From contig JAQZBQ010000008.1 in assembly GCA_029237825.1 (NCBI GenBank), positions 1 through 64,000 of the forward strand: a stretch of 64,000 bases of DNA. Direction: 5' to 3'. The stretch is from Bacteroidota bacterium (GTDB lineage Bacteria; Bacteroidota; Bacteroidia; B-17B0; Aurantibacillaceae). The notes under the pieces were generated by a model. The model had not been told where the DNA came from. It saw nothing but the letters and a program-made list of their open reading frames with translations, and searched no databases. Below are positions 1-64,000 of this stretch, in pieces (the stretch's first letter is position 1; every line of letters starts with the position of its first letter). The position numbers and the translations under genes were made by a program.

Positions 1-461
1 TATATCCCTAGCAGGTTGCTCGCCAGCAGAGCCTGGTTACGTTTCTAACCAATACTCAAATATAAAAAAACAATCTGACACAGTTTGTTTTACACTCCCA
101 TTTGAAGCATACTATATTAAATAAGTTATTTTATCTGAACCAAACAGTGAAAATATTTTTTCATCGATCATTTCTCGACTCCGCCCGGTGCGACAAAGTA
201 CTTGATTGAAATAAAAACCTGCGTTAAGGATTGCAGTGGAAATCCTTTTTGCCTGCACTTCGAGAGCCTCAGTGACCAGGCAAAAAGATTGAAACGGAAA
301 GCCTGACCGACGATAGGAGGGAACGCCCAAATGATTATACTTTCTAATTTAAAATGAAATAGTTATCGCCCGTCGACGCCGCTCAGGGTGACAGCGCGAA
401 GTGAAAAGGTTCTCGATAGGTTCTGCAAAGAGACAGCAGCTACTCGAACTGAGAGCAGAAA
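1..461. other. Intergenic region with no gene
   Basis: No convincing coding sequence lies between the window edge and the end of the helicase gene. The short open frames here match no family I recognise. Positions 221-328 hold one copy of a dispersed palindromic repeat. Around 175-196 and 366-392 there are short pieces reading roughly CTCGACTCCGC and CGCCGCTCAGGGTGACA, of the kind scattered through intergenic DNA in many Bacteroidota. The first 60 bases look neither like a tRNA nor like a gene end. Confidence 0.6.
221..328 (-). repeat. Dispersed intergenic palindromic repeat, copy 1
   Basis: Read on the minus strand, this element has a GGGCGTTCC opening, a short variable part, AGGCTTTCC, then CAATCTTTTTGCCTG, a variable hairpin loop and CAGGCAAAAAGGATTTCC, closing with GCAATCCTTAACGC. 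The arms at about 246-286 pair into a long hairpin. The same frame recurs at 45488-45598 and 59107-59218. The constant parts are conserved while the stem-loop sequence varies, which suggests a family of dispersed structured repeats rather than a chance match. It lies downstream of the helicase gene and could also act as a transcript end. Confidence 0.7.
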
Positions 462-1793
462 TTAAAATGGCCTTGTTCGTACTTTCTTTTCTGCGATCCT
501 GCGAAGGTTTTCCTGGCGGCGTTTACCACCAAGGTTCACTTTTTTGTTTTTCTCTTTTTTCTCATGGAAAGCACCGGTTGGGGTAACAATTTTCGGAATC
601 TTTTTTAATGACTTATCCCGTGTTACCGGTTTTTCATCCTGTGTGAGGTTTTCTGAAATTTCAACTGCATCTGGTAGATCAAGGATCTCCAGTTTTTTCT
701 TCATCAGGGTTTCAATTTCCTTTTGCATGGGAAGATTTGCTTTTGTAATGAAGCTGATGGCAATCCCTGTTTTATCTGCACGGCCTGTTCTACCTATACG
801 ATGAATGTATGCACTAGGATCTTTCGATGGCATGTCGAAATTGATGACGTGAGTTACGTCTTTTAAGTCTAATCCCCGTGCTATTACATCCGTAGCAATC
901 AATAAGCGGTGTGTGCCTTCATCAAATTTCTTTACGGCGCTGAAACGCTGCGGTTGTGATTTATTGGAATGGATTACGCCAATGTCGTCCGCAAATTCGC
1001 CTTCCAGTTCTTTGTAGATATCATCGGCTATTTTCTTATTTTTCACAAAAGCCAGTACTTTTGTAAAGTTCTTTTCTGTCTGCAATAAATATTCTAACAA
1101 ATTTACTTTCGTATAAAAATTAGGTACGTGGTAGCCTTGTTGAATGATTTTTTCCAGCGGCGTTCCGCGGCTGATTAACTCGATGTATTCCGGCTTCTTG
1201 AAATACGTATCAATCATCATTTCCACATCTTCATTTAATGTGGCGGAAAACATTAAGTTTTGCCTTTTTTCAGGAAGTATATCCAATATTTTTACCAATT
1301 GAGACCGGAATCCAAGGTTTAGCATTTCATCTACTTCATCAATCACCAGTTTTTGAATGCTGCTAAATTGCAAGGTTCTGCTGAGGGTTAAATCAATTAA
1401 ACGGCCTGGAGTAGCTACTAATACATCAACGCCATCGTATACTTTTTGTTTTTGGATATTGATGTTTCCGCCTCCGTAAACACCTGTGCAACGCGCCTGC
1501 ATGTAGGTTGAAAGTTTAGCAACTTCATCAACTACCTGTACTACCAGTTCCCGTGTAGGAACTACAATTAATACTCGTGGCTGACGTTGTTCAGAATAAG
1601 TCAATTGCCTTAGAATTGGTAATAAATACGCAAAGGTCTTACCAGTCCCCGTTTGAGCAATACCCACGGCGTCTTTCCCCGACATGATAACGGGAAAGGC
1701 TTTTTCCTGAATGGGTGTTGGACTTTCAAAGCCAATATCGCTTAACGCGTTAAGTAGTTGTTTGCTGAGGTTGAGGTCTTTGAAAGTGGTCAT
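462..1793 (-). CDS. DEAD-box ATP-dependent RNA helicase (RhlE-like)
   Basis: This is a superfamily 2 RNA helicase of 443 residues that unwinds RNA duplexes, likely in ribosome assembly or mRNA turnover. Visible motifs in order are the Q motif (GFESPTPIQ), motif I AQTGTGKT, PTREL, TPGRLID, motif II DEVD, SAT, the helicase C core with ATDVIARGLD, and HRIGRTGR. The C-terminal 70 residues are lysine- and arginine-rich, as in RhlE-type proteins that use a basic tail to hold RNA. Motif II reads DEVD rather than DEAD, a conservative change that keeps the metal-binding acids. I chose the ATG at 1793, which gives MTTFKDLNL; a TTG six codons upstream is less likely. The gene is transcribed away from the DUF3820/lepB group, with a 365-base gap between them. 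Confidence 0.93.
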   Translation of the reverse strand: MTTFKDLNLSKQLLNALSDIGFESPTPIQEKAFPVIMSGKDAVGIAQTGTGKTFAYLLPILRQLTYSEQRQPRVLIVVPTRELVVQVVDEVAKLSTYMQARCTGVYGGGNINIQKQKVYDGVDVLVATPGRLIDLTLSRTLQFSSIQKLVIDEVDEMLNLGFRSQLVKILDILPEKRQNLMFSATLNEDVEMMIDTYFKKPEYIELISRGTPLEKIIQQGYHVPNFYTKVNLLEYLLQTEKNFTKVLAFVKNKKIADDIYKELEGEFADDIGVIHSNKSQPQRFSAVKKFDEGTHRLLIATDVIARGLDLKDVTHVINFDMPSKDPSAYIHRIGRTGRADKTGIAISFITKANLPMQKEIETLMKKKLEILDLPDAVEISENLTQDEKPVTRDKSLKKIPKIVTPTGAFHEKKEKNKKVNLGGKRRQENLRRIAEKKVRTRPF

Positions 1794-2176
1794 GATCGGT
1801 AATTTGCGCAAAGATAGGGTAAAATACTTAATCCATGAGATATGAGATTAAGTAAGGTTTAGTCGAAAAGGTTAAGCTTATTTTGCTTTTTTCTTGTGTA
1901 TGTTATTGCCTACGGCGTGTTTCTTCCTTTTCTTTTTGCTGGAACAAAAAGAAACAAAAATTCAAGGCGAAAGACCAACCTCCATTTTTCGCGCGCAATG
2001 CTGCCAAGGAAACGGAGTGAAAAAATGGCGGTTCGCGCTCTTTCGTCAAAGCCAGCCGCACCATTGCCAAAGTATGAGTGAGGTGTTAGAGGAACAATTA
2101 TTCTTTCTTTTTCTTTTTTTCTTGAACAAAAGAAACAATCCGTCAGCTGGCGGATTGTTAAACAAATCTGAGAAAG
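1794..2176. other. Repeat-rich intergenic spacer
   Basis: I see no gene here, although short open frames exist. Positions 1929-1954 form an inverted repeat (TTTCTTTTTG / CAAAAAGAAA), and a related T/A-rich inverted pair lies at about 2103-2134. A 26-base palindrome follows at 2134-2159. The stretch between (about 1960-2080) has a different texture, with CGCGCG and GGCGG patches, typical of decayed dispersed repeats in Bacteroidota. Confidence 0.5.
2120..2160 (-). terminator. Candidate terminator hairpin after the DUF3820 gene
   Basis: A 26-base palindrome (AACAATCCG arms around a CAGCTG centre, one wobble pair) lies 17 bases past the stop of the minus-strand DUF3820 gene. On that strand it is followed by the T-rich run TCTTTTGTT, which suits a factor-independent terminator. 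The absence of an unpaired loop makes the call tentative. Confidence 0.4.
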
Positions 2177-2410
2177 TCAGCGCGATCCGCGGGATTCATT
2201 CCCGGGCTTTAAAGGCTCCAGTAAATACTCCAGTCCATTGGATTTGATTTCGTAAATGGTGGCTAGCATCATACCGAGTTTGCCTTCCGGGAAACCTTTG
2301 CGTTGAAACCATTCAAGGTACGAAACCGGCAAGTTAGCGAGAATGATCCCTTTGTACCTTCCAAATGGCATCCTAAACTTTACTAATTCGAAAAGGATTT
2401 CTGGGTTCAA
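2177..2410 (-). CDS. DUF3820 family protein
   Basis: This 77-residue protein matches the small DUF3820 family, sometimes called a putative quorum-sensing-regulated virulence factor. The typical core is visible: MPFGRYKG near residue 14, then LPVSYLEWFQRKGFPEGKLG and a helix ending in NGLEYLLEPL. The family has no established reaction. It starts 43 bases after the lepB stop on the same strand, so it may be the last gene of that transcript. The final residues PGNESRGSR are encoded by a GC-rich palindromic patch (about 2180-2212) unlike the rest of the gene, suggesting that a repeat has been built into the 3' end. Confidence 0.75.
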   Translation of the reverse strand: MNPEILFELVKFRMPFGRYKGIILANLPVSYLEWFQRKGFPEGKLGMMLATIYEIKSNGLEYLLEPLKPGNESRGSR

Positions 2411-2453
2411 TTTTTATTTATTTAGTTTTGTGTTGCCTCCTCGCAGCGACAAA

Positions 2454-4259
2454 TTATTTTTTAGTTACGGGTTTCTTCTTACGTTTCTTATTCCAGTAAT
2501 TATACCCAAAGCCTAAGAGTACCAAAACCGCTACCGGGATTTTCCATGACACTAATCCGTTTTCTCCAACATAGCACATGAACCGGTCCCAACGAAATTT
2601 ACCTTCGTGTGAATTTTTAGTTAAAGAGCCAAAAACAGATTTACCTGTGATTGGATTGTTTTTTGGATCTTTCATACTGAACCACACAAATACAGGACGA
2701 CCAACTACATGATCGAATGGCACAACACCCCAGCTGCGGCTGTCGGCAGAGTTGTGACGGTTATCTCCCATCATCCAATAGTAACCTTGTTTGAATGTAT
2801 AAGAAGTAATAGGTTTTCCGTCATACAACACCTGAGACCCGGAAGTGGTTATCTGATGAATACCATCATCATAGGTGCTTAGGATTTTTTCATAAAGCGC
2901 GATATTGCCGGTATCAATTTTAATGGTCATTCCTTCGGAAGGTAAAACCAGTGGCCCGAAGTTGTCATTGTTCCAGGCATAACTTTTATGGTGTGGGAAA
3001 ATACGAGGGTCGCGGTGACCTTTTGCTTCAATTTCTTTATACACATAATATACTCCGGGAAGCTGCTTAATTTTACCTGCAACATCAGCCGGCATATTTA
3101 AATTGTAAAAGACTGTGTCATTAGGAACTTTAACAGCAGCTGTATCGTGCGGACTTTCAATCCTCGATGCTTCAGTTACATAGATGTCGTATTGCTCCAA
3201 TAATTCATAATTGGAAAGGACAGGTTCACGATTTTTATTCTGGCTGTTTTCTCCAAACATGGCTCCTTTTGTAGCAACAATATAATGGTGTTGCGCGTGT
3301 TCTGGCATTTCCTGTTTTTTATCGTTGATGAAAACTTCACCATCTTTAATTTCAAGTTTGTCACCCGCGATGCCAACACAACGTTTTACGTAGTGTTCTC
3401 GTTTATCAACCGGCCTTCCGGTTACATCTCCAAAAGGTTTTTGCGGCCCGTTTACATAGTTCCATGCCTGTTCCTGGTATACCTGATCCGGTTTTCGTCC
3501 GCCATCTTCCATTTTGATATTGGATGCAATCTCCCTCACCAGTTGATAATAGCTCATGTTCTGCATTCCTAATGCAACTGAATCGCCATCAGGATAATTA
3601 AATACCACAATCTCTCCGTTTTTAGGTTTGGAGTAACCCGGCAAACGGAAGTAAGGGATTTTAATCCATTCGAGGTAGGACTTTGTACTTTCTGTAAACG
3701 GAAGGGTGTGGTGCGCAAAGGGAAAAGCAATTGGAGTTTGAGGAACTTTAGCGCCATAGCATACTTTGTTTACAAACAGAAAATCACCTACCATTAAGGA
3801 TTTTTCGAGAGAAGATGTTGGAATGGTAAACGCTTCGAAAAAGAAACCACGAATGATGGATGCTGCAACAACCGCGAAAATAATGGGATCTGCCCAATGC
3901 TTGATGAAGGCTGATTCAGACTTAATATCAGAGACACCAAAATATTTAATGTCTTTGTTAAACCCTAAATAGGCAAAATACAAATATGGCATTAACGAAG
4001 CCATCAATAAATCGTTGGTCGTACGCTTCCTGAAAGCACGTGCGAGATGAAAGCCATACACGCCATACATAATCAGGTTAACACCCGGTACAATCATGAT
4101 TAGTCCCCACCATTTTGGTCGGTTAATAATGGTGCCTACTAACCAGAAATTATAAACAGGGATTAATGCTTTCCAGCCCTGTAACCCGGCTTTCTCAAAT
4201 ATTTTGTAGAGACCGGCAAATGAAATCAGGACCAGTATTAAAAAAATGATGTTACCCAT
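2454..4259 (-). CDS. lepB: Signal peptidase I, long Bacteroidota form
   Basis: LepB removes signal peptides from proteins leaving through Sec or Tat, acting on the outer face of the inner membrane. At 601 residues it is far longer than E. coli LepB (324). Residues 1-80 form a separate membrane segment resembling DUF5684 (the KAGLQGWKALIPVYN pattern), followed by another membrane helix at about 125-145 and the catalytic domain. The nucleophile is probably Ser150 in IPTSSLEKSLMVGD, the base lysine lies in HYVKRCVGIAGD, and the late conserved box reads MMGDNRHNSADSR. Large insertions lie between these boxes. A last membrane helix and a KKRKKKPVTKK tail end the protein. dapB lies upstream on the same strand. 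Confidence 0.95.
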   Translation of the reverse strand: MGNIIFLILVLISFAGLYKIFEKAGLQGWKALIPVYNFWLVGTIINRPKWWGLIMIVPGVNLIMYGVYGFHLARAFRKRTTNDLLMASLMPYLYFAYLGFNKDIKYFGVSDIKSESAFIKHWADPIIFAVVAASIIRGFFFEAFTIPTSSLEKSLMVGDFLFVNKVCYGAKVPQTPIAFPFAHHTLPFTESTKSYLEWIKIPYFRLPGYSKPKNGEIVVFNYPDGDSVALGMQNMSYYQLVREIASNIKMEDGGRKPDQVYQEQAWNYVNGPQKPFGDVTGRPVDKREHYVKRCVGIAGDKLEIKDGEVFINDKKQEMPEHAQHHYIVATKGAMFGENSQNKNREPVLSNYELLEQYDIYVTEASRIESPHDTAAVKVPNDTVFYNLNMPADVAGKIKQLPGVYYVYKEIEAKGHRDPRIFPHHKSYAWNNDNFGPLVLPSEGMTIKIDTGNIALYEKILSTYDDGIHQITTSGSQVLYDGKPITSYTFKQGYYWMMGDNRHNSADSRSWGVVPFDHVVGRPVFVWFSMKDPKNNPITGKSVFGSLTKNSHEGKFRWDRFMCYVGENGLVSWKIPVAVLVLLGFGYNYWNKKRKKKPVTKK

Positions 4260-4371
4260 ATTAATGATTTGTGATAGTGTTTAATTGTTAAAGACTTGTC
4301 TTAATATTATGTTTGTTGCTTGAGGTTTTTTTATTTTGGTAAATTCATTTTCTTACGGAGAGGTAAGGCAG

Positions 4372-5079
4372 TTAGATTAAATCGTTCATGGTAAATATAC
4401 CTTTTTTGCCGATGATGAACTCCGCAGCAAGCACTGCGCCAAGAGCAAACCCTTTACGGTTATGCGCCTTATGCATAATCTCGATGTCATCCACAGCCGA
4501 TTTATACTTGATGATATGAGTTCCAGGAACTTCTCCTTCGCGTACATCTTTAATATACAAAGTATCCGGGTTTTGAGCGGTGATGCTCCAGTTTTTTTTA
4601 CGTTCAATTTTTTCGAGGACCTGGTTTGCCAGTGAAATGGCTGTACCACTGGGTTTATCAAGTTTATGAATGTGATGGATTTCTTCCATTTCCACATCGT
4701 AGGATGCGTATTTATTCATCAGTTCGGCGAGAAAACTATTTACTTTGAAAAACAGGTTGACTCCAAGGCTGAAGTTCGTAGCGTGAAAAAGAGATCCTTC
4801 TTTTTGGAGGCAGAGTTCCTGAATCATTTCGAACTCTTCGTACCAGCCGGTAGTTCCTATTACCACAGGTACTTTTGCCGCAATGCACTTTTTAATGTTT
4901 TCAATTACCGTATGCGGTGTACTGAATTCAATTGCTACATCAGCACTTTGTAGTTCTTCCTGTGTAAAGGTGGAAGCATTGTGTTCATCCACTTTTAAAA
5001 CAATCTGGTGTCCCCGTTGTAAAGCAATCGCTTCGATTTCTTTACCCATTTTACCGTAACCAAGTAATGCAATTTTCAT
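4372..5079 (-). CDS. dapB: 4-hydroxy-tetrahydrodipicolinate reductase
   Basis: DapB reduces the dihydrodipicolinate precursor with NAD(P)H on the way to diaminopimelate and lysine, feeding peptidoglycan synthesis in the cytoplasm. The Rossmann start is MKIALLGYGKMGKE, GTTG lies at 75-78, and the substrate-binding and catalytic block EEIHHIHKLDKPSGTA spans 132-147 with His135, His136 and Lys139. At 235 residues it is a little shorter than enterobacterial DapB (273), as is usual in this phylum. It sits between the DUF5683 gene and lepB on the same strand. lysC and lysA, of the same pathway, are 40 kb away in this window. Confidence 0.96.
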   Translation of the reverse strand: MKIALLGYGKMGKEIEAIALQRGHQIVLKVDEHNASTFTQEELQSADVAIEFSTPHTVIENIKKCIAAKVPVVIGTTGWYEEFEMIQELCLQKEGSLFHATNFSLGVNLFFKVNSFLAELMNKYASYDVEMEEIHHIHKLDKPSGTAISLANQVLEKIERKKNWSITAQNPDTLYIKDVREGEVPGTHIIKYKSAVDDIEIMHKAHNRKGFALGAVLAAEFIIGKKGIFTMNDLI

Positions 5080-5120
5080 AGTGTGTTAGTATGTAAAGCA
5101 GCAGTCAACAATTTAAAGAC

Positions 5121-5708
5121 TTACTTAAATTCTAATTTCAAAGACAAACCTGCTTGTAAATTATGATGGTGCGCGTTAAAATTTGAATAAGGATTTATAT
5201 GTAAGCTCAGGTTATCGCTCACGTCAAATGTTTTTAAATGCGCGTCTACGTTGGCATCAATGATATTAACAAGGTAAACCAGCATCCCCAGCATGATAGA
5301 CATATCGCGGTATTTCTGGTAATATTTTTTTTGTTCAATTAGTTGGGAGGTACTATAACCGGTTGTGTTTATGGTTGACGGGTCATCATCATGTTCAAAA
5401 CGCAAATTATTACTGTAATATTTATATTGAATGTGATTATTAACGCCCCAGTATGCTAAACCACCAAGTGCAGCGTAGATCACCGGAGCTTTCCAGTATT
5501 TGCGATTGTAAATTTGTCCGAGACCGGGGAAACACGCGCTCATTAATGTTGCTTTTCGGGCGTCACCATAAATAGCTTTACGCACAGCACGTTTGTTTTG
5601 AATGGAATCCTGTTTGTATTGAAGGTGAAGAGAATCGTTTTGCTGAGCCTGCAATGTTATGCAAACGCAACATAGGCACAAAACTAAATATGATTGAATT
5701 ATTTTCAA
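5121..5708 (-). CDS. DUF5683 family exported membrane protein
   Basis: A 195-residue protein of the DUF5683 family, found in Bacteroidota next to parB and dapB. It has a signal peptide (residues 1-21, ending in LQAQQ) and a conserved block around residues 46-75 (ARKATLMSACFPGLGQIYNRKYWKAP, here split by a helix) containing the small-residue GLGQIYN motif typical of the family. A hydrophobic helix follows at about 135-150 (MSIMLGMLVYLVNIID). The function is unknown; envelope location is inferred from the signal peptide. It lies between parB and dapB, separated by 106 and 41 bases. Confidence 0.8.
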   Translation of the reverse strand: MKIIQSYLVLCLCCVCITLQAQQNDSLHLQYKQDSIQNKRAVRKAIYGDARKATLMSACFPGLGQIYNRKYWKAPVIYAALGGLAYWGVNNHIQYKYYSNNLRFEHDDDPSTINTTGYSTSQLIEQKKYYQKYRDMSIMLGMLVYLVNIIDANVDAHLKTFDVSDNLSLHINPYSNFNAHHHNLQAGLSLKLEFK

Positions 5709-5814
5709 ATGTTTGATCAGCGCTACTTACGACAATTTGTAAAACTCATACTGACTTGCTTTCAAAAATAGCCACCGAATCCAATATAGTATCTTTTGTG
5801 TGACAAACGGTTAG

Positions 5815-6711
5815 TTAATTTATGTCAAAAAAAGAAAGGATATGTTCAAGTTCGGTATCGTTGCTGAACGTTAAGGAGATTGTACCTGCACCTTTGGCGT
5901 TGCGCTTAAAATCAAATGATTTACTGAAAATTTTCTCTAATTTTTTTGCAATTTGCTTGTCTTCGATTGTCAGTGGTTTTTCTACGCGCGAAGTTTTAGG
6001 TTTAAACTGTAATTTTTCGCCACGGGCTAATTCTTCAACCTGGCGAACGGATAATTCATTTTCAACCGCCATGGCAAAGATGGCCAATTGCTTATCTTCA
6101 TTTTCAATGCTTAATAAAGCGCGGGCATGGCCCATTGAAATATCTTTATCCCTTACGGCTTTTTGAATGACAGCTGGTAATTTTAATAACCTTAAAAAAT
6201 TAGTTACCGTACTGCGTTGCTTGTTAACTTTTTCGCTCAACTGTTCCTGTGTGAGGTTGCATTCTTCCAGTAAACGTTTATAGCTAAGTGATACTTCAAT
6301 TGGGTCAAGGTCTTCACGCTGAATATTTTCAATGAGGCCCATTTCAAGCATTGCCTGATCATTGGCTACACGGATGTAAGCCGGAATTTCAGTTAATTCG
6401 GCCATTTGTGAAGCCCGAAAACGACGCTCTCCCGAAATTAACTGGTACTTGTCATAACCTAATTTACGTACCGTTATTGGCTGGATGATACCATGTTGTT
6501 TGATAGAATCGGCTAGTTCCTGAAGGGCGATCTCTTCAAAATTCGTACGCGGTTGAAACGGGTTGGTTTCGATGTGCTTTATTTTAATAACAGCGATTGA
6601 ACCTACAACGGGCGTTCCTTCACCAGTTTGCTTGGTTGTAATATCTGTTTTGGCATTTTCTAACAATGCACTTAATCCTCTTCCTAATGCCGGTTTTTTA
6701 TTGGTACTCAT
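5815..6711 (-). CDS. parB: Chromosome-partitioning protein ParB
   Basis: ParB binds parS sites near the origin, spreads as a CTP-dependent clamp and works with ParA to separate sister origins. The 298-residue protein has the N-terminal ParB box with NPFQPRTNFEE, then LISGERRFRAS (the CTP-binding arginine region), a helix-turn-helix around LTQEQLSEKVNKQRSTVTN, and MGHARALL. A short dimerising C-terminal domain follows. I chose the ATG at 6711 (MSTNKKPALGRGLSALLE) because GRGLSALL is the usual conserved start; a longer frame begins 15 codons upstream but covers a repeat-like spacer. parA precedes it by 66 bases. I saw no parS match in the window. Confidence 0.95.
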   Translation of the reverse strand: MSTNKKPALGRGLSALLENAKTDITTKQTGEGTPVVGSIAVIKIKHIETNPFQPRTNFEEIALQELADSIKQHGIIQPITVRKLGYDKYQLISGERRFRASQMAELTEIPAYIRVANDQAMLEMGLIENIQREDLDPIEVSLSYKRLLEECNLTQEQLSEKVNKQRSTVTNFLRLLKLPAVIQKAVRDKDISMGHARALLSIENEDKQLAIFAMAVENELSVRQVEELARGEKLQFKPKTSRVEKPLTIEDKQIAKKLEKIFSKSFDFKRNAKGAGTISLTFSNDTELEHILSFFDIN

Positions 6712-6777
6712 GTTTTTAGTTATTAATGATAAGTGCCTAGTGGTTAGTTTTGTCAACTAATCACTGAGCACTAATTT
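6712..6777. repeat. Degenerate short repeat spacer between parA and parB
   Basis: The spacer consists of imperfect units of the type TTAATGATAAG, TGCCTAGTGG, ACTAATCACTGAGCACTAA. Very similar units fill the gap before ispG at 30991-31070. Such CTAATCACTA-like stuttering spacers are common between genes in Bacteroidota. No function is known to me. Confidence 0.45.
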
Positions 6778-7611
6778 TTATCCTTCGTTAAATTCTGACT
6801 CTTCCTGTGTATAGGTCATGGTGCGATCTTCATCGCTTATTTTTGTTAAGCCGTTTCGTTGTAATATTTCTCGTGCCAGGTTCAGGTAATTTACAGATCC
6901 TTTACCAATTGCATCATGCATGATAATGGTTTTGCCATGGCTTGGCGCTTCTGCTAATTTGGTGTTACGTTGAACAATGGTGTTAAATACCATGTTCTGG
7001 AAATGCATTTTCACCTCTTCGACTACCTGGTTTGCTAACTTTAAGCGTGGGTCGTACATGGTAAGCAATACGCCTTCAATATCGAGGTCGGTATTGATGT
7101 GTGCCTGAATCAATTTAATGGTTTGCAATAATTTACCCATGCCCTCCAACGCGAAGTATTCACACTGTACAGGAATAATAACACTATCTGCGGCAGCAAG
7201 TGAATTGATAACTGTTAAACCTAATGACGGGCAGCAATCAATTACTATAAAATCGTAATCGCCTTTAACTTTTTCAAGGGCTGCCTTCATCATATAATCA
7301 CGGTTCGGCATATTTACGATTTCCAGCTCGATTGCTACGAGGTCTGTATTTGTTGGAAGTAGGAACAGGTTTGGTGTTTCGGTTTCAAGGATGACCTCTT
7401 TTGGATGCTTGTTATCAATGATACACTCATACAAACCGGATTTAACGTTTTTAGGTTCGATGCCTACACCAGATGTAGCGTTAGCCTGCGGATCCGCATC
7501 TACCAATAGGGTTTTGTATTCGAGTACGGCTAACGAGGCAGCTAAATTAATTGCTGAAGTAGTTTTGCCAACCCCGCCTTTTTGGTTTGCTATTGCTATT
7601 ATTTTTCCCAT
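6778..7611 (-). CDS. parA: Chromosome-partitioning ATPase ParA (Soj)
   Basis: ParA is a deviant Walker ATPase that binds DNA as an ATP dimer and is cycled by ParB to move origins. The 277-residue sequence has the deviant P-loop QKGGVGKTT at 10-18, the switch region VDADPQANAT, and the Walker B strand FIVIDCCPSLG. It has no N-terminal DNA-binding extension, so it is the chromosomal Soj type rather than the plasmid type. parB follows directly. The order parA-parB-DUF5683-dapB-lepB recurs in the phylum. Confidence 0.96.
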   Translation of the reverse strand: MGKIIAIANQKGGVGKTTSAINLAASLAVLEYKTLLVDADPQANATSGVGIEPKNVKSGLYECIIDNKHPKEVILETETPNLFLLPTNTDLVAIELEIVNMPNRDYMMKAALEKVKGDYDFIVIDCCPSLGLTVINSLAAADSVIIPVQCEYFALEGMGKLLQTIKLIQAHINTDLDIEGVLLTMYDPRLKLANQVVEEVKMHFQNMVFNTIVQRNTKLAEAPSHGKTIIMHDAIGKGSVNYLNLAREILQRNGLTKISDEDRTMTYTQEESEFNEG

Positions 7612-7649
7612 GGTACTTTGTTTGAATTGTTGTGAGGTAAGTATAGAAT

Positions 7650-8333
7650 CTATTTTGTAATGGTTTCACCGATTTCGAGCAAACTCAATTTTTTGCCCTG
7701 CCTGTTGAACTTGTTAATTGCTTCAGGCTTATCAATTTGAATGGGCGCAAAGGTGTCGTAATGCATTCCGATAATATCGTTGCATTTGATAAAATCTTTA
7801 CAGCACAGGATGGCATTGTCGACGCCCATGGTGAAATTATCACCGATTGGGAGAAAAGCGAAATCAATTTGGCGGTATTCGCCAATGAGCTTCATGTCGT
7901 AGGTCAATGCTGTATCGCCGGCATAGTAAAAGTTTTTATCATTGCTTTCTATGACGAATCCCATGGGATGTCCTCCGTAACTACCATCCGGCAAGCTGCT
8001 GCTATGAACCGCATTTACGCATTTTACTGAACCAAAATCAAATAGTTTTTTTCCCCCGATATTCATTGGATGAATATTTTCGATGCCCTGTTTTTGCAGC
8101 CATAACGCGATTTCCCAGTTTGTAACCACAAGGGCATTAGTTCGCTTCGCAATCGACACGGCATCAGCAATATGATCTTCATGTCCGTGGGAAATAAGAA
8201 TATAATCCGCTTCCACAGTATCTATATTAATTTCCTTTGCTAATTCGTTTGGACTTATAAACGGGTCGAATAAAATTGTCTTTCCATTAATTTTGACTCC
8301 GAAACATGAGTGTCCGTAATACGTAATTTCCAT
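7650..8333 (-). CDS. Metal-dependent hydrolase, UPF0173 (UlaG-like)
   Basis: A 227-residue metallo-beta-lactamase-fold protein of the UPF0173 group. The metal motif SHGHEDH appears near residue 49, followed by the later histidines of AVHSSS and the aspartate in YYAGDTAL. The start METTYYGHS-like segment (here MEITYYGHSCF) is typical of the family. The substrate is unknown; relatives include UlaG, a lactonase for L-ascorbate 6-phosphate, and this sequence cannot settle the substrate. It lies 38 bases upstream of parA on the same strand and is divergent from the FMN reductase gene. Confidence 0.85.
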   Translation of the reverse strand: MEITYYGHSCFGVKINGKTILFDPFISPNELAKEINIDTVEADYILISHGHEDHIADAVSIAKRTNALVVTNWEIALWLQKQGIENIHPMNIGGKKLFDFGSVKCVNAVHSSSLPDGSYGGHPMGFVIESNDKNFYYAGDTALTYDMKLIGEYRQIDFAFLPIGDNFTMGVDNAILCCKDFIKCNDIIGMHYDTFAPIQIDKPEAINKFNRQGKKLSLLEIGETITK

Positions 8334-8401
8334 TGTTTATAGTTCGATGATGCGTATTTTGTATCACGTAAAAATAAGCTATTCAGGCACTTCATTGGTT
8401 T

Positions 8402-8432
8402 TTAGTTTTTAACACTAAAAAACATAACTTTG
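8402..8432 (+). promoter_or_regulatory. Candidate Bacteroidota promoter for the FMN reductase gene
   Basis: TAACTTTG at 8425-8432 is a full match to the TAnnTTTG -7 element of Bacteroidota sigma factors. A TTAG (one base off TTTG) lies 19 bases upstream at 8402-8405, the expected spacing. Transcription would begin at about 8439, only 13 bases before the start codon. Confidence 0.5.
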
Positions 8433-8451
8433 CTAAAATGTTAATAATATA

Positions 8452-8979
8452 ATGGATTCAATCACAATTATTTCTGCAACAAACAGGCCCGACAGTAATA
8501 CTGAAAAAGTGGCCCGTTATTATGCAACGGTGCTGAAAGCAATGGGAGAGGAATCTAATATATTGAGCCTAAAGAATTTACCAGAATCCATACTTCATAG
8601 TGATTTGTATGGACTGCGTTCACCTGAATTTCATAAAATTATTGAAACGTATGTGGAACATCACCAGAAATTTATTTTCATAACCCCGGAGTACAACGGA
8701 AGTTTCGCGGGAATTTTGAAAGTTTTTTTAGATGCCATTCCACCACGCATGTGGATGGATAACAAAGCCTGCCTGGTTGGCGTTTCAACCGGAAGGGCCG
8801 GGAACCTGCGTGGAATGGAGCACCTAACCAATATTTTAAATTACTTGAAAGTGAATGTGTATCATAATAAATTGCCGATCAGCCGTGTGGATACTTTAAT
8901 GGATGGGCTTGGTAATTTGGCGGATGAAGAAACACGGAAAGTTATTGAAACTCAGGTAGCCGGATTTTTAAGGTTTTAA
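8452..8979 (+). CDS. NADPH-dependent FMN reductase family protein
   Basis: A flavodoxin-fold oxidoreductase of 175 residues. It starts with SATNRPDSNTEKVA, the FMN phosphate-binding loop, and carries the hallmark PEYNGSFAGILKVFLD around residue 79. Members reduce FMN, azo compounds, quinones or metals with NAD(P)H; the physiological substrate cannot be read from sequence. The gene stands alone, divergent from the UPF0173 hydrolase and convergent with rnhA. It has a good -7 promoter element just upstream. Confidence 0.85.
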   Translation: MDSITIISATNRPDSNTEKVARYYATVLKAMGEESNILSLKNLPESILHSDLYGLRSPEFHKIIETYVEHHQKFIFITPEYNGSFAGILKVFLDAIPPRMWMDNKACLVGVSTGRAGNLRGMEHLTNILNYLKVNVYHNKLPISRVDTLMDGLGNLADEETRKVIETQVAGFLRF

Positions 8980-9025
8980 ATAAAAATTGGGCTAGTGGTT
9001 CCTGTAACGTTAATCCTCGTTTTAA

Positions 9026-9499
9026 TTACGGTTTTCTTGAAAGCTCATACCCTTCGTCAATGAGTAAATGTTTGCTTTTGCTTGCTGCAACAGCCAATTC
9101 ATCGCAACGGTTGTTTTCCCTGTTGGATGCATGTCCTTTTACCCAAACAAATCGTATGTTATGTTTTGGATGAATCATGAGAAATCGTTTCCAGAGATCC
9201 GCATTGGCTTTATCTTTAAAATTTTTTTTAACCCAACCATGTACCCAGCCTAAGTTAATTGAATCGATTACGTATTTGGAATCGGAATAAACAAAAACCT
9301 CTGAATTTTCTTTTTTTAAGGTCTCCAGCGCAATGATGATGCTTAAAAGTTCCATGCGGTTATTAGTGGTAAGCCGAAAGCCCTGCGACATTTCCTTTCT
9401 CTGGTCTTTATACTTCATTACGATGCCATAGCCTCCGGGGCCAGGGTTTCCGCTACAAGCGCCATCTGTATATATCTCTATTACCGGGTTAGTGATCAC
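9026..9499 (-). CDS. rnhA: Ribonuclease HI
   Basis: RNase HI cuts the RNA strand of RNA-DNA hybrids, clearing R-loops and primers. The 157-residue protein has all catalytic acids: Asp12 (YTDGACSGNPGPGG), Glu50 (NNRMELL), Asp73 (YSDSKYVIDS) and Asp133 (CDELA), with His123 in WVKGHA. The basic handle region WVHGWVKKNF is present, so this is the E. coli-type HI enzyme. It is convergent with the FMN reductase gene. Confidence 0.96.
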   Translation of the reverse strand: MITNPVIEIYTDGACSGNPGPGGYGIVMKYKDQRKEMSQGFRLTTNNRMELLSIIIALETLKKENSEVFVYSDSKYVIDSINLGWVHGWVKKNFKDKANADLWKRFLMIHPKHNIRFVWVKGHASNRENNRCDELAVAASKSKHLLIDEGYELSRKP

Positions 9500-9628
9500 T
9501 TTGGTAAATATACTTTTTTAATTCTTCTGTGTATTGAAATGTAGTATTAAGGAGCTAAAATTAGTGCAGAAAATTGGATTACGGGTGGGCAATTTTTTAT
9601 ATATTTAAAATCTATATACACTCACTCT

Positions 9629-10735
9629 ATGGCAAAGAAATCAGGTAAAAAGGACAAAAGTATTTTCACGCAGCAGTCATTAAATTTTTTAAGAGATTAT
9701 TTGAATAATCCATCACCTACAGGATTTGAAAGTGAAGGGCAGAAAATGTGGTTAAACTACATCAAGCCCTATATTGACGATCATTATGTTGATACGTATG
9801 GTACCGTTGTAGGAATTGTAAATCCTGATGCCCCTTACAAAGTGGTGATTGAAGCGCATGCTGATGAAATTTCATGGTTTGTTCATTACATAACCAAAGA
9901 CGGGTTTATTTACCTTCGCAGGAATGGAGGAAGCGACCATCAGATAGCTCCTTCCAAGCGGGTTAATATTCACACGGAGAAAGGGATTGTGAAGGGAATT
10001 TTTGGTTGGCCTGCTATACATGTACGTGACGCCGCGAAAGAAGAAACGCCAGGGTTGAAAAATATTTTTCTTGATCTTGGATGTAAAAGCGATAAAGAGG
10101 TAGAGGATTTGGGAGTGCATGTAGGCTGCGTTGTGACTTATGATGACGAATTCATGGAGTTGAACAACCGCTATTTTGTTGGCAGGGCATTGGATAATCG
10201 TGTTGGAGGATTTATGATTGCGGAAGTTGCGCGGTTATTAAAAGAGAGTAAAACTAAATTGCCTTTTGGCTTATACATCGTAAATGCGGTTCAGGAAGAA
10301 GTAGGATTGAACGGAGCAACCATGATCGCACATAAGATTAAACCTAACGCGGCCATTATCACAGATGTTTGTCATGATACACAAACGCCAATGATGAATA
10401 AAATTACCAGCGGTGATTTAGCATGCGGTAGAGGGCCGGTGTTATCCTACGGACCAGCTGTACAAAATAATTTACTTAAATTAATTATAGAAGCGGCAAG
10501 GAAAAATGATATTGAATTTCAGCGTCAGGCTGCCAGCAGAAGCACAGGAACTGATACCGACGCATTTGCTTACAGTAATGACGGTGTTGCATCGGCATTA
10601 ATTTCCCTTCCATTGCGTTACATGCATACTACTGTTGAAAGCGTACATAAAGAGGATGTTGAAGATGTGATTAAGCTCATCATTGCTTCATTGAAGAATA
10701 TTAAAAATAACCAGGATTTCAGATACTTGAAATAA
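9629..10735 (+). CDS. M42 family metallopeptidase (aminopeptidase/endoglucanase family)
   Basis: A cytoplasmic di-metal aminopeptidase of the M42 (TET-like) family, 368 residues. Metal ligands and catalytic residues are visible: EAHADE (His ligand), RALDNRVGG (bridging Asp), VQEEVG (general-base and ligand Glu), ITDVCHDT (Asp), and a late MHTTVESVH (His). Members trim N-terminal residues from peptides, often as dodecamers. A lysine-rich N-terminus (AKKSGKKDKS) precedes the fold. The gene has its own 129-base upstream gap and is followed 61 bases later by the GH3-like gene. Confidence 0.92.
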   Translation: MAKKSGKKDKSIFTQQSLNFLRDYLNNPSPTGFESEGQKMWLNYIKPYIDDHYVDTYGTVVGIVNPDAPYKVVIEAHADEISWFVHYITKDGFIYLRRNGGSDHQIAPSKRVNIHTEKGIVKGIFGWPAIHVRDAAKEETPGLKNIFLDLGCKSDKEVEDLGVHVGCVVTYDDEFMELNNRYFVGRALDNRVGGFMIAEVARLLKESKTKLPFGLYIVNAVQEEVGLNGATMIAHKIKPNAAIITDVCHDTQTPMMNKITSGDLACGRGPVLSYGPAVQNNLLKLIIEAARKNDIEFQRQAASRSTGTDTDAFAYSNDGVASALISLPLRYMHTTVESVHKEDVEDVIKLIIASLKNIKNNQDFRYLK

Positions 10736-10796
10736 CTGTTACTTTGAGAATAATGCACTACCGAAGCGTGGTGTATTTTAAAAATTTGATCTGACC

Positions 10797-12332
10797 ATGG
10801 CCATACTCGACTCCATACTAAAAGGCGCTGTTAAATTGGGAAACAAAATTCCAAAGCGTACTGATTATTATGCACAGCAAGTCAAAGTTTTGAAAAAACT
10901 TATGTCGAAGGCTGAGTATACCGCCTTTGGGGAGCATTTTCATTTTACTAAATTATTGCAGCTAAAGGATCCGATTGAAGCATTTCAATCTACTGTGAAA
11001 ATGTATGATTACAGTAGCATCTATAAGGAATGGTGGTACCGGGCCCTTAAAGGTGAACCGTATGTTTGCTGGCCCAATCATATTAAATATTTTGCATTGA
11101 GTTCCGGAACATCCGAGGCAGCAAGCAAATACATTCCGGTTACAAAGGAGATGCTTAAAGCGTTTAAGAGGGGGAGCATCCGGCAATTGGTTGCGCAGGC
11201 CAATTATGATTTTCCGAAAGAGCATTTTTCGAAAGGGATGCTGATGATAGGCGGAAGTACTTTACTGGATTTTAACGGGAGTCATTACTCCGGCGATTTA
11301 AGTGGAATTACCGCTGCAAACATTCCGGTTTGGTTTCAACGGTTTTATAAACCTGGAAAAGAAATTTCGCGGTATAAAGATTGGGAGACCAAACTCTCCG
11401 AGATTGTGAAAAACGCAAAAGATTGGGATATTGGAGTGATTGTAGGCGTGCCTGCCTGGGTGCAGATAATCATGGAACGTGTTATTGAGTATTATCAGGT
11501 AAAAACAATTCACGACATCTGGCCCAATTTAAGAGCTTACGTTCATGCGGGGGTTTCCATTGAACCGTATCGAAAAAGTATTGCGAAGCTTACAGCATTT
11601 CCTCTCATATTTTCTGATACTTATCTTGCTTCTGAAGGATTGATTGCCTATCAGGAGCGCCCAAACCCCCCTCAGGGAATGCGTATGCTGCTTGACAACG
11701 GAATCTTCTATGAATTTGTTCCATTCAATGAAGATAATTTTGACGCCGATGGGAATTTGAAACAAGGCGCTGAGGCACTAACGATTAAAAATGTTGAACT
11801 TGGGAAAGATTATGCTTTGTTATTATCGTCCTGTTCCGGAGCATGGCGTTACCTGATTGGAGATACAATCCGATTTACAGACCTTGATCACGCCGAAATT
11901 GTTATTACAGGAAGAACCAAACATTACCTGAGCTTGTGTGGAGAGCATTTGTCGGTTGAAAATATGAGTAGGGCAATTAAGTTGACGGCGGATGACTTAA
12001 AAATTGAGTTAACTGAGTTTGCTGTAGCCGGTGTGCCGCACGGAACTTTATTTGCGCACCAATGGTATGTTGGTTCGAATAAAAAAGTTTCGGAAGATGA
12101 AATTAAGCTTCGCCTTGATCTTCATTTGAAAGAAATTAATGATGATTACAGAACCGAACGTATTGCCGCCTTGAAGGATATTTATGTTACAGTATTACCT
12201 GATGAAGCATTTATTGATTTTATGGCTACCAAAGGTAAATTGGGTTCGGCTCACAAATTTCCACGCGTTTTAAAAGGCAAGTTATTGGAAGAGTGGCAAG
12301 GATTTATTGCTAATTATAAAAATACGTTTTGA
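10797..12332 (+). CDS. GH3 family acyl-adenylating enzyme homologue
   Basis: A 511-residue member of the GH3 family, named after plant auxin-amino acid synthetases and also found widely in Bacteroidota. It shows the ATP/AMP-binding motif YFALSSGTSEAASKYIP at about residue 99, SDTYLASEG, and a C-terminal domain with ITGRTKHYLSLCGEHLS. By family it should adenylate a carboxylic acid and transfer it to an amine or thiol; the bacterial substrate is unknown. Its stop codon overlaps the start of the LysE-type gene (TTGA), so the two are probably translationally coupled. Confidence 0.88.
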   Translation: MAILDSILKGAVKLGNKIPKRTDYYAQQVKVLKKLMSKAEYTAFGEHFHFTKLLQLKDPIEAFQSTVKMYDYSSIYKEWWYRALKGEPYVCWPNHIKYFALSSGTSEAASKYIPVTKEMLKAFKRGSIRQLVAQANYDFPKEHFSKGMLMIGGSTLLDFNGSHYSGDLSGITAANIPVWFQRFYKPGKEISRYKDWETKLSEIVKNAKDWDIGVIVGVPAWVQIIMERVIEYYQVKTIHDIWPNLRAYVHAGVSIEPYRKSIAKLTAFPLIFSDTYLASEGLIAYQERPNPPQGMRMLLDNGIFYEFVPFNEDNFDADGNLKQGAEALTIKNVELGKDYALLLSSCSGAWRYLIGDTIRFTDLDHAEIVITGRTKHYLSLCGEHLSVENMSRAIKLTADDLKIELTEFAVAGVPHGTLFAHQWYVGSNKKVSEDEIKLRLDLHLKEINDDYRTERIAALKDIYVTVLPDEAFIDFMATKGKLGSAHKFPRVLKGKLLEEWQGFIANYKNTF

Positions 12333-12970
12333 TACTCAGTTTAATATACCAGGCAATAGTCATCATTTTACTCCTGACGTTTTCGTTTGGTCCGGCGTTT
12401 TTTGCTTTAATTAATACAGGCATTAAGTTCGGGTACAAGACCGGAGCGTTTCTGGCACTTGGTGTGATTTTGAGCGATTTGTTTTTGTGTGTTCTGGTAT
12501 GCTTGCTCGTTCATTTTGGAATGGCAAACCTTCTCCACTCAGAAAAAACTCAGACATTTTTTGCAATCATTGGCGGCATTATCCTGATTGTTTTTGGCGC
12601 ATTCTTTTTCAAAAAGCATTCCGTAAAGATGGATGAAACTATCGATATCGAAAACCAGTTGCCGAGTCCGCGCCTAATGATTCTTAAAGGTTTTTTTCTG
12701 AACCTGTTCAATCCAACGGTATGGTTGTTATGGCTTGCCAACGTGACCGCGATTAGCAAAACATTCGAATACTCTATTTTAAAAATGCTTTTGTTTTTCA
12801 GCCTGGTTTTAGCGGCTGTTTTATTTGTTGAACTGTTTAAGGTTAAACTTGCCGGAAAGATCAAGCATTACCTCACTGACAAGATTATGACTGGCGTGAA
12901 TTATCTGACTGGAACCGCACTGATTATTTTCGGAATCATTTTAATTTATAACCATTATTTCCATACATAA
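12329..12970 (+). CDS. LysE/RhtB family amino-acid exporter
   Basis: A 213-residue inner-membrane protein with about six hydrophobic segments, of the LysE translocator family. The first segment carries FSFGPAFFALINTGIKFG, the usual glycine/proline signature, and LFNPTVWLLWLANV occurs mid-protein. Members export amino acids such as lysine, threonine or homoserine lactone; the substrate is open. The start is a TTG sharing bases with the GH3 stop codon (TTGA overlap). The next gene starts on the base right after its stop. Confidence 0.85.
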   Translation: MILSLIYQAIVIILLLTFSFGPAFFALINTGIKFGYKTGAFLALGVILSDLFLCVLVCLLVHFGMANLLHSEKTQTFFAIIGGIILIVFGAFFFKKHSVKMDETIDIENQLPSPRLMILKGFFLNLFNPTVWLLWLANVTAISKTFEYSILKMLLFFSLVLAAVLFVELFKVKLAGKIKHYLTDKIMTGVNYLTGTALIIFGIILIYNHYFHT

Positions 12971-13243
12971 ATGGCGGGAACATTTGACGAGTTGAGAAAA
13001 AAACTGGAAGAGAACATTACGTCCTTCCCCTACATCTACATGTTTAAGTTTATTGTTAAATCAGACAACAAGGCGATGGCCTTAGTGGAAGTGATTTTTG
13101 ACAGTGACGCGGATATAATCCAGAAGCAATCTTCTAACGGAAACTATATCAGTATTACTGTAAAGCAGGTAGTGTTAAGCGTGGATGAGATCATTTCTAT
13201 TTATGAAAAAGCAGCCGCCATTGAAGGCGTAATATCACTGTAA
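12971..13243 (+). CDS. DUF493 (YbeD-like) family protein
   Basis: A 90-residue protein of the DUF493/YbeD family, with an ACT-like small alpha-beta fold. The pattern FPYIYMFKFIV, then SSNGNYISITVKQVVLSVDEIISIYEKAAAIEGV split by a loop, is typical. E. coli YbeD lies beside lipB, but no lipoate gene is seen here, so the role is open. It starts directly after the exporter stop and its own stop overlaps the epimerase start (TAATG), indicating a single transcript. Confidence 0.82.
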   Translation: MAGTFDELRKKLEENITSFPYIYMFKFIVKSDNKAMALVEVIFDSDADIIQKQSSNGNYISITVKQVVLSVDEIISIYEKAAAIEGVISL

Positions 13244-14118
13244 TGAAAATATATCAATTAAAAAACGAGGAATTCACCGTAAAAGTAAAGTCTTTCGGTG
13301 CAGAATTATGTTCAGCGATTTCCGAAAAAACACACATAGAATACATTTGGCAGGCCGATCCGGGAATCTGGCCAAGGCATGCTCCAAATTTATTCCCTAT
13401 CGTAGGTAAATTAAAAGGTGGTCAGTTTACGTATGAATACGCTTTTTATAAATTACCACAACATGGTTTTGCCCGGGATAATGAATTTGTTTGCATTGAA
13501 GAGACTCCCGACTCCCTTACATTCGAACTAACTGCTAATGAAAATTTGCTCGAAGTGTTCCCCTTTCATTTTAGTTTCCAGGTAACCTACCGCCTAAAGG
13601 GTAACCGCATTGATGTTATTTACTCTGTATTTAATCCGGATAATAAGGACTTAATGTTTTCAGTGGGGGCACATCCCGCATTTAATTGCCCTTTGCAGCC
13701 TAACGAATCATTTGAAGATTATGAATTGGTTTTTCCGCATAAAGATTCATTGACAGTTCATACGCTGAACGATGGTTTAATTACACGCCATACTAAAGAA
13801 TTACAATTAGCCAATAACCGGTTAAAAATATCTACCCAGTTGTTTGATAATGATGCATTGGTTTGCATGGATAAGCAAATTGAAGAAGTAAAACTCGTTT
13901 CCACGCTTAGTAAACATGGCGTTTCCGTTATCTCGAAAGATTGGCCGTTTTACGGGATATGGACAAAAAAAGGAGCTCGCCGTTTCGTTTGCCTTGAACC
14001 ATGGTATGGCATTGCAGATAGCGAGGATATGATGGACACATTGGAAAAGAAAATCGGCATCATTAAACTGTCACCAGGACAAACTTTTGAGTGCTCGTTT
14101 GAAATTGCATTATTTTAA
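13243..14118 (+). CDS. Aldose 1-epimerase family protein (LacX-like)
   Basis: A galactose-mutarotase-fold enzyme of 291 residues in the LacX-like branch. It interconverts sugar anomers in the cytoplasm; the exact sugar is unclear. Visible motifs include the start FTVKVKSFGAELCSA, WPRHAPNLFPIVGKL around residue 43, HGFARDNEF, and VGAHPAFNCP, whose histidine is a conserved active-site residue. CLEPWYGIAD near the end completes the set. It overlaps the DUF493 gene by one base and is followed within two bases by the sulfatase start. Confidence 0.88.
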   Translation: MKIYQLKNEEFTVKVKSFGAELCSAISEKTHIEYIWQADPGIWPRHAPNLFPIVGKLKGGQFTYEYAFYKLPQHGFARDNEFVCIEETPDSLTFELTANENLLEVFPFHFSFQVTYRLKGNRIDVIYSVFNPDNKDLMFSVGAHPAFNCPLQPNESFEDYELVFPHKDSLTVHTLNDGLITRHTKELQLANNRLKISTQLFDNDALVCMDKQIEEVKLVSTLSKHGVSVISKDWPFYGIWTKKGARRFVCLEPWYGIADSEDMMDTLEKKIGIIKLSPGQTFECSFEIALF

Positions 14119-14119
14119 A

Positions 14120-15985
14120 ATGGCCCGATTTCATAAAACAATTTTTTTATTCAAACTGTTAGGGATCCTTTTGGCATTTCTGCTTATTCACAGGATTATT
14201 TTCATGATCATTTTTTTTGATCAGTTTGCTTGTGTACCTTTTATCGAGTTTATAAAGGCTTTTCTTATTGGGTTTCTAACCGATTCGATTGCGCTTCTTT
14301 ATTTTTTATTACCCATGTGGCTTGTCCTTTTGTTTTTCGATGCACAGAAAAGATGGGTGAGGGGTTTCGCGCTCATATGGTTTGGTTTTGGTTTTACGCT
14401 CATTAACATCTTAAACTTATCGGATATCGGATATTTCCCTGTTACCAAGAAAAGAATGGGGGGCGAATTAATTGATATTTTGCCAGAAGTGCCGGCCTTA
14501 TTAGTTTCGTATTTAAAGGATTACTGGTACCTTCTTGTATTGCTGATAGTGTTTATTGCCGCCGCTTTTTTTATTTTCCGAAGCCAGTTACGACAGTATA
14601 AGTCGGTTTCTCAGCCGTCAAGGATTAAACTGTTGGATTTTTTAATAGTGCTCTTCTTATTCGGATCAATTATGAGGGGCGGTTATGGTACCAGGCCATT
14701 TATGCCCTTCGATATTCCTTCTCTCGTTGATTCAAGATTGCAATGGCTTGCCAGTAATACGCCCTTCCAATTCCTCCATACCTTGAAAAATGAGACTATC
14801 CGTGTTGAAACCTACTTTGAACAAAAAGAGGCTGAACACATCATTGGCTTTGAAAAACAATTCAAGTCGGGGGGATTTAAAAAGAAAAATGTCCTGTTTA
14901 TTATACTGGAAAGTTTTTGTACGGAGCGTATTGGGCTATTAAGTCCTAAGATAAAAGGATACACCCCTTTTATGGATTCGTTATTAGCAAATGCGCGTAC
15001 CTATCCTTTTGGAATGGCCAACGGACGAATGACCATTGATGCCCTTCCCTCCATTTTGTCCGGTATACCCGCTTTTATGGAAAAAAACTACTGTTATTCA
15101 AATTATAATAATAATACGGTGAATGCAATTTCTTCTTTATTAGAGAAAGAAGGTTACAGCAACGCTTTTTTTTATGGAGGATTAAAAACAACTTTCGGTT
15201 TTGAAAATTTCATGAATATTAATTTCACGAAAAATTATTATGATCAGGAAGATTACAACAGTGAGTATGAAAATACCGGGTGGGGTGTAGACGATCACTT
15301 ATTTCTACCGTTTGTGGCAGGGAAGCTGAAGGAATTGAAGCAACCCTTTTGTGCCTCTTTATTAACCCTGTCCTTGCATCATCCTTTCCCAGTTCCTGAA
15401 CCATACCGTACTTTGTTAGACACTATTAAAGATCCTATCCGGAAAAGTATTAAGTATACAGACCTTTCCCTCCAGTTATTTTTTGCTAAGATTAAGCAGG
15501 AAGACTGGTTTAAGAATTCTATCATTGCAATTTCGGCAGATCATACTTCGGATGGCTTGAACCTTTTAGAGTGCAATACGATAAATGCGTTTTCAGTACC
15601 TATTTCGTTTTTAGCTGTAGGAGATACTTCATTTAATAAAATTCAACAGCAATCTATTTCTCAAATTGATATGTATCCCACAGTATTAGATTACCTTGGA
15701 TATGATAAGCCTTTCGGTTCGCTGGGTAAATCGGCTTTATCTGATCCTCATCCAACAGTTCAGTATAGTGGTAACGGTGTTTTTTATATTTATGATCACC
15801 CATACCAATTGGAATACGATAATAATACCCATAAAGCAAACAATTTACTTAGGTTCAACAGCGACAGAACAGTAACATCCATTAGTTTAGGGGGTGAGAA
15901 TAAAGCGATCTCCGAGGACCTGATCCGCCGGGTGAAAGCTTATATTCAGGTGTTTAGTTACCGTATAAACAAGAATCAGTTTTAA
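14120..15985 (+). CDS. LTA synthase family sulfatase / phosphotransferase
   Basis: A 621-residue inner-membrane protein with about five N-terminal membrane helices (to about residue 195) and an extracytoplasmic alkaline-phosphatase-superfamily domain. Visible pieces are NVLFIILESFCTERIG (metal-binding Glu), NGRMTIDALPSIL with the likely catalytic Thr, WGVDDHLFLP, SLHHPFPVP and AISADHTSDG. In Gram-negatives such proteins usually transfer phosphoglycerol or phosphoethanolamine onto glycans. I chose the ATG at 14120 (MARFHKTIF); a longer frame from a TTG overlaps the preceding gene. The neighbouring sugar and heptose genes suggest work on surface glycan. Confidence 0.88.
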   Translation: MARFHKTIFLFKLLGILLAFLLIHRIIFMIIFFDQFACVPFIEFIKAFLIGFLTDSIALLYFLLPMWLVLLFFDAQKRWVRGFALIWFGFGFTLINILNLSDIGYFPVTKKRMGGELIDILPEVPALLVSYLKDYWYLLVLLIVFIAAAFFIFRSQLRQYKSVSQPSRIKLLDFLIVLFLFGSIMRGGYGTRPFMPFDIPSLVDSRLQWLASNTPFQFLHTLKNETIRVETYFEQKEAEHIIGFEKQFKSGGFKKKNVLFIILESFCTERIGLLSPKIKGYTPFMDSLLANARTYPFGMANGRMTIDALPSILSGIPAFMEKNYCYSNYNNNTVNAISSLLEKEGYSNAFFYGGLKTTFGFENFMNINFTKNYYDQEDYNSEYENTGWGVDDHLFLPFVAGKLKELKQPFCASLLTLSLHHPFPVPEPYRTLLDTIKDPIRKSIKYTDLSLQLFFAKIKQEDWFKNSIIAISADHTSDGLNLLECNTINAFSVPISFLAVGDTSFNKIQQQSISQIDMYPTVLDYLGYDKPFGSLGKSALSDPHPTVQYSGNGVFYIYDHPYQLEYDNNTHKANNLLRFNSDRTVTSISLGGENKAISEDLIRRVKAYIQVFSYRINKNQF

Positions 15986-15990
15986 AATCG

Positions 15991-18006
15991 ATGAAATTGA
16001 GCATTAAAGATTTAAGCGTGGTGTTTGTTTTACTGACGTTTGGTTTTTTGTTCCATATTAAGGACTTAAACGAAATTCCCCAATATAAACACTGCTGGGC
16101 GCAAAGTGACCGTTACGCCATAGCACTTGGATTTATTAATAACGGTGGGGATTTTTTTCATCCTGAATCGTTTGTTTTTAATAAGCAGTTTCCTGGCGAT
16201 TTCAGGCAGGTGTGGGACGATACCATCACTGCTGTGGATTTTCCTATACATGATTATTTAGTTTCCTGGATCATGCGTCTTTTTAATTCAACTGATCCGT
16301 GGTGTTTTCGCTTGTATACGTTATTGTATAGTTTAACAGGGCTTTATTATTTGTACAAGTTTACTACCTTATTTACCACTTCACTTTTTAAATCCTTTGC
16401 AGTTCTAGGTTTTGGGATTGCTACTCCGGTTTTTCTTTATTTTCAGAATGGATTTCTTCCTACGGTACCTTCCCTTGCAAATTGCATGATAGCGTTGTTT
16501 TTTCTTTTCCGGCATTTTAAATTCGGGTTACGTAAAGATTATGTGATCGCTTTTTCTTTTCTTACCCTTGCAGTGTTGGCACGGTTGCCATTTGCAATTC
16601 TTTTAGTGGCCTGTATTTGCCTTGAACTTGTTTTGTGGATGAAAATGAAAAGAACGGATGGGTTTAAGTGGTTAACGATTGTTACTTCGATTGGGTTTAT
16701 TATTGGTTACTATTTTTATAACCATTATTTGAGGTCAAAATATGGGTCGTTGTTTTTAGATCATATTGTGCCGGCTCCCACATTATCCGATTTAGGGGAT
16801 TATGTGAAGACGACGGTTGATTCCTGGAAATTTATTTATTATACACCGGTTCATTATCTCGTTTTTGCTGGGGCGGGCATTTTTTTTATGGTGTATTGGA
16901 TGCAAAAGCGGCAACTTCCGTACTTATCAAAAATGCTCTTGCTGTTAACTGTTATTTTTTTATTTGGATGTTTCCTGTATTATTTACTCATGGCTTTTCA
17001 ATTTTTATGTCACGATTATTATTTTCTCGATTCTTATTATCTACCGGTGCTCTGTTTATTCTTTATTTTTATTCTTCATTCGCCTTCATTTAAAAGCAAA
17101 CATTTAAATCATATGTTGAAATTTGGCGCTGTGTTAGTCTTTGTTCCTGCATTTATGTATTCTGCGCATAGTTTGAAAGATTACCGGAAATCTTTTGAAA
17201 ATGAGCAAACGACTGCCGTAAACTTTGATCAGTCCTCCGCTTTTCTGGATTCTCTCACTATTCCATCGACGGCAAAAATATTAGTGATTGCACCCGACGG
17301 CCCGAACAATCCGTTTTTACATTTGAGACGTAAGGGCTATGCAGTTATTTTTCCAAATAAAGAGAAGTTGGACGAAGCTCTTAAATGGCCGTTTGATTTT
17401 GTAGTATTGGAAAATTCAAAACTTATTCCAAATGTGTTGCACGCACATCCAGATATCCATCATTCGTTAAAGCGTTTGTCTACCAACGGTAAGATTACTG
17501 TTTTTGAACGCCTACCGTCTGGTAGTAGTGAGGGTCTCGATGAGTTTCTTAATTTAAAATCAATGAGCTTATTGTTAAATTCAGTTCTCCGTCTGGATTC
17601 TGTTAGTGATGAATTTTCCGCGATTCAAACTTCGGTAAATCCTTTAACCGGAAAGTTATCCGGGTTTGTTGGACCTGAAACAGAATATGCCTTGTCTTTC
17701 AAAGTGAGGAACTTGTCGGCACTAAATCAAAAATCAAGTGTGATTAAAATCCGGTCCCATTTCGGAAGCGTAAACAAATTGAATGATTGTATAGTAACTG
17801 TGAGTATCGATAGTAAGGGAAAGAACCTTGGATTTTTTGTACACGATTTGAACAGCCTTGTTAAACCAGGCAGCTGGAACCCACATGATGTGTTGTTTGC
17901 TTTGCCAAAAATTCGTGAGGAGGAATTTGAGCTTTCTGTTTTTATATGGAATAAAGGGAAGAACAGCTTATATTATGATCATTTTGAATTGAAAATATAT
18001 CAATAG
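15991..18006 (+). CDS. Membrane glycosyltransferase, GT-C/ArnT-like
   Basis: A 671-residue multi-pass protein resembling family 39-type glycosyltransferases, which use lipid-linked sugars on the outer side of the inner membrane. The N-terminal helix is followed by a luminal loop with WAQSDRYAIALGF and DFPIHDYLVSWIMRLF, comparable to the acidic catalytic loop of GT-C enzymes. About ten hydrophobic segments extend to residue 395, then a soluble C-terminal domain of some 270 residues without membrane segments follows. That tail is not one I recognise. The gene starts five bases after the sulfatase stop, so it probably shares its transcript. Confidence 0.7.
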   Translation: MKLSIKDLSVVFVLLTFGFLFHIKDLNEIPQYKHCWAQSDRYAIALGFINNGGDFFHPESFVFNKQFPGDFRQVWDDTITAVDFPIHDYLVSWIMRLFNSTDPWCFRLYTLLYSLTGLYYLYKFTTLFTTSLFKSFAVLGFGIATPVFLYFQNGFLPTVPSLANCMIALFFLFRHFKFGLRKDYVIAFSFLTLAVLARLPFAILLVACICLELVLWMKMKRTDGFKWLTIVTSIGFIIGYYFYNHYLRSKYGSLFLDHIVPAPTLSDLGDYVKTTVDSWKFIYYTPVHYLVFAGAGIFFMVYWMQKRQLPYLSKMLLLLTVIFLFGCFLYYLLMAFQFLCHDYYFLDSYYLPVLCLFFIFILHSPSFKSKHLNHMLKFGAVLVFVPAFMYSAHSLKDYRKSFENEQTTAVNFDQSSAFLDSLTIPSTAKILVIAPDGPNNPFLHLRRKGYAVIFPNKEKLDEALKWPFDFVVLENSKLIPNVLHAHPDIHHSLKRLSTNGKITVFERLPSGSSEGLDEFLNLKSMSLLLNSVLRLDSVSDEFSAIQTSVNPLTGKLSGFVGPETEYALSFKVRNLSALNQKSSVIKIRSHFGSVNKLNDCIVTVSIDSKGKNLGFFVHDLNSLVKPGSWNPHDVLFALPKIREEEFELSVFIWNKGKNSLYYDHFELKIYQ

Positions 18007-18100
18007 TAGTTTGAAAGGCTGCTGTCCCAATTGTTTGTTTTTTTAAGGGATAAGCTGATTTTTATTAAATTTATACTTTATAAAAAATTCAAATCTTAAA

Positions 18101-18682
18101 ATGGTAGAACAGATAAAAAACCGACTTCGCGCATCAATTGATCTCAAAACCTCCTTGTTAAACAACGAGCGAATACTGTCTACTGTAGAATCTGTTGTAA
18201 ATGAAATTGTAAACTGTTATAAAATTGATGGTAAAGTGTTATGGGCAGGAAACGGTGGATCTGCCGCCGATTCTCAGCATTTAGCAGCTGAACTCAGCGG
18301 GCGCTTTTATTACGACCGGCCACCCTTGTTTAGTGAAGCACTTCACGTAAATACTAGCTATACAACAGCAGTGGCCAATGATTATAGCTATGATGTAATT
18401 TACAGTAGATTAACTCAGGCAATGGGACGAAAAGGCGATGTTTTAATCGGACTTTCTACAAGCGGCAATTCTGCGAACGTTCTCAAGGCACTTGAAGTTG
18501 CTAACCAAATTGGAATGATTACGGTTGCATTCACAGGTGAAACAGGGGGTAAAATGAAAGACTGCGCAAAGTATCTGATTAATATTCCATCAAAGGATAC
18601 GCCGCGGATTCAGGAGTGCCATATGATTTTGGGGCATACCATTTGTGAGTTGGTTGAAATTGCTTTATTCCCAAAGTCATAA
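18101..18682 (+). CDS. gmhA: Phosphoheptose isomerase
   Basis: GmhA converts sedoheptulose 7-phosphate to D-glycero-D-manno-heptose 7-phosphate, the first step to the nucleotide-activated heptose used in surface polysaccharide. The 193-residue SIS-domain protein has GNGGSAADSQHLAAELSG near residue 49, LSTSGNSANVLKA near 127, and the metal/catalytic region IQECHMILGHTICE near the end. It is followed by hddC-like and gmhB-like genes in the same direction. A 94-base gap before it may carry a promoter, but I see no clear element. Confidence 0.93.
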   Translation: MVEQIKNRLRASIDLKTSLLNNERILSTVESVVNEIVNCYKIDGKVLWAGNGGSAADSQHLAAELSGRFYYDRPPLFSEALHVNTSYTTAVANDYSYDVIYSRLTQAMGRKGDVLIGLSTSGNSANVLKALEVANQIGMITVAFTGETGGKMKDCAKYLINIPSKDTPRIQECHMILGHTICELVEIALFPKS

Positions 18683-18687
18683 AAGCT

Positions 18688-19407
18688 GTGTTAACAGAAG
18701 CAGTTATACTGGCAGGTGGTTTCGGCACAAGGCTACAAGCTGTAGTAAGTGATGTGCCAAAGCCAATGGCTCCTGTAAATGGTCAGCCATTTTTATCCTT
18801 TATTCTTACGTATTTAAGATCTTTCGGAATTAATCATGTTGTTATTTCTACTGGTTATTTAGCAGAAAAGATCAGTTCGTTTTATCAAGGCGAGTATAAT
18901 GGCATGCGAATCAGCTACACCAAAGAGGAGAATCCGCTCGGAACGGGTGGTGGTATTCGCCTTGCTTTAGAAAAATGTAGTACTGAACATATCCTGGTTT
19001 TAAACGGGGATTCTTTTTTTGATGTGGATATTCAAACTTATTACCACAAACATTGTGTGCATGATGCCAATGCTTCACTGGCTTTAAGGATGGTACAGGA
19101 TGCGTCACGTTATGGAACAATTCAGTCAAATTCGGAAGAAAGGATAACCGCTTTTAACGAGAAAGACGGAAAGCATGTTGCGGGTTTAATAAATGGAGGT
19201 GTATACATTTTAAATCGAAATGTGTTTTTGAATTCAACAGAACCCGGGCAGCCGTTTTCAATAGAAAAGGATTTTTATGAAAAACGAATTACGGATATGA
19301 AAATCTTTGGTTATGAATTTGATGGTTATTTTATTGATATCGGTATACCTGAAGATTACCGAAAGGCACAGGATGATTTTAAAGAGTTTAAGTATAAAAT
19401 AAATTGA
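18688..19407 (+). CDS. hddC: Nucleotidyltransferase, probable heptose 1-phosphate guanylyltransferase
   Basis: A 239-residue sugar-phosphate nucleotidyltransferase. The signature LAGGFGTRL and PKPMAPVNGQPF lie at the N-terminus, with NGDSFFDVD at about 110 for metal binding and a late DIGIPEDY. Between gmhA and a gmhB-like gene, the best call is HddC, which makes GDP-D-glycero-alpha-D-manno-heptose. A mannose or glucose 1-phosphate transferase cannot be excluded from sequence alone. It starts at a GTG five bases after the gmhA stop. Confidence 0.8.
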   Translation: MLTEAVILAGGFGTRLQAVVSDVPKPMAPVNGQPFLSFILTYLRSFGINHVVISTGYLAEKISSFYQGEYNGMRISYTKEENPLGTGGGIRLALEKCSTEHILVLNGDSFFDVDIQTYYHKHCVHDANASLALRMVQDASRYGTIQSNSEERITAFNEKDGKHVAGLINGGVYILNRNVFLNSTEPGQPFSIEKDFYEKRITDMKIFGYEFDGYFIDIGIPEDYRKAQDDFKEFKYKIN

Positions 19408-19417
19408 TCTTCCTCTC

Positions 19418-19972
19418 ATGACTTTAAAAGAACTGAATATTGATAATAGCTGGACATTGTTTTTAGACAGGGATGGTGTTATTAATAGAAAACTCGATAA
19501 TGACTACGTGAAGCATACTACAGAGTTTGAATTTATTGACGGAACATTGAATGCGTTGAGGATACTCAATTCGATTTTTAAACGGATTGTTATTGTTACA
19601 AACCAGCAGTGCATCGGTAAGAAGATAATTTTTCCTGAAGATCTGGAATTAATTCATCAGAATATGATGTATGAAATTCAATATATGAAAGGCCGGATTG
19701 ATAAAATTTACCATTCACCTAATCTTGCTTCTGAGAATCATCCAACGCGAAAACCATCTATAGGAATGGCGTTGCAGGCAAAGCAAGACTTCCCTGAAAT
19801 CGATTTCAAGAAATCGATTATTGTCGGCGACAGTATGAGTGATATGGAGTTTGGACGAAATACAGGAATGACTACAGTATTTATCAGTGAGGTTGGGAAA
19901 GATGATCCGCTCATTGATTTTAATTTTAAATCACTTATATTTTTTGCACACGGTTTATCAAAAGCAATTTGA
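19418..19972 (+). CDS. gmhB: HAD phosphatase, GmhB-like (heptose bisphosphate phosphatase)
   Basis: A 184-residue HAD-superfamily phosphatase related to GmhB, which removes the 7-phosphate from heptose 1,7-bisphosphate. The nucleophile pair is Asp17/Asp19 in LFLDRDGVIN, motif II is VTNQQCIG, and the later acids are in VGDSMSDMEFG. The cysteine-rich zinc loop of E. coli GmhB is absent: the matching stretch reads YHSPNLASENHPTRKPS with no cysteines. Its position after gmhA and hddC supports the heptose pathway. Its stop overlaps the start of the glycosyltransferase gene (TTGA). Confidence 0.78.
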   Translation: MTLKELNIDNSWTLFLDRDGVINRKLDNDYVKHTTEFEFIDGTLNALRILNSIFKRIVIVTNQQCIGKKIIFPEDLELIHQNMMYEIQYMKGRIDKIYHSPNLASENHPTRKPSIGMALQAKQDFPEIDFKKSIIVGDSMSDMEFGRNTGMTTVFISEVGKDDPLIDFNFKSLIFFAHGLSKAI

Positions 19973-20718
19973 AAGTTTCGATCATAACCATCACTTTTAA
20001 TAGCGAATCAACGTTAATTGATACTATAGATTCAGTATTGAATCAAACCTATAAAAACATTGAATATATCATCGTCGATGGCCGGTCATCAGACAGCACG
20101 CTTTCCATTATTCATTCTTATCGTGACAAAATAAGTAAGGTTGTATCCGAGAACGATAAAGGATTGTATGACGCACTTAATAAAGGTATTTCGATGGCAA
20201 CCGGTGATGTTATTGGTATCTTGCACAGTGACGATTTTTATACCAACCATCAGGTCATAGAAAATATTGTCAATACCTTTCATCTTAATAATGCTGATGC
20301 GGTTTATTCCGATTTATATTATGTTGATAAAAACGATACCGATAAAATTTTCAGAAAGTGGAAATCTGGTCATTACCGTCATGGTATGTTTTTGAATGGA
20401 TGGATGCCGCCGCACCCAACGTTCTTCGTAAAAAAGTCGGTTTACGAAAAGTTAGGAGCTTTTAATTTGGATCTGGTATCTGCCGCTGATTATGAACTGA
20501 TGTTACGCTTCATACATAAGCATAAAGTAAGATTGGCATACTTGCCTGAATTCATTATTAAGATGCGGGTAGGTGGGAAAAGTAATGTGTCCATTCAAAA
20601 TAGGATCCGGGCAAACCGGGAAGATAGAAAGGCCTGGAAGATCAATGGATTGAAACCTTATTTTTACACAATGTATTTAAAGCCTCTGAGAAAAATTATT
20701 CAATTATTTAAGAAGTAA
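19969..20718 (+). CDS. Family 2 glycosyltransferase
   Basis: A 249-residue GT-A fold glycosyltransferase. It begins VSIITITFNSESTLIDTIDSV, continues with QTYKNIEYIIVDGRSSD and NDKGLYDALNKGI, and has a metal-binding HSDDFY motif near residue 83. ADYELMLRF is the usual acceptor-side motif. It probably adds a sugar to the surface glycan built by the neighbouring heptose genes; donor and acceptor are unknown. It starts at a TTG overlapping the gmhB stop codon. Confidence 0.88.
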   Translation: MKVSIITITFNSESTLIDTIDSVLNQTYKNIEYIIVDGRSSDSTLSIIHSYRDKISKVVSENDKGLYDALNKGISMATGDVIGILHSDDFYTNHQVIENIVNTFHLNNADAVYSDLYYVDKNDTDKIFRKWKSGHYRHGMFLNGWMPPHPTFFVKKSVYEKLGAFNLDLVSAADYELMLRFIHKHKVRLAYLPEFIIKMRVGGKSNVSIQNRIRANREDRKAWKINGLKPYFYTMYLKPLRKIIQLFKK

Positions 20719-20719
20719 C

Positions 20720-21129
20720 ATGAGTTTAACAACGTCGTTGAATTTGAGAATAGACTGGAGTGAACTTGATCTTTTTGGGCATGTGAATAATGTAGCTTTT
20801 CATAAATACGCACAGGCGGCCCGATTGGAATTTGTGAGTGCAGCAGGATTAATGGAGCTATATAATACCCATAAGATAGGTTTTCTGGTAGCTGAGACCA
20901 ACTGCCGGTTTAAAAAGGAATTATTGTTTCCGGGAACATTCACATTGAAACGAAAGTAGATTTTTTAAAAAACACCAGTTTTGGCCTTGAACATACAATG
21001 ACCAATGACCTGGGAGAAATAATAGCGATTGCAAAAGATGCGTTGGTTGTTTTTGATTTCACCAAACACGAAAAGTGTTTAATTCCTGAAATCGTGAAAG
21101 TAAATTTATCGTATACGCATGATTTATAA
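20720..21129 (+). pseudogene. Acyl-CoA thioesterase (4HBT hotdog), frameshifted
   Basis: The frame from 20720 encodes 79 residues of a 4-hydroxybenzoyl-CoA-thioesterase-like protein, with the active-site helix start WSELDLFGHVNNVAFHKYAQ. It stops at 20959 with the non-homologous end TLKRK. The rest of the domain continues in another frame from about 20935 (NIHIETKVDFLKNTSFGLEH) to a stop at 21129, giving about 136 residues in total, a normal family length. Restoring one missing A in GGGAACATT near 20934-20937 would rejoin the frames. This is either a recent inactivating mutation or a base-calling error in a short A-run. The intact protein would hydrolyse acyl-CoA thioesters. It starts right after the glycosyltransferase. 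Confidence 0.8.
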
Positions 21130-21820
21130 ATCACTCCTATTTTTATTTACGTTTTGTATATACAAGGCTGCGAAGAGCCAGGTATGGCACGAAAAGGCCC
21201 AATTGTTTCAAATTGGGGTAGGGGATAACTATGTGATTAAAACACGGATTGAAGAGAACAGACTGATTTATACATCAAAAAATACAGCGAGTTTTGGAAA
21301 AATTTCGATTAGAACTACGCCAGCGTTCTTTATTAAATTTGAGCGGGCTCTGACTAGAAATATCGGTATAGGGATGTCAGTCGGTTATCGGAAAACTGAG
21401 ATTACTCAGGTTATTCCTTATATATATTATGACACAACTACAACTTATCCAACGTATATTGGTGGGGTCGGCGTAGTTTATCATCATCCGCAGAGAACCG
21501 GCTATGATATTTTTAACTTTAAAATCAATGATTTAGCTATTGGTGCAAAATTGAATTACCATTTACTGCCTGGAAAAATAGTGGATCCTTATATTGGTAT
21601 TGCTGCGGGTTACCGGTTATTTGACCGAAGTTACTCATACACTGCGGATAACAATCGTCGAATTTATTATGTAGTAGAATATGAAAATGTTTTGCCTGTC
21701 TATTTCTCAGGGACCCTTGGTGTTCGGTACTTTATAACAGATGACTTGGGTGTGTATGCAGAAGTAGGAATTGATAAATGGTCTATCATTCAAGGAGGAT
21801 TTGTATTTAAAATTAAATAA
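21119..21820 (+). CDS. Outer-membrane beta-barrel protein (OmpW/PorT-like size)
   Basis: A 233-residue exported protein with a signal peptide (residues 1-20, ending in AAKS). It has the alternating aromatic/polar strands of a small outer-membrane barrel, for example FFIKFERALTRNIGIGMSVG and VDPYIGIAAGYRLF, and it ends with a typical strand VYAEVGIDKWSIIQGGFVFK. I recognise no specific family. Its start overlaps the end of the broken thioesterase by 11 bases. It is convergent with the acylphosphatase gene. Confidence 0.68.
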   Translation: MIYKSLLFLFTFCIYKAAKSQVWHEKAQLFQIGVGDNYVIKTRIEENRLIYTSKNTASFGKISIRTTPAFFIKFERALTRNIGIGMSVGYRKTEITQVIPYIYYDTTTTYPTYIGGVGVVYHHPQRTGYDIFNFKINDLAIGAKLNYHLLPGKIVDPYIGIAAGYRLFDRSYSYTADNNRRIYYVVEYENVLPVYFSGTLGVRYFITDDLGVYAEVGIDKWSIIQGGFVFKIK

Positions 21821-21826
21821 TAAAAC

Positions 21827-22099
21827 CTACTTCTTCACTTCAAACGTTTCAAAGCTCTTCACTTCACCTTCCTCAGCAATAACTTCTTTTACCTGTGAAC
21901 GGGGTGAGCCAACATAGCACCACTCGATGAGTTTGTTGATGTCATCTTCCTTTCCTTCTGCTTCAATAAACACGTCGCCGTTATGAAGGTTTTTGACATA
22001 CCCTGTCAGATTACATTTAAGGGCTTGTGCATGCGTGCAAAAGCGATAAGATACACGTTGTACCTTTCCTTTTACAGTAATATTGTAATGTCGTATCAA
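21827..22099 (-). CDS. acyP: Acylphosphatase
   Basis: A 90-residue acylphosphatase that hydrolyses acyl phosphates such as 1,3-bisphosphoglycerate or carbamoyl phosphate. The phosphate-binding loop is KVQRVSYRF with Arg19, and the catalytic Asn37 lies in GYVKNLHNGDV. The loop reads QRVSYRF where most relatives have QGVGFR, a mild change. It lies one base after the UDP-glucuronate decarboxylase gene on the same strand. Confidence 0.92.
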   Translation of the reverse strand: MIRHYNITVKGKVQRVSYRFCTHAQALKCNLTGYVKNLHNGDVFIEAEGKEDDINKLIEWCYVGSPRSQVKEVIAEEGEVKSFETFEVKK

Positions 22100-22100
22100 A

Positions 22101-23087
22101 CTAACGGTTAAGTGTTTCCAGGTTACGGTGTTCTGTTTTATTCAATTCATCTTTTGATAATGATTTGAAATATTCATAGGTAATTTTTAAACCTTCTGCC
22201 CGGTTCACTTTTGGTTCCCATCCCAGTATTTCTTTAGCTTTTGTAATATCCGGCCTGCGTTGTTTTGGATCATCTTTAGGTAAAGGCAATGAAATCAATT
22301 TCTGGTTGGCCCCTGTTAATTTTAGTATTTCTTCCCCAAATTCTTTGATGGTAATTTCACTTGGATTCCCGATATTGACAGGTAAATGGTAATTGCTCAT
22401 TAACAATCGATAGATACCTTCTACGAGATCATCTACATAACAAAAACTTCTTGTCTGGCTTCCATCTCCAAACATTGTAAGGTCCTCTCCTCGTAAGGCC
22501 TGTCCGATAAATGCAGGTAATACGCGCCCGTCGTTAAGACGCATGCGCGGTCCATACGTATTAAAAATACGGATGATGCGCGTTTCTACATTATGCGTTT
22601 CATGGTAGGCCATTGTTAATGCTTCCATGAAGCGTTTAGCCTCATCATAGCATCCTCTGGGTCCAACGGGATTTACGTTGCCCCAATATTCTTCAGTTTG
22701 AGGATGCACAAAAGGATCTCCGTAAACTTCACTGGTGGATGCAACTAAGACACGTGCTTTTTTTACACGAGCCAAGCCTAAAACATTATGCGTTCCAAGT
22801 GATGAAACTTTTAAAGTTTGAATTGGAATTTTCAGATAATCGATTGGACTTGCCGGTGAAGCAAAATGCAAAATGTAATCTATGTTGCCTGGGACGTGAA
22901 TGAATTTACTAACATCATGATGATAGAATTCGAACTGTTCCAGTTTAAATAAATGTTCAATATTTTTTAAGTCGCCGGTTATTAAATTGTCCATTGCAAT
23001 AACATGCATGCCTTCCTTAATAAATCGGTCACATAGATGTGAACCTAAAAAACCGGCTGCTCCGGTGATTAATATCCGTTTTTGCAT
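22101..23087 (-). CDS. UDP-glucuronate decarboxylase (UDP-xylose synthase)
   Basis: A 328-residue short-chain dehydrogenase/epimerase-type enzyme that converts UDP-glucuronate to UDP-xylose with bound NAD. It has the Rossmann start [12 protein letters not shown], the catalytic Tyr147 and Lys151 in [15 protein letters not shown], and [14 protein letters not shown]. The [11 protein letters not shown] stretch is the mark of UXS rather than of 4-epimerases. It lies 42 bases downstream of the UDP-glucose dehydrogenase gene, which supplies its substrate. The product feeds surface glycan synthesis. Confidence 0.93.
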
Positions 23088-23129
23088 ATGCTTTAATTTT
23101 TTCTGATGAACCAGATAATTTAAGTTCTT

Positions 23130-24452
23130 TTAGTTTGTTCTTACTCCAATACAATAGTAATTATAACCCAGTTGTTTCATGTCTTGCGGGTCAAATATAT
23201 TCCTCCCGTCGAACAACGTTTTTTCTTTCAAACGTTTTCCGATTTCAGTAAAGGAAGGAACCCTGAATTCAGGCCATTCTGTAACAATCAATAAGGCATC
23301 GGCTCCGTCCAATGTATCGTACATTTCCATGGCGTATTCAATGGAATCTTTTAATGTATGCTTGGCTTCATTCATAGCAACAGGGTCATATGCAACAACG
23401 CTGGCACCTTCTTTCAGAAGTTTATCAATAATGACCAAAGAAGGGGCTTCACGCATATCATCAGTTTTTGGTTTAAACGATAAACCCCACAAAGCAAATT
23501 TTTTCCCTCTTAATTCATTGTTGAAATGCTTTTTAACTTTATCAAATAAAACTTCTTTCTGGTTTTCATTTACTTCTTCCACTGCGTTTAAAATCCGCAT
23601 GTTATAACTGTTTTCTTTTGCAGTTTTTATCAGAGCTTTCACATCTTTTGGAAAGCAGCTTCCTCCATAACCCACGCCTGGATAAATAAACTTGGTTCCT
23701 ATACGCGCGTCGCTACCAATACCTTTACGCACCATATTTACGTCGGCACCCATTATTTCGCAAAGGTTGGCGATGTCATTCATGAAACTGATTTTAGTAG
23801 CGAGCATCGCATTGGCAGCATATTTCGTCATTTCGGCCGAAGGAATATCCATAAAATAGATCGGATGCCCGTTCATTAAAAAGGGTTTGTAAAGTTTGCT
23901 CATCAACTCCTCAGCTTCCGGCCTGTCAATACCGACAACAATTCTATCCGGCTTCATGAAATCCTCAATAGCGGCACCTTCTTTTAAAAATTCAGGATTG
24001 GATGCGACGTAAAAATCTAATTTCGAGCCCCGTTTTTCCAGCTGCGCAGCAACAGCTTTTCTTACTTTTTCCGCCGTACTTACCGGAACGGTACTTTTGG
24101 TAACCACTACCAAAGGGTGTTGCATGTGTTCACCAATGCTTGATGCTACTGCAAGTACATATTTTAAATCCGCTGAACCATCTTCATCAGGAGGGGTTCC
24201 AACAGCAATAAATACAACTTCTGCATCCTGAATACTGTCTTTAAGTGATGTTGAAAAATGCAGTCGGTGTTTTTGAACATTACGGGTTACCATTTCTTCA
24301 AGTCCCGGTTCGTAAATAGGAAGAATACCGTTATGCAGATTATTAATCTTGTTTTGATCAATGTCGACGCATGTTACGTCCATTCCTACTTCAGCAAAAC
24401 ATGTTCCTGTTACCAGGCCAACGTAACCCGTTCCTACTATTGCAATTTTCAT
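23130..24452 (-). CDS. ugd: UDP-glucose 6-dehydrogenase
   Basis: Ugd oxidises UDP-glucose to UDP-glucuronate with two NAD molecules. The 440-residue protein begins MKIAIVGTGYVGLVTGTCFAE (here split) and carries the catalytic Cys266 in GYGGSCFPKD, NPEFLKEGAA, and the C-terminal domain with WGLSFKPKTDDMREAPS. Length and motifs are normal. It is flanked by the UXS gene downstream and a DegT aminotransferase upstream on the same strand, as a nucleotide-sugar cassette. Confidence 0.96.
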   Translation of the reverse strand: MKIAIVGTGYVGLVTGTCFAEVGMDVTCVDIDQNKINNLHNGILPIYEPGLEEMVTRNVQKHRLHFSTSLKDSIQDAEVVFIAVGTPPDEDGSADLKYVLAVASSIGEHMQHPLVVVTKSTVPVSTAEKVRKAVAAQLEKRGSKLDFYVASNPEFLKEGAAIEDFMKPDRIVVGIDRPEAEELMSKLYKPFLMNGHPIYFMDIPSAEMTKYAANAMLATKISFMNDIANLCEIMGADVNMVRKGIGSDARIGTKFIYPGVGYGGSCFPKDVKALIKTAKENSYNMRILNAVEEVNENQKEVLFDKVKKHFNNELRGKKFALWGLSFKPKTDDMREAPSLVIIDKLLKEGASVVAYDPVAMNEAKHTLKDSIEYAMEMYDTLDGADALLIVTEWPEFRVPSFTEIGKRLKEKTLFDGRNIFDPQDMKQLGYNYYCIGVRTN

Positions 24453-24459
24453 AAATTTT

Positions 24460-25599
24460 TTATTTTACTAATTCTAATAAATTGTCTGTAATATATTTTA
24501 AAGTGTCTTCATCCATTTCAGTATGCATAGGCAGTGATAAAACCGTTGCACACAATTTTTCAGTTACCGGGAAATCTCCTTTTTTGTAACGCTCGCTTTT
24601 ATAAGCGTTTTGCTCATGCAATGGAATAGGATAGTAAATCATTGCCGGAATGCCACGTTCACCTAATTGTTCACGCAATTGTGTCCTGTCCACGCCATTT
24701 AATTGCAAGGTATATTGATGAAATACATGGGTTGAGTTTTTAGCGCGAACAGGCGTTTTTATTTTAGGATGGTTTGCAAAAGCGTTGTCGTAATAAGCTG
24801 CGGCTCTGTTCCTTGCTGAAGCATATTCGTCGAGGTGTTTTAATTTGGCTTTTAAAACGACCGCCTGAATTGAATCTAATCGTGAGTTCACCCCTAAAAC
24901 GTCGTGTACATATTGAACGGTTTGGCCATGGTTGGCAACAGTCCTTAGTTTTTTTGCTAAGTCATCATTGTTTGTGTATATCGCACCACCGTCGCCATAA
25001 CAGCCTAAGTTTTTACTTGGAAAAAATGATGTACATCCAATTGTTCCAATCGTTCCTGCTTTTGCTTTGGTTCCATTGCTAAAGGTATAATCAGCCCCAA
25101 TAGCCTGAGCTACATCTTCAATGACGTATAAATTGTGTTTCTTTGCCAGCTCCATTATCCGCTCCATATCCGCGCATTGCCCGAACAAATGAACAGGAAC
25201 TATGGCTTTTGTTTTTGGAGTAATGGCTTTTTCAATGGCTTCAATATTTATATCAAAAGTATCCGGGTAAACATCCACCAAAACCGGAGTTAACCCAAGC
25301 AGACCAATTACTTCTGCGGTTGCCACATAGGTAAAGTTAGCAGTAATCACTTCGTCGCCCGGCTTAAGATTTAATGCCATCATTGCAATTTGCAGGGCGT
25401 CAGTTCCATTTGCACAGGGAATTACATGTTTAACATTTAAATATTTTTCAAGTTCAGACTGAAACTCCTTAACAGCCGGGCCATTAATGAAGGTTGTTGA
25501 ATTTAGTACTTCCTGAATTCCCGCATCCACTTCGGTTTTAATTTTTTCATATTGACCCTTCAGGTCAACCATTTGGATTTTTTTGGTAAGTGTAGTCAT
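24460..25599 (-). CDS. DegT/DnrJ/EryC1/StrS family sugar aminotransferase
   Basis: A PLP-dependent aminotransferase of 379 residues that makes amino sugars from nucleotide-linked keto sugars. PLP would bind Lys196 in SFFPSKNLGCYGDGGA; the EDVAQAIGA segment (161-169) carries the conserved Asp and Gln. The C-terminal HQYTLQL and PIPLHEQ motifs are also present. The sugar cannot be deduced; no matching 4,6-dehydratase or oxidoreductase lies in this window. It is the first gene of the minus-strand group ending in the acylphosphatase gene. Confidence 0.92.
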   Translation of the reverse strand: MTTLTKKIQMVDLKGQYEKIKTEVDAGIQEVLNSTTFINGPAVKEFQSELEKYLNVKHVIPCANGTDALQIAMMALNLKPGDEVITANFTYVATAEVIGLLGLTPVLVDVYPDTFDINIEAIEKAITPKTKAIVPVHLFGQCADMERIMELAKKHNLYVIEDVAQAIGADYTFSNGTKAKAGTIGTIGCTSFFPSKNLGCYGDGGAIYTNNDDLAKKLRTVANHGQTVQYVHDVLGVNSRLDSIQAVVLKAKLKHLDEYASARNRAAAYYDNAFANHPKIKTPVRAKNSTHVFHQYTLQLNGVDRTQLREQLGERGIPAMIYYPIPLHEQNAYKSERYKKGDFPVTEKLCATVLSLPMHTEMDEDTLKYITDNLLELVK

Positions 25600-25805
25600 A
25601 AATGAAATTGTAACGTACGAATATAACCATTTTGGCTTTACTAAATGTGAGTGCGCTAAAAAAAGGGATTACATGGAGACGTTTTTTTTAGGTTTCAACC
25701 GGTGTTATTAATCCTTTATCTTTACTTTAAGCCATCTTACATTTTTCTTTCAAAAAAATTTGAAAGCTGTAACGGCATGCGCATGTTACATGATTAACTT
25801 GCAAT

Positions 25806-27329
25806 ATGCGTTGTAAGCTTTTAATCATAATACCAACCTTTTTCTTTTCATGTTCTAAGTATATCTTGTATTCTCCGCGTGTTCCTGAAAAATGTGTGAA
25901 ACATGAAAGTTCAAAGAGGGTTTCAGTGTCGGAAAAATTAGGTTTGAATGAAGAACACATGATGAGTAAAACGGGTGTTTACACACTCGAAGGAGGATCT
26001 GAAAGCTTTGTTGCGCGCTTATGGTTTTGTGAAAACGCCCAACAAACGCTCGATATCCAATATTATTCCGTAGCCAAAGACAATTGCGGATTTATATTTT
26101 GTGATTATTTATTGAAGGCAGCTGACAGAGGGGTTAAAGTGAGATTGCTGTTAGACGCGCTTGCCAAACAAATGAGCATGAAGGATATTCAAACACTGGA
26201 TTCTCATGAAAATATTGAAGTGAGGATATATAACCCCGGCGTTAAACATCACAGAAATGCCTGGTTGAGAGTAAGAAAAACGTTACATGGTATACGTCGC
26301 ATCGACCAGAGAATGCACATTAAAACATTTACAGTCGACGGAACTATAACTATTACCGGTGGCAGAAACATTGCAGATCGTTATTTTGATTATGATCCAA
26401 AATATAACTTCAGGGATCGGGACATAGTACTGTTTGGAAAAGCTGCTAGCACGGTGAAATCTTCTTTTGAGGATTACTGGAATGATACGTTGAGTATTCA
26501 TTATGAGGGCTTAAGAATCCGGAAGCAACACCGAAAGGATTACCAAAAAAGGTATAACAGGCTCCATCATTATGTATGCGACCCCAAAAATTTATCTGAC
26601 CAAATGATAGAACGCATTTTAAATTATCCGCTGCGTGTGAAAGATCTTAACAAATCAGAGCAATTGTTATGGTTGGATAATGTGTCGTATGTGTCCGACA
26701 AACCAGCAAAAAATAATGACCGAAATGAGCGCAAGGGCGGAGTGTGCCATGATTCACTCATCGAAATTCTTAAACAAACAAAAACATCCTTGGATTTGCA
26801 AAGCCCGTATTTAATTACACTCGATGATGGGAAAAAGTTTTTTAAGGAGATGGTTGACCGCGGAGTTAAACTGCGGGTAATCACCAATAGTTTATGCTCT
26901 ACGGATAATGAAAATGCATTCAGTGGGTATCAAAGAGATAGGAAAGAGAACCTGGAAACGGGAATGCAGATTTATGAATTTAAACCTAATGCAGCAGTAC
27001 GGAATAAATTAATGACAGCCGAGTCAATTGCCTCACTCAAGCGAAAATCCGTTTATGGATTTCATCCAAAAACTATGATAATTGATGATGAGGTTTCTGT
27101 GATTGGATCCTATAATTTTGATCCAAGGAGTGCCGATTTGAACACAGAGTCGGTTGTGATTATCCGCTCGAAAGAATTCTCAAAATTGTTATTTAAACAT
27201 GTGAATGAAGAATTTCTGCCGGAAAACGCTTGGCATACCACGCTTGATTATAATCCTGATTCAGAGGCTGGATTGCGTAAGAAATGGAAGGCCGCATCCC
27301 GCATTATTTTTCCAAAAAAAGTCTTATAG
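25806..27329 (+). CDS. Phospholipase D-like lipoprotein
   Basis: A 507-residue protein with two complete HKD motifs, HIKTFTVDG starting at residue 171 and HPKTMIIDD starting at residue 420, each followed by the GG/GS-N segment (TGGRNI; IGSYNFDPRS). That is the pattern of cardiolipin synthases and related phosphatidyltransferases or phospholipases. The N-terminus MRCKLLIIIPTFFFSCSK resembles a lipoprotein signal with Cys16. It would therefore sit on the outer face of the membrane. The gene stands alone behind a 206-base gap, divergent from the DegT gene and convergent, with a single base between, with the RecD-like gene. Confidence 0.85.
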   Translation: MRCKLLIIIPTFFFSCSKYILYSPRVPEKCVKHESSKRVSVSEKLGLNEEHMMSKTGVYTLEGGSESFVARLWFCENAQQTLDIQYYSVAKDNCGFIFCDYLLKAADRGVKVRLLLDALAKQMSMKDIQTLDSHENIEVRIYNPGVKHHRNAWLRVRKTLHGIRRIDQRMHIKTFTVDGTITITGGRNIADRYFDYDPKYNFRDRDIVLFGKAASTVKSSFEDYWNDTLSIHYEGLRIRKQHRKDYQKRYNRLHHYVCDPKNLSDQMIERILNYPLRVKDLNKSEQLLWLDNVSYVSDKPAKNNDRNERKGGVCHDSLIEILKQTKTSLDLQSPYLITLDDGKKFFKEMVDRGVKLRVITNSLCSTDNENAFSGYQRDRKENLETGMQIYEFKPNAAVRNKLMTAESIASLKRKSVYGFHPKTMIIDDEVSVIGSYNFDPRSADLNTESVVIIRSKEFSKLLFKHVNEEFLPENAWHTTLDYNPDSEAGLRKKWKAASRIIFPKKVL

Positions 27330-27330
27330 C

Positions 27331-28743
27331 CTAATCAAAAAATTCATCAGAAAAATTCATAAGGTATACTTTTTCTGTTGCCCGCGTAAACGCAGTATAT
27401 AACCAGCGAATGTATTCAACATTCAGCATTTCTTTTGTGAGATATCCCTGATCGATGAAAACACACGGCCATTGTCCGCCCTGTGCTTTATGGCATGTTA
27501 CGGCATAATTAAATTTCACCTGCAACGCGTTGAAATAAGGATTGCTTTTGAGGTAAGCCATTCTTAACCCTTTGATTGGCTGGTCGGCAACATCTTCCAT
27601 AACTGCTTCAAACAAGGATTGCTGTTGTTCTTTGCTGAGCGCCGGTGCATCTGAATTTATGGATTCGAGCATCAGATTCAGGGTCACTTCAGGAGCGTTG
27701 GGATAATCACACAATTCAACAATGCATTCAGCAAAATGAAAGCCATAAATTTCTCTGCGTTTTATAATTTTTTTTATTTGAATGCTATCTCCGTTTGCAA
27801 TAAAACCCGCGTCTGATTTTTCATCAAGCCAGAAGTAATTGTTTTTTACCACCATCATTAAATCGCCGCCGGATAAATCTTCTTCAAGGTAACGTATTCG
27901 CTGCCTTACTGCCTGGTTAAATGAATTTGCGCGCTTGTTACTCCTGGTAACTATCAATACATCGTTAAATCCATACTTACTGTAAGCGGTGTTCAATGCG
28001 TCTTCTAACTCGTCACCGTTAAGGCGAATAACATCCGGAAAAGTTTTCAGTTTTGGAAAATCGTGTTCAAAGTTTGTAATGCATTGCCTTAAGTGGGTTG
28101 CATTTAGTAGGATTCCGCTTGCGTCCTGTTGCCTTGCTACTTGCTTTAATTCAATGTGCCTGATGTTTAGGTGGTAAGCTGCTTTCAATAAATCAATATT
28201 GAGGGCTGGGCTTTCTGAACTTCCTACCGGAGGAAGCTGAGCCGTATCACCAACTAAAATCAACTTGCAATTATCACCGGCATAAACGTATTCAAATAAA
28301 CTTTCCAGTAAGCTTGCATAAACCGACTCGGAGTTTGGATTATCCATGCCAATCATAGAGGCTTCGTCCACAATAAAAACAGTGTTGCGGTGTAAATTTT
28401 CGCCAAGCGTAAACATTACACCGCCGTCGTGGGTTGGAGTTTTTCGAAATATTTTTTTATGTATAGTTTGTGCAGGTTTTTGCGAATAGTTAGATAACAC
28501 TTTTGCTGCCCTACCCGTTGGCGCAAGTAAAATACTTTTCCACTTAAACGATGGTAATGTTTTAGAAAGGGCAGCAACCATATTTGTTTTTCCCGTACCC
28601 GCATAACCTTTTATAATCATGATTTCGCGATAATTAGTGCCGGAGATAAAATCGGATAAAAGGGAGATAAGATTGCTTTGATCGCTGGTTGGCGAAAAAT
28701 TCAAATAGCTCAGAAAAATTGAAGTAAAAGATGAACTATTCAT
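27331..28743 (-). CDS. RecD-like superfamily 1 DNA helicase
   Basis: A 470-residue ATP-dependent helicase of the RecD2/Pif1-like group. The P-loop is GYAGTGKT at 46-53, Walker B is FIVDEASM, motif III is LVGDTAQLPPVG, and the C-terminal UvrD-like part has AVTCHKAQGGQWPCVFID and YTAFTRATEKVYL. It lacks the long N-terminal region of RecD2 (about 720 residues or more), so it is a compact form common in Bacteroidota. A role in 5'-3' DNA unwinding during repair is likely but inferred. Confidence 0.88.
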   Translation of the reverse strand: MNSSSFTSIFLSYLNFSPTSDQSNLISLLSDFISGTNYREIMIIKGYAGTGKTNMVAALSKTLPSFKWKSILLAPTGRAAKVLSNYSQKPAQTIHKKIFRKTPTHDGGVMFTLGENLHRNTVFIVDEASMIGMDNPNSESVYASLLESLFEYVYAGDNCKLILVGDTAQLPPVGSSESPALNIDLLKAAYHLNIRHIELKQVARQQDASGILLNATHLRQCITNFEHDFPKLKTFPDVIRLNGDELEDALNTAYSKYGFNDVLIVTRSNKRANSFNQAVRQRIRYLEEDLSGGDLMMVVKNNYFWLDEKSDAGFIANGDSIQIKKIIKRREIYGFHFAECIVELCDYPNAPEVTLNLMLESINSDAPALSKEQQQSLFEAVMEDVADQPIKGLRMAYLKSNPYFNALQVKFNYAVTCHKAQGGQWPCVFIDQGYLTKEMLNVEYIRWLYTAFTRATEKVYLMNFSDEFFD

Positions 28744-28760
28744 AGTAAGCCGGATAAAAA

Positions 28761-29720
28761 TTAAAAGTCAAAGTTCGGGCATTTGGCAACACTGTGTTTT
28801 CCCCGTTCAGCTCCCATCGTAGCCATCATTGGTGTTAAACCTACCATAAATTCAAGTGAGTTTGGAGCAAATGTATTAAAGCGATTTATCGAATAATCAT
28901 ATGCAAAACCCGCTGTCACATTTTTGAAAAACCTGATTTGGAAAATACCGGATATGAAATCCTTATTTCTGATTGTTGCCCCTAAGCCAATACGCTTTTT
29001 GTAATAGGCCATAATATTTGCTTCCAGGCTCGGTATAGCGGTAAATGATGAATGTAAATTAAGCGCGGGAACAAGTGTTAATTCATTTTCAAGGAAAATT
29101 TTTTTACCGTATGAAATATAAAGGTGTGGTGCTAAAATAGATTTGTTGCCTATTTGTTTATCGCCCTGAACCTGCCGGGTTTTAAAGATTTGCTGAACGG
29201 ATATGTCAAGAAAAGTGGTTTTACTGTACATCCGTATGCCAGGAATAAAATCAGGATAAGCGTAAAAATAACTATTGTATGTTTTAGCGTAAACCGGATC
29301 TGCCGGCGAAATGTAATGCTTTCTTATACCAAATTTTCTTACTCCAGCAAATACACCAAACGACATATTTAGGCGCTTTGTTACAGGTAAGTGCAAAGTG
29401 TAGGACGCGTAAAAACTTTCATTCTGAAAAATTCCTGCTTTTTCCTGATATAAATATATTCCCACATTGTGCCATCGCTTATAACTTCGTTCCGGCTTGA
29501 TCGTATAATTTGCACTGATGAAATTAGATGCAGGAGAGTTTTCAAAACCAATCCATTGTTTTCTTAATCCAACAATTGCTTCTAAACCAGCGTTTATATT
29601 TGTACCAGCGGCTGCCGGATTATAACCGTATTTATTAAAAGTATATTGGGTGTACTGTCCGGTTTGTTGACAAACCAAGCCCAGTGAAAAAAACAGTAGT
29701 ATGCAGGTTAACGTTTTCAT
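28761..29720 (-). CDS. PorP/SprF family type IX secretion membrane protein
   Basis: A 319-residue outer-membrane protein of the PorP/SprF family, needed for attachment or secretion of particular type IX cargo. After a signal peptide (residues 1-18) it has the typical start QYTQYTFNKYGYNPAAAGTN and GLRKQWIGFENSPA, then repeated barrel strands. It is the last gene of a three-gene operon: TPR protein, small type-B sorting-domain protein, PorP. It overlaps the preceding gene by one base (TAATG). PorP/SprF genes often pair with a specific type-B cargo, which fits this layout. Confidence 0.9.
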   Translation of the reverse strand: MKTLTCILLFFSLGLVCQQTGQYTQYTFNKYGYNPAAAGTNINAGLEAIVGLRKQWIGFENSPASNFISANYTIKPERSYKRWHNVGIYLYQEKAGIFQNESFYASYTLHLPVTKRLNMSFGVFAGVRKFGIRKHYISPADPVYAKTYNSYFYAYPDFIPGIRMYSKTTFLDISVQQIFKTRQVQGDKQIGNKSILAPHLYISYGKKIFLENELTLVPALNLHSSFTAIPSLEANIMAYYKKRIGLGATIRNKDFISGIFQIRFFKNVTAGFAYDYSINRFNTFAPNSLEFMVGLTPMMATMGAERGKHSVAKCPNFDF

Positions 29721-30271
29721 TACCTAAGTATGCTGATTTCTCCTTTTAAAATTTTTTTGCGATTTGATTTATCAGGATACAAAATATAGTAATAGGTGGC
29801 GTCAGGTAAGGGCATTCCAAAACTTGTTCCATCCCAGGGATAATAGGTGCCAACTTGTGTATGCACTTGCTGGCCCCATCTGTTATAAACAAATAAAGCA
29901 AAGTCGGGAAATTTGTGAATACGTGAGATGGACCAGGTGTCATTGAAATTATCATCGTTTGGTGTAAAATGATTGGAAGGCTCCGGTTGACACAGCAATT
30001 GTTCGATGTTGAAATAGACAGTTGTATCGTGGCTATCGGCTGACGTTATTTTTACGTAATATGAGCCCGGTTCTAAATCAGTTATTTCAGAAGCGGTTTT
30101 TCCATTACTCCATTTAATTTGAAACGGCGGTAATCCGGAAATAATCTGAACGGAAGCTTCTGCTAATTCGCATACTGTTTCAAACTTCGTTAAATTAACC
30201 TGCAAACCTTGCGCCTTAACGAACTTACAGGAAACCAAACTTACGAGGAGTATGACAACGATTTGTTTCAT
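29720..30271 (-). CDS. Small T9SS type-B sorting-domain protein
   Basis: A 183-residue secreted protein. The signal peptide (1-20) is followed by one small Ig/SprB-repeat-like domain (PPFQIKWSNGKTASEITDLEPGSYYVKIT, split by turns) and by the gliding-motility-type C-terminal sorting domain. In the latter, FTPNDDNFNDTWSI, LFVYNRWGQQVH, YPWDGTSFGMPLPDATYYY and a final KGEISILR are all visible. Type-B cargo is usually hundreds to thousands of residues long, so this is close to the smallest possible form. It overlaps the TPR gene by four bases and the PorP gene by one. Confidence 0.85.
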   Translation of the reverse strand: MKQIVVILLVSLVSCKFVKAQGLQVNLTKFETVCELAEASVQIISGLPPFQIKWSNGKTASEITDLEPGSYYVKITSADSHDTTVYFNIEQLLCQPEPSNHFTPNDDNFNDTWSISRIHKFPDFALFVYNRWGQQVHTQVGTYYPWDGTSFGMPLPDATYYYILYPDKSNRKKILKGEISILR

Positions 30272-30990
30272 TTGCAGAAGTTTTGAATTAAGTCGTTCGC
30301 AGCTTCTACACCTTCCTCTTTTGCTTTGTGAAGGGTTTCACAAGCATTTGTTTTTTCACCATTTTGGGAATACGCATAAGCCAAAGCTAAATAGGCTTCA
30401 GATAAATTATGGTCAAGCGCCAAGGCGCTTTTATAATCAGTAATGGCATCCGAATAATTTTCTGAAATTTCGTGCCAATATCCACGATTGTAATATGCCA
30501 TTGCATACCTGGGATTAATTAAAAGGCATTTATCCAGATCTTTAATCGCGTTAGAATAGTCTTCTAACAACCCTTTTGCTAAAGCTCGGTTATAAAATGC
30601 TTTCTCATGCTGAGGATTTAATTCTACTACTTTATTGAAATTATCAATTGCCTCTACATATTTCTCTTTAAGTGCAAATAATAAACCTTTTAAAAAATAG
30701 ATTTCATAAAAGTTCGGGTTAATTTGTTCTAATTGAATTAACGTAACCTTGGCGTCCTGCAAGAGATTTAATTTTATTTGAGAATAGGCTTTGATATAGA
30801 GAATGCTGTCGACCTGAATGTGAGATGAATTTATTGAAGCTATCTCATCCAGTGTGAGCTGATAATTTTTGTTATTAAAGTTTTCCTTGATTTTACGCGC
30901 ATGAGGGATCTCCTGACTAAAACCTAACAAGCCTGACAGTAAAAAAATAATTATAATAGTTTTTAAAATCAATGTTCTATCTCTCATCAA
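30268..30990 (-). CDS. Tetratricopeptide repeat protein
   Basis: A 240-residue exported TPR protein. A signal-like hydrophobic segment (residues 10-25, IIIIFLLSGLLGFSQ) precedes about five TPR units in tandem. The clearest read YVEAIDNFNKVVELNPQHEKAFYNRA, YSNAIKDLDKCLLINPRYAMAYYNRG and YSDAITDYKSALALDHNLSEAYLAL, each interrupted here for brevity by the usual turns. It likely serves as a periplasmic scaffold. It is the first gene of the TPR / type-B / PorP operon; the sorting-domain gene overlaps its end (ATGA). Confidence 0.85.
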   Translation of the reverse strand: MMRDRTLILKTIIIIFLLSGLLGFSQEIPHARKIKENFNNKNYQLTLDEIASINSSHIQVDSILYIKAYSQIKLNLLQDAKVTLIQLEQINPNFYEIYFLKGLLFALKEKYVEAIDNFNKVVELNPQHEKAFYNRALAKGLLEDYSNAIKDLDKCLLINPRYAMAYYNRGYWHEISENYSDAITDYKSALALDHNLSEAYLALAYAYSQNGEKTNACETLHKAKEEGVEAANDLIQNFCK

Positions 30991-31070
30991 ATCACTAATC
31001 CATTCTCACTTACCTCTATTCCCTAATCCCTGATCACTATTCACTAGTCACAAACCCTTGTCATTAATTA
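30991..31070. repeat. Degenerate short repeat spacer upstream of the TPR operon
   Basis: This 80-base gap contains imperfect units such as TCACTAATCCATTCTCACTT, CCCTAATCCCTGATCACTA and TTCACTAGTCAC. They match the style of the parA-parB spacer at 6712-6777. No hairpin or promoter stands out. Confidence 0.45.
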
Positions 31071-33029
31071 CTAATTCTTCTCCACCCAGTCGCCGTGTTC
31101 TTTTATTAATCCAATTAATTCGTCAACGGCGTTTTCACTAGGTACGTTTTTCTTAACCACCTCTTTGCCTTTATATAATGAAATTTTTCCAACGCCAACA
31201 CCAACATATCCATAATCCGCATCTGCCATTTCGCCGGGTCCGTTTACAATACAACCCATAATACCAATTTTAATTCCTTTTAAGTGATCAGTACGTTCAC
31301 GGATTTTAGCAGTGGTTTCCTGAAGGTCGAATAACGTTCTTCCACAACTCGGACATGAGATATATTCAGTTTTGCTGATTCGTGTTCGCGTTGCCTGAAG
31401 AATGCCAAAGGCAGTGGAATTAATGATTGGAAGCGAAGTACAATTTTGTTGTTTTATCCATGTACCATCTCCAAATCCATCTAGTAATAAGGCTCCTATT
31501 TCAGAGGAGCAACCTAGCTGGAAATCCTGTTCGGATATGTTTTTGTAATTTCTTTTGATGATAACCGGAAGGACGCAGTTGTGTTCTGCCAGGGTTATAA
31601 ACTGTCTTCTCAGTTCCGGCATGGCATGTGGGTTAAAACTATCTGCAACCAATACGACATTATCAAGGGCTTTTACTCCGGAAAGAAAGTCAGTAGTTAA
31701 AACATCCTTCGTTACAACCACAAAATTTAATTCAGGATGTATTTTTTCGGATTCTAAAAATTCAGTGCCGCAAAAAAGGGGGAATTGCCTTACAGGAGTG
31801 CTGATGTCTTTCCATGTATTTGAATTATAAATAATTCCCAAGGTTCCTGGTATTTCAAAGGAAACCGTTTTATCGCCTGCATACACGTAATCGCAGGCAA
31901 GATCAGTAATGTTCCATTTATCCAGTGGTATCGAATAATTATAGCCAAGAGGATAGAAAGAGGATGGTGTAATATTTTCTTTTTCGCTTAAATCGGCAAT
32001 AACCCGAGGCACATTATTGCCTCCAATATTCAAAACAGCAATCGATTCCCTTTTATTATAATGATACGGATCATAGGGTAATCTTATTTTTCCGTTCTCA
32101 GTTGGAATCGGTTCTATGTTTTGATGAAGCTTAATTTTCTCAGCGCTATACCTATCCACTAACGCTTTGGCAACTGGTATTTCAAACTCCGGATCTTCGG
32201 TTAATGACACGCGAACAGTATCACCCAATCCATCTTCCAGTAATGCACCAATCCCCACCGCCGATTTAATTCTTCCATCTTCACCATCACCTGCCTCAGT
32301 TACACCTAAGTGTAAGGGGTAATTCCTATTAGTTTCCATCATTTTTTGCACAAGCAGACGATAAGCCTGTACCATGACTTGTGCATTACTGGCTTTCATG
32401 GAAATTACAATATTCTGGTAGTTGAGGTCTTCACAAATACGGAGAAATTCAAACGCCGATTCCACCATACCTAAGGGAGTATCGCCGTAACGGCTTAAAA
32501 TCCGATCACTCAGAGAACCGTGGTTAGTGCCAATACGCATGGCCGTTCCATACTCTTTACAAATTTTCACTAAAGGCGTAAATCGTTGTCTGATTCTTTC
32601 TAATTCCTGTTTATAGGCAGAGTCTGTATATTCAATTTCTTCAAATTTTTTCTTGTCAGCGTAATTTCCAGGGTTCACACGTACTTTTTCAATGACCCGT
32701 GCTGCGTGTTCAGCAGCATTTGGCGTAAAGTGAATATCCGCAACCAAAGGCGTATTGTATCCTGCTGCAACTAGTTCCTTCTTAATGAGTTCGAGGTTTT
32801 TTGCTTCATTTAAACTAGGAGCGGTTATTCGTACCAGTTCACACCCGGCTTCAATCATGCGTATACTTTGCGCAACGGTTGCTTTGGTGTCCATCGTATC
32901 GGTGGTAGTCATGCTCTGTAAGCGGATAGGGTTGTCTCCCCCAATTCCAATGTCACCGCACTTAACTTCTCGGGTTTTAAATCGTTTGTATTCCGTTAAC
33001 GAATTGCAATAGGGTAGGTATAAGTTCAT
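31071..33029 (-). CDS. ispG: IspG, 4-hydroxy-3-methylbut-2-enyl diphosphate synthase (long form)
   Basis: IspG (GcpE) carries out the penultimate step of the MEP isoprenoid pathway using a 4Fe-4S cluster. The 652-residue protein is the long Bacteroidota/plant type, with an extra domain of about 250 residues between the TIM barrel and the cluster domain. The barrel begins with REVKCGDIGIGGDNPIRLQSM, and a MRIGTNHGSLSDRI box follows. The cluster cysteines are in CPSCGRT and GIMGCIVNGPGEMADADYG near the C-terminus. Length and motifs are complete. It is followed on the same strand by the TPR/PorP operon after an 80-base spacer. Confidence 0.96.
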   Translation of the reverse strand: MNLYLPYCNSLTEYKRFKTREVKCGDIGIGGDNPIRLQSMTTTDTMDTKATVAQSIRMIEAGCELVRITAPSLNEAKNLELIKKELVAAGYNTPLVADIHFTPNAAEHAARVIEKVRVNPGNYADKKKFEEIEYTDSAYKQELERIRQRFTPLVKICKEYGTAMRIGTNHGSLSDRILSRYGDTPLGMVESAFEFLRICEDLNYQNIVISMKASNAQVMVQAYRLLVQKMMETNRNYPLHLGVTEAGDGEDGRIKSAVGIGALLEDGLGDTVRVSLTEDPEFEIPVAKALVDRYSAEKIKLHQNIEPIPTENGKIRLPYDPYHYNKRESIAVLNIGGNNVPRVIADLSEKENITPSSFYPLGYNYSIPLDKWNITDLACDYVYAGDKTVSFEIPGTLGIIYNSNTWKDISTPVRQFPLFCGTEFLESEKIHPELNFVVVTKDVLTTDFLSGVKALDNVVLVADSFNPHAMPELRRQFITLAEHNCVLPVIIKRNYKNISEQDFQLGCSSEIGALLLDGFGDGTWIKQQNCTSLPIINSTAFGILQATRTRISKTEYISCPSCGRTLFDLQETTAKIRERTDHLKGIKIGIMGCIVNGPGEMADADYGYVGVGVGKISLYKGKEVVKKNVPSENAVDELIGLIKEHGDWVEKN

Positions 33030-33094
33030 GTATTTATAGCGGCAAAATGACTTTGTATGTTATTCGCAGAAGCTTTAATTAATTGCTTTACGCA

Positions 33095-33844
33095 TTAAAA
33101 TATTTTATATAAAATGGGTTTACTTGGGCTGGCATCATTCTCAAAACTGGCAATTTGCAAATTTAAGATGTATGTTCCATCGTTGATTTCATTTGGTACA
33201 TAAATCAATTCGGTAATTGTTTTTTGAAACTGAGTGTTGTTTGGATATTGCCAGAAGGCATGGTGTGCAAGCAGTTTTCCTTCGTCGTTCTCCCGGTCAA
33301 TTGAAGGCATGTCAATTAGGAGGTGTTCTACTCCTTTTACATTTAAAAAGTGAATGGCTTCCTCTAACACATACGGCGGATTGGTATTTGAGTATTGCAT
33401 TGATAATTTATTCAATCCGTTTGATAACGTTCTGATCACTAAAGCTTCCGGTTTTGAATTTTCTAGCGCCGCTTCGAGCTGTTTTTTAGTGATCACAAAA
33501 TCACCGTTTTCCACTTCGAATGGTAAAACTGTAATCACTTCTGCCAAATACATAAATTGTTTCAGACATTGGTTGATTGTGACAAATTCTTTGCTGATAT
33601 GGCCTACGCACTCCGTATGGGTTCCATTTCCATGCGGGTTAAAGGTGATATCCCGAAAATTTACGGAGCCGCCCTGATTTACATCGCCAATCCAATTGCC
33701 GTTTATTACGGGTTCAATTTTCATCGGATTAACATACCAGGCACTTGGATTATTTTTGCCGGCACGTAAAGGAATGGAAATGTCAATGGGTTGATAGATG
33801 TCAATTTTGTAATCTTTGCCTTTATGAAATATGGAAGCAATCAT
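33095..33844 (-). CDS. Cyclase family protein (kynurenine formamidase-like)
   Basis: A 249-residue member of the cyclase/formamidase family of metal-dependent amidohydrolases. The metal motif appears as HGNGTHTECVGH near residue 75, in the place of the usual HxGTHxDxPxH. The second region has LLIDMPSIDRENDEG and a late AHHAFW. Members hydrolyse N-formylkynurenine, isatin or cyclic amides. The Glu-Cys in place of Asp-x-Pro suggests a branch other than classical KynB. No tryptophan catabolism genes are seen nearby. Confidence 0.8.
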   Translation of the reverse strand: MIASIFHKGKDYKIDIYQPIDISIPLRAGKNNPSAWYVNPMKIEPVINGNWIGDVNQGGSVNFRDITFNPHGNGTHTECVGHISKEFVTINQCLKQFMYLAEVITVLPFEVENGDFVITKKQLEAALENSKPEALVIRTLSNGLNKLSMQYSNTNPPYVLEEAIHFLNVKGVEHLLIDMPSIDRENDEGKLLAHHAFWQYPNNTQFQKTITELIYVPNEINDGTYILNLQIASFENDASPSKPILYKIF

Positions 33845-34017
33845 TTATTTATTTTAAGGAAGGTTAAATGTACTGTTTTCTCTCTAAAGGATTTTTCGAA
33901 TCTTGTAGAATATTTGTAAAAGTATAATAGGGAATTAAGGTTGATTTTCGCAGGCAAAATAAGATTCTGTAAAATTTTTGGATAAACAATAGTTTTAACA
34001 AAAAAAAGTTGAAAAAG

Positions 34018-34048
34018 TTTGATTTTTAATAAATATGATATAACTTAG
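34018..34048 (+). promoter_or_regulatory. Candidate promoter for the porP-gldKLMN locus
   Basis: TTTG at 34018-34021 and TAACTTAG at 34041-34048 are 19 bases apart, matching the Bacteroidota TTTG-N19-TAnnTTTG layout with one mismatch in the -7 element. Transcription would start near 34055, giving an untranslated leader of about 47 bases before the porP ATG. Confidence 0.5.
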
Positions 34049-34101
34049 TCCCCTAGGTATTTTAACGATCCTTAACAAAAACTAAATTAAATTGGTATAA
34101 T

Positions 34102-35079
34102 ATGAAGAAAATCTTTACCACCTTAACTGTTGCATTAGCAGCATTCACTAGCGTTTCATTCGCTCAGCAAGATCCGCAATTCACTCAGTTTATGCACAGT
34201 AAATTGATTTACAATCCGGGTTATGCGGGAACCAGCGAAGCAATTTGCGCGAACGTATTATACCGTCAGCAATGGGTGAATTTCCCAGGTGCACCTAAGA
34301 CAGGTTTGTTAAGTTTTGACATGCCGATTGGCCAATTGCCACTGGCAATAGGGTTAAACGTGATGACTGACCAGATTGGTTTTGACAAAACGTTATTTGC
34401 CCGTTTGGCTTTATCGTACAACCGCCGTATTGGAGCTGGTGTATTGGGTTTAGGAATTGATGGAGGTATTTTACAGAAGCAATTCAATGGGAATTGGATT
34501 ACTCCAGATGGTCCTACAGCGTATGATGCTACTATTCCTGGACATACTTCGGGAGTAACACCTGTTACAAATTCAGGTTTAAATAAATTGAGTTATGACT
34601 TTGGTTTCGGCGCATTTTATTCCATCGCCAATAAAATGTATGTGGGTATTTCTTCAACCCACTTAGCTGCTCAAGATATTAAAGCTAATGAAGAGGTTAA
34701 ATATGCCTTGGCACGTCATTATTACATTGTTGGTGGATACACGTTTGATTTAGGAGAGGGTGGCAAACACGGTATTAACCCTAACGTTAAAATTAAGTCG
34801 GATGCAGCTTCTACACAGCTGGATGTTAACTTAACCTATATTTATAACCGTACGTTCTGGGTAGGTGTTTCTTACCGTATGCAGGATGCGATTGCTCCTA
34901 TGTTAGGTGCCCGTTTCCTTAAAGATAAGAGCTTGAAAGTAGGTTATTCTTATGATGTCACCATGTCTAAAATTAAAGGTTATAGTGCCGGAACACATGA
35001 AATCATGTTAGGATATTGTTTCAATGTGAAGAAGCCTAAAAAAGTAACTTCTTACCAAAACGCAAGATTTTTAGATTAA
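34102..35079 (+). CDS. PorP/SprF family type IX secretion membrane protein, gld-linked
   Basis: A 325-residue outer-membrane protein of the PorP/SprF family placed directly before gldK. The signal peptide (1-21, ending in SFAQQ) is followed by QFTQFMHSKLIYNPGYAGTSE and YRQQWVNFPGAPKTG, the family signature, and then barrel strands ending in HEIMLGYCFNVKKPKK. In Porphyromonas the gene before the PorK-PorL-PorM-PorN set is porP, needed for secretion and surface attachment of cargo. This is the second family member in the window; the other (28761-29720) is tied to a single small cargo gene. Confidence 0.93.
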   Translation: MKKIFTTLTVALAAFTSVSFAQQDPQFTQFMHSKLIYNPGYAGTSEAICANVLYRQQWVNFPGAPKTGLLSFDMPIGQLPLAIGLNVMTDQIGFDKTLFARLALSYNRRIGAGVLGLGIDGGILQKQFNGNWITPDGPTAYDATIPGHTSGVTPVTNSGLNKLSYDFGFGAFYSIANKMYVGISSTHLAAQDIKANEEVKYALARHYYIVGGYTFDLGEGGKHGINPNVKIKSDAASTQLDVNLTYIYNRTFWVGVSYRMQDAIAPMLGARFLKDKSLKVGYSYDVTMSKIKGYSAGTHEIMLGYCFNVKKPKKVTSYQNARFLD

Positions 35080-35250
35080 TTTGTAACCTTTTAAAAAAAG
35101 CACCGTTTAAGTCCCCTACAACCTTTATTTTTTGTTAATAATTTGTTAATAAAGTTGAGTGTCACTATTTAAAAACAGAGGGATTATAAACAACAAGAAA
35201 GCAAAATGAATTCACAAAATTCACTAGCTAAAAATTAAACAAAAGCACTT

Positions 35251-36792
35251 ATGAAAAAACTGATTGTATTAGCTTCGTTTATTGCCGTTGTTACAGGATG
35301 TAACAAAAAGGCAGGAGAGTTAGTCGGCGTTGCTGGGAGGGAACAATGGTTTCAGCCTGATCCGTTCGGTACTCTCTACATCCCAATGGGTAGTTACCAT
35401 ATGGGACCAAGCGACGAAGAGATTACTATGGCTCATACAGCTAAATCCAAAATGGTTTCTGTACAGGCCTTTTATATTGACGATTCAGAGATTTCGAATA
35501 ATGAATACCGTCAGTTTGTTTATTGGGTGCGCGATTCTATTGCCCGTAAACTTTTATTGAACAACGGTTTCGAAGAAGATTATGGTATCCCACAGGAAGA
35601 ATTCCTCGCTATGTGGCCTGTTTACGTAGGAGATAATAACCTTCAGGAGCCATACATGAACTGGGAAGAAAAGATTAAATGGGATGATGGCGAAGAGGAT
35701 TACCGTTTAGCGTTACAACCATTATATTTACCGGAAGGCGAGCGTTTTTATAACCGTAAGGAAATTGATGCACGTAAGTTAAACTATGAATATTACAGAA
35801 TTGATATTCGTTTAGCTGCAGCCAAATCAAACCGCTTCATTCCTCAAAAATCTTTAGATGTACAAGACGGCTCTCATGAATACAAAAAAGCGGAGTACAT
35901 TAACGGGGTGCATTTAAATGACGGTTCTTCTCCTGGTGTACCAGGGCAGCCATCCACTCCGGTAGGTGATCCTGGAAAAGATCCAAAAACGTTAGGAACG
36001 TACAATGTTGAAGATCAGGTTTCTGTTGGTCAGGGAAATTATGTACCGCGTGAAAGAAAAGGGGTTGACCGTTCTGTATTTATCCTGAAAGATGTTATTA
36101 ATGTATATCCGGATACTCTGGCCTGGGTACATGATTTTACCTATTCATTCAACGAACCGATGACAAACATGTATTTCTGGCACCCGGCTTATGATGACTA
36201 TCCGGTTGTTGGTGTAACCTGGAAGCAGGCTCGGGCATTCAGTATCTGGCGTTCTAATTTATTAAATAACTTTTTGATTGGTAACGGTATGACAATCGTA
36301 AATGATTTCCGTTTGCCAACTGAATCAGAGTGGGAATATGCTGCTCGCGGAGGAAATGATTTATCTCCGTATCCATGGGGAGGACCATACATCCGTAATG
36401 CACGCGGATGTTTCTTAGGAAACTTTAAACCAATGAGAGGGTCTTATATTGATGATGGTGGATTTCACTCGGTTTACATTTATTCTTATAATCCAAATGA
36501 TTATGGTTTATATTGTATGGCTGGAAACGTTTCTGAGTGGACAAGTAATGCGTTTGATGAATCCGCTTACGATTTCGCTCACGATTTAAACCCGGATTAT
36601 GTTTATGAAGCTCAGGATAAAGACGCAAATGTTTTAAAACGTAAGGTAATTCGTGGTGGTTCCTGGAAAGATGTTGGTTATTACCTTCAGGTAAGTTCAA
36701 GAACTTACGAATACCAGGATACTGCTAAATGCTACATTGGTTTCCGTAATGTTATGACTTATTTAGGCCGTTCTAAAGGCGATGAAATTTAG
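35251..36792 (+). CDS. gldK: Gliding/T9SS lipoprotein GldK (PorK)
   Basis: GldK is an outer-membrane lipoprotein that forms the periplasmic ring with GldN under the type IX translocon. The 513-residue protein has a lipoprotein signal with Cys17 (VVTGCNKK), then a formylglycine-enzyme/SUMF1-like fold: IPMGSYHMGPSDEE, VVGVTWKQARAFSIWR, FRLPTESEWEYAARGG, CMAGNVSEWTSNAF and VIRGGSWKD. It is a little longer than Flavobacterium GldK, partly through a Gly/Pro-rich loop at about 228-250 (SSPGVPGQPSTPVGDPGKDP). It begins 171 bases after porP and is followed by gldL. Confidence 0.96.
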   Translation: MKKLIVLASFIAVVTGCNKKAGELVGVAGREQWFQPDPFGTLYIPMGSYHMGPSDEEITMAHTAKSKMVSVQAFYIDDSEISNNEYRQFVYWVRDSIARKLLLNNGFEEDYGIPQEEFLAMWPVYVGDNNLQEPYMNWEEKIKWDDGEEDYRLALQPLYLPEGERFYNRKEIDARKLNYEYYRIDIRLAAAKSNRFIPQKSLDVQDGSHEYKKAEYINGVHLNDGSSPGVPGQPSTPVGDPGKDPKTLGTYNVEDQVSVGQGNYVPRERKGVDRSVFILKDVINVYPDTLAWVHDFTYSFNEPMTNMYFWHPAYDDYPVVGVTWKQARAFSIWRSNLLNNFLIGNGMTIVNDFRLPTESEWEYAARGGNDLSPYPWGGPYIRNARGCFLGNFKPMRGSYIDDGGFHSVYIYSYNPNDYGLYCMAGNVSEWTSNAFDESAYDFAHDLNPDYVYEAQDKDANVLKRKVIRGGSWKDVGYYLQVSSRTYEYQDTAKCYIGFRNVMTYLGRSKGDEI

Positions 36793-36881
36793 TAGTTAAT
36801 TTTCACACAAACACATACACAAACAAAAGATAAAACACACAACAGCAAAAAATCACTAACTAAACAAAACAACAAACAGCT
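36793..36881 (+). promoter_or_regulatory. A/C-rich, G-poor leader between gldK and gldL
   Basis: From about 36803 to 36881 the spacer is made almost wholly of A and C with some T, and has only a handful of G. It therefore can barely form secondary structure. Unstructured A-rich leaders promote initiation in Bacteroidota, which rarely use Shine-Dalgarno pairing. A translational enhancer for gldL is inferred. Confidence 0.4.
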
Positions 36882-37679
36882 ATGAGCAAACTTCCTAAAG
36901 TAACCGGTTTTAAAAAGTATTTACACTTAGCATCATGCTTTGGTGCGTCGATCGTAATCGTTGGAGCATTATTTAAAATTCAGCACTGGCCAGGTTCTGA
37001 TATCGCAATTATTGCAGGTCTTGGTACTGAAGCTGTGTTATTTATCCTGTTTGGTGTTGATATTCCGCATGAAGAATACGATTGGACATTAGCGTACCCT
37101 GAGTTAGGTGGTATGGGTGGCCATGATGAAGATGAGCATAGCCATGATACGGGATTACCAGTTTCCACTCAATTGGATAATATGTTAGCTGAAGCTAAAA
37201 TCGGGCCTGAGTTAATTGAAAGTTTGGGTACAGGAATGCGTTCATTAAGCGAAAGCGCTAGCAAAATTGGTGATATCAGCAATGCTACTGTTGCTACTAA
37301 CGAATATGTTGACAGCGTTAAAACAGCTTCTAAAAACGTTTCTCATTTAGCGGATACATATAGTAAAGCAGCGAGTTCAATTTCAAGTTTAGCTGAATCA
37401 AATGATGCTGGTTCTTCAATCGGTGAATCTTTAAATTCAGTTTCTAAAAACTTATCAGCTTTAAATGCAACTTACGAATTGCAGTTACAAGGTTCTCGTG
37501 GTCATTTAGAAGCAACTGAGAAGTTTTATGGTGGTTTAGCTGATCTAATGAAGAATCTTCATGATTCAGTTGATGATACTAAAAAATACCGTCAGGAAAT
37601 GGCTCAGTTATCAACTAATTTAACAGCACTGAATACCATTTATGGTAACATGTTAGGTGCAATGAATTTCAATAAATAG
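36882..37679 (+). CDS. gldL: Type IX motor inner-membrane protein GldL (PorL)
   Basis: GldL, with GldM, forms the proton-driven rotary motor of gliding and type IX secretion. The 265-residue protein has two membrane helices (about 18-35 and 45-63) with the conserved FKIQHWPGSD between them and FGVDIPHEEYDW after. A cytoplasmic tail of some 190 residues is rich in helix and coiled-coil-like sequence. A histidine/acid-rich stretch, GGHDEDEHSHDTG, follows the second helix at about 79-91. The gene is flanked by an A/C-rich leader upstream and a strong hairpin downstream. Confidence 0.96.
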   Translation: MSKLPKVTGFKKYLHLASCFGASIVIVGALFKIQHWPGSDIAIIAGLGTEAVLFILFGVDIPHEEYDWTLAYPELGGMGGHDEDEHSHDTGLPVSTQLDNMLAEAKIGPELIESLGTGMRSLSESASKIGDISNATVATNEYVDSVKTASKNVSHLADTYSKAASSISSLAESNDAGSSIGESLNSVSKNLSALNATYELQLQGSRGHLEATEKFYGGLADLMKNLHDSVDDTKKYRQEMAQLSTNLTALNTIYGNMLGAMNFNK

Positions 37680-37694
37680 TATTTAACCCACTAC

Positions 37695-37729
37695 GGAAAT
37701 GGATGAAAGCAACCCTTTCATTCATTTCC
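37695..37729 (+). promoter_or_regulatory. Strong hairpin in the gldL-gldM spacer
   Basis: GGAAATGGATGAAAG (37695-37709) pairs with CTTTCATTCATTTCC (37715-37729) over 15 bases with one G-U pair and a five-base CAACC loop. No T-run follows, so it is not a standard terminator. It lies 16 bases after the gldL stop and 42 before the gldM start. It could protect the 3' end of gldL mRNA or be a processing or attenuation site. Confidence 0.65.
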
Positions 37730-37771
37730 TATAAACTTATTTAAAACTTAAAAAAAAAATATTATTGAATT

Positions 37772-39439
37772 ATGGGAGGCGGTAAAGAAACACCAAGGCA
37801 GAAGATGATCGGTATGATGTACCTCGTATTGACTGCTCTTTTGGCAATGAACGTATCAAAACAAATTTTGCACGGTTATGTAGCGGTAAACGAAAGTATT
37901 GAAAAGGCGAAGGAAAATATGCACGAAAATAATGAGCGTCTTTTCAAAGCATTTGAAGAAATGGCTGGTAATACTGCAGCTGCGAAGCCTTACCTTGAAA
38001 AGGCAATTGTTGCTCAAAAAGAAATCATGGAGGTTTACAAATACATTGGGGAAGTTAGAACCAAAGTAATTGCTTTTACGGAGAAGAAAGATGAAAAGAC
38101 TGCTGACACCATGCGTTTGGAAATGATGGAAAAGACCGGTCAGATCGACAACTATGATGCACCAAGCGGATTTTTAATTGGATCGGAAGCTGCAACACCA
38201 AAAACAGGACCTTATTCAGCTAACGAATTAAAAGGAAAACTAAAGGGTTTGCATGATAAATTGGTTGGAATCGTTGATGCCATGCAGAAAGATCCAAAAA
38301 TTAAATTGCCTCAGGATGATTATGATGCATTAAAGAAAAAACTGAAGTCTATTGAACCGGATGAAACTCCTTTTATGGAAGGAAACGTAAAATTTGGTTG
38401 GGAAGCAAAAAACTTTTACCATTTACCTGAAGCTGCTGTTGTAACAACATTGAATAAGATGCAAGCAGATTTGAAAAATGTTGAAGCTGATATCTTGCAA
38501 GTTTTCTCAGGAGCTAGTGGTAAATTAGCGATTAAGTTTGACGCGATCAAAGCGCGTGTTGTGGCTCCTTCGTCTTACATTCAGGCAGGACAACCATACC
38601 AGGCAGACATCTTCCTTGCAGCTTCTTCATCCAAGTTGGCAGCTGGTGATATGGAAATCATCATTGGTGTTGACTCTGCAGCTGCTGCAAATGGTGCTAA
38701 AGGGACATTAGTGCCTATTGTTGCCGGTGAAGGTAAGTATGAAGTTGGTACTGGCGGAGAAGGTGATCAGGAGTACAAAGGAGTTATCAAGTATAAAAAT
38801 CCTGACGGTACTTTTAAGTATTATCCGTTTCAGCAATCGTATAAAGTTGCTAAATCTGCTGCAACAGTTTCGGCAGATCAAATGAACGTATTTTACGCTG
38901 GTGTTCCAAACCCTGTAACTGCTGCTGCTGCCGGTATTTCTCCTGCTGATATAAGTGTGAGTGCGAGCGGAGCTGGTGTAAAAGTTGCTCCTAAAGGAAA
39001 TGGTAAGTATGAGTTTACATTCAGCGGAACCGGTGAATGTATGGTTTCGGTATCTGCAAAAACAAAAGATGGTGTGAAATCACAAGGTCCGCCAATTAAA
39101 TTCCGTGTGAAGCCTTTGCCTAAACCAGAATTGAAATTAGGCGGTAAATTCGCTCCTCAGGAATTAAAAAGAAGTGAGCTTTCTTTAATAAGCGGCTTAG
39201 GTGCAGGGGCGAACGGATTTGATTTCCAGGCAAATTATGTTGTTATGTCTTGGGAAGTTGTTGGTAAAGTAAATGGTAAATTAGGGAATTCTGCTGGAAA
39301 TGGTAATAACCTGGATGCTACCGCTAAAGGTGTACTTTCAAAAGCAGATGTGGGTTCTAAAGTTTACATTGATGCTAAAATTAAAGGTCCGGATGGAAAA
39401 GTTACTTCTGTGACAAGTGCTATCAAAGTTGCACGATAA
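37772..39439 (+). CDS. gldM: Type IX motor protein GldM (PorM)
   Basis: GldM is the inner-membrane and periplasmic shaft of the type IX motor, with one N-terminal membrane helix inserted in the GldL ring and a long dimeric periplasmic part reaching GldK/GldN. The 555-residue protein has the invariant start GGGKETPRQKMIGMMYLVLTALLAMNVS (split here), a helical first periplasmic domain to about 225, and three beta-rich domains to the end. DGKVTSVTSAIKVAR closes the protein. gldN follows 16 bases later. Confidence 0.96.
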   Translation: MGGGKETPRQKMIGMMYLVLTALLAMNVSKQILHGYVAVNESIEKAKENMHENNERLFKAFEEMAGNTAAAKPYLEKAIVAQKEIMEVYKYIGEVRTKVIAFTEKKDEKTADTMRLEMMEKTGQIDNYDAPSGFLIGSEAATPKTGPYSANELKGKLKGLHDKLVGIVDAMQKDPKIKLPQDDYDALKKKLKSIEPDETPFMEGNVKFGWEAKNFYHLPEAAVVTTLNKMQADLKNVEADILQVFSGASGKLAIKFDAIKARVVAPSSYIQAGQPYQADIFLAASSSKLAAGDMEIIIGVDSAAAANGAKGTLVPIVAGEGKYEVGTGGEGDQEYKGVIKYKNPDGTFKYYPFQQSYKVAKSAATVSADQMNVFYAGVPNPVTAAAAGISPADISVSASGAGVKVAPKGNGKYEFTFSGTGECMVSVSAKTKDGVKSQGPPIKFRVKPLPKPELKLGGKFAPQELKRSELSLISGLGAGANGFDFQANYVVMSWEVVGKVNGKLGNSAGNGNNLDATAKGVLSKADVGSKVYIDAKIKGPDGKVTSVTSAIKVAR

Positions 39440-39455
39440 TAATTTAAAAATAGGA

Positions 39456-40319
39456 ATGATGATAAATTTCAAACAGATTTTATTAATTGCTATCTTCTAT
39501 ACAGTAGCTTTTAATGCGAATGCTCAACAAGGTGTTTTTCAACCGGGAGATTATAGGGATGGAATTTATGACAAAGAAAATTCAACCAATCGTCGTTTCA
39601 TACCCTATACACATTTGCGTGAGGCAGATGTGAATTGGGAAAAGCGTGTTTGGAGACGTTTGGATATGCGCGAAAAGCAAAATCATCAGTTATATTATCC
39701 AATTACGGCTGTTACAAGCAGAATTTCCCTGATGCAGGTGATTTCTAAATATGTTTTGTCCGGGCAGATTATCGCCTTTAAAGACGAAGAGTTTTTAGAG
39801 CCTTTGGAATTAGGTTTTATCCGTGATAAAATGGTTATTCGTGAAGATTCAGCTGAAGTTGAGGAATACGACAAAGATGGGAATGCTTTTTTTGTAAAAA
39901 AGCCGGGTGCAGTGGATTCTACCTGGACCTTTGAATTTTTCTCCTCTTTGGAATTAAAAGAAGACTGGTTTTTTGATAAGCAAAAGTCAGTTTTAGAAGT
40001 TAGGATATTGGCTATGGGATTCAATGTGATCAATCCAAAAAAGCCTGACTTAGGAGAATTTAATTTGTTTTATACTTATTTCCCAGCTTGCCGGCCGTTT
40101 TTTGCAAAACACGAAGTGTATAATGCAAAAAATGATTCTGAGCGACGTACATTCGAAGACATTTTCTGGAAGCGACAGTTTTCTTCAACAGCAATCAAGG
40201 AAACCAATGTATATGATCGTTCAATCGAACGTTACTCGAAAGGAATTGATGCACTGTTAGAATCTGATCGGATTAAAAACGACATTTTCCGCTGGGAACA
40301 TGATTTATGGCATTTCTAA
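39456..40319 (+). CDS. gldN: Gliding/T9SS periplasmic protein GldN (PorN)
   Basis: GldN partners GldK in the periplasmic ring of the type IX system. I chose the ATG at 39456 (MMINFKQILLIA), or the next one at 39459, because the signal peptide then ends at NANAQQ; a longer frame from 39417 would overlap gldM. The mature part has the usual DGIYDKENSTNRRFIPYT, EADVNWEKRVWRRLDMREK and FEDIFWKRQFSSTA motifs (each interrupted as the family shows). The length, 287 residues, is normal. A strong terminator follows, so this is the end of the gld transcript. Confidence 0.94.
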   Translation: MMINFKQILLIAIFYTVAFNANAQQGVFQPGDYRDGIYDKENSTNRRFIPYTHLREADVNWEKRVWRRLDMREKQNHQLYYPITAVTSRISLMQVISKYVLSGQIIAFKDEEFLEPLELGFIRDKMVIREDSAEVEEYDKDGNAFFVKKPGAVDSTWTFEFFSSLELKEDWFFDKQKSVLEVRILAMGFNVINPKKPDLGEFNLFYTYFPACRPFFAKHEVYNAKNDSERRTFEDIFWKRQFSSTAIKETNVYDRSIERYSKGIDALLESDRIKNDIFRWEHDLWHF

Positions 40320-40335
40320 TGATAGCCGAAAATTT

Positions 40336-40366
40336 AAAACCTCTTGTGAAAACAAGAGGTTTTTTT
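40336..40366 (+). terminator. Factor-independent terminator after gldN
   Basis: CCTCTTGT (40340-40347) pairs with ACAAGAGG (40352-40359) across a GAAA loop and is followed by seven T. The A-tract before the stem lets it work on the opposite strand too, serving the convergent UbiD gene. Confidence 0.9.
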
Positions 40367-40398
40367 ATGGCATGTTATTTATATTACTCGATCGTAGC

Positions 40399-42234
40399 TT
40401 ATTTCAAAGTGTGTAAGCTGCCGCCTTTTTCAAAGAGTTTGTCCACCCGCTTTTCAATTTCAGGATTCTTTTCCAACACCGGAGCATGGTGAGGTTTTAT
40501 GCGCGCGTCCATAATCATATTATCGCATGCAAAATGCTTGAATTCGGTTGATTCGTTAATGCCATAAATATCATGACTTGGATTTGAGCGTGTAAAGGTT
40601 ACCCACAACCAATTAGTTAAGGTCGCAGCTGTGAATGTGGCATCATCCGTCAGTACGATCATAGGGAAACCCTTCAGATCAATTTGCTTTTGTTTCACTT
40701 CTTCATTAAAATTTTCAAATTCCCGTTTTGCTATTTCATAGCTTTCAAATGGATTACTTTGAAGTACCAATACCCCGGGAAGCGCCACGCAGGGATTTGA
40801 AAACGTGCTCAGTCCTGATAAGGAAGGATGAATTTCTTTTCCAAGAGTCCGGATTTTATCGCCATAGGCCGCCACAACCAGTTTACTGCCACTGTTCAAT
40901 CCCGTACCGCTGTAATCGAGCGTGTCAATGCTAGTATTGGTATAAAAGTGTAAATCACGTCTTAAATTAACCCGCTCAAGCATGTATTGATAGAACTCCG
41001 ATTCATTATGAGTCGACAATCTATGTGTCTCTTCTGCTGTTATAAATAGGTATTTTGCCAGACTCAATTGTCCTTTTCCTAAAATATGATTAGCAATTGT
41101 AAGTAATTCTGCTGGTTGTTTTGTCTGATTATAAGGTGTATAACGCTCACTCCCTATAGCAAGTAGTAACGGATGTACACCAGCTGCGTCAATGGCATGA
41201 ACTTCTTTAACACCAGGCAATTCATGTTTAATAGCATTACCGGTGAGTTCATGTATAATTTGTCCGAAACTTGTATCTTCCTGTGGTGGCCGCCCCACCA
41301 CTGTAAATGGCCAAATGGCGTCTTCCCGATGGTAAACCTTATGAACCCGCATCATTGGGAAATCATGTTTTAAACTATAATATCCCAGATGATCACCAAA
41401 TGGGCCTTCCGGTTTATTTTCATTTGGGTACACTTCTCCCGTAATTACAAAATCGGCATCAGTGCTCACACAATATCCATTCTCGTAGGAATACCTGAAC
41501 CTCCTATTTCCAAGGGATCCTGCAAAGGTCATTTCGCTTAATCCTTCCGGTAATGGCATAACAGCTGCAACGGCATGACTCGGCGGGCCACCAATAAATA
41601 CAGATACTTTTAATGGTTTTCCTGCCTTGTTCGCTTTGCTTTGATGAACGCCAATACCCCGGTGCAACTGGTAATGTAAGCCTATTTCCTTGTTTAAGAG
41701 ATAGTCGTTGCCGTTCAACTGTATCCTATACATTCCTAAATTAGAATTCATGATACCTGGTTTATCGACATCTTCACTATACACCTGAGGTAGGGTTACA
41801 AATGCGCCACCATCCATTGGCCAATGTTTAATTAAAGGCAACTGGTCAATTGTAGTTTCTTTAAATAGTACTGGTTTTGAAAATGGATTTTTTAACGGCA
41901 GTGCGGAAAGGGCAGTCATGGAAATGCCCGCATATTTAATAGGATTTTTGAAGGCTTTTAAAGGATTGTTTTTGATTTCGATCAATTCCTGTATTTGCGA
42001 AAAGGTATCCCTGAAAATAAATTTACTGCGTTCTAATGTGCCGTAAACATTAGAAGCGCATTTGAACGAAGTCCCTTTCACATTTTCATAAAGTAGGGCA
42101 GGCCCGCCCATTTCATACACCCGTAAATGGATGGCAGCCATCTCGAGATCAGGATCAACTTCTTCTTTTATTCTAATAAGGTGATTGTTTTTCTCTAAAT
42201 CAACCAGGCAATCTTTTAAACTTTTATATCCCAT
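40399..42234 (-). CDS. UbiD family prenyl-FMN-dependent decarboxylase
   Basis: A 611-residue UbiD-type decarboxylase needing prenylated FMN from UbiX. Features are the start LVDLEKNNHLIRIKEEVDPDLEMAAIHLRV (split), VFIGGPPSHAVAAVMPLPEG, the central EGPFGDHLGYYSL block with active-site Glu, and KVYHREDAIWPFTVVGRPPQED. Similar Bacteroidota proteins are annotated as menaquinone biosynthesis decarboxylase (MqnP/UbiD-like). Its length is typical of that group, larger than E. coli UbiD (497). No ubiX lies in the window. It is convergent with the gld cluster. Confidence 0.9.
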   Translation of the reverse strand: MGYKSLKDCLVDLEKNNHLIRIKEEVDPDLEMAAIHLRVYEMGGPALLYENVKGTSFKCASNVYGTLERSKFIFRDTFSQIQELIEIKNNPLKAFKNPIKYAGISMTALSALPLKNPFSKPVLFKETTIDQLPLIKHWPMDGGAFVTLPQVYSEDVDKPGIMNSNLGMYRIQLNGNDYLLNKEIGLHYQLHRGIGVHQSKANKAGKPLKVSVFIGGPPSHAVAAVMPLPEGLSEMTFAGSLGNRRFRYSYENGYCVSTDADFVITGEVYPNENKPEGPFGDHLGYYSLKHDFPMMRVHKVYHREDAIWPFTVVGRPPQEDTSFGQIIHELTGNAIKHELPGVKEVHAIDAAGVHPLLLAIGSERYTPYNQTKQPAELLTIANHILGKGQLSLAKYLFITAEETHRLSTHNESEFYQYMLERVNLRRDLHFYTNTSIDTLDYSGTGLNSGSKLVVAAYGDKIRTLGKEIHPSLSGLSTFSNPCVALPGVLVLQSNPFESYEIAKREFENFNEEVKQKQIDLKGFPMIVLTDDATFTAATLTNWLWVTFTRSNPSHDIYGINESTEFKHFACDNMIMDARIKPHHAPVLEKNPEIEKRVDKLFEKGGSLHTLK

Positions 42235-42273
42235 GAAATTGCTCCTAATGCAAGGTTAAAGATACTAATAAAA

Positions 42274-43707
42274 TCACGCTTTATTTATTGAAGTCACGAT
42301 CCACTCGTAATCCGAAGTGTTGATCTTTTCATTGCAGTAAGTACACACTGTGCTTATAGAATCTATATAGGGCGCGCCGCAATGCGCACATTCATAACTC
42401 CACAGCCTGCTTTTTGATCGTGTTTTTCCTTCTTTTCTGCTAAGTGTGATTTCGCCCCAGTGTGTTTCGATTTCTTTATCGAGCTTTCTTATTTTGCCGT
42501 TAAGCAACCTAACACGTTGTGACGTGTAAACGATTTCAAAACTCAGGTGATACAGGTGATCTTCAAAAACACTATCTGAAAATGTGACCCGATTTATATA
42601 AAACCGGTTGTAAATGAACGGCTTGTCGTTTTCGTTTCTTAGGTTAGCAACAACTTCTGGCGTTCCAAAACGGTTAAACAATTCGGGTTTGTTCCATGCG
42701 GAGGCAAACAGATAGTGGATGAATGCCTTTGCAGCCTTATCTTCCAGGGTTTGCATGCATGCATCCTCGCTTTTAAAAAGTGCCAGTATGTTGTCTTTAT
42801 TTACATCCTCATTGATGTCGTCATCATAATCTTCTTCCTGGGTAATATCTGAAAGAAACCAGTCATAATCTCCAAGGTAAGTAATGGTTTGACATGATGG
42901 ACATTTACTGACTTCGCCTCCGTTTGTATTAAGTTCGTTTCCGCAATTCGGACAGGAGTTATCTGTGTAAAGATTTTTGTTAATTGCACCGGATTTTTTA
43001 ATGAACGTCCAGTATTCCATGCCATGTTCTGCAATGTAGTTTTCATTGAGTTCCGGCATTTTTTCGGAAATGAACTGGTCGTTCATTTGAAAATAAATTG
43101 CTACAGTAATCACACTGAAGGAACCTTCCGTATAGGCCTTCATATACTCAACTTTTATAATGGAAATATTGGTGAGCATATTTTTCTGACCCAATTGGTT
43201 CATCATGTCAAACTGTAGAATGAAGCGCTGGTATAATCCATCACTAATCCAGTTTCGTACCATTGAAAGATCCTGGTTCTGCCATGCTTTTTGAATCGCT
43301 AAAAAGGCAATCTTAACCTTGGCAATGAACGCATCTGTTTGAAATCCAGGATTGGATTTTATTAGAGATTCTACAACAGTAGAATTAGCGAGCTTTTTGG
43401 GCCGCTGTTCCCCTGGCGGATCAGGATTTCTTTTTGCGTATATAATAGCCTTGACAATAACAATTATAAAAAAGAGAACAACGCCCAGCACAAGTGCGAC
43501 AACAATTTTCACAACCCAAGGTGGTGCCTGTGTTCCATGCCCCGACGAATGATGAGAGGAAGAAGAGTATGACGAATGTGACGAGGAGGAAGAGCCAGAA
43601 CTGCTGCTTCCTCCGCCACCACCGCCAGCCCTTGAAAATAAAACGGTGGAAGAGAGCAAAAATACTAAGAGTAAAAACGGATTAAGAAATTTCATTTTGA
43701 ACCGCAT
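42274..43707 (-). CDS. Tim44-like domain membrane protein with two zinc ribbons
   Basis: A 477-residue protein: signal peptide, then a low-complexity Gly/Ser/His segment (about 28-60, GGGGGGSSSSG then HSSYSSSSHHSSGHG), one membrane helix (66-90), a Tim44/NTF2-like domain (about 118-240), a zinc ribbon (CPNCG..CPSC, about 257-275), a second NTF2-like region, and a second ribbon (CAHCGAPY..CTYC) near the end. ATGs at 43707 and 43695 are both possible; the latter gives MKFLNPFLL. Tim44-like bacterial proteins have no settled role. No partner gene is evident; its neighbours are a UbiD decarboxylase and a divergent SnoaL-like gene. Confidence 0.78.
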   Translation of the reverse strand: MRFKMKFLNPFLLLVFLLSSTVLFSRAGGGGGGSSSSGSSSSSHSSYSSSSHHSSGHGTQAPPWVVKIVVALVLGVVLFFIIVIVKAIIYAKRNPDPPGEQRPKKLANSTVVESLIKSNPGFQTDAFIAKVKIAFLAIQKAWQNQDLSMVRNWISDGLYQRFILQFDMMNQLGQKNMLTNISIIKVEYMKAYTEGSFSVITVAIYFQMNDQFISEKMPELNENYIAEHGMEYWTFIKKSGAINKNLYTDNSCPNCGNELNTNGGEVSKCPSCQTITYLGDYDWFLSDITQEEDYDDDINEDVNKDNILALFKSEDACMQTLEDKAAKAFIHYLFASAWNKPELFNRFGTPEVVANLRNENDKPFIYNRFYINRVTFSDSVFEDHLYHLSFEIVYTSQRVRLLNGKIRKLDKEIETHWGEITLSRKEGKTRSKSRLWSYECAHCGAPYIDSISTVCTYCNEKINTSDYEWIVTSINKA

Positions 43708-43780
43708 CTATTTAAAATTAATAATTATTTACTATCGAGGATCGTTAAAATGCCAGTAACTTTAAAATTAATTTTTTCAG

Positions 43781-44143
43781 ATGAGCGTCACGACAAATAA
43801 ACAAATTGCCCAACAATGGTTTCTTGCATTTAATGAACACAACCTGGATGATCTGCTTAACTTATATACCGATGAGGCGGAACATTACAGTCCAAAATTG
43901 AAAGTAAGAATGCCGGAAACTAATGGTTTGATAAAAGGAAAAACTGCGTTACGCTCTTGGTGGCAGGATGCATTTGATCGCTTACCTTCATTACGCTATG
44001 AGATTAAGAAGTTAACTGCCGACGAAGAACAGGTTTTTATGGAATACGTGAGACATGTTGATGGAGAGGAAGAACTTTTTGTTGGCGAAGTGCTTGTCAT
44101 TGAGAACGGGAAGATTAAATTTTCACGCGTTTACCATGGCTAA
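43781..44143 (+). CDS. SnoaL-like / NTF2 family protein
   Basis: A 120-residue SnoaL-like, NTF2-fold protein. It begins KQIAQQWFLAFNEHNLDDLLNLYTDEAEHYSP (split) and ends in a beta sheet with GEVLVIENGKIKFSRVYHG, the family's standard ending. Members are polyketide cyclases, limonene-epoxide-hydrolase-like enzymes or binding proteins, and no function can be assigned here. A TAACTTTA element at 43757-43764 resembles a -7 box but lacks a good partner. Confidence 0.82.
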   Translation: MSVTTNKQIAQQWFLAFNEHNLDDLLNLYTDEAEHYSPKLKVRMPETNGLIKGKTALRSWWQDAFDRLPSLRYEIKKLTADEEQVFMEYVRHVDGEEELFVGEVLVIENGKIKFSRVYHG

Positions 44144-44203
44144 TGGTTCTTTTACGATTTATTAACTGGATTTTTAAGAGAGATTGAGTATCTTAGGCAT
44201 GCT

Positions 44204-45469
44204 ATGAAAAGATTTGTTTTAATTGTATTAATCTTCTTTGCAACATTCCGTTGCTTTGGCAGTTATATATTGATCCCAATGGATAATACCCAGAAGAATC
44301 ATTTGAAGGCATATGGGATTGCTTATTGGGCGTTGAAAGGTGAACTCGAAATTCAATGGTTAACAAATTATCGTGGCGGAAGTTTTTTAATCCCAAACTC
44401 AAAACCTGTCACTACAGAATGTACCATTCGGGGTATTAGTTACGAAATTATTTCTGATGCGCAATCAAACGGTATTCTGGGCGAAATCTCAAATCCGGAA
44501 GTTAATCAGGATGCGATTAAACTTGAAAAAGCGCCAAGAATTGCTGTTTATTCTCCAAAAATTAAACAACCCTGGGATGACGCCGTAACCATGGTTTTAA
44601 AATATGCGGAGATTCCCTACGACGTTGTTTATGATGAGGAAATTTTGAGTGAAAAGCTGGCAGATTATGATTGGCTTCATTTACACCATGAAGATTTTAC
44701 CGGACAGTACGGACGGTTTTATGCCGGATTTAACCAGGCTGCATGGTATCAAACCGAAGTCAGGGATAATGAAGAGCGCGCTAAAAAATTGGGGTTTTCA
44801 AAGGTATCGCACTTAAAATTAGCCGTGGCAAAAAAAATAAACGATTATGTATTTACAGGCGGCTTTTTATTTGCGATGTGTAGCGCTACCGATAGTTACG
44901 ATATTGCACTTGCTGCGGAAGGAGTGGATATATGCGAATCCATGTTTGATCATGATCCTGCCGATCCAGCTATGAATAAAAAGATCAATTATGATAAAGG
45001 TTATGCGTTTGAGAAATATCAATTAAGTACGAATCCATACGAGTATGAATTTTCTACAATTGATGCCACTACACCTCGCAGACAGTACGGGATGAATAAG
45101 GATAATGATGTTTTTACACTTTTTGAATTTTCTGCAAAGTGGGACCCTGTACCCACCATGCTGTGTCAAAATCATGAACAAACCATAAAAGGGTTTTACG
45201 GACAAACTACAGCTTTTACAAAAACATACATTAAAAAAAATATTTTAATTCTTGGCGAAGCGAAAGCTTACAATGAAGCGAGGTACATTCATGGTGATCA
45301 CGGAAAAGGAACCTGGACGTTTTACGGAGGGCATGATCCGGAAGATTATGAACATCGGGTAGAGGATCCTCCAACGGATTTAAGTTTGCATCCTAATTCA
45401 CCGGGTTACCGTTTAATTTTAAATAACATTTTGTTCCCTGCAGCTAAGAAGAAGAAACAAAAGACTTAG
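44204..45469 (+). CDS. Conserved exported Bacteroidota protein (often labelled asparagine synthetase B)
   Basis: A 421-residue protein of a conserved Bacteroidota family that databases often call asparagine synthetase B. I see no N-terminal nucleophile Cys2, no glutaminase fold and no PP-loop SGGxDS motif, so that label seems wrong. It has a signal peptide (1-19, ending in CFGSYI), then LIPMDNTQKNHLKAYGIAYW, WLTNYRGGSFLIPN, KIKQPWDDAVTMVLKYAEIPY, DWLHLHHEDFTGQYG, FAMCSATDSYDIALAAEGVD and FYGGHDPEDYEHRVEDPP. The FAMC and HHEDFTGQYG blocks suggest a class I glutamine-amidotransferase-like or ThuA-like fold, but this is only a guess. The protein ends in KKKKQKT. Confidence 0.8.
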   Translation: MKRFVLIVLIFFATFRCFGSYILIPMDNTQKNHLKAYGIAYWALKGELEIQWLTNYRGGSFLIPNSKPVTTECTIRGISYEIISDAQSNGILGEISNPEVNQDAIKLEKAPRIAVYSPKIKQPWDDAVTMVLKYAEIPYDVVYDEEILSEKLADYDWLHLHHEDFTGQYGRFYAGFNQAAWYQTEVRDNEERAKKLGFSKVSHLKLAVAKKINDYVFTGGFLFAMCSATDSYDIALAAEGVDICESMFDHDPADPAMNKKINYDKGYAFEKYQLSTNPYEYEFSTIDATTPRRQYGMNKDNDVFTLFEFSAKWDPVPTMLCQNHEQTIKGFYGQTTAFTKTYIKKNILILGEAKAYNEARYIHGDHGKGTWTFYGGHDPEDYEHRVEDPPTDLSLHPNSPGYRLILNNILFPAAKKKKQKT

Positions 45470-45487
45470 ACTCTGTTTTTAAGATTT

Positions 45488-45598
45488 GGGCGCGTTCCTG
45501 CGAAGAGACAGGCAGGAACCGGGCTGTCGCTGCAATCTTTTCCTGCACTTCAACAAGCTCAGTGCATGGCAAAGGATTTTCGCTTGCATCCCTCGCGG
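45488..45598 (+). repeat. Dispersed intergenic palindromic repeat, copy 2
   Basis: On the plus strand this has the GGGCGCGTTCC opening, a GGAACCGGGCTGTCGCTG segment, CAATCTTTTCCTGCACTT, a loop containing CAACAAGCTCAGTG, then CAAAGGATTTTCGCTTGCAT and CCCTCGCG. It aligns with copy 1 (221-328) and copy 3 (59107-59218) in the flanks, with a different stem-loop. It lies between two converging genes and may end both transcripts. Confidence 0.7.
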
Positions 45599-45604
45599 AA
45601 AAAA

Positions 45605-46756
45605 CTATTCGCTAAAATAACTCCTGACTTCATCTCGCAAATTATACCGACTGGCCATCACTTCGCCATAAGCACCTGCACTACGAATCACTATGATGTC
45701 GCCACGATGCGTTTCAGGTAACTCCACTGCTTTTCCAAAACAATCGCTGCTTTCGCAGATTGGCCCCACCACATCGTACTTAATGATCGAGTTTGAACTG
45801 GAAGAAATGTTTTCAATTTTATGGAATGCTTGATAAAGAGCGGGTCTGATTAATTCTGTCATACCAGCATCAAGAATCGCAAAATTGGTGTTGATACCAT
45901 TCTTGATATAAAGTACCTTGCTGATTAGGTTTCCGCATTGAGCAACAATTGCCCTTCCTAACTCAAAATGCAGTTCCTGGTTTTTTCGGAGTTCCATGAA
46001 GTCATGAAACACTTTAAAATAAGAAGCAAAATCAATGAGGTTATCACGGTCGGGTTCATGGTAATTAATTCCAATTCCACCTCCTACATTTATTATTGGC
46101 AAATCAAAGCCTTTATTCAGGAAAAATTGATTAATCTCATTCACCTTAAGGCATAATTTTTTAAACGGAGCAAGGTCTGTAATCTGAGAGCCAATATGAA
46201 AATGAAGTCCAATTAATTTGAGGTACTCGAGGTTTTTTAATTTTACAATCACTTCCTCAAATTCGTACGGATTGATTCCGAATTTATTTTCTTCCAATCC
46301 TGTTGTAATGTATTTGTGAGTGTGCGCATCAACGTTGGGATTGATACGCAGTGCAATAGAAGCAATTTTATTTTGTTGGGAAGCCAATTCATTGATGACT
46401 TCAAGTTCCTGCATGCTTTCGCAGTTAAAGCAAAAAATGTTTTTATCAAGGGCGTAATTAATCTCATCATCGCTCTTTCCAACGCCGGCAAAAACGATTT
46501 TGGATGGTTCGAAACCATTTTCAACAGCGCATTTCACCTCGTTCCCGCTCACACAATCAGCACCTAAACCCGATTTTGAAATTAACTTAATTATCTGGGG
46601 ATTTGTATTGGCTTTAAAGGCATAATGTACATGGTAATTGTGTTTACTGCTTTCAGCAACAACAGTTTCTAAAGTTGTTTGAAGCAAATTAAGATCATAA
46701 TAGTAAAACGGTGTTTTGCTATGTGAAACCTGTGTAAGAATATTTTCTTTAAGCAT
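45605..46756 (-). CDS. lysA: Diaminopimelate decarboxylase
   Basis: LysA decarboxylates meso-diaminopimelate to lysine, the last step of the pathway. The 383-residue PLP enzyme of the alanine-racemase fold has Lys48 in HYAFKANTNP, HFHIGSQI, INVGGGIGI, and GPICESSDCFGK with the active-site Cys. MASRYNLR lies near the end. It is slightly shorter than E. coli LysA (420). It lies eight bases after lysC on the same strand, so the first and last steps to lysine are probably cotranscribed. Confidence 0.95.
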   Translation of the reverse strand: MLKENILTQVSHSKTPFYYYDLNLLQTTLETVVAESSKHNYHVHYAFKANTNPQIIKLISKSGLGADCVSGNEVKCAVENGFEPSKIVFAGVGKSDDEINYALDKNIFCFNCESMQELEVINELASQQNKIASIALRINPNVDAHTHKYITTGLEENKFGINPYEFEEVIVKLKNLEYLKLIGLHFHIGSQITDLAPFKKLCLKVNEINQFFLNKGFDLPIINVGGGIGINYHEPDRDNLIDFASYFKVFHDFMELRKNQELHFELGRAIVAQCGNLISKVLYIKNGINTNFAILDAGMTELIRPALYQAFHKIENISSSSNSIIKYDVVGPICESSDCFGKAVELPETHRGDIIVIRSAGAYGEVMASRYNLRDEVRSYFSE

Positions 46757-46764
46757 TGTTATAA

Positions 46765-48084
46765 TTATAAATAGCCAAAAAGGCCTTTGTTTAAGGCAAT
46801 CAATGCTTCTCTTTTGTGAACGGAATTTACAAGCACACTGATGTTATTGGCGCTTCCCCCGTAGGACACCATTCGTAAGGGAATATCTTTCAAAGCCTCA
46901 AGCACTTTAAATCCATATCCGGATTTATTTTTTGGCAAATTGCCAACGATGCAAATGATTGTTTGCTCCATATCAATGGCTACGTTCGCAAACTCCTCCA
47001 GTTCTTTTGTAATTTCGGGTAAATGTTTGGTGTTATCAATGGTAAGAGACACCGCAATTTCCGAGGTGGTAATCATATCGATGGACGTTTTATAGCGCTC
47101 GAATATTTCAAACACGGCCCTTAAAAAACCATGCGCCAGTAACATCCTGTCGCTACGGATATTAATTGCACAAATTCCGTCTTTTGCTGCCACCGCCTTT
47201 AATCCTTCAGAGGCTTCGATATTTGAAATGCGGGTTCCCCTGGCTTCAGGCTGCATGGTATTTTTCAGCAACACCGGAATATTTCTTTTTTGTGCGGGCA
47301 AAATGCAGGTTGGATGAAGGATTTTTGCGCCAAAATATGCTAACTCCGCTGCTTCATCAAAACTTAGCTCATGTATCGGATGGGTTTTGGAAACAATACG
47401 CGGATCGTTATTATGCATGCCATCAATATCGGTCCAGATTTGAACTTCTTTGGCATGAATTGCCGCACCCACTATAGAAGCTGTGTAATCGCTGCCTCCA
47501 CGCTTTAAATTGTCGATTTCCCCAAATGAGTTACGGCAAATGTAGCCTTGTGTAATGAAAAGGTTAATGGACGAATGTTTTGCAATTTCAGCATCCAGGT
47601 TTTTTTCAATATAGTTTAATTGTGGTTCGTCATTTTCATCAATGCGCATAAAGTTGAGTGCGGGTAACAGCGCTGAATTTATTCCAATTTCTTCGAGGTG
47701 ATAATGAAACATTGCTGTACTTAGTAATTCTCCTTGTGCTAATATTGCTTTTTCCTCGTTTACTGTAAACATATCCAAAGTAAACGAACGCAGGTAATTG
47801 AAATGGTTTTTAATCAAATCTTCACCTTTTCTTTTAAAAGTATCGCTGCTATACAACGAATTAATTTCTTCCTTATATTTTACTTCAAGTTGATCAATAA
47901 TTTCTCCGGCTTTAAGAGGTTGTTTATTATACAACTCAGTACAAATGGAAACAAGAGTATTTGTGGTTCCGCTCATTGCAGATAGAACAACAATCTTTCT
48001 TTCCGGTCCCGAAACAAGTTTGACCAAAGCCTTCATTCGCTCGGCCGATCCAACACTCGTTCCCCCAAATTTTAATATTACCAT
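46765..48084 (-). CDS. lysC: Aspartate kinase
   Basis: Aspartate kinase phosphorylates aspartate, the entry to lysine, threonine and methionine synthesis. The 439-residue monofunctional enzyme begins MVILKFGGTSVG, has GYICRNSFGEIDNLKRGGSDYTAS (split) with the catalytic GGSD, and WTDIDGMHNNDPR. Two ACT domains follow from about 290 to 439, where feedback by lysine or threonine would act. There is no homoserine dehydrogenase part. It lies directly upstream of lysA. Confidence 0.95.
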   Translation of the reverse strand: MVILKFGGTSVGSAERMKALVKLVSGPERKIVVLSAMSGTTNTLVSICTELYNKQPLKAGEIIDQLEVKYKEEINSLYSSDTFKRKGEDLIKNHFNYLRSFTLDMFTVNEEKAILAQGELLSTAMFHYHLEEIGINSALLPALNFMRIDENDEPQLNYIEKNLDAEIAKHSSINLFITQGYICRNSFGEIDNLKRGGSDYTASIVGAAIHAKEVQIWTDIDGMHNNDPRIVSKTHPIHELSFDEAAELAYFGAKILHPTCILPAQKRNIPVLLKNTMQPEARGTRISNIEASEGLKAVAAKDGICAINIRSDRMLLAHGFLRAVFEIFERYKTSIDMITTSEIAVSLTIDNTKHLPEITKELEEFANVAIDMEQTIICIVGNLPKNKSGYGFKVLEALKDIPLRMVSYGGSANNISVLVNSVHKREALIALNKGLFGYL

Positions 48085-48196
48085 AGGTGCAATTTTTTGA
48101 TCTTAAATAAGATTTAAATGTAACGAAGTTTTATGGAATTCTAATTTTTTAAATCTTAGTAGTCTATTTGGGAATTTCTGCTGCTAATAATGGTAA

Positions 48197-48228
48197 CAAA
48201 AAAAGTCACGCAGTTGGCGTGACTTTTA
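48197..48228 (-). terminator. Terminator after the T9SS type-A cargo gene
   Basis: AAAAGTCACGC (48201-48211) and GCGTGACTTTT (48217-48227) form an 11-base stem with an AGTTG loop. On the minus strand it continues into a T-run, marking the end of the 894-residue cargo gene. Confidence 0.85.
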
Positions 48229-48244
48229 AATTAGAATTTAACGT

Positions 48245-50929
48245 CTATTGCTTGATGACTTTATAGGTTTTTGAACCCTCTTTGGTTTCAATCTTTAAAT
48301 AATAGATGCCGTCTGCCAGCTCCTCAAGATTGACGTTTTTTGACAACAACCCGCTTCCTGTCATTACTTCGTCAGTTACAATCCTTCCCTCGATTGTCAT
48401 AATGTTTAAATGTGCATGAAGGTCGTCCGGTGAATTTATTTCCAGAGTAAAAATACCTGATGTTGGGTTTGGGAAAATGCGGATGCCGATATCCGATGTA
48501 AATTCCTCAATTGCCACACAGGCATTTACCACCAGCGTATCTTTTGCAACATTGGAACATCCGTTTGGCCCAACGTAATTATATAAAATGATGTGAGAAC
48601 CTTGCGTAGCTGTAGTTGGATTAAAGTAGCTTCCCAACGTTGTTGTAGTAACACCCGCGCCAATATAGGTACCATTAGCAGGAGTTCCTTCTGTTAAGGC
48701 GCGGTTCACATTATCGCTTTCGCAAAATGTTTTAGCGCTCGAAAAAACGAGCGATACAGATGGTTTTGGTTTCGAAGTAACAGTGATCAGGTCAGATGAT
48801 TTACATCCTATTGTATTCGTTACAGTTACAGAATATGTACCGGCTGTTCCAACGGAAATAGACGGTGAAGTTGCACCGGTATTCCATAAATAGCTGTTTC
48901 CTGACCCCGCTCCCGCATATAAATTGATTGTACTTCCCTGACAAAAAGCAGTGTCTGAACCGAGAGTCACGATTGGTGATGTACCTAATGAAACGAGTGC
49001 CGTATCGGAATTTATACAGCCATTTGAATTGGTTGCACGTATCCAGTATTTCCCTGGTGTGGTCACATTTAAACTGGAAGCAATTGAGCCATTATTCCAC
49101 AAAAATGAATACGCGCTTGTGTTGGCATTTAGGATAACCGGTAAACTACAATATAAGGAATCGGGTCCGAGGTTCGGAGTTGGAGTTGGTTTGATAAAAA
49201 TTCTTACCGTATCGTATGTCATGCAAGTGCCAATTGTTCCTTCCACCGTAAAAGTTGTAGTAGCGCCCACGTTTGCAATTGGATTCGCAATATTGGTGGC
49301 AGATAAACCTGCCGGTGCCGACCATGAATAAGTAATTGTTGCAGGCTGTCCAAACTCCACATTTGGTCTCTGGCTCATTGAACTGGAAGAGCTTGAACTT
49401 GAACAAAGCGTCGCGTCAACATCTGAATTATACCAAACCGAAGATGTGAACGGCGTGGTAGATTGCAGAACGGATACGTTTTGTGTGTATGCTAATGGAT
49501 TATTGTTAAAACACGTTTCTATAATAATATTGGAAACCCCGTCCCACACAAATGGTGTAGAAAAGGTGTGCGTGTTAATTCCCAAAACGGGTGTATAGCT
49601 TGGTGAAGAAAAATAGGTAGTGAAGCCAGTTGTTTGAAACGCGGTGAGGCTTGTAACAGTTGTTGTGGCAAGGGCAATGTTATGATTGATGAACGCGCCC
49701 GCCGTGTTTAAATTAGTTGCATTAAAAGAAATGGATGTCACGTTTCCTGCTACCAAACCTGCAGCTGTTAATTCGGAAGCTAAGTACAAAAATTGGTGCC
49801 TCGCGCCTTTATAAAAATTACCGTAAGGAGAAGGGTAGGAGGTGGAGGAATTGGAAATAGTTCCCGTTCCAACAAGTTTAGTTGAACTGAAACTGGCATT
49901 TAATTGAACAGGAACACCTAAACAAACACTATCATTAGGAAGTATGCTTGTGGAAAATACCGGGTTACGGGTAATCGTTCTTTGCGTTGTATCATTAATT
50001 ACAGATCCGTCGCCAACCACTGTGGCATAACCTTTTAATTTATAGGTGCCGATATTGGACAGGTTATAGTTAGTAGTTAGGGTAAAATCCTGTGTTGCGT
50101 TGCTGGCAAGAGTTCCGCTATTTACAGCCACGGTATAGGTGCCCGGGTTCGGACCTGTTGTTTTAACAGTGATGATGGCTGGAGTTACAGAAAAGTCTGC
50201 CACCGCCGAACCATAATTTTTCAATGCCACAACAATCGTGTCGTTCGCGAAACATGTTTTCGTACTAAGCGGTTTCAGAAATGAGCTAACACCCAGGTCG
50301 AGGGGTGCCGGTGGCAAAAATTCAAACTGGATCTGCGGTTTGTTTGATGAAGTTGATGAACAGGCAACACCACACTGCGGACTTGAATCGCTACGGACAA
50401 AAATAAATCCACTCGGTACAGTTGGACTATAAATTCTTACCACACCTGTTGAAGTGTAAGCTGAAACCTGATCAAAACATACATCCACCAAAATATTGTC
50501 GGTGCCGTTCCATAAAAATGGCGTAGATAAGGTAAGCATATCAAAACCGCCGGCAGGAGGGTTGTAACTTGGAGTGTTATATACTGTGGTAAGACCCGTT
50601 CCATCATAAACAGCTACGTTATTTGCAGCAGTATGTTTTAATTTAATGGTATAATTCGGCAATGGATTAGTTACTCCACTTGCAATATAAAAACCAAGTT
50701 TCGTAAGGGTTCCACCCGTGATACCAACGGCATTTAATTCAGCTGCCGTATATACAATCTGGCAATGCAGGCTTCGGTAAAACTGATTAATTGGCCCGGC
50801 GGTAGTGGTGCCATGTACATTTGTTCCCGACCCTAAAGTTACAGTTACCTGCGAATAAGCAAGGGAGTTGCAGAAATAAATCAGTAAAATTCCAAGTATG
50901 GATTTTAAATTAAAGTAACGTTTTTTCAT
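48245..50929 (-). CDS. T9SS type-A sorting-domain secreted protein
   Basis: An 894-residue surface or secreted protein. A signal peptide (1-26, ending in SLAYS) precedes two copies of a module of roughly 170-200 residues (about 27-205 and 340-545). Shared landmarks are a tyrosine-rich YRSLHCQIVYTAAELNAVG / YKGARHQFLYLASELTAAG segment (single-module halves) and STPFLWNGTDNILVDVCF / STPFVWDGVSNIIIETCF. A CARDB-like domain sits between. Ig/SprB-like repeats with LWNNGSIAS and LWNTGATSP follow, then the type-A sorting domain at about 815-894: FPNPTSGIFTLEI, LADGIYYLKI and YKVIKQ. The modules resemble carbohydrate-binding or adhesive domains; no enzyme domain is seen. Confidence 0.88.
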   Translation of the reverse strand: MKKRYFNLKSILGILLIYFCNSLAYSQVTVTLGSGTNVHGTTTAGPINQFYRSLHCQIVYTAAELNAVGITGGTLTKLGFYIASGVTNPLPNYTIKLKHTAANNVAVYDGTGLTTVYNTPSYNPPAGGFDMLTLSTPFLWNGTDNILVDVCFDQVSAYTSTGVVRIYSPTVPSGFIFVRSDSSPQCGVACSSTSSNKPQIQFEFLPPAPLDLGVSSFLKPLSTKTCFANDTIVVALKNYGSAVADFSVTPAIITVKTTGPNPGTYTVAVNSGTLASNATQDFTLTTNYNLSNIGTYKLKGYATVVGDGSVINDTTQRTITRNPVFSTSILPNDSVCLGVPVQLNASFSSTKLVGTGTISNSSTSYPSPYGNFYKGARHQFLYLASELTAAGLVAGNVTSISFNATNLNTAGAFINHNIALATTTVTSLTAFQTTGFTTYFSSPSYTPVLGINTHTFSTPFVWDGVSNIIIETCFNNNPLAYTQNVSVLQSTTPFTSSVWYNSDVDATLCSSSSSSSSMSQRPNVEFGQPATITYSWSAPAGLSATNIANPIANVGATTTFTVEGTIGTCMTYDTVRIFIKPTPTPNLGPDSLYCSLPVILNANTSAYSFLWNNGSIASSLNVTTPGKYWIRATNSNGCINSDTALVSLGTSPIVTLGSDTAFCQGSTINLYAGAGSGNSYLWNTGATSPSISVGTAGTYSVTVTNTIGCKSSDLITVTSKPKPSVSLVFSSAKTFCESDNVNRALTEGTPANGTYIGAGVTTTTLGSYFNPTTATQGSHIILYNYVGPNGCSNVAKDTLVVNACVAIEEFTSDIGIRIFPNPTSGIFTLEINSPDDLHAHLNIMTIEGRIVTDEVMTGSGLLSKNVNLEELADGIYYLKIETKEGSKTYKVIKQ

Positions 50930-51020
50930 CTTGTTGAATTTTAGAATTAATGTGACGCTTACGCAGGTTTAAATTGCTGCTTACATGAAAGTTCATGTTT
51001 TTAGCATTTAGCCTGCCTAA

Positions 51021-51028
51021 CAAAAATA
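51021..51028 (-). promoter_or_regulatory. Candidate -7 promoter element for the T9SS cargo gene
   Basis: On the minus strand TATTTTTG is a full match to TAnnTTTG and lies about 91 bases before the cargo gene start. The TTTG element expected 19 bases upstream is poor (TAGG), so support is weak. Confidence 0.3.
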
Positions 51029-51129
51029 TAACATTAAATTTTTAAAACCTACCGTCTCGGTTAACAAAAAATAAGCAAGTGCTTACATAATTCACTTCTT
51101 TTTATGCGCCTATTTTGTATTTTTGTTTC

Positions 51130-51390
51130 ATGGATTCATTGATTTTTTTGTTTTTAAACCTCGGTGGTGGTGAAGTTGTTTTAATTCTTCTGGTTATTTT
51201 ATTGATGTTTGGTGGAAAAGGGATTCCCAATATTGCCCGGGCACTTGGTAAAGGAATCAGGGAATTTAAGGATGCTACTGATGGCATTCAAAAAGATGTA
51301 ATGAAAAGCACTGGGGGTATCACCAATACGATCCAGGAGCATATCCAGGAAGTTAAAAAAGAAGTGGATACCCTTTCCGACAATAAATAA
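51130..51390 (+). CDS. tatA: Twin-arginine translocase subunit TatA/TatE
   Basis: TatA forms the pore part of the Tat pathway for folded proteins. The 86-residue protein has a short N-terminal membrane helix (EVVLILLVILLMF), the FGGKGIPNIARALGKGIREFK hinge and amphipathic helix (split), and an acid/lysine-rich soluble tail. The ATG at 51130 (MDSLIFLF) gives the right helix position; a longer frame from 51115 adds MYFCF. tatC is not next to it. The PPIase cluster follows nine bases later in the same direction. Confidence 0.92.
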   Translation: MDSLIFLFLNLGGGEVVLILLVILLMFGGKGIPNIARALGKGIREFKDATDGIQKDVMKSTGGITNTIQEHIQEVKKEVDTLSDNK

Positions 51391-51398
51391 AAGGCGGC

Positions 51399-51944
51399 AT
51401 GAAGTTTTTTAATAATTTCTTACTGTTTGTGTCTTTACTTTTTTTTATTTCCTGTGAGCGGGATCAAAAAAAGCAAACCGTTTTCATTGATCAGGAAAAA
51501 GTTAAACATCAGTTTATAAAAGCAAACCAGCAGGTGGTTGTGAAAGAAAATGATGAAATGGATTATTACCAGAAATCCCATAATATGCCCTTTGTGAAAA
51601 CTAATTCAGGGATTAGGTATCACGTGTATTCACCGTCGGGGAAAGGCGACTCCATTAAAACTGATGATGTTATTCGGATTAATTATACAGTCTATCTTTT
51701 AGATGGAACTGAATGTTATTCTTCTAAAAACGATGGAGAGAAAGAATTCAAAGTTGGAATGGAAGACATCGAGAATGGATTGCATAAGGCAGTTCTATTT
51801 TTAAAATCTGGTGATAAAGCCCGTATTTTAATTCCCTCGCACCTTGCGCACGGTCTTTTGGGTGATTCAAAGAAAATTCCACCGCAATCACCAATCTTGT
51901 ATGATCTTGAAATCCTTTCAGTAGAAAAAGGTCATCGAAAATAA
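51399..51944 (+). CDS. gldI: FKBP-type peptidyl-prolyl isomerase lipoprotein, GldI-like
   Basis: A 181-residue lipoprotein (signal 1-18, Cys19 in FFISCERD) with one FKBP domain. Flavobacterium GldI, an FKBP-type lipoprotein needed for gliding, has the same size and layout, so I use that name with reserve. Catalytic positions are mostly replaced: the FKBP12 Phe36-Asp37 pair is absent (TECYSS), Trp59 is Leu (NGLHKAV), Tyr82 is His (LAHGLL) and Phe99 is Tyr (ILYDLE), while the first Tyr (INYT) is kept. It may act as a chaperone more than an isomerase. It is the first of four such genes in tandem. Confidence 0.75.
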   Translation: MKFFNNFLLFVSLLFFISCERDQKKQTVFIDQEKVKHQFIKANQQVVVKENDEMDYYQKSHNMPFVKTNSGIRYHVYSPSGKGDSIKTDDVIRINYTVYLLDGTECYSSKNDGEKEFKVGMEDIENGLHKAVLFLKSGDKARILIPSHLAHGLLGDSKKIPPQSPILYDLEILSVEKGHRK

Positions 51945-51950
51945 TTCCAT

Positions 51951-52832
51951 ATGCGGTTGAGGTATGTTTCTTTTTTTATTTCCATTCTTTTTTGTTTTGC
52001 TTGTAACAGAAACGAAAAACTGAAAGGATATACCCGAGATACTGATGGGTATTATTATAAGTTGATCGGATTGGGAGATGGAAATTTCAGTCCGGAAAGG
52101 GAAAGTATTCTGGTTTTTGACGCAGCGATGAAAACCCTCTCGGATTCTGTATTCTGGGATACAAAACATGACGCACCAAATGGTTTGTATGTTGATTTGT
52201 CTTTACTGAATTTCAGGGGATCGTCTCAAAAGCAATTTTTAAAGATGGTGGAAGGGGATAGTGTTTCTTTGATGATGAAACCCGCTGTTTTTTTTAGGTG
52301 TTATTTTGATACCGTTGTGCCACTATTTTGTAGTAAAGACAGTTTAGTGAAGCTGGATGTAAAGTTAAATCAAATCATTTCAAGGGCTGAATACCTCGCT
52401 CTTATTAAAAATTCGCAGGGAGAGGAAGTAGAAGAGGATACCGAACTCGAAGAGTTAAAGGAGATAGAATGTTACCTGTCGCAAGATAGAAAAGGCATTT
52501 CCCCTGATCATAATGGCATTTATACCTTAGAGCGAACCCACACTACTTTAGGGAAGGTTACACCGGGAAAAAAAATAAAATTGGCATACCAGGGATCCTT
52601 TATCGATGGGCGGTTAATCGATCCCCAACAACAAACGATAGAATACGTGTATGGCACGCCTGATCAGCTTATTAAAGGGTTAAATATTGTTATTGGCACA
52701 TTAAAAAAAGGTGAAACTACAAAAATAATAGTACCTTCGCGCCTGGCTTTTGGCGAATCAGGAAGTAGCAATGGTTCTATTCCACCTTATACACCTCTTG
52801 TCTACACACTTAAAATAATTGATATAAAATAA
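51951..52832 (+). CDS. FKBP-type peptidyl-prolyl isomerase-like lipoprotein
   Basis: A 293-residue probable lipoprotein (signal ending at about Cys19, FCFACNRN) with two FKBP-like halves. The N-terminal half (about 20-145) is highly diverged and recognisable mainly by its pairing with the same part of the next gene (opening GYTRDTDGYYYKLIG). The C-terminal half has LAYQGSFIDGRLID, IKGLNIVIGTLKKGE and SRLAFGESGSSNGSIPPYTPLVYTLKI (split). Phe36 is Ile, Trp59 is Leu, Tyr82 is Phe and Phe99 is Tyr relative to FKBP12, so activity is doubtful. It starts six bases after the GldI-like gene. Confidence 0.8.
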   Translation: MRLRYVSFFISILFCFACNRNEKLKGYTRDTDGYYYKLIGLGDGNFSPERESILVFDAAMKTLSDSVFWDTKHDAPNGLYVDLSLLNFRGSSQKQFLKMVEGDSVSLMMKPAVFFRCYFDTVVPLFCSKDSLVKLDVKLNQIISRAEYLALIKNSQGEEVEEDTELEELKEIECYLSQDRKGISPDHNGIYTLERTHTTLGKVTPGKKIKLAYQGSFIDGRLIDPQQQTIEYVYGTPDQLIKGLNIVIGTLKKGETTKIIVPSRLAFGESGSSNGSIPPYTPLVYTLKIIDIK

Positions 52833-52837
52833 AAAAA

Positions 52838-53785
52838 ATGAACAAAACCTCTATGTTATTAGGTTCTGCACTGTTAGCAGGACTTTTTGCCTGTAACAAA
52901 TCAGAATTTGATGGCTTTACCAAAGCAGAAAACGGGTTACATTATAAATTTTTTACGCCGGATGAAAACGGAGTTAAAGCAACGGAAGGCGATGGCGTAA
53001 GTATTAAGATTGTTTACGCATTAAAAAAGAACCCTTCCGATTCAGTTTTATTTGACTCAAAATTAAATTCCGAGGACGGCTCCGGTACAGTAAGGTACAT
53101 TTTGCCTAAATCTTCCTTTAAAGGAAGTTTGGAAGACGCTATCGCAATGATGGCAAAGAATGATAGTGCGGCGTTTATCATCAGTGCAGATTCTTTTTTT
53201 CTTAAGACAAATCGCATGCAGGCCCTTCCGGAATTTGCTAAACCCGGAGATAAGTTAGTCATCAGTATTAAGATGGTTGACATTAAATCTAAAAAGGAGC
53301 TTGAAGAGAATCAAAAGAAACAGGAAGCTGAAATGAATCAGTTATCTGAACAGGAGAAGCCAAAACTGGACGCGTATTTAGCGGAACATAAAATTACTGC
53401 AAAGCCTACCGAAAGTGGTTTGTACGTAATTGAAACGAAAAAGGGAACTGGTGCAAAGCCTCAGGCTGGTGACGAGGTTTCTGTAAATTATACTGGTCGT
53501 TTATTAGATGGAACCATATTTGATACGTCGATTGAAGCAGATGCTAAAGCAGGAAATGTATATAATCCTCAAAGACCGTATGAGCCTATTAAATTTGCAC
53601 TCGATCAGGGTCAGGTAATCAAAGGATGGGATGAAGCGTTAAAGTTGTTATCAAAGGGCGGGAAAGCCCAGCTGATCATTCCATCGAACCTTGCTTATGG
53701 CCCGAGAGGCGGCGGACCAATTCCTCCATTTTCAACCTTAGTGTTTGATGTAGAATTGGTTGATTTTAAATCGGCAGGAAAATAA
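52838..53785 (+). CDS. FKBP-type peptidyl-prolyl isomerase lipoprotein, active-site intact
   Basis: A 315-residue lipoprotein (Cys19 in GLFACNKS) with a diverged N-terminal FKBP-like half (25-145), a helical KEKEL/EENQKKQEAEMNQL-type linker, and a well-conserved C-terminal FKBP domain. The key residues are all present: VNYTGRLLDGTIFDTS (Tyr, Phe-Asp), IKGWDEAL (Trp), LAYGPRGGG (Tyr) and LVFDVELVDF (Phe). It is therefore likely to be a true periplasmic or outer-membrane-attached isomerase. It starts five bases after the preceding degenerate paralogue. Confidence 0.88.
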   Translation: MNKTSMLLGSALLAGLFACNKSEFDGFTKAENGLHYKFFTPDENGVKATEGDGVSIKIVYALKKNPSDSVLFDSKLNSEDGSGTVRYILPKSSFKGSLEDAIAMMAKNDSAAFIISADSFFLKTNRMQALPEFAKPGDKLVISIKMVDIKSKKELEENQKKQEAEMNQLSEQEKPKLDAYLAEHKITAKPTESGLYVIETKKGTGAKPQAGDEVSVNYTGRLLDGTIFDTSIEADAKAGNVYNPQRPYEPIKFALDQGQVIKGWDEALKLLSKGGKAQLIIPSNLAYGPRGGGPIPPFSTLVFDVELVDFKSAGK

Positions 53786-53820
53786 TTGATACTTAAAACC
53801 CAATACTAAATAAATAAAAA

Positions 53821-54882
53821 ATGAAAAAAGTAATTTTAGCATCGCTGTTTGCCTTAGTATCCCTGGGATTAGTAGCGCAAAACAAACCTAAAAAAGCTAA
53901 AAAAATTAAATTAACTAAAATGGATAAAGAATTTTTAAGTAAACAGGAAGATGGCATGTATGCCAAATTTGAAACGTCTAAAGGAGACATTTATTGTGTA
54001 TTGGAATATAAAAAAACACCAATGACGGTAGCTAATTTTGTTGGTTTAGCAGAAGGTTCAATTAAAAATACCGCAAAGGGCGAAGGTGTTCCTTATTATG
54101 ATAGTTTAAAATTTCACCGTGTGATTCCAAATTTCATGATTCAGGGTGGTTGTCCGCTTGGAACAGGAACCGGTGATCCTGGTTATAAGTTCGGCGATGA
54201 ATTTGACGAAACATTAAAACATACGGGACCTGGTATCTTATCAATGGCCAACGCAGGTCCGGGTACTAACGGTAGCCAGTTTTTTATTACGCATGTGAAA
54301 ACTGACTGGCTCGATGGAAAGCACACGGTTTTCGGACATGTGGTTACAGGCCAGTCTGTAGTAGATTCAATTAAGCAGAATGATGTATTAAAGCACCTAG
54401 TAATTTTAAGAAAAGGAAAAGAAGCAGAAGCATTTGATGCACCTAAAGTGTTTGAGTTTGAAAAAGCAAACGCTGGCGCTAAGGCAGAAGCTAAAGCGAA
54501 AGCCGAAAAGGAAAAGATGGATAAAGTATTAAATGAAACGTATGGCTCCGCTAAAACGACACCTAGCGGTTTACGCTATATCATTGAGAAAGAAGGTGAA
54601 GGAACTCCTCCAACTGCAACCTCTCAGGTTACTGTTCATTATTCGGGTTACCTGCTCAATGGAAGTAAATTCGACAGTTCAGTTGACCGCGGACAACCAG
54701 CAACGTTTGGTTTGAACCAGGTTATAAAAGGGTGGACTGAAGGATTACAGTTATTGAAACCGGGTGGCAAAGCAAAGTTAATTATTCCTGCAGAATTAGG
54801 CTATGGTGCAAATGGTTATCCACCAGTTATTCCTCCAAATTCATGGTTAGTGTTTGATGTGGAATTGATCAAAGTAAACTAA
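53821..54882 (+). CDS. Cyclophilin-FKBP fusion peptidyl-prolyl isomerase
   Basis: A 353-residue exported protein joining two unrelated isomerase folds. A signal peptide (1-19, ending in LVAQ) precedes a cyclophilin domain (about 48-215) with [19 protein letters not shown] and [18 protein letters not shown], both split, and [12 protein letters not shown], so its catalytic Arg, Gln and His are kept. An Ala/Lys/Glu-rich linker leads to an FKBP domain (about 240-353) with [31 protein letters not shown] and LVFDVELI, also complete. It ends the four-gene isomerase cluster and has a terminator behind it. Confidence 0.93.
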
Positions 54883-54894
54883 TTTTGATTTATT

Positions 54895-54930
54895 AAAAAA
54901 GGAAAGCTTCTCGATCGGGAAGCTTTTTTT
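54895..54930 (+). terminator. Terminator after the isomerase cluster
   Basis: AAAGCTTC (54903-54910) pairs with GAAGCTTT (54919-54926) around an eight-base loop, preceded by A-rich sequence and followed by T through 54930. It closes the tatA-isomerase run. Confidence 0.85.
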
Positions 54931-55025
54931 ATTTAAGAAGATTGTGCGCCAAACTGTGGAGCAAGGTATAATTCATCGTTTTTTCAGGCGAGCGGGATTA
55001 TTTTAAATCTGTATCTTTAAAATTA

Positions 55026-56477
55026 ATGCAGTTAACGCTTAAGAAATTCAATTCGAATACCCTGTTTTTTATTTTTTGGGTATGCATGTCCTTTTACCTC
55101 TTGGTAAGAGCATATTACGTTGATATCACAGACGACGAGGCATGGTCTTATTATAATGTAAAGCGGTTCTGGTGGGTTGAGGTTTTATGTTCTGGCAACA
55201 CGCACTGGTTTAATTTTTTGGCGATTAAGACTGCACTAATGTTAGGATTGGAAAAGACCTGGCATCTGCGATGGTTTAGTCTACTGTCGGGAGTTGTATT
55301 TCTTTACATTGGATATCGCTGGATCATTACATTCTCCAATTTGGCAGTAAAAGTTTTTGCATTTTCGTTGCTGTTCCTCAATCCCTACCTCGTTGAATAT
55401 TTAACCCTTGCTCGTGGCTATTCTGCCGCATTGTGTTTTGTAGCGCTTAGCTTTTACTTTTATTGTAGAACTGAAAGGCGTATTATAATTTCCGTGCCGC
55501 TCTTATTTGCCGGACTAAGTGCGATCGCCAATTTCAATTTCTTTTATTTTTTTGTTCCTTTTGCCTTGATGTATTTTGTCAGCTGTTACCTGAAGGATAA
55601 ATCTTGGCTCTTTAAAAGCAAAGCATTCTATTTTGATATGCTGTTTGTTCTGGGTGTTTCGTTCCTGGTTTTACGTGCTTTGTGGTTTATTAAACTCTGT
55701 TCAAACGATATCGGAAGCTTTGGGGGAGATAACCTCATTAGGTCCGTTTTTGGCAGTTACCTTGATACCTTGTTTTACGGGCAGTTTTATTTCCCTTCAT
55801 CCGTGAAAGATTTACTTGGCGTAGTGTTGCTCATCCTTGTTTTAGGCGGATCCGTTTACGGCATCCTCAAATTTCAATCGCACCAAATTAAATTATTTAC
55901 AATGTCTTCATGTGTGCTGCTTGGTATGTTGATTCTTGTTGTGTTTAACCATGTCTGCTTCAACATACTTTATCCAACCGAACGAACTGCCCTTATGTTT
56001 TACCCGGTGGCTGTTATTGTGACTGTTTTTTTTCTCAATGATGTTAACTGGGCACATTCCGTTAAACAGAGTTTATTTGGATTGATTAGCACGTCACTTA
56101 TTATTAATTTTTTTAAAACTGCCTCGGCCGTTTCAGGATATGATCATTCTTACTGCATGAAGACAAACCAGTATTTTGAATTCCTGGCTGAGACTCCGGC
56201 CAGGCGTGTTGGTTTAGCGGTTGAAGTGTATTTTGTATACCTCAAGTATTACAAGCATACCACTTGTAATTTTTATGCAGAGTCCATTAATGAATACAGG
56301 ATAAATCCCCGATATTTATTTGATCACCAATTAGAGGATTTTGATTACCTTTTATTGCTGCCTCCGTATAATTTAAAGTATTATAAAACTAGCCCGATAT
56401 CATTCGTGCCTGTAAAATATTTTCAGGACACGGGGGCGTTAATTGTAAAAGTGACGAAAGTACCTGTTAGTTCCTGA
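55026..56477 (+). CDS. GT-C-like membrane glycosyltransferase, tandem copy 1
   Basis: A 483-residue multi-pass protein with about ten membrane helices. After the first helix comes an acidic loop VDITDDEAWSYYN, like the catalytic Asp/Glu loop of GT-C enzymes that use polyprenyl-phosphate sugars, and then FWWVEVLCSGNTHWFNFLAIK. LARGYSAAL and SAIANFNFFYFF are shared with the next gene. The substrate is unknown. The gene is followed by its paralogue after a 44-base gap, with similarity along the whole length. Confidence 0.72.
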   Translation: MQLTLKKFNSNTLFFIFWVCMSFYLLVRAYYVDITDDEAWSYYNVKRFWWVEVLCSGNTHWFNFLAIKTALMLGLEKTWHLRWFSLLSGVVFLYIGYRWIITFSNLAVKVFAFSLLFLNPYLVEYLTLARGYSAALCFVALSFYFYCRTERRIIISVPLLFAGLSAIANFNFFYFFVPFALMYFVSCYLKDKSWLFKSKAFYFDMLFVLGVSFLVLRALWFIKLCSNDIGSFGGDNLIRSVFGSYLDTLFYGQFYFPSSVKDLLGVVLLILVLGGSVYGILKFQSHQIKLFTMSSCVLLGMLILVVFNHVCFNILYPTERTALMFYPVAVIVTVFFLNDVNWAHSVKQSLFGLISTSLIINFFKTASAVSGYDHSYCMKTNQYFEFLAETPARRVGLAVEVYFVYLKYYKHTTCNFYAESINEYRINPRYLFDHQLEDFDYLLLLPPYNLKYYKTSPISFVPVKYFQDTGALIVKVTKVPVSS

Positions 56478-56521
56478 TTCCAATTAATCATTTAAATTAA
56501 TGCTTTTTGTATATTTATTCA

Positions 56522-57985
56522 ATGCAGAGCATCAAGAACCGCTTTCTTATTAATACAATATTTTTCTTTCTCGTTTATGGATTAATGTTTTATGTTGTAT
56601 TGCGAGCTGTTTTTATGGATATCACTCATGATGAGGCCTATTCATTTTACAACGCGAAACATTTTTGGTGGGTAGAAACTCTGTGTACAGGCAATACCCA
56701 TTGGTTCAATTTCCTTGCGATTAAAACCTGCCTATTGTTCGGGCTCGAAAAAGCAAGTCAGTTACGTTGGTTTACATTATTATCGTCGGGGATTTTTTTA
56801 ACGCTTGTTTATTATTGGATCCGAAGTATTCGCAGTTTCCATGTAAAAGTTTTTGCTTTTGCAGTATCTGTTCTGAATCCATTTTTAATTGATTATCTGT
56901 CATTAGCACGGGGCTATTCAACGGGGCTTATGTTCGAGACTTTAAGCATCGCTTTCTACTTTATTTCAATTAAAAAAAGGAAGCGGTCCATCGGCACGTT
57001 CTCATTGTTGCTTGCGGGCATGTCTGCCATCGCTAATTTTAATTTCTTTTATTTTTTTGCAGCTTTCTCAATCGTCTATTTTTTTCAGTTTCATTTCAAG
57101 AAAAGAAGTCAATTTTTAAAGCAACCGTTGTTTTATTGGGAAGTTTTATTTGTTTTCTTTATTTCAGCACTGGTATTAAAAGCACTTCATTTCATTACGG
57201 TTTGTTCCAACGATATCGGTGCATATGGTGGTGAAGATTTGGTTTCTGGAGTTTTCCGGGGATTTATACATACTCTGGTGTATCGCGAAGGCATTCATTT
57301 GTCGCTTATCGATGGGTTTGCATTTGTTTTTTGTTTAGGGATCTGTATGGCATGCATTTACGGAATTCGATTAACACGTAAACACAGGAACGAGACTTAT
57401 GCGTTTTCCAGCTCTGTACTGCTGATTATGATTATATTAACGCTTGTAACGAAACTGGCTTTTGGTGTATTGTATCCTACGTATCGCACCGCGCTCATGT
57501 TTTATCCCTTGTTTTCATTGGTTTTAGTTGGTTTTTTGAGTGCAATAATTACAAACATAAAACTCCGACGGGTAATTTTTATTGGTTGTGGTGTTGTACT
57601 AGCTTTAAATTTTTGCAGTACCCTGAGCTTAAGACGAAGTTTTGATTACTGGCAGCAGTCTGATACAAAAAAAGCGTTTACTTACCTTGACAGGATCGGC
57701 GCAAATTATGTAGGGGCTTCGCCTGAGCTTTACGGTGTTTACCGTAATTATTATCAATTAACAGATCACCAGCGATTTCACTTTGAGGGTACCAGAATCC
57801 ATACAATGGATCCAAAAGGTTTGGATGCAACCGGTGTAAGCCTCCAAAAATTTGAGTATTTAGTGTTGTTTCCGCCTTATGATTTAAGTTTTTACAGAGC
57901 CAATAGGGTGAGGTTTGAGGGAATGATGTATTTCCCTAACACGGGCACATTGATTTTAAAGTGCGTCGCAATTACGAAGCTTTAA
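56522..57985 (+). CDS. GT-C-like membrane glycosyltransferase, tandem copy 2
   Basis: A 487-residue paralogue of the preceding gene. It has the same acidic loop (MDITHDEAYSFYN), FWWVETLCTGNTHWFNFLAIK (split), LARGYSTGLM and SAIANFNFFYFFA. The paralogues differ most in the C-terminal third, where the acceptor site may lie. I chose the ATG at 56522 (MQSIKNRF), since the TTG at 56507 adds an unlikely MYIYS. No other glycan gene is adjacent, so a pair acting on one lipid-linked sugar is only a guess. Confidence 0.72.
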   Translation: MQSIKNRFLINTIFFFLVYGLMFYVVLRAVFMDITHDEAYSFYNAKHFWWVETLCTGNTHWFNFLAIKTCLLFGLEKASQLRWFTLLSSGIFLTLVYYWIRSIRSFHVKVFAFAVSVLNPFLIDYLSLARGYSTGLMFETLSIAFYFISIKKRKRSIGTFSLLLAGMSAIANFNFFYFFAAFSIVYFFQFHFKKRSQFLKQPLFYWEVLFVFFISALVLKALHFITVCSNDIGAYGGEDLVSGVFRGFIHTLVYREGIHLSLIDGFAFVFCLGICMACIYGIRLTRKHRNETYAFSSSVLLIMIILTLVTKLAFGVLYPTYRTALMFYPLFSLVLVGFLSAIITNIKLRRVIFIGCGVVLALNFCSTLSLRRSFDYWQQSDTKKAFTYLDRIGANYVGASPELYGVYRNYYQLTDHQRFHFEGTRIHTMDPKGLDATGVSLQKFEYLVLFPPYDLSFYRANRVRFEGMMYFPNTGTLILKCVAITKL

Positions 57986-58210
57986 ATTTATATTAGGCTT
58001 TAGTAATTTAAATATGTTGTAAAAAGATTTGATTCGCAATACAAATTTCCTTCTTGTATACGTTATGAAATTGCAAGGACGAGGGTGTTTAGACGAAAAC
58101 TGGACGTTCTCACCGAATTATCTTTTTTGCCAATCTTTCCAGAACTATTTTTATAAGAACAACCGACGTTTCCCCATCACCTTATTCGGTATTTTAAAAA
58201 GAATAACCAT

Positions 58211-59020
58211 ATGAAAAAAATACTCGTTACAACTGATTTTTCGGAGGCAGCGCATAATGCAGCCTTATATGCTGCTGAGCTGGCTAATGTAAGCGGGGCC
58301 AGAATATTATTGCATCATGCCACAGCAGATCCCACTATAGTAATGGAAACAGAAAGTGAGGTTAATGACCCGGCTGATTGCAAAAAGCTTCTTGCGGAAG
58401 AAACCATTTTGTTGAATAAGAAAAGTGGTGTGTTGGTTGATGGTTTACTCACGGAAGGTGATGCGTCGAGTGAAATCATTAAACTCGAAAATACGAAAGC
58501 TCCGGATCTCCTGGTTGCCGGAATGAAAGCTAGCAGTAAGTTCCGGAAATTTATGTTCGGAAGTGTAGCTACAGATGTGATAAATAAGATGCATACACCT
58601 ATCATTGTTGTTCCTGAGAATTATAAATTCAAAACGATTGCGAAAATAGCATTTGGGATTGATTTTGAGATGAAGAAGGAATTGCAAATGCATCCGACTA
58701 TACAGGATTTATACACACTCTTTAAACCAGCGTCGCTATTAATTAATATCGTGAAGCAAGGCGCTCCAATCAGGCCAAATGATCCCGTTTCTGAAAGGAA
58801 CATCGAGAAGTATTTTGAAAATCGCGGGCACACGTATCATTTTCTTGAAGACAATGACATCATGCGTGGGCTCAAAGAATTTGTGTCTTGGCATAAAATT
58901 GATTTGCTGGTAATGTTGCCGCGCGAACGTAACCTGCTTGAAAAGCTATTCTCTGAAAGTAAAACCAAAAAAATGGCTTTCAATACAGAGATACCCTTGA
59001 TGATATTACCGGCAATCTAA
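58211..59020 (+). CDS. Universal stress protein with two Usp domains
   Basis: A 269-residue cytoplasmic protein with two universal stress protein domains in tandem. The first begins KKILVTTDFSEAAHNAALYAAELA (split) and has LLVAGMKASSKFRKFMFGSVATDVI, close to the ATP-binding GxxG-S/T pattern but reading GMKASSKFRKFMFGS. The second, about 145-269, is diverged and ends LLVMLPRERNLLEKLF. Such proteins aid survival under starvation or low oxygen. A 225-base gap lies before it, with nothing I can identify. Confidence 0.85.
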   Translation: MKKILVTTDFSEAAHNAALYAAELANVSGARILLHHATADPTIVMETESEVNDPADCKKLLAEETILLNKKSGVLVDGLLTEGDASSEIIKLENTKAPDLLVAGMKASSKFRKFMFGSVATDVINKMHTPIIVVPENYKFKTIAKIAFGIDFEMKKELQMHPTIQDLYTLFKPASLLINIVKQGAPIRPNDPVSERNIEKYFENRGHTYHFLEDNDIMRGLKEFVSWHKIDLLVMLPRERNLLEKLFSESKTKKMAFNTEIPLMILPAI

Positions 59021-59347
59021 GTGAAATTAATATCAAATCCGACGGTGCTGCTAAAGTGAATGATAAGTTGGCATTTTCAAATGAGTTTTTTTAATCTTAA
59101 TTTCTGGTGAAGGATGCGAGCGGAAACCCTTTTTTGGTATGATCCCGCAATCTCGGGATTAGACTTAAAAGATTGACGCAGTCAGCCTGACCCGGCTGAT
59201 CTTGGAGGGGCACTCCCCGGTCCTGCAATAAATAACATCCTATGGATTCTGCCTAAAATCAACCATAATCTTTATGAACAGGCTGTTTAAAAATCAGGCG
59301 GGAATGCCCCTGTTTTTTCGTAAATTAGCACCTCTAAATTTAAGTAT
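59021..59347. other. Intergenic spacer carrying a dispersed repeat
   Basis: No gene is visible in this 327-base gap. Positions 59107-59218 hold repeat copy 3. The stretch 59219-59347 has no clear promoter; TAAATTAG at 59321-59328 resembles a -7 element without a partner. Confidence 0.5.
59107..59218 (-). repeat. Dispersed intergenic palindromic repeat, copy 3
   Basis: On the minus strand it has a GGGGAGTGCCCC opening, CAGGCTGACTGCGTCAATCTTTT, a hairpin built on AATCCCGAGATTGCGGGAT, then AAAAAAGGGTTTCCGCTCGC and ATCCTTCACC (pieces separated by the loop). It matches copies 1 and 2 in the CAATCTTTT and AAAGG-TTTCCGCT boxes but has a different stem-loop. Confidence 0.65.
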
Positions 59348-62224
59348 ATGACCACTGATAAATTTGTGTCCCGCCATAACGGGCCCCGCGAAACCGAAAT
59401 CAAACAAATGCTGGCAAAGATCGGCGTCTCCTCTGTGGATGAACTCATCAGTCAGACTGTTCCTTCTGGCATTCGCTTGAAACAACCTTTGCGTGTTGCA
59501 CCGGCCATGAGCGAGTATCAGTATAGCAAACATTTAAAGGCATTAGGCAAAAAAAATAAAGTTTTTCGTTCGTACATTGGACTAGGTTACTATAATACGA
59601 TTTTACCCGCTGTAATTCAGCGCAATGTTTTAGAGAATCCGGGTTGGTACACTGCTTACACGCCATACCAGGCAGAGATTGCACAAGGGCGATTAGAAGC
59701 CATTTTGAATTTCCAGACCATGGTAATGGATTTAACAGCAATGCCGATTGCCAACGCATCTCTATTGGATGAAGCAACAGCTGCCGCTGAGGCATTATTC
59801 ATGTTCTTTAGTCACCGCAGTAAGGACAAAGTGAAAAATGGCGGTAATAAATTTTTTATAAGCAATACTGTATTTCCACAAACCATTGATGTGGTACGAA
59901 CCCGAGCGGTTCCTTATGGCATTGAACTTGTAATTGGTGATGCTGCTTCAATAAAGCTTGACAATTCATTCTTTGGAGCGTTGATTCAATACCCCGACAT
60001 GAACGGGGAAGTAAATGATTACAGATCGTTTGTGAAGGACGCGCATACTAAAGAAATTCAAGTTGCAGTTGCGACTGATCTTCTGGCATTGGCTTTATTA
60101 ACGCCTCCTGGTGAATGGGATGCTGATTGTGTAATAGGAAATTCGCAGCGTTTTGGTGTTCCTTTAGGATATGGAGGGCCTCATGCTGCATTCTTTGCAT
60201 GTAAGGAAGAGTATAAACGGTTGATCCCAGGGCGGATCATTGGTGTATCGGTTGATGCCCAAGGAAACCCTGCTTTGCGTATGGCCTTGCAGACACGAGA
60301 ACAACATATTAAGCGTGATAAAGCAACTTCCAATATTTGTACTGCACAGGCATTATTGGCAATTATGGCCAGTATGTATGCAGTGTATCACGGACAGGAA
60401 GGCATTCGCGCAATTGCTAATGGGGTTCATAACGCAACAGGCTACATAGTTTCTGAATTAAAAAAATTAGGCTACGAGGTTAAAACCAAAATGTATTTTG
60501 ATACCATCGTTGTAGCAGTTGCTGATTCCGGCAAAATAAAATCAATTGCGGAAGGTAAGGAAATAAATTTCAGATACATCGATGGAAAGCATGTCGGTAT
60601 TTCACTAGACCAAACTGTTGAAGGAAATGATGTGAATGATATCATATCCATTTTTGCTGAAGCGAATAACAATATGTTTAGCGCTACCGATTGCAAGGAT
60701 TGCAATTTAATTGGAACTTCAGATTTAAAACGCAGTTCTGCATTTTTAACGCATCCAACTTTTAATTCCTATCACAGTGAAAGTGAAATGATGCGCTATA
60801 TCAAACGCTTGGAAAATAAAGATTTATCATTAGTTCACTCGATGATATCGCTGGGATCCTGTACGATGAAATTAAACGCGGCATCTGAATTATTACCGAT
60901 TACCTGGCCGGAGTTTGCAAACATTCATCCTTTTGTTCCGTTGGATCAGGCACAGGGTTATACAGAATTAATTGAGCAGTTGAACAAAGATCTTTCAGAG
61001 ATTACAGGGTTTGCCCGCATGAGTTTTCAGCCTAATTCCGGTGCACAGGGAGAATATGCCGGGTTAATGGTTATCCGGGCATATCACATAGCAAACGGTC
61101 GGGCACATAGGAATGTAGCTTTAATTCCTTCTTCTGCCCACGGAACCAATCCTGCATCTGCTGCTATGGCTGGAATGCACATCGTTGTAACCAAATGTGA
61201 TGAAAAAGGAAACATTGATTTAATTGACCTGCGAGCAAAAGCAGAAATGCACAAGGATAATTTATCCTGTTTAATGGTTACGTATCCTTCTACTCATGGT
61301 GTGTACGAAGAGTCAATTACTGAAATTACCAAGATGATCCATGATAATGGCGGATTGGTTTACATGGATGGCGCGAACATGAATGCCCAGGTAGGTTTAA
61401 CTTCTCCGGGAAATATAGGGGCGGATGTTTGTCACCTGAATTTACACAAAACATTTGCTATTCCACATGGTGGTGGTGGCCCCGGCATGGGACCAATTGG
61501 TGTGGTTGAAAAGTTAGTACCATTCCTTCCATCTCATACTATTGTGAATACAAGCGGAGATAAAGGAATCACGGCAGTTTCTGCTGCACCTTACGGTAGC
61601 GCACTTATCCTTTTGATCTCTTACGGCTACATAAAAATGCTAGGTGGCGAAGGCTTAAAACAAGCTACAGAAATGGCCATTTTAAATGCCAATTACATGA
61701 AGGAAGTGTTATCAGGTAGCTATAAAATTTTGTATACTGGTAAAAACGGACGTTGTGCGCATGAAATGATTTTGGATTGTAATGAATTTAAAATGGCATC
61801 AGGAGTTGAAGTAGCCGATATGGCCAAGCGCTTAATGGATTACGGATTCCATGCTCCAACGGTTGCTTTTCCTGTAGTTAATACGTTAATGGTGGAACCA
61901 ACAGAATCCGAATCAAAAGCAGAACTTGATCGTTTTTGCGAAGCAATGATTGCAATCCGTAATGAGATCAGGGAAATTGAAAATGGCAAGTTCGATAAAA
62001 CGAACAACGTGATTAAGAACGCGCCTCATACGTGTAAGCTCGTTGTTAATGATAATTGGGATAAGCCGTATAACCGTGAAAAAGCAGCTTATCCACTAAA
62101 CTGGGTGAGGGATAATAAGTTTTGGCCAAGCGTGGCACGGGTGGATAATGCTTTTGGCGACAGAAATCTGGTTTGTTCCTGTGCCCCTATTGAAGCCTAC
62201 ATGGAAGTGGCCGTGAATGCCTAA
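59348..62224 (+). CDS. gcvP: Glycine dehydrogenase (decarboxylating), single-chain P-protein
   Basis: The P-protein of the glycine cleavage system decarboxylates glycine and loads the aminomethyl group on the lipoyl arm of GcvH. The 958-residue protein is the fused form (both halves in one chain). It starts [18 protein letters not shown] (MTTDKFVS first) and has [35 protein letters not shown] (split) and the PLP lysine Lys701 in [19 protein letters not shown]. The C-terminal [20 protein letters not shown] is the usual ending. gcvH and gcvT are not in the window. A terminator follows. Confidence 0.97.
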
Positions 62225-62243
62225 ACTTTCAGTTTGATATATC

Positions 62244-62276
62244 AAGTCCTTTGCCTTTCCGGTAAAGGACTTTTTT
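62244..62276 (+). terminator. Terminator after gcvP
   Basis: AAGTCCTTTGCC (62244-62255) pairs with GGTAAAGGACTT (62261-62272) with one G-U pair and a TTTCC loop, followed by T-rich sequence. It is a strong factor-independent terminator. Confidence 0.92.
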
Positions 62277-62359
62277 ATTTTACCTTGTCGTTAAAAAGAT
62301 TAAGTAGCTGGCAGCAGTATAATCCGGGGATAATGTCGGGAAATATTTATATTTGATAA

Positions 62360-64000
62360 ATGCAAATTATGTCTCGGTCCTTACTATTCGCCTTTTTGTG
62401 TTTTACTACGTTTATTTGTGAGGGTCAGAAGATTTCTAAGTTCGAATCCTTAGTGGATTCGGCAAATAAGTACGAACATATAGATTGGAATCTTTCCTAT
62501 TCGTACGCAAAAATGGCATTACAGAATAAAGATGAAAATTTTTCGTACAAGGATGTCATTAGCCTGAATACCATTTTCGATACGTATTATCAAAAGCTCA
62601 ATATGCTGGACTCCGCTTTCAGTATCAATAAACAATCACTGAAATTGGCAACGAAACATAACGATACCATGCTGATCGCGTATAGCCTCAATAATATGGC
62701 GGGTATTTATGATCTCACCGGCAATTACCAGGTCTCCATTCAGATGTATAAAAAGGCACTGACAATGCTTGAAAGGATGAATGATATCCAACAGATTGGA
62801 AATACAAATCATAACATGGCTATCCCATTTTCAAAACTTGAGATGTATGATTCGGCACTGTATTATACCAACATTGCGTTAATGAATTATAAGAAAGTCA
62901 ATGATTATTCAGGCATAGCGATGTGCTATGATACTTATGGAACAGAGGCTGACCGTTTAGGTAATTATACGGAAGCTATTAAATATTATAAAATGGAAAT
63001 AGAAAGTTTCAAAAAGGCGAATGAAGCCGCGAACCTGATCATTCCGTATCAAAACATCGCTGAAACTTATCTATCCATCAAGGATTATGCGTCCTGCAAA
63101 CAATACCTTGACCTGGCAATGAACCTGGCAATAGAGTTGGGTTCAAAAGTTGACATGTATGATGTGTCGAATACGTATGCCAAGTACTACGAAGCTACTG
63201 GTGACTTTAAGAAAGCTAATTATTATATGCGACGTTATTATGAGGGTAAAGATACCATGATCAATACCCAGTTAAAAACGGAATTGTCCGATCAGAAAAG
63301 TGAATTTGACAGGGAGAACGCAAAGGCCATGTTTACTATCCAGAAATTGGAAGCCGAGCAAAATTTGCGATCAAAGCAGGCGGTAACATGGGTTTTGATT
63401 TTGTCGTCGGTGTTTTTTATTATCGTGTTGGTTTTGTCGGTAAACAAATACAGGGCAAAACAAAAGTCATTTGTGAAATTAAATGAGTATAAAAATCAAT
63501 TGATTTTTCAGAAGGAACGGGTGGAAGAGACGCAAAAAGAGATCATTGACAGTATAAACTATGCCAAACGCATTCAAAGTGCTATCATGCCGAAAGAAGA
63601 AGATGTTCTGGCCTTCTTTCCAAAAAGTTTTTTATTATACAAGCCAAAGAACATTGTAGCGGGCGACTTTTATTTTTTTGAGTCAACTGCATCCCATGTG
63701 TTTTATGCTGCAGCCGATTGTACAGGCCATGGCGTTCCGGGAGCACTTGTTAGTGTTATTTGTTCAAACGCGCTGGCACGAAGCGTTCATGAATTTAATC
63801 TTACAGATCCCGGTAAAATTCTTGACAAGACAAGAGAGTTGGTTTTGAAAACGTTTCAGAGAAGTGGCAAGGATGTGAAAGATGGGATGGATATCAGTTT
63901 GTGTGCTTTCGAAATTCAACAGTTAAAACTGCCCGGAAAAATCACAGCTTATTGGGCTGGTGCCAATAATCCTTTGTGGTATGTGAATTTTCTCAACGGT
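62360..64000 (+). CDS. TPR-containing SpoIIE/PP2C-type serine phosphatase, C-terminus cut by window
   Basis: The frame is open to the last base, 547 codons. It encodes a signal peptide (1-22, ending in CEGQK), about six TPR units (roughly 50-300; NNMAGIYDLTGNYQVSIQMYKKAL is a clear one, split), a coiled coil (about 305-340), one membrane helix (341-359, VTWVLILSSVFFIIVLVLS), a second coiled coil (370-400), the linker DSINYAKRIQSAIMP, and a SpoIIE-type PP2C domain with IVAGDFYFFE, AADCTGHGVPGALVS and KDGMDISLC. The domain is incomplete. These sensors read periplasmic signals and dephosphorylate anti-sigma antagonists. ATGs at 62360 and 62369 are both possible; TATATTTG at 62348-62355 fits a -7 element but is very close. 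Confidence 0.9.
   Translation, partial: MQIMSRSLLFAFLCFTTFICEGQKISKFESLVDSANKYEHIDWNLSYSYAKMALQNKDENFSYKDVISLNTIFDTYYQKLNMLDSAFSINKQSLKLATKHNDTMLIAYSLNNMAGIYDLTGNYQVSIQMYKKALTMLERMNDIQQIGNTNHNMAIPFSKLEMYDSALYYTNIALMNYKKVNDYSGIAMCYDTYGTEADRLGNYTEAIKYYKMEIESFKKANEAANLIIPYQNIAETYLSIKDYASCKQYLDLAMNLAIELGSKVDMYDVSNTYAKYYEATGDFKKANYYMRRYYEGKDTMINTQLKTELSDQKSEFDRENAKAMFTIQKLEAEQNLRSKQAVTWVLILSSVFFIIVLVLSVNKYRAKQKSFVKLNEYKNQLIFQKERVEETQKEIIDSINYAKRIQSAIMPKEEDVLAFFPKSFLLYKPKNIVAGDFYFFESTASHVFYAAADCTGHGVPGALVSVICSNALARSVHEFNLTDPGKILDKTRELVLKTFQRSGKDVKDGMDISLCAFEIQQLKLPGKITAYWAGANNPLWYVNFLNG

Follow-up and report, generated by a model that had tools for sequence, protein, structure and literature searches.

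The four consecutive genes at positions 51,399 to 54,882 of the window (the entire 64,000-nucleotide stretch of Bacteroidota DNA that we analyzed) most plausibly form a GldI-type locus that provides the T9SS/gliding machinery with envelope folding factors, with the product of the first gene probably serving as a binder and not as an isomerase; we put the probability of this reading at roughly 0.6. The operon, which lies in a genome with SprA and a GldJ homologue, accounts for every exported FKBP detected there. Gene 1 would have retained the FKBP fold with its prolyl-isomerase pocket exchanged for a conserved polar one, holding a specific gliding/T9SS client instead of isomerizing prolines, and the client step it serves would most likely be the folding or assembly of GldJ/GldK.

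Layout and conservation of the operon

FKBP_C (Pfam) matched all four consecutive open reading frames on the plus strand (E values of 6.6e-15, 6.9e-14, 2.3e-30, and 5.3e-31 for genes 1 to 4), just as a first-pass annotation of this DNA had described, and we infer that the four are transcribed as a single unit. The features are as follows:

51115 to 51390, plus strand: tatA-like gene (Pfam TatA_B_E, E 6.7e-17), ending 8 bases before gene 1
51399 to 51944, plus strand: gene 1 (P1), FKBP-fold lipoprotein of the GldI clade, 181 aa, lipobox Cys19 (FKBP_C, tree)
51594 to 51926, plus strand: gene 1 FKBP domain with alternative pocket (FKBP12 alignment of 36 sequences, 25 profile-found relatives, 5 bona fide GldIs)
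51951 to 52832, plus strand: gene 2 (P2), two-domain FKBP lipoprotein, 293 aa (FKBP_C, lipobox, AF2)
52029 to 52382, plus strand: gene 2 N-terminal FKBP-fold domain, residues 27-144 (AF2, Foldseek, hhalign; without Pfam match)
52494 to 52829, plus strand: gene 2 C-terminal FKBP domain, D37 retained, W59L, Y82F, F99Y (FKBP12 alignment)
52838 to 53785, plus strand: gene 3 (P3), two-domain FKBP lipoprotein, 315 aa, paralogue of gene 2 (hhalign)
52916 to 53293, plus strand: gene 3 N-terminal FKBP-like domain, residues 27-152 (hhalign; without Pfam match)
53405 to 53773, plus strand: gene 3 C-terminal FKBP domain, canonical core pocket (FKBP12 alignment)
53821 to 54882, plus strand: gene 4 (P4), cyclophilin-linker-FKBP dual isomerase by its domains, 353 aa, without lipobox (Pfam, alignment)
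53962 to 54384, plus strand: gene 4 cyclophilin domain, intact active-site residues (CypA position comparison)
54607 to 54870, plus strand: gene 4 FKBP domain, canonical core pocket (FKBP12 alignment)

Read from the sequence, genes 1, 2, and 3 carry a lipobox Cys, and gene 4 has a signal-peptide-like N terminus with no lipobox, so the operon proteins are predicted to be exported to the envelope. With a simple pattern, a lipobox was detected in 31/36, 26/40, 44/45, and 6/44 sequences of genes 1 to 4, and Cys19 of gene 1 is invariant in all 53 aligned sequences.

Genes for FKBPs or cyclophilins follow gene 1 in 76/80 and 29/30 related loci, and the operon is also present in further families of this class. 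All four genes are under purifying selection, with dN/dS ranging from 0.00 to 0.21 over seven pairs. Because the downstream genes recur so regularly and dN/dS is low, the four-gene pattern is more than chance, and one outcome that would have counted against the first-pass interpretation, a lack of conservation of the cluster, was not what we found. In a tree of the FKBP domains the gene labels required 5 changes for 5 groups, compared with a shuffled mean of 41; this strong clustering means that genes 1 to 4 are old lineages.

The first-pass annotation had also proposed looking for shared synteny of tatA and the isomerases, and here the isomerase cluster proved conserved while the link to tatA held only inside the genus. 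Among same-genus loci in which gene 1 has sequence upstream of it, TatA adjoins gene 1 in 17/17; outside the genus it does so in 0/18 loci. We therefore rejected the idea that tatA and the isomerases stay together as a unit outside the genus; tatA is a genus-level neighbor that probably stands apart from the conserved unit. A second TatA-type gene lies elsewhere in the same genome, on C22. These observations bear on the idea that the operon, transcribed together with tatA, serves periplasmic folding in general, for Tat or Sec cargo, and has no particular tie to gliding or T9SS. The close spacing of tatA and its constancy within the genus fit this idea, as does the resemblance of genes 3 and 4 to what would be ordinary active isomerases; yet the FKBP cluster persists outside the genus where TatA is missing from its side, and gene 1 is nested within GldJ-bearing genomes (see below). 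We consider a general folding set quite unlikely.

The alternative pocket of gene 1 and its kinship with GldI

Aligned with FKBP12, gene 1 retains Y26 and carries F36C, D37Y, I56E, W59L, Y82H, H87D, I90K, and F99Y, so that Cys, Tyr, Leu, His, and Tyr stand where FKBP12 has F36, D37, W59, Y82, and F99. This is the loss that had been noted at first reading (one Tyr kept; Phe-Asp, Trp, Tyr82, and Phe99 gone), and the alignment revealed no intact catalytic pocket that would have overturned it. In its own numbering, the pocket consists of Y96, C106, Y107, K115, E125, L128, H151, D156, K159, I160, and Y168, and the AF2 model has a pLDDT of 92.4. The replacement residues are remarkably constant among sequences of the gene 1 type: position 37 is Tyr in 34/36, position 87 is Asp in 36/36, position 90 is Lys in 34/36, and position 59 is Leu, Val, Ile, or Met in all 36 (FKBP12 numbering). 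Our account of the pocket rests on the 36 aligned sequences together with 25 profile-found ones, 5 of which come from genomes also represented in the 36; a further 79 pattern-found rows are biased at positions 82 and 87, both of which are part of the scan pattern, and their counts were not relied on. The pocket alignment was restricted to proteins no shorter than 165, 230, 270, and 320 aa for genes 1 to 4, and the three family alignments (A2, A3, and A4) drew on part of the listed relatives. Judged by its residues, the gene 1 pocket is a nearly fixed, non-catalytic-looking alternative rather than a decaying enzyme site.

The first-pass annotation had seen the four genes as local duplicates with a graded loss of the active site, and this view did not survive: the gene 1 substitutions are near fixation and partly common to GldI, and the genes are old lineages with low dN/dS. 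That genes 1 and 2 might be decaying duplicates losing function seems hardly credible. Both do deviate from the FKBP12 pocket, and in 6/7 pairs gene 2 ranks first among the four in dN/dS, but over the seven pairs dN/dS spans 0.00-0.10 in gene 1 and 0.05-0.21 in gene 2, and the frames are near full length at 36 loci for gene 1 and 40 for gene 2. Decay of these two genes was rejected on the low dN/dS. Alternatively, gene 1 could still be an isomerase with a rearranged pocket. FKBP catalysis tolerates single changes, as in SlyD Y63F (the Y82 equivalent), which is reported to keep 76% (PMC5034536); in gene 1, F36, D37, I56, W59, Y82, and F99 are altered together, with charged residues at the positions of I56 and I90, and a rearranged isomerase is very improbable.

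The departures of gene 1 are in large part those of GldI. We took as bona fide GldIs those sequences scoring over the TIGR03516 cut-off, five of which entered the tree, and 5/5 have Tyr37, Asp87, Lys or Arg at 90, and an aliphatic residue (Leu/Ile) at 59, as gene 1 does; none has the Glu56, His82, or Cys36 found in gene 1. Gene 1 relatives (17 rows) and the five GldIs formed a branch of 22 rows apart from the 49 rows of genes 2 to 4 and FKBP12, with a support of 100/99 that was again 100/99 after 14 pocket positions were masked. The trees were built from 71 chosen rows, with few columns and few outside FKBPs sampled, and the GldI branch is long (1.17). On these sequences, gene 1 is a GldI-clade protein, apart from the other FKBPs sampled. 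As a TIGR03516 equivalog it was rejected, scoring 81.4 bits against a cut-off of 157.6, a cut-off exceeded in only 5/198 class genomes. The neighborhood is also similar: the gene after GldI encodes a cyclophilin-FKBP in 4/5 bona fide GldI loci, and in the fifth GldI is followed first by an FKBP gene, then by one for a cyclophilin.

GldI is reported to be required for gliding in F. johnsoniae (PMC9127263), and the stability of GldJ and GldK is reported to require GldI (PMC9127263; PMC11705866). We asked how GldJ is distributed relative to the gene 1/GldI type, which is present in 123/198 sampled class genomes. GldJ (E <= 1e-60) occurs in 120 of these 123, the three exceptions being genomes of 60, 69, and 85% completeness, and in 46/75 genomes without the gene 1/GldI type; by family, the figures are 37/37 and 17/29, with thresholds chosen after the score gaps were seen and with families that are not independent of one another. 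Since those 46 genomes have GldJ, GldJ is not always dependent on gene 1. SprA is present in 191/198 genomes, and its co-occurrence therefore says little. The proposal that the set is exported in a T9SS context drew support from sprA in this genome, from a GldJ homologue encoded on the contig that carries the operon, and from the grouping of gene 1 with GldI.

A more specific version of our reading is that the GldI family consists of FKBP folds re-purposed as non-catalytic, client-specific binders of a gliding/T9SS component such as GldJ. The pocket has a near-invariant Tyr-Asp-Lys set, to which most sampled gene 1 relatives add Glu and Cys, residues predicted to point toward the periplasm; in the two-domain neighbors an FKBP domain is joined to a non-canonical FKBP fold, and clients could be relayed from gene 1 as the holder to genes 3 and 4 as the isomerases. 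We offer this combined picture tentatively, as somewhat less likely than not. Although GldI carries the name of an isomerase and, according to published reports, gliding cannot do without it, the isomerase pocket is missing from its family and a different one is conserved there; its role for GldJ/GldK is therefore directly testable with pocket mutants. Titles and opening lines of abstracts in the literature searched held no mention of this active-site departure.

Genes 2, 3, and 4

Gene 2 had been said to lose most of the catalytic positions, which overstates the change. Of nine FKBP12 core positions it keeps Y26, D37, I56, and I91; V55L, Y82F, and F99Y are conservative, leaving F36I and W59L as clear losses, so that its C domain reads I, D, L, F, and Y at F36, D37, W59, Y82, and F99. 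Across the family, the D37 position is Asp in 40/54 and Glu in 13/54 sequences, and the Y82 position is aromatic in 54/54. With core changes this conservative, gene 2 cannot be called non-catalytic from its residues, and its C-terminal domain may be weakly active or binding. The suggestion that some members are chaperones without isomerase activity fits gene 1, which appears to lack the prolyl-isomerase pocket, and cannot be extended with confidence to the conservatively altered gene 2.

Genes 3 and 4 were correctly described as intact. Each keeps Y26, F36, D37, V55, I56, W59, Y82, I91, and F99, and with them the full F36, D37, W59, Y82, and F99 pocket in the alignment; F46, H87, and I90 differ from FKBP12 in both, and of the two only gene 4 has R42. 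The C-terminal FKBP domain of gene 3 is probably active. Gene 4 also has the complete cyclophilin domain ascribed to it (Pfam E 2e-43), with 11/11 residues retained at what we take to be the active-site positions of human cyclophilin A, each of them kept in 35-37 of 37 family sequences. It is probably an active cyclophilin-FKBP isomerase, exported without a lipid anchor.

Genes 2 and 3 have a second, N-terminal FKBP-like domain that is invisible to Pfam and was overlooked at first reading. The gene 2 model (AF2 pLDDT 89.8, pTM 0.52) shows, by our own reading, the FKBP strand order in this domain, which matched FKBP profiles at 88-96% in hhalign with a score of 37.2 against a column-shuffled maximum of 18.5. 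The gene 3 N domain matched its own C-terminal FKBP domain at 97.9% (score 74.3 over 109 columns, against at most 19.1 in 100 column shuffles). A cyclophilin profile, used as a control, gave no match to either N domain (0.2% each). We conclude that both proteins have two FKBP-fold domains per chain, as predicted from model and profile for gene 2 and from profile comparison for gene 3. The non-canonical pockets of the N domains could serve in substrate holding or docking; our reading of these pockets leaves aside the columns equivalent to I56 and F99, whose alignment is uncertain. The gene 2 and gene 3 families align at 100% over 290 columns in hhalign, and among the four genes only these two are shown as full-length paralogues.

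Comparison with known FKBP systems

For organisms in which the isomerase subunits of the translocon and of BAM have yet to be named, the operon supplies a definite set of exported FKBPs. We detected no exported FKBP outside it in this genome, where a search with the P3-family profile recovered the four operon proteins and nothing else (E <= 1). A fifth FKBP match has as its best NCBIfam model PRK10737, presumably a SlyD-type model, at 101 bits against a cut-off of 174.

The lack of another detected exported FKBP would also suit a different explanation, in which the lipoproteins would be built into outer-membrane machines as structural subunits, equivalent to the SprA-translocon isomerase or to BamJ/BamK/BamM, with the FKBP fold as a scaffold. 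Both gene 1 (Z 18.9, 1.9 A over 128 residues) and the gene 2 C domain (Z 16.2; the gene 2 rows span this domain alone) have their best VIA-align match in the T9SS translocon isomerase subunit (PDB 6H3I chain B, SprA-bound), although the likeness is one of fold only, with identities of 20 and 26%, and FkpA/MIP structures tie within 1 Z for both (FkpA at 18.6 for gene 1). Gene 2 also matches 9hjm_I, which belongs to the BAM complex of P. gingivalis, with a Z of 14.1, and BamM, BamJ, and BamK, FKBP-fold lipoproteins of the same phylum, are reported to be surface lipoproteins (PMC12611786; PMC12578637). However, the BamJ model (NF053689, cut-off 100) scored 57.9, 42.4, 96.3, and 94.8 for genes 1 to 4, and genes 3 and 4 were rejected as BamJ, near the cut-off yet below it. 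At least two acidic residues among the six after the lipobox Cys were found in 9/31 gene 1, 3/26 gene 2, and 22/44 gene 3 sequences (all positive for the lipobox pattern). Genes 1 and 2 thus mostly differ from the Bam lipoproteins in having few acidic residues past the lipid anchor; surface export is not indicated for them, and a surface-lipoprotein signal was rejected for both, whereas gene 3 may or may not be exported to the surface. An outer-membrane subunit role is, in our view, unlikely, and we continue to favor envelope folding factors of a GldI-type locus.

Genes 2 and 3 resemble FKBP51/52 (FK1-FK2) and wheat FKBP73 in having FKBP-fold domains in tandem, and Foldseek aligned the gene 2 model to FKBP52 across both domains (287 columns). 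The domain orientation differs, with an rmsd of about 20 A over both domains. Unlike FKBP51/52, in which the non-canonical domain is the second one, genes 2 and 3 are lipoproteins and place it first.

Gene 4 has the features of a CFBP: cyclophilin, linker, and FKBP in order, with both active sites intact in sequence. Its domain order is identical to that reported for dual-family isomerases such as FjCFBP39 (PMC6316441), from which it differs by its setting, a cluster of four genes that includes two-domain FKBP lipoproteins. Gene 1, finally, is like GldI (TIGR03516, the F. johnsoniae gliding lipoprotein) a lipoprotein with a C-terminal FKBP fold, set apart by the Cys36, Glu56, and His82 that are particular to the gene 1 type and by a score short of the GldI cut-off.

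Layout of the FKBP genes and their neighbors

The genome that contains the window is 3.55 Mb in size and 99.7% complete, and among named relatives, uncultured Bacteroidetes/Bacteroidia assemblies are nearest to it. Four consecutive genes, each with a Pfam FKBP_C match, lie on one strand within the following surroundings:

48245-50929, - strand: divergent protein of 894 aa that carries a T9SS type A sorting domain (Pfam)
8 bases before gene 1: tatA-like gene
51399-54882, + strand: genes 1 to 4, separated by gaps of 6, 5, and 35 bases
55026-57985, + strand: two tandem large ORFs of 483 and 492 aa, similar to each other

As we read the sequence, genes 1 to 3 would each encode a lipobox cysteine, and the N terminus of gene 4 appears signal-peptide-like and without a lipobox. 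The 894-aa protein is a possible T9SS cargo neighbor of the operon, with a homologue in 12 of 17 same-genus loci containing gene 1 and in 0/18 others. The two ORFs behind the operon look membrane-like to us and have homologues at 8/17 same-genus loci.

Pockets and hidden domains

For the FKBP12 pocket, we count E54, I90, and I91 in addition to the positions listed in PMC8530231. The first-pass annotation held that the third and fourth genes retain the catalytic positions, and alignment to FKBP12 bears this out: Y26, F36, D37, V55, I56, W59, Y82, I91, and F99 are kept in both, as they are in nearly all of 45 gene 3 and 44 gene 4 sequences. The cyclophilin domain of gene 4, described earlier as complete, keeps 11/11 CypA positions. 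Gene 2 has I36, D37, L59, F82, and Y99. Across its alignment, position 37 is Asp in 40/54 rows and Glu in 13/54, position 59 is Leu in 38/54, and position 82 is Phe or Tyr in 54/54. Because the SlyD variant Y63F, equivalent to Y82, is reported to retain 76% activity (PMC5034536), gene 2 cannot be called dead.

The gene 1 pocket differs in kind from those of genes 2 to 4. The earlier view that gene 1 lacks the FKBP12 pocket agrees with our alignment, in which it has C36, Y37, E56, H82, and Y99, residues widely shared among its relatives.

Table. Pocket residues (FKBP12 numbering) in the gene 1 family (36 sequences, window included) and in GldI-profile relatives (25 sequences)
Residue; gene 1 family; GldI-profile relatives
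C36; 32/36; 22/25
Y37; 34/36; 25/25
E56; 34/36; 24/25
H82; 28/36; 19/25
D87; 36/36; 25/25
K90; 34/36; 21/25
Y99; 34/36; 17/25

Five GldIs score above the TIGR03516 cut-off, and they come from a single family (f54, presumably Flavobacteriaceae). They share Y37, D87, K/R90, I91, and L/I59 in 5/5 sequences; C36, E56, and H82 are absent from these five. The residues common to gene 1 relatives and these bona fide GldIs make the altered pocket characteristic of the GldI clade and not a loss peculiar to this genome. Cys106 of the window's gene 1 occupies the F36 position (conserved in 32/36) and is the only conserved cysteine in the gene 1 alignment besides the lipidated one. The gene 1 model (pLDDT 92.4) is closest to 6h3i_B (Z 18.9, 1.9 A, 128 residues), with FkpA tied at Z 18.6.

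No Pfam domain passed the cut-off in residues 27-144 of gene 2 or 27-152 of gene 3. A profile of the gene 3 N-terminal region nevertheless matched the gene's own C-terminal FKBP (97.9%, score 74.3, 109 columns), compared with a maximum of 19.1 across 100 column shuffles and 0.2% against a clean cyclophilin profile. The gene 2 N-terminal profile scored 37.2 against its own C domain and 47.2 against that of gene 3 (shuffled maxima, 18.5 and 18.3). Both halves of the gene 2 model (pLDDT 89.8) have their strands in FKBP order, and the 16 top Foldseek matches of the model are multi-domain FKBPs with 251-291 aligned columns; since pTM is 0.52, the domain orientation is unsure. Profile-profile alignment makes genes 2 and 3 full-length paralogues (100%, 290 columns). 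By our reading of the alignment, Asp occupies the D37 position of the gene 3 N domain in 25/34, and Leu, Phe, Ile, or Val stands at the W59 position in 34/34; the pocket thus appears non-canonical.

Conservation and age of the cluster

The cluster is conserved: among 80 loci matching the gene 1 pattern, at least one further FKBP or cyclophilin gene follows gene 1 in a same-strand chain in 76, and at least three in 56, although short loci limit these counts and the genomes overlap with our other locus sets. Of the 30 best GldI-profile loci, 29 have at least one such gene. The proposed synteny of tatA with the isomerases survives only within the genus, where TatA adjoins gene 1 in 17/17 loci that include gene 1 and sequence upstream of it, versus 0/18 others.

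Replacement of the cyclophilin-FKBP gene is frequent in more distant relatives. Cyclophilin is present in 37/51 members of the gene 4 set and absent in 14, four of which, when scanned, had two or three FKBP domains. Three loci (L061, L062, and L050) have three FKBP domains and no cyclophilin in the gene 4 place, and three others (L130, L132, and L144) have a second gene-4-like gene behind gene 4. At L142, from 5531, gene 2 lies in two ORFs (312 and 64 aa), either a broken gene or an assembly error. A cyclophilin-FKBP gene follows bona fide GldI in 4/5 loci, and the remaining locus has an FKBP gene and a cyclophilin gene behind it; we therefore conclude that GldI with cyclophilin/FKBP is common to both locus types. 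In GldI locus L095 (2034-3523), the two functions are in separate genes, and the gene for the FKBP also encodes an FKBP_N domain of the FkpA type. A review names gldI as the gene for the cyclophilin-FKBP of F. johnsoniae (PMC6316441); unlike that statement, GldI and cyclophilin/FKBP are adjacent, separate genes in all five loci (L091-L095).

We built a tree from 71 FKBP domains over 119 columns; many of its forks are weak, and the bootstrap had not fully converged. The gene labels cluster strongly in it, with 5 changes for 5 groups versus a shuffled mean of 41.2, so genes 1 to 4 are old lineages and not a recent graded series. Gene 1 and GldI (22 rows) split from genes 2 to 4 and FKBP12 at 100/99, also with 14 pocket positions masked; GldI rows nest inside gene 1 rows, and gene 4 as a single group has weak support (30/80). 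Decay is disfavored because dN/dS is low in seven pairs of relatives: 0.00-0.10 for gene 1, 0.05-0.21 for gene 2, and 0.01-0.14 for genes 3 and 4, with dS above 1 in several pairs, making those ratios rough, and one gene 1 pair partial.

Probable link to gliding and type IX secretion

We assigned the gene 1/GldI type at a profile E of at most 1e-35 or over the GldI cut-off (the best E-values have a gap from 1e-37 to 1e-30), and found it in 123/198 genomes of the class. Only 5/198 pass the TIGR03516 cut-off, with the gene 1 type in 118 further, and this NCBIfam cut-off may under-annotate the clade. GldJ (E of at most 1e-60) occurs in 120/123 genomes with this type versus 46/75 others; when families are scored by majority rule, the counts are 37/37 versus 17/29 (Fisher p 1e-5), where families are not independent and thresholds were set after the gaps had been viewed. 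SprA occurs in 122/123 versus 69/75 and is encoded in the window's genome. The contig with the operon also carries a GldJ homologue, some 56 kb further on:

contig 28, 110976-112058: GldJ homologue, over the cut-off once neighboring matches in frame are added

By our reading, it is flanked by PorP/SprF-like and MurF-like genes (L207, G000:C28:109932-113972).

The only other FKBP_C match in the genome belongs to a small protein whose tail is rich in His; its best NCBIfam match is PRK10737, which we take to be SlyD. All exported FKBPs detected in the genome therefore belong to this operon, although a very divergent one could have escaped. Elsewhere the genome encodes a second cyclophilin, about 280 aa long, that also looks exported (L206, G000:C13:257456-258319).

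We read the operon as a GldI-type locus that begins with a fixed, non-catalytic-looking FKBP and continues with two putative tandem-FKBP lipoproteins, then a dual isomerase; the functions of these proteins are ones that we infer. The kinds of family in the operon are already known. Our analysis adds the family-wide GldI pocket, the hidden domains, and how widely the cluster occurs; the portions of the literature searched contained no earlier description of these, although one may already be published.

GldI is reported to stabilize GldJ and GldK (PMC9127263), its stabilization of GldJ is also reported in PMC11705866, and GldK is unstable in such mutants (PMC8444969). PMC9127263 and PMC12611786 place the SprA-bound isomerase, GldI, and BamM of F. 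johnsoniae in separate genes; in the present genome, any of the three would have to come from this one operon.
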